Of a stretch of 39,596 bases of DNA, positions 1-39,596 are shown one piece after another. The translations under genes and the position numbers were made by a program. The notes beneath the pieces are model-generated. The model did not search any database. It was not told the origin of the DNA and saw only the letters and a program-made list of their open reading frames with translations. Position 1 is the stretch's first letter, and each line of letters opens with the position of its first letter. Origin of the DNA: an uncultured Mycoplasmatota bacterium (GTDB taxonomy: Bacteria > Bacillota_I > Bacilli_A > RF39 > UBA660); contig CAMMMG010000008.1 of NCBI GenBank assembly GCA_946497925.1, forward strand, positions 1 through 39,596, read 5' to 3'.

Positions 1-1
1 C

Positions 2-379
2 GCTTGGAGTAATGCTAATATAGGTTTAGAAAACTTAAGCCAATATTTATCACTTGATGATAAAGAAGAGTTAGAAGATGAAACTCGTCATATGGGAGGG
101 GTTATAGTAAAACATAAAGGTTATACTAGTGATGGAGTAGCATCTTGTCTTTTAGAACTTACATTATGTATTCTTAAAGATTTAAAAAAAGTATATCCTG
201 TATCTAATTACAATACTACTTATGATGTATATCTTTCTACACCTTGTATTATAGGTAAAAATGGAATAGAGAAAGTTATTAATATAAAATTAACTGATGA
301 AGAAGAAGAAAAATTAGAGGAATCAAGTGAAGTAATTAGTGAAGCACTTGATAAAATATTACCAAAAGAATTGTATTAG
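2..379 (+). CDS. ldh: L-lactate/malate dehydrogenase, C-terminal part (5' end outside window)
   Basis: This open frame enters from the left edge and ends at TAA 379. The visible 125 residues match the catalytic domain of NAD-dependent lactate/malate dehydrogenases. An 'AWS..NIG' stretch resembles the active-site-loop side of the fold. It is followed by 'GGVIVKHKGYTSDGVA', equivalent to the K-G-x-T-x-x-G-x-A helix start, then 'PVSNY' and 'DVYLSTPCIIGKNGI', the typical C-terminal strand pair. The enzyme would interconvert pyruvate and lactate (or oxaloacetate and malate) with NADH in the cytoplasm. The Rossmann domain and the Arg/His catalytic residues lie upstream of the window, so substrate choice cannot be read. 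An in-frame ATG at 92 is internal and has no ribosome binding site. Lactate dehydrogenase is the likelier name for a fermentative member of the Bacilli. Confidence 0.82.
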   Translation, partial: AWSNANIGLENLSQYLSLDDKEELEDETRHMGGVIVKHKGYTSDGVASCLLELTLCILKDLKKVYPVSNYNTTYDVYLSTPCIIGKNGIEKVINIKLTDEEEEKLEESSEVISEALDKILPKELY

Positions 380-391
380 GAGGTATTGATT

Positions 392-721
392 ATGGGTAAT
401 TATTTGTTTTTAGTAATAATATTTATATTTATGGCTATAGAAGTAGTTAGTGCTTATAAGTTTTTTAGACTAAAAAAAATTAAGTTAGGTATTTTTTCTA
501 CACTCTATTTTCTTATTACATTAATACTTACTTTAAGTTATTTTTCTAGTCGTGATGTGGTAGTAGAAAATGAATTAGAAAGCCTTATTAATGGTCTTAC
601 CAATTTTAATCTATTTGCAATACTAGTTCTTATCCTTAATATAGGTATGATAGTAATTAGCATTATTAGTTATATTAAAGTAATGGGATGGAGTAGGGAA
701 TTAAAAAATAACAAAAAGTAA
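392..721 (+). CDS. small three-helix membrane protein, unknown function
   Basis: A 109-residue protein with three hydrophobic segments, at about residues 3-22, 30-52 and 72-94, and a basic C-terminus (SRELKNNKK). I do not recognise a family. The frame could start at TTG 386, but AGGAGG at 378-383 sits 8 nt before ATG 392, so ATG 392 is preferred. It begins 12 nt after the dehydrogenase stop and is probably co-transcribed with it. Nothing in the sequence indicates a substrate or partner. The short loops and lack of charged residues inside the helices argue against a transporter with a polar path. Confidence 0.6.
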   Translation: MGNYLFLVIIFIFMAIEVVSAYKFFRLKKIKLGIFSTLYFLITLILTLSYFSSRDVVVENELESLINGLTNFNLFAILVLILNIGMIVISIISYIKVMGWSRELKNNKK

Positions 722-750
722 TTATTCCAAGATTAGAAAGTAGTGATATT

Positions 751-2535
751 ATGAAATATGGTGGTAAAGCTAATTCCTTATTATATTTAGCTAGTAATAA
801 TATTTTAGTACCTAAATTTTTTATTATAAGTAAAGATGACTATATTCAATTTTTAACTGATAATAATATTTACAAAAAAATTGAAGAGCTATTTACTAAA
901 AAGAAATACAAAAAAATAAAAGATATAATTATGAAACAAGACATAAATAGTGGACTAGCTAATAAACTAGCATTAGAACTACCTGAATTAAATTCTCATC
1001 TTTATGCTATTAGATCTTCTGCTAGTAATGAAGATGGAAAAGATAAATCATTCGCTGGACAGTACGATACTTTTTTAAATGTTAAAAAAGAAGATATCTT
1101 TTTAAATATAAAGAAGTGTTTCTGTTCTTTATACAATGATAATGTTATTAGTTATAGTGATGATTTTGATATTTATGGTATTAATGTTATTATACAGGTT
1201 ATGATTGATTCAGACTATTCCGGTGTTGCCTTTACAGTTGATCCATCAAGTGAATCTGATAACTATATTTTAATTGAAATGACTGAAGGACTAGGGGAAA
1301 AATTAGTATCTGGAAAAGTGATACCTAATAAGTTTTTTGTTAGAAAAGAAACAGGAATGATTGATTTGAAGATAGGAGAACTTTCTTTAGATGAAGTTAT
1401 TTTTAATCGCTTAATATTAGAAATAGAGAAGACAGAAAAAATATATAAATGTCCTATGGATATAGAATATGCAATTAAAGATAGAAAAATATACATTTTA
1501 CAAGCTAGGCCTATTACTGCTAGAACTATTTTACCTAAATCGTTTAGTTTAACTTTAACTAGACAAAAATCTCTTATAGATATAGAGTTATATTATAAAG
1601 GAGAATATTTTGGTATTAAAAATATTACTAAAAATTTATATTATTTTAAGCCTTTATTCGTTTATAATAATGTAGATAATAATGTTTCTATCTATTATAA
1701 TAATACAGACTTAGAAGAATTACCAAATCCTATGTATTATTTATTAGATATATATTTTGATAAGACATTAAAATATTATAGAAAAATAAAAAAAGATATA
1801 GAATATTTAAATAATACTATTAATAATAAGTTGGAAATAGATTATAGAACTTATATAGATAAAATAATAGAAATATATCCATTCACTAGTTTAGGACAAT
1901 TAGCAGGGCATTTTAATGACACTAGTAAAAGAGTAAAGGATTTATTAATAGAATTTAGAGAAAAGTATGATTATATTATTTATAAAGCTGTTGACTATTT
2001 AGTTTTTAAATTTAAAGCGATATTACCGGATAATTATAAAGAATATATAGACTTTTTACTTATAGATGAAATAATAAATAGTAAGTTACCTAGTATAGAA
2101 AGTTTAGAAAATAGAAAGCTTGGTTATATTTATTATAATAATAGTCTTTATGTTACTACTGACTATGATAAATTTTTTGGAGATAATAATATTAATATAG
2201 AAGAAGCTAGTAATAGCTTACTAAATGGAACATTTGCATATTCATCTAACACTAATATAACTGGTAGAGTATGTGTTATATTAAGTGATAAAGATTTTAA
2301 TAACTTTAAAAGAGGAGATATTATCGTTACACCTATGACTTCACCTAAATTTCTTAGTCTTATTAAGGAATCTAAAGCAATTATAACAGATGAAGGTGGA
2401 ACTTTGTCTCATGCTGCTATAATATCAAGGGAGTTAAAAATACCATGTTTGGTAGGGTGTACTAATGCTACAAAGAATTTATCTACAGGTAATATGATTG
2501 AAATAAATAAAAGAGGGGAAATAATTATTTTATAA
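751..2535 (+). CDS. PEP-synthase-like dikinase (ATP-grasp + C-terminal phosphohistidine domain), rifampin-phosphotransferase-like layout
   Basis: A 594-residue protein. Residues 1-260 form a PEP/pyruvate-dikinase ATP-binding domain: 'GGKANSL' near the start, 'RSSASNEDG...SFAGQYDT' near residue 87, 'SGVAFTVDP' near 160 and 'YILQARPIT' near 250. Residues about 500-594 are the swivelling phosphohistidine domain, with the 'TDEGGTLSHAAI' motif and its catalytic His at about residue 554. The C-terminal PEP/pyruvate-binding TIM barrel of true PEP synthase or PPDK is absent. The middle (about 270-490) is an unrecognised, mainly helical, Tyr/Asn/Ile-rich region. ATP-grasp, substrate domain, His domain is the order seen in rifampin phosphotransferases, which transfer the beta-phosphate of ATP to a small molecule. 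Here the substrate is unknown. The gene converges on pilB with a 6-nt tail overlap. It has only a weak AAAGTAGTGAT ribosome binding site. Confidence 0.75.
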   Translation: MKYGGKANSLLYLASNNILVPKFFIISKDDYIQFLTDNNIYKKIEELFTKKKYKKIKDIIMKQDINSGLANKLALELPELNSHLYAIRSSASNEDGKDKSFAGQYDTFLNVKKEDIFLNIKKCFCSLYNDNVISYSDDFDIYGINVIIQVMIDSDYSGVAFTVDPSSESDNYILIEMTEGLGEKLVSGKVIPNKFFVRKETGMIDLKIGELSLDEVIFNRLILEIEKTEKIYKCPMDIEYAIKDRKIYILQARPITARTILPKSFSLTLTRQKSLIDIELYYKGEYFGIKNITKNLYYFKPLFVYNNVDNNVSIYYNNTDLEELPNPMYYLLDIYFDKTLKYYRKIKKDIEYLNNTINNKLEIDYRTYIDKIIEIYPFTSLGQLAGHFNDTSKRVKDLLIEFREKYDYIIYKAVDYLVFKFKAILPDNYKEYIDFLLIDEIINSKLPSIESLENRKLGYIYYNNSLYVTTDYDKFFGDNNINIEEASNSLLNGTFAYSSNTNITGRVCVILSDKDFNNFKRGDIIVTPMTSPKFLSLIKESKAIITDEGGTLSHAAIISRELKIPCLVGCTNATKNLSTGNMIEINKRGEIIIL

Positions 2536-3846
2536 TATTTCATCCTCTTTTGTTTTATTTTCTACTTCAATAGTTTCAGATGATGCTTCCTCTTTTTTTT
2601 CTTCAACGTTATTTTCGTCATATTTTATACCTTTTATTTTACAATAAACATCTAAATCATCATCAACATCAATTATTTTGTATATTTCATCGAAAGTAGT
2701 AGAACCATCTAATACTTTTAAAAGTCCATCTTGAAGCATTGTAATAACATCTGATGTATAAACCATTTTATTTAAATCATCTTTTTCTAGATTTTCTTCA
2801 TTTAAAGCATTTCTAATTTCATCATTAATCATTAATACTTCTTGAATTGCAACTCGTCCATGGTAACCTTTATTACATTTATCACATCCTTTGGGATTAG
2901 CATTATATATTTCATCAACATCTTTATCTAAAGCTAGTTTAAATACTTTTTTCTGATATGGAGTAGTTTCTTCTTTAATACGACAATGTGGACATACCAT
3001 TTTGGCAAGTTTCTGAGAAATAATACCAGATAGGGCACTTGATAATAAATATCTTTCTACATTCATATCAAGGAGTCTTTCAATAGTACTTAAAGAGTTA
3101 TTAGTATGGATTGTAGAAAGTACTAAATGACCTGTAATAGAGGCTCTAACAGCAATTTTAGCAGTTTCACTATCACGAATTTCTCCAATAAGAATAACAT
3201 TGGGATCTTGTCTTAAAATAGATCTTAAAACAGTTGCAAAATCAAGGCCTATTTCACTATTTACTTGAACTTGATTTAGTCCTTCTAGATTCATTTCTAT
3301 TGGATCTTCGACAGTAATAATATTAGTTTCTTTTTTGTTTAATACTTGTAGAATAGAGTAAACAGTAGTACTTTTACCACTACCAGTCGCTCCAGTTATT
3401 AAAATAATACCATTTGGTTCTGAAATCATTTTCTTTAATTTTTTAAAGTTATCGTCATTGAAACCAAGAGCATCAATTCCTTGTAAACTTCTAGTATAAT
3501 CAAGAATACGAATAACACATTTTTCACCTTCATTAGTAGGTAGGGTAGATACACGGGTTTCTAAATTTATACCTTTAATAGTTCCTTTAATAGATCCATC
3601 TTGAGGTAATCTACTTTCAGTAATATTCATATTGGCGATAAGTTTAATTCTAGTTATTAAATTTCTTTCATATATTTTAGGAATTTGTGTATAATCTTGT
3701 AAATCTCCATCAACTCTAATTCTAACCATTAAACAGTCTTCTCTAGGATCGAAATGAATATCACTAGCCCCTTTTTTAGATGCATTAGCGATTATATCAT
3801 CAACAACATTAACGATTGGTGTTTTTGTCATATCATATGTTACCAA
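2530..3846 (-). CDS. pilB: type IV pilus / type II secretion assembly ATPase (PilB/GspE/ComGA family)
   Basis: A 438-residue secretion ATPase that would drive pilin assembly from the cytoplasmic face of the membrane. Residues about 15-110 form the N2-type domain ('GASDIHFDP', 'RVDG', 'SRLPQDG'). Then come Walker A 'GATGSGKST' near residue 152, the Asp box 'TVEDPIE', Walker B 'ILIGEIRD' and the His box 'STIHTNN'. A four-cysteine zinc site follows: CPHC near 285 and CDKC near 321. The PilB/GspE N1 domain is missing, so its size is closer to ComGA plus an acidic tail. A TTG at 3855 touches the GGGG ribosome binding site directly. TTG 3846 lies 9 nt from AAAGGGG and is the better start; ATG 3831 is the alternative. 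The gene is divergent from two prepilin genes, which it probably serves. Confidence 0.88.
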   Translation of the reverse strand: MVTYDMTKTPIVNVVDDIIANASKKGASDIHFDPREDCLMVRIRVDGDLQDYTQIPKIYERNLITRIKLIANMNITESRLPQDGSIKGTIKGINLETRVSTLPTNEGEKCVIRILDYTRSLQGIDALGFNDDNFKKLKKMISEPNGIILITGATGSGKSTTVYSILQVLNKKETNIITVEDPIEMNLEGLNQVQVNSEIGLDFATVLRSILRQDPNVILIGEIRDSETAKIAVRASITGHLVLSTIHTNNSLSTIERLLDMNVERYLLSSALSGIISQKLAKMVCPHCRIKEETTPYQKKVFKLALDKDVDEIYNANPKGCDKCNKGYHGRVAIQEVLMINDEIRNALNEENLEKDDLNKMVYTSDVITMLQDGLLKVLDGSTTFDEIYKIIDVDDDLDVYCKIKGIKYDENNVEEKKEEASSETIEVENKTKEDEIL

Positions 3847-3878
3847 AAGTATCAACCCCTTTACTTTATTTTAATCTT

Positions 3879-3919
3879 TTACTATAATATATTATATAGT
3901 AAGAATAATTTAATTACAA
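3879..3919. promoter_or_regulatory. divergent promoters between pilB and the prepilin operon, with a shared palindrome
   Basis: The minus-strand promoter reads TTGTAA (3919-3914), a 17-nt spacer, then TATAAT (3896-3891), and faces pilB. The plus-strand -10 is TATAAT at 3883-3888 with a weak TTTACT -35 at 3860-3865, and faces the prepilin gene. The two -10 boxes lie inside one inverted repeat with arms TTACTATA (3879-3886) and TATAGTAA (3895-3902). Polymerases on the two strands would compete, or one regulator could control both directions. Confidence 0.55.
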
Positions 3920-3931
3920 GAGGAGCTTAGG

Positions 3932-5821
3932 ATGAAAAAGACAAAAATAGTAAATAAAAGTGGATTTATTTTAGTAGAAACATTGATTGTTGGTGTTTTT
4001 ATTATGGGAATTTTCTCTTTACTTTATACTAATTTTTTTCCTCTTATTGGTGAGTATGAAAGATATAAAAACTATGATACAGTAGAATCTACTTACATTG
4101 CTCATTGGGGAAGAATGATAGCATTAAAAGGCTTACCAGAATCAGTTTATACAACTGCTAGTACTAGTGGTTATCTTGATATAACAGATTGTTCTTTGTA
4201 TACTGTTTCTGATGGTCAGAACTCTTGTGCAGCATTTAAGACTATGAATAATATATCTAAAATTTATTTAACCTCTTATGCAACTACTAATTTTAAAAAC
4301 TTTGTTAAAGACAATAACAGTTTTAGTAGAAGCTTTAGGGAATATATTTCTTATTTACCTACTTATAGTAAAAATACTAGTAAAACAGCCGATTCAGGTT
4401 ATTATAGAGTTATTGTTGAATATGTTTCAAATGATACATATAGATATGGGAATATTGAAGTATATATTGGTGGTTCAGAAGATAATAGTTCAAATGTAGG
4501 TGATGTAATAATTGATAATTTAATTTGCGATGCTACATATGATGATGGAGTAGATACTTTTATAACTTCTAGTTGTGGTGATCCTAATAACTATATCTGG
4601 TATAGTGGTAAACTATGGAGAGCGGTGTCTGTAAATAATGAAGCCAAGACAGTGAAATTAGTAACACAGTGGAATATAAGTACAATTACCTATAATCCTA
4701 GGAATAAAACTAGTTTTGAAGGAAGTTATATGGAAGATTGGTTAAATGATACGACAGTAGATGGCTTCTTAGGTAATTTAAGAGATCCAGAAAAGTTTAT
4801 AGTCACGGATGCAGTATGGGATGCGACAATGGATACTACAAATTTAGGAAGTATACAAAGACCAAATGGAATAATAACTGTAACAGCATCTATAGGTTTA
4901 CTAAATATGTATGAATATCAGACAAGTTATAGAGGAACAACCTATGATAATGGTTATTTAAATAATGGACTTGAGTGGTGGAACTTAACACCATATAGTT
5001 GGACAGAAGTTTGGTGGGTCAGCAGTAGTGGTTATGCGGGCAGCATTTCGCCTTCGAGGATTGGGAATGTGGGTGGCGTCCGTCCATCTATAAATCTAAA
5101 ATCTAGCGTCAAAATAGTAGATGGCGATGGGACAATAGATAATCCTTATCGCTTAAGCGGAGATAATGATGTTGACCTTTCTGGAACATTACTTTCAAGT
5201 AGATATAGTGGAGAGTATATAAGATTTGGAAGTGGCGAGAATAATCTATATAGAATAGTAAGTCACGAAAATGGTACAGGAACAAAGATAGTAAGTGCTG
5301 AACCGTTAAAAAGTACAGGAACATTTATAACAATGACCTTTGGAAGTAATCCAACATTTTCAAGTACAAATACAATAGGAACATTTTTGAATAATGATTA
5401 TTTAAATACAGGAAATGGATATTTAACAGATGAAGAACTAGACATGATAGAAGAAAGTACTGTATGGTATCTTGGAACTGTAGGAAGCGGTGATTCCTAC
5501 TTATATAAGAATGCCAAATATACAGATGCAAGCGGAACTACAACAACATCGAATGTAACAGAAGCTACAGTAGGTTTATTAAGATATGGAGAATTAATGG
5601 CAGGAGAATTCGATAGATCTGCTAATAATACAGCTTATTGGACTTTAACACCAGCTAGTACGTCAAACGTTTGGTGGGTCAGCAGTAGTGGTTATGTGTT
5701 CAGCTCTTGGTCTTCGATTAATTCGAAAGGCGTCCGGCCGTCAATAAATCTAAAATCTAATGTTGTAATAACTGGTGGAGATGGTACTATAAATAATCCA
5801 TTTACATTAGGACTTGAATAA
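3932..5821 (+). CDS. type IV prepilin-like protein with two tandem C-type-lectin-like domains carrying putative variable regions
   Basis: A 629-residue protein. It begins with a class III prepilin signal: basic leader, cleavage after G11, Glu at +5 (G^FILVE), then a hydrophobic helix to about residue 38. It would therefore be inserted in the membrane and assembled by the PilB-type ATPase next door. Residues about 40-185 are pilin-like. Two repeated modules follow, about 195-400 and 410-629. Each ends with W-x-L-T-P, then 'VWWVSSSGY', a variable patch, 'GVRPSINLKS', and a closing 'GDGTI.NP' strand. This is the layout of lectin-fold modules in large gut-Firmicutes surface proteins and DGR targets. 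The patches (residues about 360-387 and 580-607) are far richer in G+C than the rest. ATG 3932 follows AGAGGAG. My reading is a pilus-tip adhesin; the ligand is unknown. Confidence 0.75.
   Translation: MKKTKIVNKSGFILVETLIVGVFIMGIFSLLYTNFFPLIGEYERYKNYDTVESTYIAHWGRMIALKGLPESVYTTASTSGYLDITDCSLYTVSDGQNSCAAFKTMNNISKIYLTSYATTNFKNFVKDNNSFSRSFREYISYLPTYSKNTSKTADSGYYRVIVEYVSNDTYRYGNIEVYIGGSEDNSSNVGDVIIDNLICDATYDDGVDTFITSSCGDPNNYIWYSGKLWRAVSVNNEAKTVKLVTQWNISTITYNPRNKTSFEGSYMEDWLNDTTVDGFLGNLRDPEKFIVTDAVWDATMDTTNLGSIQRPNGIITVTASIGLLNMYEYQTSYRGTTYDNGYLNNGLEWWNLTPYSWTEVWWVSSSGYAGSISPSRIGNVGGVRPSINLKSSVKIVDGDGTIDNPYRLSGDNDVDLSGTLLSSRYSGEYIRFGSGENNLYRIVSHENGTGTKIVSAEPLKSTGTFITMTFGSNPTFSSTNTIGTFLNNDYLNTGNGYLTDEELDMIEESTVWYLGTVGSGDSYLYKNAKYTDASGTTTTSNVTEATVGLLRYGELMAGEFDRSANNTAYWTLTPASTSNVWWVSSSGYVFSSWSSINSKGVRPSINLKSNVVITGGDGTINNPFTLGLE
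5009..5105 (+). repeat. putative DGR variable region 1 (VR1) in the pilin-linked lectin module
   Basis: Residues about 360-391 of the prepilin-like protein. It opens with a 28-nt block identical to VR2 (5009-5036). The variable core 5037-5086 is about 60% G+C by hand count. A GGCGTCCG block (5075-5082) and an identical 16-nt tail (5090-5105) follow. Compared codon by codon with VR2, the first seven variable codons differ only at positions 1 and 2 while the third bases agree. That pattern is what adenine mutagenesis of AAY-type template codons would leave. No template repeat or reverse transcriptase lies in the window. Confidence 0.55.
5669..5759 (+). repeat. putative DGR variable region 2 (VR2) in the second lectin module
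   Basis: This is the second copy, starting exactly 660 nt after VR1. The same 28-nt block opens it (5669-5696). A shorter variable core follows, two codons less than VR1. GGCGTCCG is at 5729-5736 and the shared 16-nt tail at 5744-5759. The surrounding parts of the two lectin modules are much more diverged than these blocks, which suggests local sequence copying rather than simple descent from a duplication. Confidence 0.55.
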
Positions 5822-5836
5822 AAGGATGGTGGTAAG

Positions 5837-6343
5837 ATGAGATTAAATAATAAGGGGATTACATCAGTTGAGTTATTAGTATGTTTTATTATTGTTTCTA
5901 CTATTGTAGTTAGTATGTTTAATTTAATTATGAACTATCGAAATAAAGAACAGATAGAAGAGATTAATAATGAAGTTATAGCATATAGTAATAATCTCCA
6001 AAAAGTTATTCAAGATGATTTAATTAAGGGACATTTAACTAGTGTTAGCAATGTGACAAGTGATGGATATAGTGCCACTTTTACTTTTGATAATCCTAGT
6101 AGTTATACAACGACTCTTGTAATTAATCCAGATGATTTTGTAATTAGTTATGGTAGGGAAGGTAATGTTATAGATTATGAAATACCTAACATTCCTGATT
6201 TGAAATTAAGTCCTTCATCTAGTATTACGTATATCCCTGCTAATAATGGATATTTACAAATAAATATTGTTTTAACTCATCCTAACTTTACAGATGAAAC
6301 TTATTCTTTTATGATAAATTGTCCTGTTAATTATGCTTATTAA
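5837..6343 (+). CDS. second type IV prepilin-like protein (minor pseudopilin)
   Basis: A 168-residue protein with a short leader MRLNNKG and a class III signal: cleavage after G7, Glu at +5 (G^ITSVE). A hydrophobic helix of about 22 residues follows, then about 135 extracytoplasmic residues rich in Asn, Ser, Thr and Tyr. Size and layout fit a minor pseudopilin such as those of the GspH/I/J or ComGD/E/F/G classes; the rest is too divergent to assign. ATG 5837 lies 15 nt after the lectin-prepilin stop, behind GGATGGTGG, so the two genes form an operon. The product would be assembled with the larger prepilin by the divergent PilB-type ATPase. The 3' end overlaps the convergent ylbJ gene by 4 nt. 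Confidence 0.75.
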   Translation: MRLNNKGITSVELLVCFIIVSTIVVSMFNLIMNYRNKEQIEEINNEVIAYSNNLQKVIQDDLIKGHLTSVSNVTSDGYSATFTFDNPSSYTTTLVINPDDFVISYGREGNVIDYEIPNIPDLKLSPSSSITYIPANNGYLQINIVLTHPNFTDETYSFMINCPVNYAY

Positions 6344-7251
6344 AATAATATATATAGAAGCAAGGCAATAGATGTTTCAATAATTCTTCCAAAGAAGAAG
6401 TATTTATATTCTAAATCTTCTTCTTTTATATTGTTTAGAACTTGTAAGTGAACTGAAAAACTACCAAAGGTTATAAAGGTTAAGATGAGTAATCCTCTTA
6501 TATAATTAGTAGTATCAATACTAGGTACTAAACAAATACCACTAGTCATATCAAGTATTCCTGTAATAATAGTTTCAAAGAAGGAATTTAATGATAAGGA
6601 AGTTGTAAGTAGTTTACTAAAGAACATAAAGAAAGTAATACTTCCTAACATAAATAAAAGTAATTTAATAGCATCATTTATCGCTTTAGGTAGTGCTTCT
6701 AGAAATGATTTATTTTGATAATTATTTATCTTTTTAGAAGAGATAATCTCTTTAGGTCTTAAAATAATACCAAGAATTAGATTAGATATAATCTGTATTA
6801 TTAATATTTTATAAGCAAGGGATAGACTATTTAAAATAAGGCCACATGTTCCTAATATAAAAAGAGGATTAGCAAAGTGAGTAAAGGTTAGAAGATAATT
6901 TGCAGTAGCTTTATCAATAGTTTTATTTTTATAACTTTCTACAGCATATTTAGAACCACTAGGAAAGCCTGATATTATGCTAACTAAAATTATAAAAGAA
7001 CTATTACCTTCGACATGAAATAATCTTTTGAAAATAGGGTTTAATTTATTGCTTATTTTAGTGGCAATACCTAGTTCTAAAAGAAGGGATGCTAGGACAA
7101 AGAAAGGGAATATTGAGGGGAATAGTTTAGTTTTAAAGATATTAATACTAGAGATACCACTTTCTATAATTAAAGAGGGATTAATAAAGATACCTAAGTA
7201 AAGAAATAAAATTATGAGTACTGCAAATAATTCTTGATATTTTTTTTTCAT
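6340..7251 (-). CDS. ylbJ: YlbJ-like integral membrane protein (nucleoside-recognition/Gate domain)
   Basis: A 303-residue polytopic membrane protein with about eight hydrophobic segments. Family landmarks are 'LFPSIFPFFVLASLL', the 'SGFPSGSKYAVE' loop and 'TFTHFANPLFILG' in the first half, and a second Gate-like half ending near the C-terminus. In Bacillus subtilis ylbJ encodes a sporulation membrane protein needed for normal cortex formation; the transported solute is not established. ATG 7251 has AAGAAGG 7 nt upstream. The gene is divergent from the ylbL-like gene by 45 bp. ylbJ and ylbL also lie close together in Bacillus, which supports both names. Whether this organism sporulates cannot be told from one gene. 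Confidence 0.78.
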   Translation of the reverse strand: MKKKYQELFAVLIILFLYLGIFINPSLIIESGISSINIFKTKLFPSIFPFFVLASLLLELGIATKISNKLNPIFKRLFHVEGNSSFIILVSIISGFPSGSKYAVESYKNKTIDKATANYLLTFTHFANPLFILGTCGLILNSLSLAYKILIIQIISNLILGIILRPKEIISSKKINNYQNKSFLEALPKAINDAIKLLLFMLGSITFFMFFSKLLTTSLSLNSFFETIITGILDMTSGICLVPSIDTTNYIRGLLILTFITFGSFSVHLQVLNNIKEEDLEYKYFFFGRIIETSIALLLYILF

Positions 7252-7296
7252 ATTATTACCTTCTTTTGGTATAATGTATTAGTAAGGTGTGATTAT

Positions 7297-8316
7297 ATGC
7301 TTAATAAAGTTTATTTAAGAATAAAAAAATTTATGAAAGATTATTATAAGACCATTATATTTTTAATAATTTGTTACTTTGTCTTTACTTTCCCATTACC
7401 ATATTATATTTATGCTGGAGGAGGTACTATTAATATTAATGATAGAGTTATAGTTGATGGAAGTTATGATAGTTCTGGGTCTTTAAATTTTGCCTATGTT
7501 AGAGAACTTGAAGGTAATGTAGCATCTTTTATTTTAGGTAATATTATTCCCGGATATGATATAGAAAAACAAGAAGATGTAGAGTTAAATGAAGATGAGA
7601 CTAGTGAAGATATTATGTTTAGAAATAGAATATACTTAGAAAATGCTAATCAAACTGCTATTATGCTAGCATATAGTAAAGCAGGTAAAGAGGTAAGTAT
7701 AAGAGATAAACATTTCTATGTTATTTATGTAGAAGATAAGGAAGAAGATGGCTTAAGAGTAGGGGATGAATTAGTAAAAGTTAATGGTAAAGATATTGAA
7801 AATGTTGAAGACTATACTAATGAGGTTCAAAAACATGAAGTAGGAGATGAGATTAAAGTAACTGTTATTAGAGATGATAAGGAGCATAATGTAACTGCAA
7901 CTGTTAAAGAAGGAGCAGATTATAAAGTAACAGGTGTTTCTGTTAGTACTATTTATGAATATAAGACTGATCCTAAAGTAGAGCTTAAATTTAAAGATAG
8001 TGAGGGTGGTCCTAGTGGAGGGTTAATGTTAACACTTGCTATCTATGATAAATTAACTGATGGAGATTTAACTAATGGTCTTAAGATAGTTGGAACTGGT
8101 ACTATAAGTAGTGATGGTAGCGTTGGTGAAATTGGTGGTGTTAAATATAAGTTAAATGGAGCGATAAAAGCAGATGCTGACTTGTTTTTAGTTCCTAAAG
8201 GGGATAACTATAAAGAAGCATTAAAAGAAAAAGAGAAGAATAATTATGATATCGAAATTAAGGCGATAGGAACATTTGATGAAGCGGTGTCTTATTTAGA
8301 AAGTTTAGAGTCTTAA
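7297..8316 (+). CDS. ylbL: YlbL/SepM-like membrane-anchored PDZ + Lon-type (S16) serine protease
   Basis: A 339-residue protein with an N-terminal membrane anchor (about residues 18-40). A PDZ domain lies at about 135-200 ('LRVGDELVKVNGKDI'), and an S16 protease domain at about 215-335. The catalytic dyad is visible: Ser240 in 'GGPSGGL' and a Lys in 'IGGVKYKL', probably Lys285. These proteases cut membrane-proximal or secreted peptides. Relatives include B. subtilis YlbL and the streptococcal peptide-pheromone processing protease SepM. An upstream frame runs to 7234, but ATG 7297 has AAGGTGTG just before it and a TATAAT -10 at 7270-7275. That start also gives the normal cytoplasmic tail before the anchor. 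The gene is divergent from ylbJ. Confidence 0.88.
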   Translation: MLNKVYLRIKKFMKDYYKTIIFLIICYFVFTFPLPYYIYAGGGTININDRVIVDGSYDSSGSLNFAYVRELEGNVASFILGNIIPGYDIEKQEDVELNEDETSEDIMFRNRIYLENANQTAIMLAYSKAGKEVSIRDKHFYVIYVEDKEEDGLRVGDELVKVNGKDIENVEDYTNEVQKHEVGDEIKVTVIRDDKEHNVTATVKEGADYKVTGVSVSTIYEYKTDPKVELKFKDSEGGPSGGLMLTLAIYDKLTDGDLTNGLKIVGTGTISSDGSVGEIGGVKYKLNGAIKADADLFLVPKGDNYKEALKEKEKNNYDIEIKAIGTFDEAVSYLESLES

Positions 8317-8321
8317 AAAAG

Positions 8322-8397
8322 TCACGGAATAAAATTACGAAATCTCACGGAATAATTTTCTTAAAAAGTGTCCACTGAAATCCTTAAAAAGTGTTCA
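8322..8397. repeat. two pairs of short direct repeats, possible remnant of an IS21-type element end
   Basis: TCACGGAATAA occurs at 8322-8332 and 8345-8355. CTTAAAAAGTGTYCA occurs at 8360-8374 and 8383-8397. Both pairs have the same 23-nt period. Multiple short subterminal repeats with a GTGTCCA core resemble the ends of IS21-family elements as I remember them. No istA/istB genes are present. The block sits immediately upstream of a gene that has lost its N-terminal domain. Confidence 0.4.
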
Positions 8398-8450
8398 TTT
8401 GATTTAATAAATTTAAAAATATAGTAAGTTAATAATAGGAGAAGTAAACT

Positions 8451-9362
8451 ATGAGCTTAAGAGACAAAGATTATATGGAAACAATGAGTCTTTATGAATC
8501 AGGTGATTCTACTGGTGTTGTTTCTATAACTGATATGTTAGATAATAAAAATATTAATAAGAATACTGGAGAAGTAAAAATTAGAGAACTTGCTACTCTC
8601 TTGATAAGAGGAGGCTGGAAAGAAAGTTTAAAAGTAAAAAAAGAAAGTTATCCTTTAATACCAAAGAGTTATATCGACTCAATATTAAATGTAAAACTAG
8701 ATGAAGAAGAAAAAGTAAGAGATAAGAATAAAATGAATATGTTATTAAAATCTTTAGCAAGAAATGAATCTAGAATAATAAGTAATAAAACACTTATAAG
8801 AGATATTAAAGAACATGAAATTAAAAGTAATATTTTATCTAGTAGAACTACACTTTTAGATTATCTAGATTTTTTTGAAAGAATGCATTTAATAGAAAAT
8901 CAAGAGCCATATAGTTCTAATTATCATTCTCCAGAAAGAGTAGGGAAATCAGTTAAAAGACATTTTGTTGATCCCTCTCTTGCTTGTTCTCTTTTAAATC
9001 TCAATGTTGATAAATTAATAGGTGATTTAAACACATTTGGATTTCTCTTTGAAGCTCTTGTAGAAAGAGATTTAAGAATTTATATGGATTATTTAGATGG
9101 TAAAATATATCATTTTAGAGATAATGTTAGTGGTTTAAAAGTAGATACAATACTAGAATTCGAAGATGGAGAATATGCTGCAGTTGAAATAAAACTAGGG
9201 TATAATGAAGTAGATGATGCAATTAAAAATTTAAAAGAGTTTTATAATAATATGATAAAAAAGCCTAAATTTATGTGTGTTATAGTTGGAATCTTAGAAG
9301 CTGCTTATAAAGATCCTGATACTTCTATTTATGTAGTACCAATAACAGCTTTAAAACCATAA
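8451..9362 (+). CDS. DUF4143-type protein lacking its N-terminal AAA ATPase domain (truncated)
   Basis: A 303-residue protein matching the C-terminal two thirds of the large AAA_14/DUF4143 ATP-binding family. 'MSLYESGDSTG' near residue 12 normally follows the ATPase domain. A winged-helix-like region and the DUF4143 nuclease-like part follow: 'HFVDPSLACSLL', 'GFLFEALVERDL', and a D-(x)n-E-x-K pattern in 'LKVDTILEF...AAVEIKLG'. Full-length relatives have roughly 400-440 residues with a Walker A near the start. Here that part is absent, and the 134 bp upstream hold IS-end-like repeats instead. A reasonable ribosome binding site (AGGAG before ATG 8451) means a product could still be made. It is best treated as a decayed, formerly mobile or defence-associated gene. 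An intact truncated paralogue cannot be excluded. Confidence 0.65.
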   Translation: MSLRDKDYMETMSLYESGDSTGVVSITDMLDNKNINKNTGEVKIRELATLLIRGGWKESLKVKKESYPLIPKSYIDSILNVKLDEEEKVRDKNKMNMLLKSLARNESRIISNKTLIRDIKEHEIKSNILSSRTTLLDYLDFFERMHLIENQEPYSSNYHSPERVGKSVKRHFVDPSLACSLLNLNVDKLIGDLNTFGFLFEALVERDLRIYMDYLDGKIYHFRDNVSGLKVDTILEFEDGEYAAVEIKLGYNEVDDAIKNLKEFYNNMIKKPKFMCVIVGILEAAYKDPDTSIYVVPITALKP

Positions 9363-9364
9363 GA

Positions 9365-9394
9365 AAAGAGATAAGTTTGTTTGCTTATCTCTTT
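9365..9394. terminator. bidirectional terminator
   Basis: An 11-bp perfect stem, AAAGAGATAAG (9365-9375) with CTTATCTCTTT (9384-9394), around an 8-nt loop. It lies between the convergent DUF4143 remnant and the LCP gene, with A and T tracts on the two sides, and could serve both. Confidence 0.7.
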
Positions 9395-11402
9395 ATTCAT
9401 CGGGTTGTTCTGGTTCTTCTACTATATCATTGTCTTCTGGAGGAACAACTGGTTCTATAGGATTAACAGGTACTTCAGGTTCTGTTGGCTCTTCAGGTTC
9501 AGTAGGTTCATTAGTTGGTGGTGTTGGGTTTGTCGTAGTACTATCGTTACTATTGCTACTATCATCTTCAGGTTCAGTAGAACTAGTTCCACCTGATAAT
9601 GTTAATACAACGCTACCACTTATTAAATCTATTCTCTTATTAGCAGGAAGACTTTGACTAACTACATAGCCACTGTTTCCTTTAAATGTAACTCTTATTC
9701 CATGAGCATTGGCATAACTTTCCGCTTGACTCATACTATCTCCAGTAAAGTCAGGTAATAAATCATAGGTAAAGGCTGTTTTGTAAGGACCTGTTCCAGT
9801 TACAGTTTTCTCATAATCTTCATCATTAATAGAGAAAGAGAATTCTTTAATCATTTCAGGTTCTTCTTGTTCAAGATTAACTTTCATCGCTTTTACAATA
9901 TCATCTCTACTTGCAGTGTTTGGTACATAATCCCATAAAACCATTCTACTTCTTTCATCATAAATCATTTGACCAGTACCATCTAAATATAATTGTTCAA
10001 TATTAATAAGATCAGCATCATCTTTTTGTAAAGAATTATTCATAATATCTTTTGCAATATCATAGAATGATAAAATCTGTTGTTCTGTAAAGTTAGTATC
10101 AAGATTATTTGTAACAGTATTTAACACATCCATAACTTGATTAATACTCTTCATATCTTTAACTTTATTTAATATTCCCTCGATAACTAATTGTTGATTT
10201 AAGCCTCTATCTAAATCTCCTGCTGCAAGTTGTTTTCTATTTCTTGCAAGTACTAAAGCTTGTTCTCCATTTAATGTTTGAACTCCTGCATTTATGCAAA
10301 CTTGTCCTTCACGGTTAGAATTATCAGTACATAAGTCTTGAGGAACTTCAACAGTAATACCACCTAATGTATCAACTAAACTAACTAATCCTTTAAAATT
10401 AATTTTAGCATAATAATCAATAGTAACATCAAAATAGTTTTCAATAGTATCCATCATACAGTCAGTACCATAAGCGGCAGCATGTGTTATTTTATTTTCA
10501 GGATTACCACTCCAACATGCTATTGGTACATAACTATCTCTTGGAATACTTAACATTGTTGCATTTAAAGTATTAGGATTAAACGTAACTAATATTAAAC
10601 TATCACCATTTGCAACAGTATTCTTAGATAGTCCTTCTTCAGCAGAATCAACACCCATCAAAAGGATTGTAAATGGCTCTGTTACAGATTTTCCTGCTGA
10701 TGAATTTCTACTACTAGTTTTTCTCATTTTTTTCTCTTGAGTTAAAATAATTTTTGTGTCTTCACTAATATTTTGGTATGTTTCCATGCTAGTAAACATA
10801 GAAGGATAATCAGTAGGAACAAAGATAGAATCAACTTCACCTTCATATAAATCTGCCATCGCTGTAAAGTAATCCTCATATTCAACTATTTCATTATCAT
10901 CTTTTAATTTATTCTCATCAATAACTTCATTTGGAATAATATTTCCTTCAGGAGATGACTCATCAGAAAGTATTCCTATGGTATTATCTTTTAAGTCTTT
11001 TACATCTTCTATTTCACTACTACTTGGTACAATTAAACTACTAGAGTAGGTAACAGTATCTCTATTAATACTAGATAGAGTTCCATAAGCATACATTATT
11101 AAACCACTAATTGCACAGTTTATAATTAGATATAATATTAAAAAGAAAGTTAAAAGTCTTACTTTTTTTTCTTTATGTCGTCTTTTAGATCTAACTTTAA
11201 AAATAATTATTAAATCAAAAACAACAAATATTCCTATAATAATATATCTTATTACTTCTTCAATTGGTCCTAATAATAGGATATTATATATGGCAAAAAG
11301 ATTACTTAATATAACGATAATACTTAATATCGCAAGCCATAATCTACATTTCTTCTTTTTCTTATCTTTTTTTTCTTCAGTATTCTCTTTATTCTTTCTC
11401 AT
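9393..11402 (-). CDS. LytR-CpsA-Psr family cell-wall ligase with three membrane helices, a binding-protein-like insert and a C-terminal PASTA domain
   Basis: A 669-residue protein. A basic N-terminus is followed by hydrophobic segments at about residues 20-44, 50-70 and 82-106. Residues about 125-225 resemble part of a solute-binding-protein domain ('DLKDNTIGILSDESSPEGN', 'EGEVDSIFVP'). The LCP domain spans about 243-440, with 'FTILLMGVDS', 'GDSLILVTFNP', 'MLSIPRDSYVPI' and the Arg-rich 'LARNRK...GDLDRG'. LCP enzymes transfer undecaprenyl-linked glycopolymers to peptidoglycan outside the membrane. A PASTA-like module (about 535-603) and a Pro/Glu-rich tail close the protein. The PASTA part would hold the enzyme on peptidoglycan. 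ATG 11402 follows GGAGGT by 7 nt. It is divergent from the dockerin-glucosaminidase operon, so both wall units may be co-controlled. Confidence 0.85.
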   Translation of the reverse strand: MRKNKENTEEKKDKKKKKCRLWLAILSIIVILSNLFAIYNILLLGPIEEVIRYIIIGIFVVFDLIIIFKVRSKRRHKEKKVRLLTFFLILYLIINCAISGLIMYAYGTLSSINRDTVTYSSSLIVPSSSEIEDVKDLKDNTIGILSDESSPEGNIIPNEVIDENKLKDDNEIVEYEDYFTAMADLYEGEVDSIFVPTDYPSMFTSMETYQNISEDTKIILTQEKKMRKTSSRNSSAGKSVTEPFTILLMGVDSAEEGLSKNTVANGDSLILVTFNPNTLNATMLSIPRDSYVPIACWSGNPENKITHAAAYGTDCMMDTIENYFDVTIDYYAKINFKGLVSLVDTLGGITVEVPQDLCTDNSNREGQVCINAGVQTLNGEQALVLARNRKQLAAGDLDRGLNQQLVIEGILNKVKDMKSINQVMDVLNTVTNNLDTNFTEQQILSFYDIAKDIMNNSLQKDDADLINIEQLYLDGTGQMIYDERSRMVLWDYVPNTASRDDIVKAMKVNLEQEEPEMIKEFSFSINDEDYEKTVTGTGPYKTAFTYDLLPDFTGDSMSQAESYANAHGIRVTFKGNSGYVVSQSLPANKRIDLISGSVVLTLSGGTSSTEPEDDSSNSNDSTTTNPTPPTNEPTEPEEPTEPEVPVNPIEPVVPPEDNDIVEEPEQPDE

Positions 11403-11440
11403 TAAATGACCTCCACGTAAACAAAAAACTATACCCTATA

Positions 11441-11469
11441 ATTATAGACTATAATTTTCTATCTTTCAA
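11441..11469 (-). promoter_or_regulatory. promoter for the LCP gene
   Basis: TTGAAA (11469-11464), a 17-nt spacer and TATAAT (11446-11441) on the minus strand. Transcription would start near 11434, about 30 nt before the LCP start codon. Confidence 0.6.
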
Positions 11470-11542
11470 CCTCTATACTTTTGTTTGTATTGTAAAGTTG
11501 ACGGTTAATTGTATCTTTTTTAGAGAAATTTGTAGAATATTC

Positions 11543-11551
11543 TGTTATAAT
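11543..11551 (+). promoter_or_regulatory. extended -10 promoter for the glucosaminidase/cohesin operon
   Basis: The sequence TGTTATAAT forms an extended -10 (TGn plus TATAAT at 11546-11551), about 30 nt before ATG 11581. No good -35 is visible, which is common with extended -10 elements. Confidence 0.5.
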
Positions 11552-11580
11552 GTAAATAGAAGGATAGGAGTTGATAGTGT

Positions 11581-13398
11581 ATGAAGAAGTTAATTAGTAT
11601 TTTACTCATCTTTGTTATGCTTTTTACTTTTATTCCTGTTGTTAATGCAAGTAGTTATATAGTGTTAAATACTAATAAATATTTTAGGGAAAAACCAGGG
11701 GGTGCTTTAATTACAGGTGTTACTGATGGAGTATTAGTAGCAGGTACTAAAGTTGATGTAATTAGTACTGATGGTGAGAGTGGTCATGGTTGTAAGAATG
11801 CTTGGTATAAGGTTAGGTATAATGACTTAGAAGGATATATTTGTTCAAGTGACCAGGCAATTATAGATATCGCTGATGTAGACCTCAATGGTGATTTTGA
11901 AAAGGAAATGTTAAATAAAGGATTTGGGGAAAGTTACTTACCTTATTTAAAGGCAATACATGAGAAACATCCTAACTGGATATTTACTCCTATATCTATT
12001 GGTGTTTCTTTTGATGAAGCGGTAACTAATGAGAGTTATGGAGAGATTAGTCTAGTAGATGGAACTGATGAGACTTTAAGAAGTAAAGAATGGCCATATT
12101 ATCAAAATGGTACATATAAACAGATAGAACCAGGTTGGTATGTGGCAAGTAGGGATACAGTATCTTATTATTTAGATCCTAGGAACTTTTTATCAGAAGA
12201 ATATATCTTTATGTTTGAAAACTTAAAATATAATTCATCTATTCAAACAGAAGATGCTGTTAGAGGGGTTACTAGTGGAACTTTCTTAAATACTAATGAA
12301 TACTTAAATATCTTAATGAAGACTGCTAGAACTTATAATGTTAGTCCAGTATACCTTGCTAGTAGGATTAGACAAGAAAAAGGTAGTACTGATAGTATTT
12401 CAACTACAGGAGGTAGTTTTACTTTCTCAGTTGATAATAGTTGTTTGAATAATTTAGGTTATGCAAGTAATATTGATAGTTGGAATGCTCTTAATTCTTG
12501 TGGTAATGGTAAGACTTATAGTGGTATTTATAACTACTTCAATATAGGTGCTTATAGTTCTTATCAGTCTCCACAAATTAGAGGCTTGATATGGGCAAAT
12601 GGAGGATATGATGCTTCTGTTACTAGTTATTTAAGACCTTGGAATAGTAAAGAAAGAGCGATTATGGGTGGTACTGAATATATCGCTAGTAAATATATTA
12701 ATGCTAATCAAAATACTCTATATTATCAAAAGTTTAATGTATCACCTGATGCAGTTTATCCTATGTATACACATCAATATATGACTAATATAAGGGCTCA
12801 TTCACAGGAAGCATATAGTATTTATAAAAGTTATAAGAATAATAATCTTTTAAATAATGCTTATGAATTTCTAATACCTGTTTATAATGATATGCCTAAT
12901 GATAATGAAGTAATTTTACCCGATGATGATAGTGAAGAAGAAATAGTTACAACTCCTGATATTGATGTAAATACTGGTGTTCTTGGTTCTGGTTTTAAGA
13001 TAAATGGAGACGTTATTTCTAATATTTCTTTTAATACCAATATAGATACTATTAATAGTAAGTTAAGTAGTGTTAATGCTAATTTAAAAGTTACTAGTTA
13101 CTTAGATAGATATGGAAATAAGGCTAGTGGTAATGTTGGTACTGGAGATACTTTAGTAATTAGTAATGGTTCTACTGCTAAGTCTTATAAAGTTGTTATC
13201 TATGGTGATAATAATGGTGATGGTAAGACTAGTATTGTTGATTTATTAAGAGTTCAAAAAGATATTTTAGGAAGTAGTAATTTATCTACTTATGATAGGA
13301 AAGCTAGTGATACTAATAGAGATGGTAAAGTTGATGTAGTAGACCTACTTAGAGTTCAAAAACAAATACTTGGTAATAGTACAATAGAACAGGGGTGA
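11581..13398 (+). CDS. secreted endo-beta-N-acetylglucosaminidase with SH3 domain and C-terminal type I dockerin
   Basis: A 605-residue protein with a 23-residue signal peptide (cleavage after VVNA). A bacterial SH3 domain lies at about 28-95. The glucosaminidase domain (LytD/Lyz2 type) spans about 225-410, with 'YNVSPVYLASRIRQEKG', 'YNYFNIGAYS' and 'YITHQYMTNIR'-like landmarks; the likely catalytic Glu is in 'RQEKG'. It would cleave the glycan strands of peptidoglycan. A beta-rich linker module (about 470-540) precedes a dockerin with two EF-hand-like calcium loops, DNNGDG at about 543 and DTNRDG at about 577. Both loops are followed by D-L-L-R-V-Q-K. Dockerins bind cohesins, and the next gene, almost overlapping, encodes one. 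This suggests a wall hydrolase docked on a membrane partner. Confidence 0.88.
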   Translation: MKKLISILLIFVMLFTFIPVVNASSYIVLNTNKYFREKPGGALITGVTDGVLVAGTKVDVISTDGESGHGCKNAWYKVRYNDLEGYICSSDQAIIDIADVDLNGDFEKEMLNKGFGESYLPYLKAIHEKHPNWIFTPISIGVSFDEAVTNESYGEISLVDGTDETLRSKEWPYYQNGTYKQIEPGWYVASRDTVSYYLDPRNFLSEEYIFMFENLKYNSSIQTEDAVRGVTSGTFLNTNEYLNILMKTARTYNVSPVYLASRIRQEKGSTDSISTTGGSFTFSVDNSCLNNLGYASNIDSWNALNSCGNGKTYSGIYNYFNIGAYSSYQSPQIRGLIWANGGYDASVTSYLRPWNSKERAIMGGTEYIASKYINANQNTLYYQKFNVSPDAVYPMYTHQYMTNIRAHSQEAYSIYKSYKNNNLLNNAYEFLIPVYNDMPNDNEVILPDDDSEEEIVTTPDIDVNTGVLGSGFKINGDVISNISFNTNIDTINSKLSSVNANLKVTSYLDRYGNKASGNVGTGDTLVISNGSTAKSYKVVIYGDNNGDGKTSIVDLLRVQKDILGSSNLSTYDRKASDTNRDGKVDVVDLLRVQKQILGNSTIEQG

Positions 13399-13403
13399 TT
13401 AAC

Positions 13404-14729
13404 TTGAAAAAAATATTATTTATATTAGGACTTAGCTTCCTTTTCTTTTGCCCTCATGTAGTAGAGGCTGCTTCTATTTCTGTAGCAGGGACTACTGCAA
13501 CTGGAACAGTTGGAGGCAATATTACAGTAGGTGTTACTATAAGTGAAAGTAGTGGTTTAGGAAGTTGGGAATTTAGTTTAGATTATGATAGTAATAAACT
13601 ACAACTTTTAAGTGGTAATACCCATGTAGTTGGTTATGTCGATGGCGAGGGTCAGACTAGTCAAAGTTATACTTATACTTTTAGAGTTAAAGGTACTGGT
13701 TCTACTACTATATCTGTAGTAAATACCTCTATCGCTTCATGGGATGAAGTAGTTACTAGTCCAACTGATAGTACAACTATTAATTTAATTAGTAGACAAG
13801 AAGTAGAGAAAAATTATAGTAGTGATAACAATCTTGCTAGTTTAGAAGTAGAAGGCCTTACTTTAAGTCCCGAGTTTAATAGTGATACTACTAATTATAG
13901 TGTGGAAGCAGAAGCTGGAACTACTAGTGTTACGGTTAATGCTAAGGCAAGTGATAGTAAAGCTAGTATAACTGGTACAGGAGATGTAGAAATTCATGAG
14001 GGTGCTAATACTATAAATGTTGTGGTAGAAGCAGAAAATGGTTCTACTAAAACTTATACAATAGTAGTTAATGTTAAAGAAAAAGATCCTATAAATGTAA
14101 AAGTTAATAAAGATAACTTAAGTGTCATTAGAAAAACTGATGAGTTAAAAGACTTAATTAAAGATTATTATGTAGATACAACAGTTAAAATTAATGATGA
14201 AGAAGTACCTGCTTATAAAATAGAAGCCTTAGACATTACTTTAGTCGCTTTAAAAGATGAGAAAGGTAATATTAAATTTTATATCTATGATGATGGAGAT
14301 TATACTTTATATCAAGAATTAGGTAGTGATTTACTTACTATTCATCTTTTAGATAATGGTAAAATTCCTCCTAACTATAAAAAATATACAGTTAATATAG
14401 ATGGAGAAGAATATACAGTTTATAAACTAAATAAAAAGTCTAAATACTATTTAGTATATGGTGAGAATGTAGAAACAGGTAAAAAAGGATTATATTTATA
14501 TGATAGTGTTGATAAGACTATACAAAGATATTATACTGAAGAAGTAGATAGTCTAAAAGATGAGTTAAAAATTAATTCTTATATAATAGTTGGTCTTACT
14601 TGTTTAATAGTTTTATTATTAATAATTTTCTTAATAGCTTTACATACTAAAAATAATGATAAAAGAAGAAAGAAAAAAGAACTAAAAAAAAGATTAAAAC
14701 AAGAAAAAAATGATTTCTTGAAAGATTAG
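13404..14729 (+). CDS. membrane-anchored cohesin-domain protein with cadherin-like beta-sandwich
   Basis: A 441-residue protein with a signal peptide of about 22 residues (cleavage near VVEA). A cohesin-like domain spans about 24-135 ('GGNITVGVTISESSGLGSW', 'SLDYDSNKLQLL', 'YTFRVKGTGSTTISV'). A cadherin-like beta-sandwich spans about 145-225 ('LASLEVEGLTLSPEFNSDT', 'TKTYTIVVNV'). About 160 unassigned residues follow, then one transmembrane helix (about 390-414) and a Lys/Arg-rich cytoplasmic tail. Cohesins bind dockerins, and the preceding gene ends in one, so this is the obvious receptor and would tether the glucosaminidase at the membrane. A GTG at 13395 overlaps the previous stop; TTG 13404, 6 nt after AGGGGTG, fits the ribosome binding site and signal peptide better. 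The specificity of the pair is inferred, not shown. Confidence 0.8.
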   Translation: MKKILFILGLSFLFFCPHVVEAASISVAGTTATGTVGGNITVGVTISESSGLGSWEFSLDYDSNKLQLLSGNTHVVGYVDGEGQTSQSYTYTFRVKGTGSTTISVVNTSIASWDEVVTSPTDSTTINLISRQEVEKNYSSDNNLASLEVEGLTLSPEFNSDTTNYSVEAEAGTTSVTVNAKASDSKASITGTGDVEIHEGANTINVVVEAENGSTKTYTIVVNVKEKDPINVKVNKDNLSVIRKTDELKDLIKDYYVDTTVKINDEEVPAYKIEALDITLVALKDEKGNIKFYIYDDGDYTLYQELGSDLLTIHLLDNGKIPPNYKKYTVNIDGEEYTVYKLNKKSKYYLVYGENVETGKKGLYLYDSVDKTIQRYYTEEVDSLKDELKINSYIIVGLTCLIVLLLIIFLIALHTKNNDKRRKKKELKKRLKQEKNDFLKD

Positions 14730-14739
14730 GAGTGTAATT

Positions 14740-15378
14740 ATGGAAGTTAAACATCATAGTAAAAAGTTAGGTATCATGATACTTATTGGTTTTCTATTAA
14801 TTGTTATAGGAATTATATCCTATATTGTTATTAATTATAATGATGATCAAGCTGAAGTTAAGAAGAGAATGGAAACGGTTAGAGATTCTTATGAGGCTTT
14901 TAAAACAGATGTAGAGTCTTTTAATAGTATTAGAGATAATATTTATAATAGTGTTATTACTGATAATATGTACTATCAAACACTAAAAGATAATGATGCT
15001 AGTTTTAAAGAGTTATATAAAAGTTATAGTGAAAGTTTAGATAAAATTGATAAAGACTATATGAAAGTAAAAGATAAATGTATCAATGTTTTACATCCTG
15101 AAGCAGATGTTAATAATAAGTGTGAAGCGATTGTTTCTTCTTATGAAGAAGTTGTTAATACTTATATAAGTGATGTTAATAATTATAATAACTTAATCAC
15201 TTCTTATAATAAATGGTTAAGTGATACTAATAGTAGTGATGTTAAGTTAGAGGAAATAAAGTTAGATAGAGATTATATAGATATAAATGGTGATAGAGAG
15301 TATAATGGAAGAAAAGATGAAGATATTAATATAAGTGATGAAGAAGAGGATAATACAGGAGTGGTACCTGATGAATAA
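14740..15378 (+). CDS. membrane-anchored helical (coiled-coil) extracytoplasmic protein, unknown function
   Basis: A 212-residue protein. A basic N-terminus (KHHSKK) is followed by one transmembrane helix at about residues 10-30. About 150 residues of predicted helix come next, with heptad-like Lys/Glu/Leu/Tyr spacing, and an acidic Asp/Glu-rich tail. One Cys pair (near residues 113 and 126, around 'DKCINV' and 'NKCEAI') could form a disulfide. I do not recognise a family. It starts 10 nt after the cohesin protein and overlaps the NAGPA gene by 8 nt, so it is part of the envelope operon. By position it may be an accessory or spacer subunit of the cohesin/glucosaminidase assembly; that is only inference. 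Confidence 0.65.
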   Translation: MEVKHHSKKLGIMILIGFLLIVIGIISYIVINYNDDQAEVKKRMETVRDSYEAFKTDVESFNSIRDNIYNSVITDNMYYQTLKDNDASFKELYKSYSESLDKIDKDYMKVKDKCINVLHPEADVNNKCEAIVSSYEEVVNTYISDVNNYNNLITSYNKWLSDTNSSDVKLEEIKLDRDYIDINGDREYNGRKDEDINISDEEEDNTGVVPDE

Positions 15379-16456
15379 GAATGACTTAGATAAGACAATT
15401 TTAATGCCTAGTATTGCTAGTGAAATAAAAAAAGAAAAAAGAAAAGATAAAAAGATAATTACAAAAATTATAATTGCGCTATTTATAATAGGAAGTTCTT
15501 TTTCTTTGTTTCTTTTTTATGGCCCAATAGATGCCTTTAGAAATTTTTGGATTACTTCTGCGATGACTTCTATGTCTCATCAATACTTGGCTACTTGGTT
15601 TTATAATGATGATGTTATTAATGAAGTACTTGCTAATAATCATATAATTGAAGTTGATGAGAATACTAATCCTGATTTAATTAATTTTAAAGATTATGAT
15701 TCTGATGCTAAGATATATAAGAACGAATATGAAAAACAAATATTAACAAAAGACCCAGGTAACGATTTATATAAAGTTATTGAAGTTAGTGGTAGTGGTT
15801 ATCAAGGTTATTTAGTAGCGATATATGATCCGTCAAGAGTTTCTATTGCGACAACTGCTTATCTTGGTAAAAGAGGAGAAGCGATTACAACGGTTGCAAA
15901 GAGGGAAAATGCTATAGTTGCTATTAATGCTGGAGGCTTTTATGACCCTGATTGGAATAGCAATGGTGCCTTACCTCATGGAACAGTTATCAAAGATGGA
16001 AAGATTGTAAGTGACTATGAAGATGCTAGAATGGGTGGAGGTTTCGTTGGATTTACTGAAGATGATAAACTAGTACTAGGTAAGATGACGGCAGAAGAAG
16101 CACTTGAAATGGGCATTAGAGATGCTGTTGAGTTTGGACCTTTCTTAATAGTTAATGGTAAGAGTAGTTTTGTTAAAGGTAATGGTGGTTGGGGTATTGC
16201 ACCTAGAACTGCTATTGGTCAAAGAGAAGATGGTATAGTCTTATTCTTAGTAATTAATGGACGTCTTGCCACATCTATTGGTGCAGATATGGGAGACTTA
16301 ACTGAGATAATGGAAAACTACGGTGCTGTTAATGCTGCTAATATGGATGGTGGAAGTTCTAGTGCTTTAGTTATAAATAATGAAATTATTAATACACCAG
16401 TTGCAGGTGGTGATAATGGTCTTAGAGATATACCAACATTTTGGATAGTTAAGTAA
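15371..16456 (+). CDS. NAGPA-family phosphodiester glycosidase domain protein, membrane-anchored
   Basis: A 361-residue protein with a cytoplasmic basic segment and a single membrane helix (about 31-52). The NAGPA domain spans about 150-361: 'AIVAINAGGFYDP', 'PHGTVIKDGKIVSD', 'APRTAIGQREDGIVLFLVING' and 'NYGAVNAANMDGGSSSALV'. The family is named after the mammalian enzyme that removes GlcNAc from a phosphodiester. Bacterial members occur in wall and exopolysaccharide loci and are thought to act on glycopolymer phosphodiesters outside the membrane. An upstream frame begins at 15335, but ATG 15371 lies 9 nt after AGGAG and overlaps the previous stop (ATGAATAA), a normal translational-coupling layout. 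It is the last gene of the wall operon before the tRNA. Confidence 0.85.
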   Translation: MNKNDLDKTILMPSIASEIKKEKRKDKKIITKIIIALFIIGSSFSLFLFYGPIDAFRNFWITSAMTSMSHQYLATWFYNDDVINEVLANNHIIEVDENTNPDLINFKDYDSDAKIYKNEYEKQILTKDPGNDLYKVIEVSGSGYQGYLVAIYDPSRVSIATTAYLGKRGEAITTVAKRENAIVAINAGGFYDPDWNSNGALPHGTVIKDGKIVSDYEDARMGGGFVGFTEDDKLVLGKMTAEEALEMGIRDAVEFGPFLIVNGKSSFVKGNGGWGIAPRTAIGQREDGIVLFLVINGRLATSIGADMGDLTEIMENYGAVNAANMDGGSSSALVINNEIINTPVAGGDNGLRDIPTFWIVK

Positions 16457-16470
16457 ATTAACTATCCTTT
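16443..16470 (+). terminator. hairpin at the end of the envelope operon
   Basis: GGATAGTT (16443-16450) pairs with AACTATCC (16460-16467) around the stop codon of the NAGPA gene. Only TTT follows, so termination may be weak and some transcripts could read into the tRNA. Confidence 0.5.
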
Positions 16471-16472
16471 AT

Positions 16473-16559
16473 GCAGGAATGGTGGAATAGGTAGACACAC
16501 TATCTTGAGGGGGTAGTGATTAATTAATCGTGCGAGTTCAAATCTCGTTTCCTGCACCA
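16473..16559 (+). tRNA. tRNA-Leu (anticodon GAG)
   Basis: An 87-nt class II tRNA with a long variable arm. The acceptor stem is GCAGGAA (16473-16479) with TTCCTGC (16549-16555), then discriminator A and an encoded CCA. The anticodon stem is CTATC/GGTAG (with one T-G pair) around the loop TTGAGGG, giving anticodon GAG for CUC/CUU leucine codons. The T loop GTTCAAATC is canonical. The gene marks the left edge of an apparently accessory region. Confidence 0.95.
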
Positions 16560-16600
16560 AATTTATAATATATAATAATCTTTAGAGGGTGGTAGTTTAT

Positions 16601-17320
16601 ATGACTGAAAAAATATCAGAAAGATATCAAAAAGCTTTAGTAACAGTAGCTATGGGCTTTAGGACTGAAGATGATATTAGGAAGAATGGTTTGCATAGGT
16701 TTACAAAAGATGAACAAAGCTCTTTATTAGAATATGTTACTTCACTTTTTAATGAAAAAGGAAATGTACTTGTATTAAGAGTAAAGCAAAGTGGTTATCG
16801 TTCAGAACATATGAGTATTTCATCTAAAACGGATTTAGATAATTTTGTTAAAAATATTGTAAATATTTACGATAAGGATAATGAAGTTTGGGTAGTTTCA
16901 AGTTCATCTATAGAGTGCTGGAGAGGTAGGATTTATCTTTCTAATAATAATTTTAATGATACAATTGAAATGGCTTATAGTTGTGATGATCATATATTAG
17001 ATCACATAGATTCTTCATTAAAAGCACCATATGTGTGTTATAAAAAAGAAGGAAATAACTTTAAAGTTTCAAATACAAATTTAGATAATAACACTCTTCA
17101 AATTATAGATGCTACCTTAAAAGATATTTTATATAGATATTCAGATAAATTTTGTGAAATAAAAGAAGATTTAGGCTTTATAGGTATAGATGGTATATCT
17201 TTAGATGTAAGAGTAAATAATGGTTATGATTTTCATGATTTTGATGTTTCATATGAAAATATAAAAAAAGTAATAGATTATTATTTACCTCAATTAGATA
17301 GTGTAAAAAAATACAAATAA
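16601..17320 (+). CDS. hypothetical protein
   Basis: A 239-residue soluble protein that I do not recognise, with mixed alpha/beta character. Aromatic and acidic residues are scattered through it, and its codon use is like its neighbours'. No signal peptide, membrane segment or catalytic motif is apparent. The best-conserved-looking segment is 'DNEVWVVSSSSIECWRGRIYL' (about residues 86-106). A GTG start at 16589 is possible, but GAGGGTGG at 16585-16592 sits 8 nt before ATG 16601. It follows the tRNA-Leu by 41 nt and precedes a 318-bp gap. Lying next to a tRNA in front of other accessory genes, it may be part of a laterally acquired segment. Confidence 0.6.
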   Translation: MTEKISERYQKALVTVAMGFRTEDDIRKNGLHRFTKDEQSSLLEYVTSLFNEKGNVLVLRVKQSGYRSEHMSISSKTDLDNFVKNIVNIYDKDNEVWVVSSSSIECWRGRIYLSNNNFNDTIEMAYSCDDHILDHIDSSLKAPYVCYKKEGNNFKVSNTNLDNNTLQIIDATLKDILYRYSDKFCEIKEDLGFIGIDGISLDVRVNNGYDFHDFDVSYENIKKVIDYYLPQLDSVKKYK

Positions 17321-17495
17321 CTACGATATTATATTTAAAAACTTGTCATACATAATTAATGTTATTATTTTTATTTCGCAAAATCAAAAAAAAGTATTTT
17401 TGGAAAATAATGTATTATAAAATTATTATATGATTTTACTAACTATGATATATTATAAGATAATAGCGGTGGTGTATCTTTGGATTCCATCTGAG

Positions 17496-17530
17496 CAAGT
17501 TGGATGCATCCAGCTTGTTTATTTTATTTT
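17496..17530 (+). terminator. terminator or attenuator-like hairpin in the 17321-17638 gap
   Basis: CAAGTTGGAT (17496-17505) pairs with ATCCAGCTTG (17508-17517) through 10 pairs, one of them G-U; the innermost pairs must open to form a loop. TTTATTTTATTTT follows. An upstream TGGATTCCATC (17480-17490) could compete for part of the same stem. The rest of the gap holds the 11-nt repeats listed next and nothing else I can support; the short frame 17430-17633 does not look like a real gene. Confidence 0.45.
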
Positions 17531-17558
17531 AGGTTTTATGACAAAAGTTGCTGAAAAA

Positions 17559-17590
17559 TGGTCGAAAAGTGGTCGAAAAGTGGTCGAAAG
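17559..17590 (+). repeat. 11-nt tandem repeat upstream of the AlbA_2 gene
   Basis: The unit TGGTCGAAAAG occurs at 17559 and 17570, followed by a slightly shorter third copy at 17581. Because the unit is not a multiple of three it is unlikely to be selected as coding. It ends about 50 nt before the start of the AlbA_2 protein, so it could be an operator array or a decayed coding linker. Confidence 0.5.
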
Positions 17591-17638
17591 AGTTGATAAT
17601 GTTTTAAACTTTGTATATAATAATGTTAGGTGATGATA

Positions 17639-18943
17639 ATGTATAATGAAGATCAAAAAACAGAATTAAAAGTTGAGCTTACAAAAGATATAAAGAAAGA
17701 AATTGTTGCCTTTGCCAATACAAATGATGGTACTATTTATATTGGTATTGATGATGATGGAAGGATTGTAGGGTTAACAGATGCTGAAAAAGATTTAGAG
17801 GCTTTAAGCGGTATGATAAGAGAAGGAATCAAATCTGATTTAACGCTTTATACTAAAATTTATATTGAAAAAATTAATAATAAAGATATAATTGTAGTTA
17901 AAGTTAGTGAGGCACCTAATAAACCTTATTATTTATCTGATAAAGGATTAAAATCTTCAGGTGTTTATTTAAGACATGGAAATGTATCTGTACAAGCAAG
18001 TGAGGAAGTTATTAAAAAAATGCTAGTAGAAAGCAATAGTAATTCTTTTGAAAGCAATATTTCAAAAGAACAAAATCTTCATTTTGATTATTTAAAAGGC
18101 CTTTTTAAACAACATAATTTAGAAATTAATGATAATAAATTTAAAGCATTAAATATTATTGATTTAAATAATAGATATACTAATTTAGGATTGCTTTTAT
18201 CAGATGAATGTCCATATTCAATAAAATGTGCAATTTTTAATGGTAAAAATAAGCTTGAATTTAAAGATAGAAAAGAATTTACTGGCTCAGTTTTAAAGCA
18301 AGCCAATGAAGCTTTTGAATATTTAAATCTATTTAATAGAATTAAAGGAAAAATTGTAGGACTTGAGAGGGTTGATACAAGAGACTATCCAGAATATGCA
18401 CTTAGAGAAGCATTATTGAATGCTATTATACATAGAGATTATAATTTTACAGGCAGTATATTAATATCATTATTTGATGACCGCTTTGAAATTACTTCTT
18501 TAGGTGGATTAGTTAAGGGGTTAAATATGGCGGACTTATATTGCGGTGTATCTGAGTCTCGTAATCCAAATTTAGCTAATGTTTTTTATAGATTAAAATA
18601 TGTTGAAAGCTTTGGTACAGGAATAGAAAGGATATTTGAATCGTATGAAAATTATGATAAGAAACCATTATTATTAAATACTGAAAATACATTTAAGGTA
18701 GTTTTATATAATGTTAATTATATAGATGATAATAGTGAAAAAAAGTTACCTTCAAATTTAACACAAGAAGAACAAATTATTGAATATTTAAAGAAAAATG
18801 AAAAAGTTAATCGTAAAATTGTGGAAGCTTTACTAAATATATCTAAAACGAGAGCTAATAATATTTTGAATAAGATGGTGGATGACGAAATTTTGGTTAG
18901 AATTAATAGTGGTAGAAATGTATCATATATATTAAAGAAATAA
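17639..18943 (+). CDS. AlbA_2/Schlafen-type ATP-binding protein with GHKL-like region and winged helix
   Basis: A 434-residue protein. The N-terminal AlbA_2 (divergent AAA_4) domain at about 1-125 has 'TELKVELTKDIKKEIVAFANT', 'GTIYIGIDDDGRIVG' and 'GVYLRHGNVSVQAS'. The central ATP-binding-like region has 'YPEYALREALLNAIIHRDY', 'ILISLFDDRFEITSLGGL' and 'ESRNPNLANVFYRL'. The C-terminal 60 residues look like a winged helix ('QIIEYLKKNEKVNRKIVEALL'). Members are common accessory, phage- or island-linked proteins; some act as transcription regulators or defence components. GTG 17630 and ATG 17633 are alternative starts; ATG 17639 has the best spacing to AGG. A terminator follows at 19000. A second, longer relative lies at 24353-25969. 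Confidence 0.8.
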   Translation: MYNEDQKTELKVELTKDIKKEIVAFANTNDGTIYIGIDDDGRIVGLTDAEKDLEALSGMIREGIKSDLTLYTKIYIEKINNKDIIVVKVSEAPNKPYYLSDKGLKSSGVYLRHGNVSVQASEEVIKKMLVESNSNSFESNISKEQNLHFDYLKGLFKQHNLEINDNKFKALNIIDLNNRYTNLGLLLSDECPYSIKCAIFNGKNKLEFKDRKEFTGSVLKQANEAFEYLNLFNRIKGKIVGLERVDTRDYPEYALREALLNAIIHRDYNFTGSILISLFDDRFEITSLGGLVKGLNMADLYCGVSESRNPNLANVFYRLKYVESFGTGIERIFESYENYDKKPLLLNTENTFKVVLYNVNYIDDNSEKKLPSNLTQEEQIIEYLKKNEKVNRKIVEALLNISKTRANNILNKMVDDEILVRINSGRNVSYILKK

Positions 18944-18999
18944 TATAACTATTTTCAAAGCCTTGCAATTTTATGATAGATAATGTATATTATATGTCG

Positions 19000-19038
19000 A
19001 GACGTGCCTAGGAAACTTTAGAAGCCCTAGGTCTTTTT
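19000..19038 (+). terminator. terminator after the AlbA_2 gene
   Basis: CCTAGG (19007-19012) pairs with CCTAGG (19026-19031), extended by AGAC/GTCT across a small bulge, followed by TTTTT. It isolates the SOS-controlled polymerase operon from upstream transcription. Confidence 0.6.
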
Positions 19039-19089
19039 CAATTTATAGATATAATTGTTAATTTTTTCCAATTAACTAAAATGGCTTTT

Positions 19090-19107
19090 CACGAATAAAT
19101 GTTCGTG
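19090..19107. promoter_or_regulatory. LexA (SOS) operator of the Y-family polymerase operon
   Basis: CGAATAAATGTTCG (19092-19105) differs by one base from the Bacillus-type LexA box CGAAC-N4-GTTCG. It lies within a perfect palindrome, CACGAA-N6-TTCGTG. It sits 24 nt before the polymerase start codon and just before a TAAAAT -10-like element. Repression by LexA and induction by DNA damage follow from established knowledge of this box. Confidence 0.8.
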
Positions 19108-19130
19108 GTAAAATAATAGTGGTGAGTTAA

Positions 19131-20618
19131 ATGGAAAAGGTATATTGTTGTATTGATTTAAAGAGTTTTTATGCATCAGTTGAATGTGTAGAAAGAGGAC
19201 TTGATCCTTTAAAAACCAATCTTGTTGTTGCCGATAAATCTAGGACAGAAAAGACAATATGTTTAGCGGTAAGTCCAGCGTTGAAACAGTATGGTATAGG
19301 TGGAAGAGCAAGACTTTTTGAAGTTTTAAGTAAAGTTAAAGAGATTAATAAGATAAGAAGAAAAGATAATGGTTATAAAAAGTTTAGTGGTAAAGCAGTT
19401 AATGATGATATTTTAAAGAAAGATAAGACTAAAGAACTTGATTTAATTATCGCTCCTCCTAGAATGGCTCATTATATTGATTATTCTGCTAAGATATATA
19501 ATATCTATTTAAAGTATATTGCTAAAGAAGATATATTTGTCTATTCTATAGATGAAGTTTTTATGGATATAACTAATTACTTAAAATACTATAAGTTATC
19601 TCCTAAAGACTTAATAACAAAGATAATTAAAGATGTCTATGATACAACTGGTATTACAGCGACTGGGGGAATTGGTACTAACTTATTTCTTGCTAAAGTA
19701 GCTATGGATGTAGTCGCAAAACACACTGAAGCGAATCTCTTTGGGGTAAGAATTGCCGAACTTAACGAAATGTCTTATAGACAGTTGATATGGAGTCATG
19801 TGCCTATTACAGATATTTGGAGAGTAGGTAAAGGTATTTCTAAAAGATTAGAGAAGTATGGTATGTATACAATGGGTGATGTTGCAAGATGTTCTATTAA
19901 TAATGAAGACTTACTATATAAATTATTTGGGGTTAATGCTGAACTTCTAATAGATCATGCTTGGGGTTATGAACCATGTACAATAGAATCTATAAAAAAC
20001 TATAAACCACTTGCCAAAAGTATAAGTAGTGGTCAAGTTTTACAAAGTCCATATGATTATAATAAAACAAAGTTAATAGTAAGAGAGATGGCTGATTTAC
20101 TAGCTTTAGAACTTGTCTCTAAAAAATTAGTAACAGAACAGTTAGTTTTGACTATTGGTTATGATATAGATAATATTACTGATGATTATAATGGAGAAAT
20201 TACAATAGACCATTATGGACGTGCTATACCTAAGTCTAGCCATGGAACTATTAACTTAGATTATAAAACGTCTTCATCTAAAATAATTATTGAAGCGATG
20301 ATTAAATTATTTGAAAGAATAATAAATCCTAAACTATTAGTTAGAAGAGTTAATATGTGTGCCACTAAGTTAGCAAGTGAAGAAGATGAAAAATGTAAAG
20401 TAAGATATAGGCAATTAGATTTATTTTCATCTTTAGAAGAAAAAGATAATAAGTTAGATTATAATAGAGAAACTTTAAAAGAAGAAAATAATCTTCAAAA
20501 TGCTATGTTAAAGATAAAGGAGAAGTATGGTAAAAATGCTATTTTGAAAGGTATGGATTTAGAAGATGGGGCAACAACAATGGATAGAAATAGGCAGATA
20601 GGAGGACATCATGAATAA
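19131..20618 (+). CDS. Y-family translesion DNA polymerase (UmuC/UvrX-like)
   Basis: A 495-residue protein with the Y-family palm and finger motifs: 'CCIDLKSFYASVE' at the N-terminus, 'YSIDEVFMDIT' near residue 142 carrying the catalytic Asp-Glu, and 'TATGGIGTNLFLAKVAMD'. Helix-hairpin-helix residues follow ('IWRVGKGISKRL'), then a little-finger domain to about residue 430. Length and the 'RMAHYIDYSAKIYNIYL' segment place it with Gram-positive UmuC/UvrX/ImpB-type enzymes rather than the shorter DinB. It would copy past damaged bases with low fidelity. A LexA box lies just upstream. A YolD-like gene overlaps its end by 8 nt, the same pairing as uvrX-yolD in Bacillus and its mobile elements. 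Confidence 0.9.
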   Translation: MEKVYCCIDLKSFYASVECVERGLDPLKTNLVVADKSRTEKTICLAVSPALKQYGIGGRARLFEVLSKVKEINKIRRKDNGYKKFSGKAVNDDILKKDKTKELDLIIAPPRMAHYIDYSAKIYNIYLKYIAKEDIFVYSIDEVFMDITNYLKYYKLSPKDLITKIIKDVYDTTGITATGGIGTNLFLAKVAMDVVAKHTEANLFGVRIAELNEMSYRQLIWSHVPITDIWRVGKGISKRLEKYGMYTMGDVARCSINNEDLLYKLFGVNAELLIDHAWGYEPCTIESIKNYKPLAKSISSGQVLQSPYDYNKTKLIVREMADLLALELVSKKLVTEQLVLTIGYDIDNITDDYNGEITIDHYGRAIPKSSHGTINLDYKTSSSKIIIEAMIKLFERIINPKLLVRRVNMCATKLASEEDEKCKVRYRQLDLFSSLEEKDNKLDYNRETLKEENNLQNAMLKIKEKYGKNAILKGMDLEDGATTMDRNRQIGGHHE

Positions 20619-21009
20619 TTATGATGATATTATAAATATGCCTCACCATATATCTAAAACAAGAAAGCCTATGTCTTTACAAAATAGGTCAGCACAGTTC
20701 GCTCCTTTTTCTGCTTTAACTACTTATGATGAGAAGATAAGAGAAGTTGCAAGGGAAACATCTAAAAAAATAGAATTAGATGATGGTATAAAATTAATGC
20801 TAAACGAGAAGTTATGTCTTATAAAAAATGATATTAAACTAAGACCTAGAGTAACAATTACTTACTTTGCTAGAGATAGTAAGAAAAAAGGAGGACATTA
20901 TAAAACTATAACTAGTAATGTTAAAATAGTTGATGAAGTATATAAAAGAATAGTTTTAATAGATAATACTATAATATCTTTTGATAATGTAATTGATATT
21001 AAGCTTTGA
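20611..21009 (+). CDS. YolD-like protein
   Basis: A 132-residue protein with the YolD-like family signature: 'INMPHHISKTRKPMSLQNRSAQFAPFSAL' in pieces, then 'TTYDEKI', and a C-terminal beta-rich part ('ITYFARDSKKKGGHY'). YolD-like proteins are typically encoded directly behind UvrX/UmuC-type polymerases and have been proposed to be functional equivalents of UmuD; the biochemical role is not settled. It overlaps the polymerase gene by 8 nt and has its own GGAGG before ATG 20611, so the pair is translationally linked and should share SOS control. Confidence 0.82.
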   Translation: MNNYDDIINMPHHISKTRKPMSLQNRSAQFAPFSALTTYDEKIREVARETSKKIELDDGIKLMLNEKLCLIKNDIKLRPRVTITYFARDSKKKGGHYKTITSNVKIVDEVYKRIVLIDNTIISFDNVIDIKL

Positions 21010-21052
21010 TTATATTTCTTAAAAATATGTATATACTATTATTGTATACTAG

Positions 21053-21081
21053 TTGACATTTTTAGAAAAAAATAGTATATT
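21053..21081 (+). promoter_or_regulatory. strong promoter of the type III antitoxin RNA
   Basis: TTGACA (21053-21058), a 17-nt spacer and TATATT (21076-21081). This is the most consensus-like promoter in the window, as expected for an antitoxin RNA needed in excess over its toxin. Transcription should start near 21088. Confidence 0.75.
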
Positions 21082-21087
21082 TATATC

Positions 21088-21250
21088 ACAGATGAGATTA
21101 TTCATCTTGGAAATGTTTTTCGCTTCTGGATGGTGCGATTAATAAATGATTCCAGTCGACAATGTTTTTCGCTTCCAGGTGGTGCGACTAATAAATGATC
21201 CTGGTTGAAAATGTTAAAAACTTCATCATTTATGGTGAAGTTTTTGTTTT
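21088..21250 (+). ncRNA. CptI/ToxI-type antitoxin RNA with 49-nt tandem repeats
   Basis: Two full 49-nt repeats (21112-21160 and 21161-21209) and the start of a third (21210-21215) lie between a strong promoter and a terminator. Each contains AATGTTTTTCGCTT, a 5-bp stem, a conserved TGGTGCGAYTAATAAATGAT interior, and the closing arm. The stems are CTGGA/TCCAG (21126/21151) in repeat 1 and CCAGG/CCTGG (21175/21200) in repeat 2. Three of five pairs changed on both sides with pairing kept. A leader hairpin AGATGA/TCATCT lies at 21090-21107. Type III antitoxins are cut by their toxin into repeat-length pseudoknots that inhibit it. Position directly upstream of a CptN-like gene supports this assignment. 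Confidence 0.85.
21216..21250 (+). terminator. terminator between antitoxin RNA repeats and toxin gene
   Basis: AAAAACTTCA (21216-21225) pairs with TGAAGTTTTT (21236-21245) around a 10-nt loop, followed by GTTTT. In type III systems a leaky terminator here sets the RNA-to-toxin ratio. Confidence 0.8.
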
Positions 21251-21347
21251 GCATGTTAAAAAAATAAATTTATATATTGACGAACATAAGTATAATTTAG
21301 TATATTTAAATTACATATCATATTTGTTGTTTGGGGGTGTTTGTAAA

Positions 21348-21815
21348 ATGAAAGTTAAAACTGGATATTTATATCATATTAAAGATGAATACTTTGATGT
21401 TGTAAATGATGATAATTTGATGCAAAATCATGAAAGAGGAAAGAAACGACCAACATATTTTACAATTAAAGATAAAAATATACTATGGTTTATTCCTATA
21501 AGTTCTAAAGTAGAAAAATATCAGAAAATAATTGATAAGAAAATAAAAAAATATGGTTTTTGTAATACAATAATGATAAGAAAAATTGCTGGTAGTAATG
21601 CTGCTATTTTATTGCAAAATGCTTTTCCTACCATAGAAAAATATATTGACCATGTGCATACTGTTGATGGAGTACCTTTAAAAGTTCCTACTGACTTACA
21701 AGCAGAAATCAAAAGCATGTTTAAAAATATATTAGGTTTGAAAAAGAGAGGAACTAATTTATTCTTTGCTAATATAGATAGTTTAGTGGAAAAAATGTTA
21801 AAAGAAAATAAATAG
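21348..21815 (+). CDS. cptN: type III toxin-antitoxin endoribonuclease toxin (CptN/ToxN/AbiQ-like)
   Basis: A 155-residue protein. The N-terminal 'KTGYLYHIKDEYFD' and 'RPTYFTI', 'LWFIPISSKVEKY' near residue 48, 'LLQNAFPTIEKYIDHVHT' near 95 and a closing helical segment match, from memory, the CptN family of type III toxins. These are ToxN-fold endoribonucleases that cut mRNA when not bound by their repeat RNA. A longer frame extends to 21195, but that part covers the terminator. ATG 21348 follows GGGGGTG by about 8 nt and gives the usual family length. Gene order (promoter, 49-nt repeats, terminator, toxin) is the full type III layout. Known roles are phage abortive infection and plasmid or island maintenance; which applies here is unknown. 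Confidence 0.85.
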   Translation: MKVKTGYLYHIKDEYFDVVNDDNLMQNHERGKKRPTYFTIKDKNILWFIPISSKVEKYQKIIDKKIKKYGFCNTIMIRKIAGSNAAILLQNAFPTIEKYIDHVHTVDGVPLKVPTDLQAEIKSMFKNILGLKKRGTNLFFANIDSLVEKMLKENK

Positions 21816-21874
21816 ATATTATAAGAATTGCTAGCCAGTGGATGGCAAATTAAGTTTGTTTCATTATTATATAT

Positions 21875-22504
21875 TTAAAAATATAAGTATTTAAATCCTA
21901 GTTCTTTATAAATTTCAGATGCTCTAGGAAGATTTAAAAGATTTGCAAATATTAAATTATAAAGTTCATCAAATAAGAAGATAGCACATATTGTATAACT
22001 TAATATTAAAAAGGCTTTTTTAGGCATCTTCTGTGCTAGATAAAAACAAAGTGGTACTATTAAATACATTAATAATAAAGCTGATAATCCAAAGACTAAA
22101 ACACTTCTTAGACATACATAACCATTAATATTACCAAAGCTTAATATTTCATTAGTATAATCCCAACATTTTATATGCATGATATGTTCCATAAAGGCTC
22201 CACCAATATATTCAAGTATACCAGTAGATATCATACTTACTATAAAAACAAATAAAGGATTTTTTCTTTTCTTATAAGTTAAAACATATATCAATATAGC
22301 ACCCATAGCATAAATATTTATCCATGGTAAGAAATTACCTCCACGCCAGTATATTTCAGTCATACCACTATTAAAATAATAAAATACTACTTCATAGAGC
22401 CATCCAAACATTCCTGATATTACTATTATTAAACAAAATATTCCTAACATAGTTTTTTTGTCAAAATTATGATTTTTATTTAAATAATCTTTATACTTCT
22501 TCAT
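21875..22504 (-). CDS. CmpB-like polytopic membrane protein (putative ABC-transporter type IV family)
   Basis: A 209-residue protein with about five transmembrane segments. The family landmarks are 'SGMFGWLYEV', 'WRGGNFLPWINIYAMGAI', 'GILEYIGGAFMEHI' and 'KCWDYTNEILSFGNINGYVCLRSVLVFGL', the typical conserved core of the CmpB/'putative ABC-transporter type IV' family (pfam06541). The function is not established; no ATPase gene lies nearby. ATG 22504 has AAAGGAG 9 nt upstream. It is divergent from sodA across 116 bp and monocistronic, and reads towards the toxin gene. The name transporter should be taken lightly, since the family assignment does not give a substrate. Confidence 0.75.
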   Translation of the reverse strand: MKKYKDYLNKNHNFDKKTMLGIFCLIIVISGMFGWLYEVVFYYFNSGMTEIYWRGGNFLPWINIYAMGAILIYVLTYKKRKNPLFVFIVSMISTGILEYIGGAFMEHIMHIKCWDYTNEILSFGNINGYVCLRSVLVFGLSALLLMYLIVPLCFYLAQKMPKKAFLILSYTICAIFLFDELYNLIFANLLNLPRASEIYKELGFKYLYF

Positions 22505-22620
22505 GACTATTAACTCCTTTAATACTTACAGTTTATCAAAAAAAGAGATGTATTTAAATATTTTATCAAGATAATGACATAATTGGACGTTTTACATAAA
22601 CTATTATTGGAGTTGATTTT

Positions 22621-23229
22621 ATGTATAAATTGCCTATATTACCTTATTTATTTCAAGATTTAGAGCCATATATTGATACTCATACAATGGGATTACATTA
22701 TCATAAACATGAACAGAATTATTTGAATAAATTAAATGAATTGTTAGTAAAAAATAATTTTGATTATCGTTATGATATAGATGAGTTGTTCTATCATATT
22801 GATAAATTTAATGAAAGTGATAGAGAAGATATTCTATATAATTTAGGTGGTGTTTTAAATCATAACTTATACTTTAAGAGTATGAGTCCTAATAGAGTAT
22901 TACCAAATGGGAAGTTAAAAGAAGATATAGATAAGAAATATGGAAGTATTGATAAATTCTTTTTAGAGTTTAAAAATAAAGCCATGAGTTTAAAGGGTTC
23001 AGGTTATACCTTCTTAGTAGTAACAAGTGATGGTTCTCTAGATATTATAAATTTATCTAATCAAGAACTACCACAGTCTTTTGGTTATATTCCACTATTT
23101 AATATGGATATGTGGGAACATGCTTATTATTTAAATTATAAAAATGAAAAAGGAAACTATATTGATAACTTCTTGATAATTGCAGATTTTACTAACGCTA
23201 ATAAACTTTATAATAGTTTGATGAAGTAG
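22621..23229 (+). CDS. sodA: Fe/Mn superoxide dismutase
   Basis: A 202-residue protein spanning the whole Fe/Mn superoxide dismutase fold. The four metal ligands can all be placed: His in 'LHYHKHEQNY', His in 'VLNHNLYF', and Asp and His in 'NMDMWEHAYY'. The 'GSGYTFLVV' strand and 'NQELPQSFGYIPLF' loop are normal for the family. It would convert superoxide to hydrogen peroxide and oxygen in the cytoplasm; Fe or Mn preference cannot be decided by eye. The gene has TTGGAG before ATG 22621 and a good terminator after it. A superoxide reductase gene lies 10 kb downstream, so the cell has both oxidative and reductive superoxide disposal. Confidence 0.93.
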   Translation: MYKLPILPYLFQDLEPYIDTHTMGLHYHKHEQNYLNKLNELLVKNNFDYRYDIDELFYHIDKFNESDREDILYNLGGVLNHNLYFKSMSPNRVLPNGKLKEDIDKKYGSIDKFFLEFKNKAMSLKGSGYTFLVVTSDGSLDIINLSNQELPQSFGYIPLFNMDMWEHAYYLNYKNEKGNYIDNFLIIADFTNANKLYNSLMK

Positions 23230-23235
23230 GTAATT

Positions 23236-23261
23236 GAGTGATAATTTAATCACTCTTTTTT
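23236..23261 (+). terminator. terminator after sodA
   Basis: GAGTGAT (23236-23242) pairs perfectly with ATCACTC (23249-23255) around a 6-nt loop, followed by six T. Confidence 0.85.
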
Positions 23262-23371
23262 AGTAAAATATTTTTTTCTGCTAATAATATAAGTGTAAAG
23301 TTAATCTCTTTTGTTTGTAAGATGTATTAAAATAATTTATACTATTATTAAAGATAGAAAGAAGTGATGAT

Positions 23372-24328
23372 ATGCTTTTAGATATAGTTATTTTATTAAT
23401 AGGCTTTGTAATAATCATTAAATCATCAGATGTTTTAGTAGATGCTGCTTCTTCATTAGCTTTAAAGTTAAGAGTACCTAAGATGTTAATTGCATTAACA
23501 ATAGTATCATTTGGTACTTGTGCTCCTGAAGTTGCTATATCTTTTAGAAGTGTTGCAAATGGTGATGGAGTTATGGCTTTTGCAAATGTTGTAGGTAGCT
23601 CGATTGTAAATGTTTTCTTAATTATAGGACTTGCTAGCTTCTTAAGACCTATTAAAGTAAGACATGCTACTGTAAAAAAAGAATTACCTTTACTTTTTAT
23701 TGTTACAACAGCTTTTTCTTTCTTAATGCTTGATGCAGTATTTAATCCAATAACTTCAAATACTTTTTCAAGAAATGATAGTTTTATTTTAATTTTATTA
23801 TTTTGTATGTTTATTCTTTATTTAGTAGGAATGTTATTTAAAAAGAATAGAAAAGATGAGGAACAAGTAATAAGTAAGTATTCTGCTATTATGTCTTGTC
23901 TACTTTTAGTTGTTACCATTATCTTAATAGTTTATAGTAGTGAGATGATTGTAGACTCTGCTAAAGCGATTGCAAGTGGACTAAATATAAGTGAGAAAGC
24001 AATTACAATGACTGCTATCGTAATAGGAACAAGCTTACCTGAGATGATTATGACAGTAACAAGTGCTAGAAAAGGTGAGTTTGATATGGCTATTGGAAAT
24101 ATTATTGGTACTAATATCTTTAATATATGTATAGTTTTAGGACTACCTATTCTTATATATGGTGATATTGTCTTAAAAGGTTTTAGTTTTATTGATATAC
24201 TTGCTGTATTCTTATCATCTTTTCTTTTATTTGTTTTTGCAAGAAGTGAAAGAGAAGTTAGTAAAAAAGAAGGAACTATTATGTTAATAGTATTTGTCCT
24301 TTATTATGTATATATGTTATTCTTTTAG
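23372..24328 (+). CDS. CaCA-family calcium/sodium (cation) antiporter, YrbG-like
   Basis: A 318-residue integral membrane protein with about ten hydrophobic segments and the internal duplication of the CaCA superfamily. The first alpha repeat has 'SFGTCAPEVAISFRSV' and 'NVVGSSIVNVFLIIGL'. The second has 'VIGTSLPEMIMTVTSARKGEFDMAIGNIIGTNIFNICIVLGL'-type motifs, listed here in overlapping parts. The Glu in each PE pair is the ion-binding residue. The first repeat has GTCAPE in place of the more usual GTS-x-PE, a mild variation. It would exchange Ca2+ for Na+ or H+. AGAAAGAAGTGATGAT serves as a ribosome binding site before ATG 23372. It ends 24 nt before the next gene. Confidence 0.9.
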   Translation: MLLDIVILLIGFVIIIKSSDVLVDAASSLALKLRVPKMLIALTIVSFGTCAPEVAISFRSVANGDGVMAFANVVGSSIVNVFLIIGLASFLRPIKVRHATVKKELPLLFIVTTAFSFLMLDAVFNPITSNTFSRNDSFILILLFCMFILYLVGMLFKKNRKDEEQVISKYSAIMSCLLLVVTIILIVYSSEMIVDSAKAIASGLNISEKAITMTAIVIGTSLPEMIMTVTSARKGEFDMAIGNIIGTNIFNICIVLGLPILIYGDIVLKGFSFIDILAVFLSSFLLFVFARSEREVSKKEGTIMLIVFVLYYVYMLFF

Positions 24329-24352
24329 TATATTAAATGGAGGTGCTACAGA

Positions 24353-25969
24353 ATGGAAAAAAATGAAGTAATAGATGCAATAAAAATTTTAAGAAAATAT
24401 AATACAGAGACTAATAGAATAGAAGCTAAGAGTGCTTTATTAGGTTTTCCTAAAAAGTGTTATGATACAATATCTAGTTTTTCTAATAAATATGGTGGCA
24501 TTATTATTTTTGGCTTAAATGAAGATGATAATTTTAAAACAGAAGGTGTTTATGATATTAATGATTTACAGAAACAAATAACTTCTTTATGTAGTGATGC
24601 TATGGTTCCTAGAGTTAGAACGGATATACTACCACTTGAGTTTGAAGGTAAGAATATTCTTGCAGTAAAAATTGAAGAATTAAGACAAAATAAAAAGCCT
24701 TGTTATTATAAACCTAAAGGATTAAAAGCAGGTTCTTATACAAGAGAAGGTGATAGAGATGAGTTATTGACTGATTATGAGATTTATGCTTTTGAAAGTT
24801 ATAATGATCATATTTTTGAAGATACAAGACCAACTAAAAAATCTAGTATTGAAGATTTAAATAAAGAAAGTTTAAAAGAATATCTTAATAAAATAAAAGA
24901 GTTAAAACCAAACTTTTCTAAAAACAGTTATGAAAAAAATTTAAAACTATGTGGTATAGTTGATAGCGATAACAATAAAATATATCCAACACTTGCAGGA
25001 ACACTTATTTTTGGTGATTATCCTCAAAGTTTTTATCCACAATTATTTGTCGCTTGTTCTGTCATACCAGGAACAAAATTAGGTGATGTTGGCTCTTTAG
25101 GAGAAAGATTTATTGATAATCAAAGAGTAGAGGGAACTATAGAAGAGATGCTTGATGGTACTATGAGATTTTTAAGAAGAAATATGAAGACTAGAGTAAT
25201 AATAGATTCTAATGGTAAAAGAGAAAATAGAACTGAATATCCTTTAGAAGCATTAAGAGAGGCTGTTGCCAACGCTTTAATCCACAGGGATTATAGTAAA
25301 GAAACAGAAAGCGCCTTTATTTCTGTTTATATGTATGATGATAGAGTAGAGATTTTAAATCCTGGAGCATTATATGGTACTAATAAAATAGAAAAACTTG
25401 GAACTGATACTATAATGGAGTCAAGGAATCCTACAATAGTTAGAATATTAGAAGAAAAAGGTTCTGTTATAGAAAATAGGCATACAGGTATTCCTACTAT
25501 GAAAAGAGAAATGGAAAAGTATGAATTACCTGAACCAGAATTTTATGAAGAAAGAGGAAGTTTTAAAGTTATATTTAGGAATAGTATGAATTTTGAACTT
25601 GATAGTATTAGTGAACAAGTTGGTGGACAACAAAATATAATAAATACTATATATAATATGGAAAGTGATACAGAAAGTGATACACAAAGTGATACAGAAA
25701 GTGATACACAAAGTGATACAGAAAGTGATACACAAAGTGATACAGAAAGTGATACAGAAAGTGAAGTATTTAATAATGTATTAGCATTTTGTAAAGAACC
25801 AAAAACTGCTAAAGAAATTAGAAATTATTTAGGTATTTCTTCAAAAAGATATGTTGCTTACAAAATATTAAAGCCGCTTATCGATTTAAATAAATTAGAG
25901 TATACTAATAAGAAAATTACTAATGCTAGAAATCAAAGATATGTAACTGTTAGAGATAATAAAAAGTAG
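24353..25969 (+). CDS. AlbA_2/Schlafen-type ATP-binding protein with acidic repeat linker
   Basis: A 538-residue protein. The N-terminal AlbA_2 domain (about 15-145) has 'NRIEAKSALLGFPKKCYDTI', 'NKYGGIIIFGLNED' and 'GSYTREGDRDELLTDYEI'. A middle region follows, then the ATP-binding-like part 'EYPLEALREAVANALIHRDY' with 'RVEILNPGALYG' and 'MESRNPTIVRILEE'. At about 437-472 a run of nine ESDT/QSDT units links to a C-terminal winged helix ('AKEIRNYLGISSKRY'). The linker is encoded by a 12-nt tandem repeat, so copy number can change without a frameshift. AT-rich codon use matches its surroundings. It is longer than its relative at 17639-18943. The role is unproven; regulator or stress/defence effector are the usual suggestions. 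GGAGGTG precedes ATG 24353. Confidence 0.82.
   Translation: MEKNEVIDAIKILRKYNTETNRIEAKSALLGFPKKCYDTISSFSNKYGGIIIFGLNEDDNFKTEGVYDINDLQKQITSLCSDAMVPRVRTDILPLEFEGKNILAVKIEELRQNKKPCYYKPKGLKAGSYTREGDRDELLTDYEIYAFESYNDHIFEDTRPTKKSSIEDLNKESLKEYLNKIKELKPNFSKNSYEKNLKLCGIVDSDNNKIYPTLAGTLIFGDYPQSFYPQLFVACSVIPGTKLGDVGSLGERFIDNQRVEGTIEEMLDGTMRFLRRNMKTRVIIDSNGKRENRTEYPLEALREAVANALIHRDYSKETESAFISVYMYDDRVEILNPGALYGTNKIEKLGTDTIMESRNPTIVRILEEKGSVIENRHTGIPTMKREMEKYELPEPEFYEERGSFKVIFRNSMNFELDSISEQVGGQQNIINTIYNMESDTESDTQSDTESDTQSDTESDTQSDTESDTESEVFNNVLAFCKEPKTAKEIRNYLGISSKRYVAYKILKPLIDLNKLEYTNKKITNARNQRYVTVRDNKK
25661..25768 (+). repeat. 12-nt tandem repeat (nine units) inside the AlbA_2 gene
   Basis: The units are GAAAGTGATACA or CAAAGTGATACA, encoding ESDT or QSDT. 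Eight are intact and the ninth is degenerate (ESEV). Units are nearly identical at the nucleotide level, implying recent slippage. Length changes keep the frame and would only alter the linker between the ATP-binding part and the winged helix. Confidence 0.9.
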
Positions 25970-25985
25970 GAAGTGTAATAATCAT

Positions 25986-26558
25986 ATGAGTGCAAAGTAT
26001 TTAAAAGTTATGTTTGATGACGTTAGTGGTGCTAATGATAATTTAAAATATAAACTTGATGAAGTAAATATTGCCAAAAACTTTAATCCTAATGCTAATA
26101 ATCCTAAAGAAATGGGTGGATTTAATTTTTCGACTGAAGATAAGATATTTAGATGGTTAGTTAGAGGAGATACTTTATATGATGTAATAATACCAGATGA
26201 TGCAGAGATTATTAATGTTTCAAGTAACTCTGCTCCTAATGGTGTATTTAGGACTAATAAAATAATTTTAACTAATAAAAGAAAAATGACGGATGAAATG
26301 GCAATGTATTTCTATAAGAAATCTAATTTACCAGAAAAATCATATTATAAAGCTTTAGCAGGTATTATGGTAAGAGGTTATAAAAATACTTGTTTACAGT
26401 TGATTAGAGATAAAGTTAATAAGGATAATATAGATCTAGTATTAAAAGAAATCAATGATTTTGTAGGACCTAATATGAGTAAAGAAAAAGATAATAGTCA
26501 TAAAGTCTTTTATGAAGTTATGGATGTTTTAAATAAAATAAAAGTGTCAAATGAGTGA
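25986..26558 (+). CDS. conserved-looking hypothetical protein
   Basis: A 190-residue soluble protein, likely cytoplasmic. Distinct segments are 'NIAKNFNPNANNPKEMGGFNFS' in the first third (split here for reading), 'RWLVRGDTLYDVIIPDDAEI' and 'FRTNKIILTNKRKMTDEMAMYFYKKSNLPEKSYY' in parts. I have the impression of similar proteins in gut Firmicutes, without a known function. The 'LYDVxIPxDAE...FRTNKIIL' part looks like a small beta-rich module followed by helices. It starts 17 nt after the AlbA_2 gene and is probably co-transcribed with it. No catalytic residues can be proposed. Confidence 0.6.
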   Translation: MSAKYLKVMFDDVSGANDNLKYKLDEVNIAKNFNPNANNPKEMGGFNFSTEDKIFRWLVRGDTLYDVIIPDDAEIINVSSNSAPNGVFRTNKIILTNKRKMTDEMAMYFYKKSNLPEKSYYKALAGIMVRGYKNTCLQLIRDKVNKDNIDLVLKEINDFVGPNMSKEKDNSHKVFYEVMDVLNKIKVSNE

Positions 26559-26627
26559 CAATCTCTTTAAATTATTCTTTAGTTTTGTTATACTGAAGTA
26601 GTAATGATACGAAAGAGAGTGATGGTT

Positions 26628-28892
26628 ATGGCAAAAAGAAAGAAAAAGAAAGAAACTAAAAAAGGTTTTGCTCATGCTACAGAATTATATGGTGTATTAC
26701 TTGTTTTAGCAGCAATACTTGGTATTGGTAGATATGGCCCTGTTGGTAATATGATTGCATCCTTTGCAATATTTCTTGTAGGGGTATTTTATAATGTATT
26801 ATTAGTAGTTTTATTAGTACTAGGTGCATATTTAATTATAAATAGAGAGTGGCCTAATTTATTTACAACTAAAATGTTAGGTATTTATTTATTAGTTATA
26901 GGTCTACTTGTTTTAATGCATGAAAACTTTATATTACAAAATGATAGTAATGCTATTAAAGTATTTAGTGAAACTACTAATCAATTAATTAACTCTTTTT
27001 CAGACGTTATGAAAGGTGCTAGACCTAATGCTATTGGTGGAGGTATTATTGGTTGTACCTTTGGAGTTTTATTTATGATGTTATTCTCATATAGAGGTAT
27101 GCAGATAATCGCTTGGACTTTAATTGTTATAGGGTTCTCATTATTTACAGGCTTTTCTATTGTTGACTTTGTTAAAGATAAGGCAAGTAAGGCAAAAGAG
27201 AAGTTCCCTAAAAGAGATAAGAGTAAGGATGAAGAGGAAACTAATAGTAAGAAACCTATTATTACAGGTAATGTTGAGCCTGTTATGGGTGAGATAAAAG
27301 ATGATGATAAGAAAATTGTTATATCTAGTATAGACGAGTTGACTAAAGCTAAGGTAAATGAAGAAGTTACCGAGAATAATGATATTAGTGATGAAAATAA
27401 AGAGTCTACTAATAAAACTACTGTTAAACATAATTATGTTTTACCATCAATTAATTTATTAGATGCTCCTAAGAAAAAGAAAAATAGTGTTAATCAAAGT
27501 TTAATTGAAAAGAATATAGAAATACTTGAGAAAGTATTAAAAGACTTTAATATTATTGGTAAAGTAGTAGAAGTACATATTGGTCCTACTGTTACTCAGT
27601 ATGAGTTAGAACTTCATTCTGGTACTAAAGTTAGTAAACTTTTATCAATTCATAGAGAAATAGCTTTAGCCATTGCTACTAAAGATGTTAGAATACAAGC
27701 ACCAATTCCAGGGAAGAATACAGTAGGTATAGAAATTGCTAATAAAGAGACTGCTGCTGTTTCCTTTAGAGAAGTGTTAGAAAAAGTACCTAAGTCACTT
27801 GATGGTTCAAAATTACTTTGTCCTTTAGGTAAAAATATTATGGGTAATGTTATATGGTGTGAAATTAATAAAACACCTCACCTTTTAGTAGCAGGCTCTA
27901 CTGGTTCAGGTAAATCTGTATGTATTAATGGTATTATTTGTTCTATTTTAATGAGAGCGAAACCTGATGAAGTAAAACTTGTTATGGTTGACCCTAAAAA
28001 AGTTGAACTTTCTGGTTATAATGGTGTTCCTCATTTGATGAGACCAGTTGTAACTGATCCTAAAGAAGCTTCTGTTGCATTATCTAAGATAGTTGCAGAG
28101 ATGGAAAGACGTTATGATACTTTTAGTGAAACTAAGACTAAAAATATTGCAACTTACAATGATTATGTAGAAAAGAAGAATAAAACATTACCACCTGATG
28201 AACAAATTAAAAAGATGCCATTTATTGTCGTTATCATCGATGAGTTAGCAGACCTTATGTTAGTTGCAAGTAAAGATGTAGAAGCATCTATTATGAGAAT
28301 TACGCAAATGGCACGTGCTGCCGGAATTCATTTAATCATCGCTACTCAAAGACCATCAACTGATGTAATCACTGGTGTTGTTAAAGCGAATATTCCAAGC
28401 CGTATTTCATTTGCTGTATCTAGTAGTATAGATTCACGTACAATTCTTGATATGACTGGAGCAGAAAAATTACTTGGTAAAGGTGATATGTTATTCCTAC
28501 CAATGGGAGAAGCAGATCCAGAACGTATTCAAGGTGCCTTTATTTCTGATGATGAGATTAAAAGAATTATTGATTATACAGTTGAACAACAAAAAGCAGA
28601 ATATGATCAAAGCTTTATGAATTTATCAGGAGATAGTGAAAAGAGTGCATCACAAAAAGAGGATATGGCACAAGTGGAAGAATATGATGACCCTCTATAT
28701 AATGAGATAGTAGAGTTTGTTATAGAAACACAGAAAGCTAGTGCATCACTTCTACAAAGAAGATTTAAACTTGGTTATAATAGAGCAGCGAGGATTATAG
28801 ATTTATTGGAAGAAAGAGGTATTATTGGACCACCTAATGGATCTAAGCCTAGAGAAGTACTTGTTAAGTTAGATGATGGGGATGAGGAATAA
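26628..28892 (+). CDS. ftsK: FtsK/SpoIIIE-family DNA translocase
   Basis: A 754-residue protein with an N-terminal membrane domain of four to five helices (to about residue 185) and a short charged linker (about 185-285). The alpha/beta motor (about 290-660) carries Walker A 'GSTGSGKS' near 430, 'VMVDPKKVELSGYNG', Walker B 'VVIIDELADLM' and 'MARAAGIHLIIATQRPS'. A C-terminal gamma winged helix has 'ASASLLQRRFKLGYNRAARIIDLLEERGIIGP', given here as overlapping landmarks, and reads polar sequences on the chromosome. It pumps chromosomal DNA across the division septum. ATG 26604 and ATG 26622 are in frame, but ATG 26628 lies best behind AGAGAGTG. A terminator overlaps the stop codon. Confidence 0.93.
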   Translation: MAKRKKKKETKKGFAHATELYGVLLVLAAILGIGRYGPVGNMIASFAIFLVGVFYNVLLVVLLVLGAYLIINREWPNLFTTKMLGIYLLVIGLLVLMHENFILQNDSNAIKVFSETTNQLINSFSDVMKGARPNAIGGGIIGCTFGVLFMMLFSYRGMQIIAWTLIVIGFSLFTGFSIVDFVKDKASKAKEKFPKRDKSKDEEETNSKKPIITGNVEPVMGEIKDDDKKIVISSIDELTKAKVNEEVTENNDISDENKESTNKTTVKHNYVLPSINLLDAPKKKKNSVNQSLIEKNIEILEKVLKDFNIIGKVVEVHIGPTVTQYELELHSGTKVSKLLSIHREIALAIATKDVRIQAPIPGKNTVGIEIANKETAAVSFREVLEKVPKSLDGSKLLCPLGKNIMGNVIWCEINKTPHLLVAGSTGSGKSVCINGIICSILMRAKPDEVKLVMVDPKKVELSGYNGVPHLMRPVVTDPKEASVALSKIVAEMERRYDTFSETKTKNIATYNDYVEKKNKTLPPDEQIKKMPFIVVIIDELADLMLVASKDVEASIMRITQMARAAGIHLIIATQRPSTDVITGVVKANIPSRISFAVSSSIDSRTILDMTGAEKLLGKGDMLFLPMGEADPERIQGAFISDDEIKRIIDYTVEQQKAEYDQSFMNLSGDSEKSASQKEDMAQVEEYDDPLYNEIVEFVIETQKASASLLQRRFKLGYNRAARIIDLLEERGIIGPPNGSKPREVLVKLDDGDEE

Positions 28893-28909
28893 TATTCATC
28901 CTCTTTTTT
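28884..28909 (+). terminator. terminator after ftsK
   Basis: GAGGA (28884-28888) pairs with TCCTC (28899-28903) across the stop codon, followed by six T. An alternative GATGA/TCATC stem overlaps it. Confidence 0.6.
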
Positions 28910-28955
28910 CTTTGGGGTATTTGTGTTAAAATATGTTACGTAAAGGACTGATATT

Positions 28956-29789
28956 ATGAAGTTATTAGGTGTAATAAGAGGCAATAATTTTTTAGAATAT
29001 TTAGATAATGGTTTAGATGGTATGATTTTACCACTAGAAAGTTTTTCTGTTGATTATTTTAAGTATTATAGTATTTCTGATATTAAGGAATATAGAAAAA
29101 ATACTGATAAATTACTATATGTAGTTATAAATAAAATGATATTTAATAATGAATTAGATAGTTTATTTAAAGTATTAAAAGAACTAGAAAATATAAAAGT
29201 AGATGGTGTTTTCTTTTATGATTTAGCAGTTCTAAACTTAGTTAGAGAAAATAATTTATCAATAAATTTAATCTATAATGGAACTCATATGGTCACTAAT
29301 AGTGATACTATTAATTTATATTATGATTTAGGTGTTAAAGGAGCATATTTATCTAATGAAATAACTAAAAATGAAGTACTTAATATAAGAAGTAATACTA
29401 AAAGTGATTTATTTATTTTATTACTTGGTAATCCAGTAGTCGCTATGTCTAGAAGAAGTTTACTTACTAGTTATTTTGCTAATAAAAATAAAAGTAAGAG
29501 TGACTTAATTACTATTAAAGAGCCTAAAAGTGGGCAAGAGTTCTTAGTTAAAGAAGATAATAATGGGACAACTTTCTTTTATAATAGACGTCTCAATCTA
29601 AGTAATGTTTATAAAGAATTAGTAGATTCTGGTATTAACTATGGAATTATAGAACAAGGTGATTATAGTAGTGATGAATATAAAGAACTAATAAATGCTT
29701 TTGCTAGTTTTGATAAGCAAAAAATAGATGAGTTGGCAGGACATAATAGAGGTTTCTTATATAGAGAGACTATTTATAAAGTAAAGTAG
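28956..29789 (+). CDS. U32-peptidase-like protein without the cysteine signature (YrrN-like)
   Basis: A 277-residue protein with the TIM-barrel layout of U32 'collagenase-like' proteins: N-terminal barrel strands with 'YVVINKMIFNNEL', 'VDGVFFYDLAVLNLV', 'LIYNGTHMVTNSDTINLYYDLGVKGAYLSNEI' in pieces, then 'LLLGNPVVAMSRRSLL'. The conserved U32 segment with the H-G-x-x-C and C-x-x-x-C cysteines is not present; 'GNPVVAMSRR' stands where it would be expected. In Bacillus the neighbours yrrN and yrrO encode two U32-type proteins, and a canonical one follows here at 30422. U32 proteins in other bacteria form two-subunit RNA-hydroxylating enzymes, so this could be the partner subunit. AAAGGA precedes ATG 28956. 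Confidence 0.7.
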   Translation: MKLLGVIRGNNFLEYLDNGLDGMILPLESFSVDYFKYYSISDIKEYRKNTDKLLYVVINKMIFNNELDSLFKVLKELENIKVDGVFFYDLAVLNLVRENNLSINLIYNGTHMVTNSDTINLYYDLGVKGAYLSNEITKNEVLNIRSNTKSDLFILLLGNPVVAMSRRSLLTSYFANKNKSKSDLITIKEPKSGQEFLVKEDNNGTTFFYNRRLNLSNVYKELVDSGINYGIIEQGDYSSDEYKELINAFASFDKQKIDELAGHNRGFLYRETIYKVK

Positions 29790-29801
29790 GAGGGAGTAGT
29801 T

Positions 29802-30404
29802 ATGAAACAAATTATTTTTGCAACTTCTAATGAATCTAAAGCAAAGAGATTTAGTAAAGGATTAAAAGAATTAGGAATAGAAGTATTATCTTTAAAAGAT
29901 ATAGATGTTAAATTAGATGTAAAAGAAGATGGAAACACTGCTATTGAAAATGCTTTAATATAAGCTAGAGAATGTTATAGAAAGACAAGAAGACCTAGTA
30001 TGGGTATGGATGATACACTATATATGGAAGGCGTTCCTAAAGATTTACAACCAGGATTATTTGTTAGACGTGTAAATGGAAAAAATTTAACAGATGAAGA
30101 GATGATAGAACATTATACTAACTTAGTAAAAGAATATGGTGTTGATGGTAGAATTAATTGTAAATGGATATATGGCTTAGCAGTTATTAATGAAAAGGGA
30201 GAAGAAGCTACATATACTTGGTCTAAAGATGATTTTTATATGGTAAGTACTAAGAGTGATAAAATTAATCCTGGATATCCATTAAATTCTATTTCTAAAT
30301 ATAAAAAGTTAGATAAATATTTTACAGAAGTAACTTTAGAGGATATGAAACTTATAGAAGTAAATGAAGATGATGTAGTGGACTTTATTGCAAGTCATAT
30401 ATAA
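29802..30404 (+). pseudogene. rdgB: non-canonical purine NTP pyrophosphatase (RdgB/HAM1 family) interrupted by an in-frame stop
   Basis: From ATG 29802 (AGGAGGGAG 8 nt upstream) the frame reads MKQIIFATSNESKAKRF, the classic HAM1 start, through 'EDGNTAIENALI'. It then meets TAA at 29961-29963, where family members usually have Lys or another residue ('ENALIKAR'). The same frame continues without a shift through 'ARECYRKTRRP', 'MGMDDTLYMEG', 'PGLFVRRVNG' and 'NPGYPLNSIS' to the stop at 30404. One base (AAA or CAA to TAA) explains the break. The enzyme would hydrolyse ITP/XTP to keep them out of DNA. The ATG at 30000 has no ribosome binding site and would give only part of the fold. Recent loss or a sequencing error are both possible. 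Confidence 0.8.
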
Positions 30405-30421
30405 ATTAAGAAAGTAGTGAT

Positions 30422-31609
30422 ATGATGAAAAAAATAGAATTACTGGCACCAGCAGGAGATTTAGAAAGACTTAAAGTAGTTTTGTTATACGGTGCTGATG
30501 CTGTTTATGTTGGAGGAGAAAAACTAAGTTTAAGAGCGAATGCTACTAATTTTAGTTTAGATGAATTAAAAGAGGGGTGTATTTTCGCTCATAATCTAAA
30601 TAAACGAGTATATTTAACCGCTAATATTGTCTTTCATGATAAAGATAGAAAAGGTATGGAAGAATATATTAAAGAAGTTATAGACTGTGGTATAGATGCT
30701 TTTATTGTTAGTGATTTATATCTTGCTAAATACATAATTGATAACTATAAATCTGTAGAAGTTCATATCTCAACTCAAGACTCTATTACTAATATAAACA
30801 GTGCTAAGTTTTATAGAGATTTAGGAGCAAGTAGAGTAGTACTTGCAAGAGAATTATCTCGGGAAGAAATAAAAGAAATATCAAGTATACCTAATCTAGA
30901 GACAGAAGTATTTATTCATGGGGCAATGTGTACTTGCTTTAGTGGTAGATGTGCTTTATCTAATTATGTTACTAATAGAGATGCTAATAGAGGTGGTTGT
31001 GCTCAAGTATGTCGTTTTGCCTTTGATTATAAAGATAATGATAAATTTACTCTTGCTACAAAAGATTTAAATATGGCAATGTACATTAAAGATTTAATAG
31101 ATATTGGTGTTAGTTCCTTAAAAGTAGAAGGAAGAATGAGAAGCCTTTATTACCTTGCAACTGTTATAGGAAGTTATAGATTTTTAATAGATAGTATTTA
31201 TGATGGAACCTTAACAGAAGAAAAATTACTTGAGTATCAAAAACGACTTGACTCTGTCGCTAATCGTGATACAACCAGCCAATATTTTAATCATCTAGCA
31301 GATTTTACTGATCAATATTATACAGGTAGACAGGAAATATCTAATCAAGAGTATTTAGGACTTATAATAGGTTATGATGAAAAGATGAAATCTATTATAT
31401 TAAAAGAACGTAACTACTTTAAAGTAGGTGATGAAGTAGAGATATTTACACCTAATGGAGAGATTTATCCTTATAAAATAGAAACTATCTATAACGAAGA
31501 TAATGAGAAAATAGAAGTTGCACGACATCCAGAAGAAATATTAAAATTACCATTTGATACAAGACTTATTCCTTATTCTATGATAAGATTAAATAGAAAG
31601 GGTAAATAA
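30422..31609 (+). CDS. U32 family peptidase / RNA-hydroxylation protein (YrrO-like)
   Basis: A 395-residue protein. Landmarks are 'IELLAPAGDLERLKVVLLYGADAVYVGG' at the N-terminus (in pieces) and 'VHISTQDSITN'. The U32 signature 'VFIHGAMCTCFSGRCALSN...NRGGCAQVCRF' starts near residue 164, with its conserved cysteines intact, and 'SLKVEGRMRSLYYLA' lies near 232. A small C-terminal beta domain ends the protein. Cysteines in this motif hold an iron-sulfur cluster in characterised relatives; RlhA and TrhP are U32-type proteins involved in RNA hydroxylation, whereas older work describes collagenase activity. ATG 30422 and 30425 are both possible; AGAAAGTAGTG is the ribosome binding site. With 28956 it forms a yrrN-yrrO-like pair. 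Confidence 0.88.
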   Translation: MMKKIELLAPAGDLERLKVVLLYGADAVYVGGEKLSLRANATNFSLDELKEGCIFAHNLNKRVYLTANIVFHDKDRKGMEEYIKEVIDCGIDAFIVSDLYLAKYIIDNYKSVEVHISTQDSITNINSAKFYRDLGASRVVLARELSREEIKEISSIPNLETEVFIHGAMCTCFSGRCALSNYVTNRDANRGGCAQVCRFAFDYKDNDKFTLATKDLNMAMYIKDLIDIGVSSLKVEGRMRSLYYLATVIGSYRFLIDSIYDGTLTEEKLLEYQKRLDSVANRDTTSQYFNHLADFTDQYYTGRQEISNQEYLGLIIGYDEKMKSIILKERNYFKVGDEVEIFTPNGEIYPYKIETIYNEDNEKIEVARHPEEILKLPFDTRLIPYSMIRLNRKGK

Positions 31610-31642
31610 GCTTTCAAAATAAAGTAATAAGGAGAAGTCGTT

Positions 31643-32047
31643 ATGGGTAGTAAAGAATATTATATAGTTCCAGTTTATACTATAATTGCAGAAGATATAG
31701 TGTGTGGGGATTATGATTTTGATTTGTTAAATTATATAATAGTATCAAAGACTAAAAATGGGTATGAAGAATTAGATGGATTTAATAATTTTGTAATAGT
31801 AAGGTCTGAACTAGATGAAGAAAAAGGATTAAATATTAAAAACTATTATGAGTGTTTGTATTTAAACAAAGATGATATAAAAGAGGAAAATAGAGTTGAA
31901 TATTATACATTTAATGAAGATGAAAAATTAAGGTGTTATAGAAAACTAAATGAAAAACTTAAAATAAAATATTATCAAAAAGATAACTTTAATAATTTTA
32001 TAAAGATGAAAAGGAGAAAAATAAAAGCTTTAGGAGGATATAGATGA
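31643..32047 (+). CDS. small hypothetical protein, first of a related pair
   Basis: A 134-residue acidic-to-basic soluble protein, not recognised. It opens with 'YYIVPVYTIIAEDI', a beta-strand pair, and ends in a Lys-rich helix ('IKMKRRKIKALGG'). The following gene opens with a comparable 'IYKVPFYIITRNVEDYF' and also has a '[LI].GF..F' turn ('LDGFNNF' here, 'ISGFSDF' there), so the two may be diverged duplicates. AAGGAG precedes ATG 31643, and its stop overlaps the next start (ATGA). It lies inside the U32-dGTPase operon. Confidence 0.6.
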   Translation: MGSKEYYIVPVYTIIAEDIVCGDYDFDLLNYIIVSKTKNGYEELDGFNNFVIVRSELDEEKGLNIKNYYECLYLNKDDIKEENRVEYYTFNEDEKLRCYRKLNEKLKIKYYQKDNFNNFIKMKRRKIKALGGYR

Positions 32048-32496
32048 AATGCAGAATTTATAAAGTACCTTTTTATATTATAACTAGAAATGTAGAAGAT
32101 TATTTTTGTAAAAAAATAGGTTTTGTAGTAGTTAGAAAGAATAATTTTGGTACTAATAAGGAAATAATTTCTGGATTTAGTGATTTTTGTGAGCTAGATA
32201 TAATTGAATATGATAGTTATGCCATGTTTTTAGCAAGAGAAGGGAAAATCAATAATAAAATTGATTATAATAGAATAATTGGACAAAATACTTTTGCTAT
32301 TGCTCTTGAGACTCTGGACTTTACAAATAAAAAATTGGCAACTTTAAAAGATATAGAAGAGTGGGAACAAAATTTTGAAACTAGTGAGTTTTATAAGTAC
32401 TATCAACAAATGCATATATTTGATAAAGATGAGAAGAAAGCAATAAGAGATAAAGTTAAAAGTATAAGTAAGAGGCGATTGGATGGAAAACTTTGA
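32044..32496 (+). CDS. small hypothetical protein, second of a related pair
   Basis: A 150-residue protein sharing a beta-strand opening and a GF-x-x-F turn with the gene before it, but with a longer helical C-terminal half ('TLKDIEEWEQNFETSEFYKYY' in part). No motif suggests an activity. AGGAGG sits just before ATG 32044, which overlaps the previous stop by 4 nt. Its last 14 nt overlap the dGTPase start, so the three genes are tightly coupled in translation. Its function may therefore be linked to dNTP control, but this rests on position alone. Confidence 0.6.
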   Translation: MKCRIYKVPFYIITRNVEDYFCKKIGFVVVRKNNFGTNKEIISGFSDFCELDIIEYDSYAMFLAREGKINNKIDYNRIIGQNTFAIALETLDFTNKKLATLKDIEEWEQNFETSEFYKYYQQMHIFDKDEKKAIRDKVKSISKRRLDGKL

Positions 32497-33628
32497 TAAA
32501 GCTAAAGAGAATTTTTTAAGCAAAGAAAAAAACTTGAGTAAATATGCTACTAGAAGTAGTGATGCGATTAGATTTAAAGAGGAAAATGAAGATATTAGAC
32601 CTCCATTTTTTCATGATATAGATAGAATAATACACTCTTTATCTTATACAAGGTACTTAAATAAGACTCAAGTTTATACCTTGAACTCTAATGATCATGT
32701 TAGTAGAAGAATTACACACGTTCAATTAGTTAGTAAGATTGCTAGAACAATAGGTAGAGCTTTAAACTTAAATGAAGACTTAATAGAAGCTATCGCTTTA
32801 GGACATGATATTGGTCATACTCCTTTAGGACATGCTGGGGAAGCGATATTAAATAGATTATCTTTACAAGAATTAGGGGAGTATTTCGCTCACAATATTC
32901 AAGGTGTTAGGTATTATATGTATGTTTCTAAAGATGGAAAGGGGCTTAATTTAACTTTACAAGTCTTAGATGGAATAATGACTCATAATGGAGAAATGTT
33001 AAGCCCTATATATGAACCAATGAAGAAGGATAAGGATGAGTTTTTATCCGAATATAATGAAAGTTATAAAGATTTAAAGAAATCTAAAACATATCATCCT
33101 ATGACCTTAGAAGGTTGTGTAGTTAGAATTAGTGATATTATAGGATATATTGGTAGAGACATTGAAGATGCTATTATGATAGATAGATTTAAAAGAAGTG
33201 ATATACCTAAAGAAATAAGAGAAGTACTTGGTGATAACAATAGAGATATTGTTAATACTATTGTCTTAGATATTATTAATGAAAGTATAGATAAACCTTA
33301 TATTAAGATGAGTGATAAAGTTTATAATGCTTTATTCCTTCTAAAGAAATTTAATAATGACAGTATTTATAGTAATTCTATGACTAAAGAAGAATTAGAC
33401 TATTATGAGAAAGGTATTAATAAACTATATCATATTTATTTAGAAGATATAAAATCTAATAATAAAGATAGTATTATTTATAAAATATTTTTAGAACATC
33501 AAGATGAATTATATTTAAAAAATACTAATATAAAAAGACAAGTAATAGACTTTATCGCTGGTATGACTGACGACTTTTTAGTAAGAGAGATCAAAAAATA
33601 CAATGTTAATAGTGTTGTAAAAAATTAA
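32483..33628 (+). CDS. dgt: deoxyguanosinetriphosphate triphosphohydrolase-like HD protein (dGTPase)
   Basis: A 381-residue HD-domain protein. 'SRRITHVQLVSKIARTIGRAL' holds the first His. 'AIALGHDIGHTPLGHAGE' near residue 107 holds the His-Asp pair and the family-specific GHTPFGH-like segment. 'HNIQGVRY' and 'GIMTHNGE' are also typical, and 'VRISDIIGYIGRDIEDA' has the distal Asp. It would split dNTPs to deoxynucleoside and triphosphate, controlling pools and sometimes restricting phage. N-terminal 'YATRSSDAIRF..E..DIRPPFFHDIDRI' is the usual lead-in. ATG 32483 has AAGAGG about 9 nt upstream, within the end of the previous gene. Confidence 0.9.
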   Translation: MENFDKAKENFLSKEKNLSKYATRSSDAIRFKEENEDIRPPFFHDIDRIIHSLSYTRYLNKTQVYTLNSNDHVSRRITHVQLVSKIARTIGRALNLNEDLIEAIALGHDIGHTPLGHAGEAILNRLSLQELGEYFAHNIQGVRYYMYVSKDGKGLNLTLQVLDGIMTHNGEMLSPIYEPMKKDKDEFLSEYNESYKDLKKSKTYHPMTLEGCVVRISDIIGYIGRDIEDAIMIDRFKRSDIPKEIREVLGDNNRDIVNTIVLDIINESIDKPYIKMSDKVYNALFLLKKFNNDSIYSNSMTKEELDYYEKGINKLYHIYLEDIKSNNKDSIIYKIFLEHQDELYLKNTNIKRQVIDFIAGMTDDFLVREIKKYNVNSVVKN

Positions 33629-33667
33629 AATAGAAATTATAATAGATATGGAAAGAAGGTATGTTTA

Positions 33668-34039
33668 ATGAAAATTTATGTATGTAAAAAATGTGGAAAT
33701 GTTGTTTTAAAATTAGAAGATAAAAGCGAAGCTTTAGTATGCTGTGGAGATAAAATGGAACTTGTTAATGCTAATGTTACTGAGGCAGCAACTGAGAAAC
33801 ATTTACCAGTTTATGAACTTAAAGATGGACTGATTAATATCAAAGTAGGGGAAGTAGAACATCCAATGACTGATGAGCATTATATTTCTTTTATAATTCT
33901 TGCAAGTGAAGATAATTATATGATTAAGATGTTAAAAGCAGGAGATAAACCAGAAGCAAGTTTTCCTTATAGTAGTGAATACAATAAAATCTATGCTTAT
34001 TGTAATTTACATAGTCTTTGGCTTACTGAAATTAAATAA
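33668..34039 (+). CDS. desulfoferrodoxin / superoxide reductase
   Basis: A 123-residue protein with two parts. The desulforedoxin-like N-terminus has C-x-x-C ('VCKKCGN') and 'CCGDKM' to hold a rubredoxin-type iron. The neelaredoxin core has ligands 'EKHLPVYE', 'VEHPMTDEHYI' and C-terminal 'AYCNLHSLW', which gives four His and one Cys for the catalytic iron. It reduces superoxide to peroxide without making oxygen, the strategy of anaerobes. GAAAGAAGG precedes ATG 33668. An AraC-type gene starts 3 nt after its stop and is likely co-transcribed. Confidence 0.93.
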   Translation: MKIYVCKKCGNVVLKLEDKSEALVCCGDKMELVNANVTEAATEKHLPVYELKDGLINIKVGEVEHPMTDEHYISFIILASEDNYMIKMLKAGDKPEASFPYSSEYNKIYAYCNLHSLWLTEIK

Positions 34040-34041
34040 TT

Positions 34042-34836
34042 ATGAATATTTATCATGAATTAAATAAAGTAATAGATTATATAGAGTCTAATTTAGATAG
34101 TGTTATAGACTATGAAAAAATCGCTAGAATCCTAGGAGTTAATGTTTATACTGCTAAAAAACTTTTCAGCTTACTTTGTAATAATACGATAGCAGAATAT
34201 ATTAGAAAAAGAAGATTAACTTTATCTTTTTATGATTTAACTGTAAATAATGAGAAAATAATAGATGTTGCAATTAAATATCATTATGATAATCCAACAT
34301 CTTTTTCCCGTGCTTTCTATAAGTTTTATGGTGTTAAACCTAGTAAAGCGAAAGAATTAAAGACTGGTATTAAGACTTTTCCTAGAATTGTTTTTAAAGA
34401 AGAGATAACTGATAGTAGTGATTTAACATATAACATTATATCTTTAGATGAATTTACTTTATATGGAGTAGGTGTTAAAACCACTAAAGATACTATTAAA
34501 GAAGATGCTCCAGGATTTTTTGATAAATGTATCAATAAATTTAATAAACAACCAGATTATGGTATGATTACCTATGAAGATAGATACAATAGTGATAGAT
34601 TTGGTTATCACTGCTTATATAAAGAAAAACTAGCAGGATTATCTAAATATGTTATTCCTAAAAGTAAATGGATTGTCTTTATAATTGATTCACAGGAAGC
34701 AGAAGATATTAGAAGGATTAGTCAAAAGTTTTATAAGACAATGTTTTTAAACTTGCAATATAATATTAGACCATTACCAGAACTTGAGTATTATCATGAT
34801 GGAGTAACAGAGTTTTTAATACCAATAGAAGATTAA
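34042..34836 (+). CDS. AraC-family transcription regulator with GyrI-like effector-binding domain
   Basis: A 264-residue protein. The N-terminal AraC/XylS double helix-turn-helix spans about 5-108: 'IESNLDSVIDYEKIARILGV', 'YTAKKLFSLL', 'IAEYIRKRRLTLS', and the second helix pair 'IIDVAIKYHYDNPTSFSRAFYKFYGVKPSK', given here as landmarks. The C-terminal 150 residues resemble the GyrI/BmrR effector-binding fold that recognises small hydrophobic compounds. It starts two bases after the superoxide reductase stop with no separate ribosome binding site, so translation is coupled. The target may be this operon or an efflux gene; the sequence gives no operator. A terminator follows. Confidence 0.82.
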   Translation: MNIYHELNKVIDYIESNLDSVIDYEKIARILGVNVYTAKKLFSLLCNNTIAEYIRKRRLTLSFYDLTVNNEKIIDVAIKYHYDNPTSFSRAFYKFYGVKPSKAKELKTGIKTFPRIVFKEEITDSSDLTYNIISLDEFTLYGVGVKTTKDTIKEDAPGFFDKCINKFNKQPDYGMITYEDRYNSDRFGYHCLYKEKLAGLSKYVIPKSKWIVFIIDSQEAEDIRRISQKFYKTMFLNLQYNIRPLPELEYYHDGVTEFLIPIED

Positions 34837-34853
34837 CAAAGAAGTAATTTACG

Positions 34854-34883
34854 AAAACTCGTACTATGAAAGATACGAGTTTT
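34854..34883. terminator. bidirectional terminator after the AraC gene
   Basis: A perfect 10-bp stem, AAAACTCGTA (34854-34863) with TACGAGTTTT (34874-34883), around a 10-nt loop. The T-rich arm serves the plus strand and the A-rich arm gives T on the minus strand, so it can also end the possible small minus-strand gene. Confidence 0.75.
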
Positions 34884-34920
34884 ATGTTACACTAAATACG
34901 AATACATTTATTTGGAAAAA

Positions 34921-35019
34921 CTAAGCCTTTTCTATAATTTTAAAATTATAGAAAGGAGCAAGATATATAAACAAACGATAAAAATCATATTTCATAATTA
35001 TCATTATCTTGTTATTCAT
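34921..35019 (-). CDS. possible 32-residue peptide gene in a hairpin-rich gap
   Basis: A minus-strand frame from ATG 35019 to TAG 34921, with AAGGTG 6 nt upstream of the start. The peptide begins MNNKIMIIMKYDFYRLF, continues 'IYLAPFYNF' and ends KIIEKA: hydrophobic and aromatic with basic residues. It resembles a small membrane-active or leader peptide, but no family is recognised. An extended -10 (TGATACAAT, 35172-35164 minus) lies about 145 nt upstream, the leader contains several hairpins, and the bidirectional terminator at 34854 would close the unit. The coincidence of these signals is why it is listed; chance remains possible. Confidence 0.35.
   Translation of the reverse strand: MNNKIMIIMKYDFYRLFIYLAPFYNFKIIEKA
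34929..34954. repeat. perfect 26-bp palindrome
   Basis: TTTCTATAATTTT (34929-34941) is followed directly by its complement AAAATTATAGAAA (34942-34954). It could be a DNA-binding site or a hairpin; it overlaps the end of the possible small minus-strand gene. Confidence 0.7.
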
Positions 35020-35046
35020 TATTATCACCTTAATCTTTAGATAATA

Positions 35047-35156
35047 ATAACATCTAATTTCTCTTGGAATTAGATGTTATCTAAAAAAAACACGTTTTTT
35101 TGAAAGCATCTATTCTAATAGATGTATTCATTTTTATTTTATGAAGAATTTCTTCA
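35047..35156. other. cluster of four inverted repeats in the 34837-35277 gap
   Basis: First, ATAACATCTAATT (35047-35059) pairs with AATTAGATGTTAT (35068-35080). Second, an A8-CACG-T7 block lies at 35083-35101. Third, CATCTATT (35107-35114) pairs with AATAGATG (35117-35124). Fourth, TGAAGAA (35142-35148) pairs with TTCTTCA (35150-35156). On the minus strand these would form the structured leader of the possible small peptide gene. On the plus strand they precede the terminator at 35198. No known riboswitch class is recognised. Confidence 0.6.
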
Positions 35157-35197
35157 TATATGTATTGTATCACACTTTTCTATAAATTAATAGACCT

Positions 35198-35237
35198 AAA
35201 AACTGACAAAATATAAAATATAAATGTCAGTTTTTTT
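35198..35237. terminator. strong terminator upstream of the HerA-like ATPase gene
   Basis: AAAAACTGACA (35198-35208) pairs with TGTCAGTTTTT (35225-35235), an 11-bp stem with a 16-nt loop, followed by more T. It would end any plus-strand transcript crossing the hairpin-rich gap. The ATPase gene begins 40 nt later, so it either has its own promoter or depends on read-through. Confidence 0.75.
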
Positions 35238-35277
35238 CTTTTCATTTATGTTAAACTTCACTAAAGGGGGAGGTTAT

Positions 35278-37116
35278 ATGGTAGTACAATCTATTTATTT
35301 AAATAAAGATAATGTTTCAAAAGAATCTTGGCAAGAATTGATAGATTATATATGTAAATATAATGGTACTTTTAGAAAGTTTAAAATAGTTATAGAAATA
35401 TCTAGTAATAAAGTAAAATACTACCTAGTTACGAAATATAAAGTGCCACCAACTATAAACTCTATAGATGACTTTTTGATAAAAGAAAATGATGTAAATA
35501 TAGTAATTGATTATAATAAAGGGAAACCTGTTATTTTAGATGTTGATAAAAATGCTGTAGAACTTTTTGATATTAATAGATTAAAACATAATAGAGAACT
35601 TAAGTATATTATTATTAATATAATACCTTTTGGTAGTAAGAGACTATTTAAGACTTATTTATTCTTTAAGAATGGTAATAATTATATTAGAAGAAGATTT
35701 TTAATAGCAAGACCTACTTATATACTTAGTGTTGATTTTAGTAATAATAAAAGATTTTCTTATGAGAAAAAGAATAAATATTTAAACTTAGAAAAAATAC
35801 TACCTCTTTTAACTAGTGATAATACTGGTGTTTTTAGTATAGATACATTTCCTTATTTAAATAATAAGTTATTTCTTGATTATAAAGATTATGACTTCTT
35901 TAAACATTCTTTAATAGTAGGTAGTAGTGGAAGTGGAAAATCTAAACTTATCAGTTTATTAGTTAAAAATTTAATGTTAAGTAGTGATGAATATAAAGTT
36001 GTGATAATAGATCCTCATGCTTCTATAGAAAAAGATATTGGTGGGTTAGATAAATGTAGAGTAATAGATTTCTTTAATGATAGATGTGATTTGTTTTTAT
36101 CTAGAAACAGTGATATTGTTATAAAAAATGAACTGTTATTATCAGTGTTTCAAAACTTGATGAAGGACCAATATAATTTAAAATTAGAAAGAGTTTTACG
36201 ATATACAATTAACTTATTACTTGTAAAAGAAGACTTCTCCTTTGCTAACATTAGAAAAGTTTTACTAGATTTAGAGTATCGTAATAGTCTAGTAAAAGAA
36301 TTAACTCCTAAACTTAATGATACAGTTATTTCTTTCTTTTTAACAGAATTTAATGATTTAAAGACTAATTATTATAATGAGAGTATATCACCAATAATTA
36401 GTTTTATAGATGAGATGTTAGTGTTTTCTACTTTTGAAAAGCTTGATGAAGGAATCCCTGATGTAATAAAAGATAATGACTTAACTATATTTTCTTTAGA
36501 TAGAAGTATTTTAGGTGATAGAATTGTTAAAACTATTTCTTCTTTAGTAATGGAAGGAATACTAGAATCTGCTATAGAAAATAAAATAGGTAAGAAATTA
36601 ATACTAGTTGTTGATGAAGTATCCTTACTTGAAAATCCCATTATAGAAAGGATTCTTGCAGAAGCGAGAAAATTTGATATTTCTCTTATTTTAACAGAAC
36701 AGTATTTCGGACAGATTAGTAAGAAGTTACAAGATTCAATCTTTGCCAATGTTATTAATTACTATGCTTTTAGAACTTCAAGAAGTGATGCAGTTATATT
36801 AAAAGATGTTTTAGATATTAAATTTGCTAAAAGTGTAACTGATGAAGATAAAATTAGTTTACTTACAGGTTTAAATAATAGAGAAGTTGTAGTAAGAGTA
36901 AGTAAGGATGGTAAGTTATTACCAGTTGTTAAAGCAAAAACTACTGATTTTGTAGCAGTTCCTTTGAAAAGAGATAAAGTTAAAGTAAGTGAAAAGATTA
37001 AAAAAGTACAAAATAATGTTAAGAATACTTTCTCTAACTTTACAACGAGAAAGTTAAAAGATATCTTAATAACTCTTTCTAATAGTAGAAAAAAAGGAAG
37101 TAATAGATATGAGTAG
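35278..37116 (+). CDS. HerA/VirD4-like (DUF87-type) ATPase
   Basis: A 612-residue protein. The first 200 residues are beta-rich and unrecognised. The ATPase core has Walker A 'VGSSGSGKSKL' near residue 217 and 'VVIIDPHASIEKDI' near 242. A helical insert follows (about 275-410). Walker B is 'LILVVDEVSLLENP' near 442, and 'EARKFDISLILTEQYFGQI' with 'FANVINYYAFRTS' are the sensor segments of HerA/TraD-type motors. These ATPases pump DNA or proteins, or act in conjugation and defence. No relaxase or mating-pore gene is nearby. The C-terminal 70 residues are basic ('KVKVSEKIKKVQNNVKN'). A frame extends to 35224 through the terminator, but GGGGGAGG sits directly before ATG 35278. It overlaps the next gene by 8 nt. 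Confidence 0.8.
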   Translation: MVVQSIYLNKDNVSKESWQELIDYICKYNGTFRKFKIVIEISSNKVKYYLVTKYKVPPTINSIDDFLIKENDVNIVIDYNKGKPVILDVDKNAVELFDINRLKHNRELKYIIINIIPFGSKRLFKTYLFFKNGNNYIRRRFLIARPTYILSVDFSNNKRFSYEKKNKYLNLEKILPLLTSDNTGVFSIDTFPYLNNKLFLDYKDYDFFKHSLIVGSSGSGKSKLISLLVKNLMLSSDEYKVVIIDPHASIEKDIGGLDKCRVIDFFNDRCDLFLSRNSDIVIKNELLLSVFQNLMKDQYNLKLERVLRYTINLLLVKEDFSFANIRKVLLDLEYRNSLVKELTPKLNDTVISFFLTEFNDLKTNYYNESISPIISFIDEMLVFSTFEKLDEGIPDVIKDNDLTIFSLDRSILGDRIVKTISSLVMEGILESAIENKIGKKLILVVDEVSLLENPIIERILAEARKFDISLILTEQYFGQISKKLQDSIFANVINYYAFRTSRSDAVILKDVLDIKFAKSVTDEDKISLLTGLNNREVVVRVSKDGKLLPVVKAKTTDFVAVPLKRDKVKVSEKIKKVQNNVKNTFSNFTTRKLKDILITLSNSRKKGSNRYE

Positions 37117-37807
37117 GGAAGAAGTATTATTAATTATAAATAAGATATTTAAAGCGGTATTTCTAGTAGAGAATAAAGATTCATTAGATAATATTTATAA
37201 AAAATATGCTTTTGATATAAAACTTCCTCGTAAAGTTTATGATAATATGACTAATGAAGAGACTTATACAGACTTTGATAATGCTACTAATTTTATTACT
37301 AAAGATAATATGGAAAAATTAGATAGTACTGAAGGTTTTATGAAGGAAAAAATATCTTTTAGTTCTTTGGAAGAGTTAATTAATACTTGGGAAGATATTA
37401 ACACTATTACAACTGAGAGGTGTTATAATTCTACTTATGTTAGTAAAAGTGATACTATATATGACTCCAGTTATGTCTATAATTCTACAAATTGTTCTAA
37501 TTGTAAGAATATAGTATATTGTGATGGTTGCGGTAGAAGTGAATACTTATTAGCATCACAACGAAGTGGTAACTGTACTTTTTCAATTAGGGTGGATGAT
37601 TCTAATAATTGTAGTAATTCTTATAGTGTTATTTGTTCTAATAAAATAAGTAATTCTTTATTTATTCAAGACTGTTTTAATTTAGATGAATGTATGTTTT
37701 GTTCTCATATTGCTAATAAAAAATATTGCATTTGTAATATGCAATATGATGAATATGAGTATTTTGCTATAAAAAAGTTAATAATAGAGTGGATTGTTAA
37801 TTCTTAG
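37109..37807 (+). CDS. Cys/Asn/Ser-rich short-repeat (probable beta-helix) protein, unknown function
   Basis: A 232-residue protein. The first 100 residues are ordinary ('SFSSLEELINTWEDI'). From about residue 110 a repetitive part begins in which Cys, Ser or Asn recur every six to seven residues: 'CYNSTYVSKSDTIYDSS', 'YNSTNCSNCKNIVYCDGCG', 'NNCSNSYSVICSNKI', 'CFNLDECMFCSHI'. This regular spacing suggests a narrow right-handed beta-helix, or a metal-binding or disulfide-laced repeat. I do not recognise a named family. About sixteen cysteines is exceptional for this window. It overlaps the HerA-like ATPase gene by 8 nt and has AAAGGAAG before ATG 37109, so the two should be made together. Confidence 0.65.
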   Translation: MSREEVLLIINKIFKAVFLVENKDSLDNIYKKYAFDIKLPRKVYDNMTNEETYTDFDNATNFITKDNMEKLDSTEGFMKEKISFSSLEELINTWEDINTITTERCYNSTYVSKSDTIYDSSYVYNSTNCSNCKNIVYCDGCGRSEYLLASQRSGNCTFSIRVDDSNNCSNSYSVICSNKISNSLFIQDCFNLDECMFCSHIANKKYCICNMQYDEYEYFAIKKLIIEWIVNS

Positions 37808-37863
37808 TATCATTTTAAAGTGTATAGCATACTATATCTAGTAGTAATTTCTAAAAAAAATAC

Positions 37864-37892
37864 TTGCTATTTTGTTAAATTTATGCTAAAAT
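37864..37892 (+). promoter_or_regulatory. promoter of greA
   Basis: TTGCTA (37864-37869), a 17-nt spacer and TAAAAT (37887-37892). The predicted start near 37899 gives a leader of about 55 nt containing a short AGG-GAGA-CCT stem. Confidence 0.65.
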
Positions 37893-37953
37893 TTTACTCG
37901 TATTATGGTTAGGGAGACCTAGCTAGTTTATATTAATTTTTGAGGTGATTACA

Positions 37954-38427
37954 ATGGGAAACAAAAAAACAGTTTATTTAACAGAAGAAGGACTTAATGA
38001 TTTGAAAAATGAATTAAGTGAATTAATAAATGAAAAAAGACCTGCTAATATTCAGGCTATTAAGGAAGCACGTAGTTTAGGAGATTTGTCTGAGAATGCT
38101 GACTATGATGCTGCTAAAAATGAACAAGCTCAAATTGAAGGTAGAATTAAAACTATTGAGAAGATGCTTGAAAATGTAGAAATTATCAAAGATATTCCAA
38201 AAGATATAGTTGGTCTTGGTAGTACAGTTTCTATTAAATATGTAGATGATGAAGATGACACAGATGAATACCAAATAGTAGGTAGTCAAGAAGCTGATCC
38301 TTTTGAAGGAAGAATCTCTAATGAAAGTCCTATCGCTAAAGCACTACTTAATCATAAAGTTGGCGATGTTATTACAGTAGAAAGTCCTAATGGAAGTTAT
38401 GAAGTTGAAATAACTGAAATAAAATAG
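37954..38427 (+). CDS. greA: transcription elongation factor GreA
   Basis: A 157-residue protein, the normal GreA length. The N-terminal coiled-coil has 'YLTEEGLNDLKNELSEL', 'REARSLGDLSENADYDAAKNEQ' in variant form, and the acidic tip residues D and E in 'DLSENADYD' that hold the catalytic metal in RNA polymerase. The C-terminal FKBP-like domain has 'VGLGSTVSIKY', 'YQIVGSQEADP' and 'SPIAKALLNHKVGDVI'. It enters the secondary channel of RNA polymerase and triggers cleavage of backtracked RNA. GTG 37945 is in frame, but ATG 37954 sits 6-7 nt after TGAGGTG. Its presence downstream of the U32 pair recalls the yrrN-yrrO-udk-greA order of Bacillus, with insertions here. Confidence 0.95.
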   Translation: MGNKKTVYLTEEGLNDLKNELSELINEKRPANIQAIKEARSLGDLSENADYDAAKNEQAQIEGRIKTIEKMLENVEIIKDIPKDIVGLGSTVSIKYVDDEDDTDEYQIVGSQEADPFEGRISNESPIAKALLNHKVGDVITVESPNGSYEVEITEIK

Positions 38428-38442
38428 TCCATAGGGCTTTTT
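38426..38442 (+). terminator. short terminator-like hairpin after greA
   Basis: AGTCC (38426-38430) pairs with GGGCT (38434-38438) around ATA, followed by five T in all. The stem is short, so some read-through into the next gene, which starts 20 nt later, is likely. Confidence 0.5.
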
Positions 38443-38462
38443 GTTATTGTAGGAGGGAGATT

Positions 38463-39524
38463 ATGGTAGAGTATAAAGAATTAAATGAAAGGTTAGAAAA
38501 ATATTGTAAAGAAAATGAGAAAACATTTTATATAATGAATTTACAGTCTATTTTATTAATTCTATTTGAAGCTAAAAATATTTTGATAAATCCGTGCGAA
38601 AGGTTAGAGACAAATATTATTAGACTTGCATATGATGAAAAAGTAGATGGTTTAACATCAATTAGTTTAGTAAGAGAGTTTCTTAGTACTTTGGGAAGCA
38701 ATTATACAGATTTATTTGATGAAAGCTTTAGGAATGGTTCTTTTGGTTATGAAGATGTTATTAATGATAAAAGCGATATGCCACTATATAAAGCTGTCCT
38801 TTTAAAAAACAATAAATATTATAATGTAGGTTTTAAAGGAAATATTTTGGATGGATATAGTTTAGTACATGAATTTTTTCATTATTTAAATATTTCAAAA
38901 TCAAATTTAGATGACTTATTTTCAGAATTAATTTCTATTTATATGGAAAACAAGTATTTAGATTTTTTAGAGACTAAAGGACACTCTAAGACTGACATTT
39001 TGAAAACTAGATTACAGAGATATATAAGCTTTTTTTATGGACAACAAGATTTGCTTCATGAGACTTTAATTTTAAACATTAAAGAAAAACTAGGAGCAAT
39101 AAAAGAACAAGATTATGATTTTTTAATTAGTTATAAAGATGTTTTTTCAAAAGATATAAAGGTGGATGTATACTATAAAAATCTTAATGTAGCTTTAAAT
39201 AGATTAAGAAATATAGATAATGAAAATGTTAATAGAAAAAATAAATTTTCTCCTAGTATTACTTTTAGCTATTTTTTTGGAGTTTTACTTAGTAGTTTTC
39301 TATTGCAAAAAAATGATGTTATAATAACTAGTTGTATATTAGATTTAAATAATAAATTAGCATTAGCATGTGATGATGATGTTTCTTTTAATGAAGGATT
39401 TAACGTATTAGGAATAAATATAGAAGATAATACTACAATAAAAAAATCAATAGAGTCTGTAAATATTTATTATGATGAAGCATTAGATAAAACTCTAATT
39501 TTAAAAGCTAAACAAAAAAGATAA
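38463..39524 (+). CDS. putative zinc metallopeptidase (gluzincin-like HEFFH), unknown family
   Basis: A 353-residue soluble protein without a signal peptide. 'YSLVHEFFHYLN' near residue 134 is an HExxH zinc motif. About 18 residues later 'LFSELISIYMENKYL' offers Glu residues that could be the third ligand, as in M3-type gluzincins such as oligoendopeptidase F. The N-terminal half is helical, and a hydrophobic stretch lies near 265-280 ('SYFFGVLLSSFLL'). The rest has no landmark and the length is below that of true M3 enzymes (about 600), so this may be a minimal, divergent member or a non-peptidase relative. AGGAGGGAG precedes ATG 38463. It follows greA and is convergent with the gene at the right edge. 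Confidence 0.55.
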   Translation: MVEYKELNERLEKYCKENEKTFYIMNLQSILLILFEAKNILINPCERLETNIIRLAYDEKVDGLTSISLVREFLSTLGSNYTDLFDESFRNGSFGYEDVINDKSDMPLYKAVLLKNNKYYNVGFKGNILDGYSLVHEFFHYLNISKSNLDDLFSELISIYMENKYLDFLETKGHSKTDILKTRLQRYISFFYGQQDLLHETLILNIKEKLGAIKEQDYDFLISYKDVFSKDIKVDVYYKNLNVALNRLRNIDNENVNRKNKFSPSITFSYFFGVLLSSFLLQKNDVIITSCILDLNNKLALACDDDVSFNEGFNVLGINIEDNTTIKKSIESVNIYYDEALDKTLILKAKQKR

Positions 39525-39542
39525 GTTTTAAAATCTTATCTT
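39518..39542. terminator. terminator between convergent genes
   Basis: AAGATAAG (39518-39525) pairs with CTTATCTT (39535-39542). The A tract just upstream on the plus strand becomes a T tract for minus-strand transcripts, so it best serves the gene entering from the right. Confidence 0.6.
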
Positions 39543-39595
39543 CTATAAAAATAATATGGTGGATATACTTGATAAACTGGAATAGGGTACATTGG
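39536..39595 (-). CDS. C-terminal end of a minus-strand gene (start outside window)
   Basis: A frame entering from the right edge codes for PMYPIPVYQVYPPYYFYRR and then TAA (39538-39536). The Tyr/Pro-rich composition and a following terminator-like hairpin make it look like a genuine protein tail, comparable to coat or surface-protein ends. Only 19 residues are visible, so no function can be given. Confidence 0.35.
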   Translation of the reverse strand, partial: PMYPIPVYQVYPPYYFYRR

Positions 39596-39596
39596 A

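Follow-up and report, generated by a model that had tools for sequence, protein, structure and literature searches.

Background

The closest described systems each resemble one side of the locus reported here. In Bacteroides, a DGR diversifies the tip pilin of type V pili (Macadangdang et al., as cited in PMC12632263). DUF6273 proteins are known DGR targets in Faecalibacterium prophages (PMC11792537) and in the nd4/nd12 phages (PMC10743442). Multi-target DGRs with remote targets are reported from cyanobacteria (PMC7517822), and several variable regions within one ORF have been reported for 31 DGRs (PMC6642488).

The window, the 39,596-nt stretch of DNA analysed in this study, contains a gene with two patches that are very probably DGR variable regions, carried by a minor pilin of type IV, probably of the competence type, that has two DUF6273 repeats. 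The likeness to the Bacteroides type V tip pilins is that, again in a gut bacterium, a DGR would rewrite a pilin and probably the domain with which it binds; unlike the type V lipoprotein pilins of Bacteroidota, the protein is a competence-like type IV prepilin of Bacilli with two DUF6273 patches. With the phage targets it shares a DUF6273-like domain, the C-type lectin fold in the model and the placement of the variable region on a predicted beta-hairpin (PMC11792537, PMC10743442), and in the Faecalibacterium phages, as here, the variable region lies in the C-terminal part of the DUF6273 domain (PMC11792537). Unlike the phage proteins, the repeats described here are chromosomal, tandem-duplicated and joined to a pilin or signal-anchor. 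One cassette would serve several dispersed genes, similar to the cyanobacterial multi-target DGRs; targets and taxon nevertheless differ from those of the cyanobacterial and multi-VR systems, and the modules here have two variable regions each and occur several per genome (PMC7517822, PMC6642488). Pilins diversified by DGRs and DUF6273 targets have each been described before, and what is new is their combination, the two patches per module and the repeated grafting of the module onto a type IV minor pilin.

The proposed target gene and its pilus neighbourhood

The features of the window that are discussed below are as follows.

2530..3855, minus strand: PilB/GspE-type ATPase, divergent from and adjoining the target gene (Pfam T2SSE, E=7.7e-121)
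3932..5821, plus strand: target gene, 629 aa, prepilin N-terminus followed by two DUF6273 (C-type-lectin-like) repeats with one variable region each (ORF; genus orthologues)
3932..4471, plus strand: minor-pilin part, about aa 1-180, with an SG/FILVE prepilin cleavage motif, weakly ComGD-like
4535..5158, plus strand: DUF6273-like repeat 1, modelled as a C-type lectin fold (Pfam, AlphaFold2, structural matches)
5009..5105, plus strand: variable region 1 (VR1), module residues 159 to about 189
5159..5818, plus strand: DUF6273-like repeat 2, aligning to repeat 1 across paralogues
5669..5760, plus strand: variable region 2 (VR2)
5837..6343, plus strand: second prepilin, downstream of the target gene, weakly ComGE-like (NCBIfam ComGE, E=2.3e-4, below cut-off)

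The target protein opens with the prepilin motif MKKTKIVNKSGFILVETL, and its GFILVE motif and cleavage site confirm the prepilin signal noted in an earlier, sequence-only reading of this DNA; the PilB ATPase that the same reading had placed beside the gene is likewise there. Genes for a platform protein (T2SSF) and a prepilin peptidase (Peptidase_A24) are adjacent on contig C19. The minor-pilin part matched ComGD with E=0.037, below the cut-off, and the weak sub-threshold matches, to ComGD for one prepilin and ComGE for the other, hint that the pilus is of the competence type; the pilin may sit at its tip. Elsewhere in the window, two ORFs (17630-18943 and 24353-25969) resemble, judged by eye from the ORF list, putative DNA-binding ATPase-like proteins of the AlbA/Schlafen type.

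A lectin-like module with a predicted variable hairpin

Repeat 1 of the window protein scored E=0.001 and 19.4 bits against Pfam DUF6273 (cut-off 23.5), and four of five paralogues from the same genome were above the cut-off with 35-47 bits. Elsewhere in this genome, copies on C15, C24, C11, C4 and C31 follow other N-termini. No sequence match to the module was found in the PDB, nor any phage relative in IMG/VR when two peptide patterns were scanned. An AlphaFold2 model of repeat 1 by itself, for which the input alignment comprised the two repeats, had a mean pLDDT of 87.6 (39 for a model of the whole module). Its top structural match was the N-terminal part of the Thomasclavelia ramosa IgA peptidase (9qa6, Z 18.4), and its C-type-lectin matches included the DGR protein TvpA (Z 7.0), Legionella Lcl (Z 6.7) and Bdellovibrio Bd2740 (Z 6.2), followed by NK receptors at Z 4-4.6 (CD94/NKG2A, Z 4.6). 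Scores at the TvpA and Lcl level (Z 6-7) are modest taken alone; with the confidence of the model, these matches bear out the fold of the proposed lectin domains. VR1 starts at model residue 159 and takes in the two predicted strands of the hairpin, 159-162 and 168-171.

The position of the variable codons, on a hairpin like the proposed receptor-binding region of the phage DUF6273 proteins (PMC10743442), suggests that the repeat may bind ligands, and it speaks against the idea that the repeats form a structural cap whose diversification serves immune or phage escape rather than adhesion. A C-type lectin fold is in itself no proof of binding, and it counts for the cap that the closest solved relative is the N-terminal part of an IgA peptidase; on balance, we regard the cap as the less likely reading.

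Two patches of the same gene

Both patches have the same layout, with 28 nt that are identical between 5009-5036 and 5669-5696 (GTTTGGTGGGTCAGCAGTAGTGGTTATG), a differing core, GGCGTCCG and then a 16-nt tail, ATAAATCTAAAATCTA, at 5090 and 5744. The identical edges first reported from the sequence thus match exactly, and the cores are GC-rich as claimed: the VR1 patch has 49% GC and the VR2 patch 43%, compared with 27% for the window, in which 0.08 and 0.6% of all 92-mers, respectively, are at or above the GC content of the patch. The seven variable codon pairs quoted earlier read as given, with 0/7 differences at the third position (P ~1e-3). Over 20 aligned codons, VR1 and VR2 differ 6, 5 and 1 times at codon positions 1, 2 and 3, whereas the pilin part and its closest orthologue differ 17, 15 and 54 times, mostly at the third position. 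With the neutral third-position share taken from this pilin comparison, as for both P values, at most 1 third-position difference in 12 has P ~1.5e-4. The further proposal that the variable codons derive from AAY template codons stood in part: some of the seven are AAY in known templates, but the codons of the pairs GCG/GTG, TCG/TGG and CCT/TCT usually are not.

Compared with the closest orthologue (genome G007), VR1 is 59% and VR2 63% identical, as opposed to 85% for the pilin part, 87% for the stretch before VR1, 75% between the patches and 91% after VR2. At the sequence level, the patches have diverged in excess of the other parts of the gene. The 28 nt common to VR1 and VR2 include codons that are AAC or AAT in known templates. 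This sharing is greater than expected after two independent rounds of mutagenesis and may reflect gene conversion or an unseen template.

Changes specific to template adenines across the genus

The genus sample (Candidatus Onthousia) consisted of 35 genomes, namely our own and 34 congeners. Reverse transcriptases (E<=1e-30) were present in 30/35 genomes and patches in 30/35, and 99 distinct patches and 16 uninterrupted templates were recovered. For 68 patches there was a template from which they departed at no more than 6 non-A positions; in these, 48% of the template A sites differ, compared with 8.6% of the other bases; when the same procedure was applied to C, G or T, just 9-10 patches qualified and there was no excess. 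The two window patches behave alike. Against its closest template, VR1 differs at 9/15 A sites and 4/33 others (p=0.0012), and VR2 at 12/17 A sites and 6/31 others (p=0.0007), with flat C, G and T controls. Because the control undergoes the identical choice of the best template, this test is the strongest single piece of evidence in the study, and by this comparison of sequences the patch changes are specific to template A, both genus-wide and in the two patches of the window.

A rival account without any retroelement, namely ordinary diversifying selection or recombination between lectin paralogues, might be considered in view of the many paralogous copies of the module and the scattering of pilin-borne modules in the module tree. 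Neither would make changes specific to template A while C, G and T have no effect, and the templates lie outside genes, adjoining RT and Avd genes, and the third codon bases are kept between the patches; we consider such an origin very improbable. Diversification of the pilin-linked lectin-fold module by a DGR in trans is well supported. In the mechanism we propose, a cassette elsewhere on the chromosome, comprising a template repeat, a small ORF, an Avd-like protein and a reverse transcriptase, would make A-mutagenised cDNA from its template. The cDNA would take the place of the codons for the hairpin, towards the end of each DUF6273 repeat of the pilin, and the same cDNA would also rewrite several dispersed paralogues in the genome. 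The process may continue today, in which case the targets that the pilus is able to hold on to might go on changing.

The retroelement in the host genome

The draft genome to which the window belongs (1.21 Mb, 102 contigs, 93% complete) encodes three reverse transcriptases, on contigs C23, C7 and C26. In DGR reverse transcriptases the motif [IVL]GNxxSQ replaces the QGxxxSP of group II enzymes. The C23 and C7 enzymes carry IGNYTSQ, which is DGR-type, and each adjoins an Avd-like gene, while the C26 enzyme carries QGSILSP and is of the group II type. The reverse transcriptase on which the initial hypothesis depended was accordingly located on C23, DGR-type, with an open reading frame and an Avd-like partner (PHROG Avd, E=4e-6; Pfam bAvd, E=0.011, below the cut-off). 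The second DGR-type enzyme, in the region L015 7756-13726 of C7, was set aside as driver of the window patches because it has its own Avd, with a good match to bAvd (E=3e-23), and an FGE-sulfatase-like protein nearby, and because its neighbourhood yielded no template that matches the window. The FGE-sulfatase-like gene lies 3 kb upstream, and its last 36 coding nucleotides, with the 30 nt that follow the stop, are repeated exactly at L015:10760-10825.

An AAC-rich template (GTTCGGTATGTCAACAACAACGGTAACGCGAACAACAATTTGCC...) occupies C15:23466-23539, immediately after a gene that itself has two such patches, and over 72 nt it differs from the first of these patches at 10 A positions and at 1 other. 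In relatives, the order is contiguous: template, a conserved spacer of about 210 nt, a 112-aa ORF, Avd and reverse transcriptase. In our draft, the C15 template and the C23 reverse transcriptase are on separate contigs. The tail of C15 and the head of C23 match the two parts of the relatives' template-to-RT arrangement, but C15 continues for about 125 nt with other sequence past the matching tail, and for these reasons the adjacency of the two in this genome is plausible, though not proven. The ORF ahead of Avd, 112-115 aa long, is found on the C23 contig as well (L016:98-436) and in relatives lies between template and Avd; it had no Pfam or PHROG match and is possibly an extra DGR component.

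The template of the window patches

The A-rich template that the earlier reading called for was thus found, on C15, and it is homologous to the window patches; non-A differences speak against it as their direct donor. The reading as a whole, a pilus-tip adhesin diversified by a DGR, is supported in part: the reverse transcriptase, Avd-like gene, template, prepilin, pilus genes and lectin fold are all present, and a place at the pilus tip, binding and present activity of the DGR are possible. Over 48 nt, the best templates leave 4 (VR1) and 6 (VR2) non-A mismatches. No template fitting either patch with differences at A only was found in our draft (which is broken at the cassette) or in the 34 congeners, and no direct template was found in the window or in the scanned stretches of C7, C23, C15, C24, C11, C4, C31, C44 and C26. 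A pattern search of the genus with the 5' part of the template detected a single template of the C15 type in our genome, and the pattern of the 3' end, searched in 193 family genomes, was not found outside the genus in that sample. Because of the 4-6 non-A mismatches and the 28 nt common to VR1 and VR2, the sequences suggest a slightly different template absent from the draft, some drift, or copying between the patches. We infer that the donor resembled, but was slightly unlike, the C15 template, and a cognate template would be expected to read close to GTTTGGTNNGTCAACAAYAAYGGTAAYG...GGCGTCCGG. The C24 patches of the same genome fit another species' template (best that of G004) better than the C15 template, for which reason template turnover appears normal in the genus.

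Several patches of our genome, on C11b, C4 and C31 (L019, L020, L021), are AT-rich, have 16-19 non-A mismatches and no fitting template, and are apparently retired variable regions. The window patches might likewise be fossil variable regions, made by an ancestral DGR whose template was lost or changed and altered since by drift, gene conversion or recombination among paralogues. This is a sub-case of our preferred explanation as far as the origin of the patches is concerned and differs in that the process would have stopped here. The 4-6 non-A mismatches left by every known template are in keeping with a fossil state, as are the 28 shared nucleotides, the degenerate look of the patches just named and the stretch between the patches, which at 75% identity to the orthologue is more diverged than its flanks. 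Unlike the degenerate patches, however, those of the window still have third bases that are GC-rich and template-like, their 3' GGCGTCCG end is intact, the A bias is still significant in both, and the frame of the reverse transcriptase is open. A fossil state is a possibility that deserves some weight, although we do not favour it.

Probable grafting of the module onto a core pilin

The pilin part is a core gene, present in 34/35 genomes of the genus. The module was found on the pilin in six of the genomes read (the window genome, G007, G001, G013, G028 and G008), and in the other genomes examined the pilin ends near residue 175-190 without it. Because the pilin is core and the module was seen in just six species, the module is read as having been gained or lost repeatedly. 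The pilin tree requires five gains or losses, at least three of them forced by well-supported branches, and in the module tree, which includes five modules labelled as pilin-borne and the window module as L004_oth without that label, the modules borne by pilins fail to group together. The window and G007 modules probably derive from one graft, since their pilins have a common linker and SSC insertion.

We lean, by a small measure, towards the broader view that a portable two-patch DGR module has repeatedly been attached to a conserved competence-type minor pilin. A retractable pilus, which may serve DNA uptake, would thereby carry a lectin that diversifies itself, and this would be one outlet of a repertoire of such modules that is spread over the chromosome and rewritten in trans from templates they share. 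DGR-driven diversification of pili, known from the type V pili of Bacteroidota, would then also occur in a competence-like type IV pilus of uncultured gut Bacilli, whose genomes measure roughly 1-1.7 Mb. The variable module is a part gained or lost on a core pilin, which permits asking whether programmed mutation alters the ligand of a type IV pilus. Having many targets in each genome, along with 16 uninterrupted templates and others naturally interrupted by a recombinase-trio element, the genus is a good comparative system for the study of one DGR serving many genes.

A recombinase element in interrupted templates

The templates of seven Onthousia species are broken at one fixed point, near GGCAAYGCGAA, by an element with the palindrome TTATAAGACATGTCTTATAA at one end. 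The cases are listed below.

L112:7460-10930 (G016:C8): interrupting element, both junctions resolved
L265:4470-7960 (G009:C20): interrupting element, both junctions resolved
G002:C6, G010:C4, G012:C48, G021:C36 and G032:C106: further cases of the interrupting element

In G016 and G009, the element contains three adjacent tyrosine recombinases (Recombinase-in-trio type) between the inverted ends TATAGGACAAAAT.../...ATTTTGTCCTATA. Insertion of the element should switch the template off. All 7 occurrences of the palindrome in the 35 genomes are at the template break point, beside a template-like 5' half, and the DGR template appears to be the preferred site of the recombinase-trio element.
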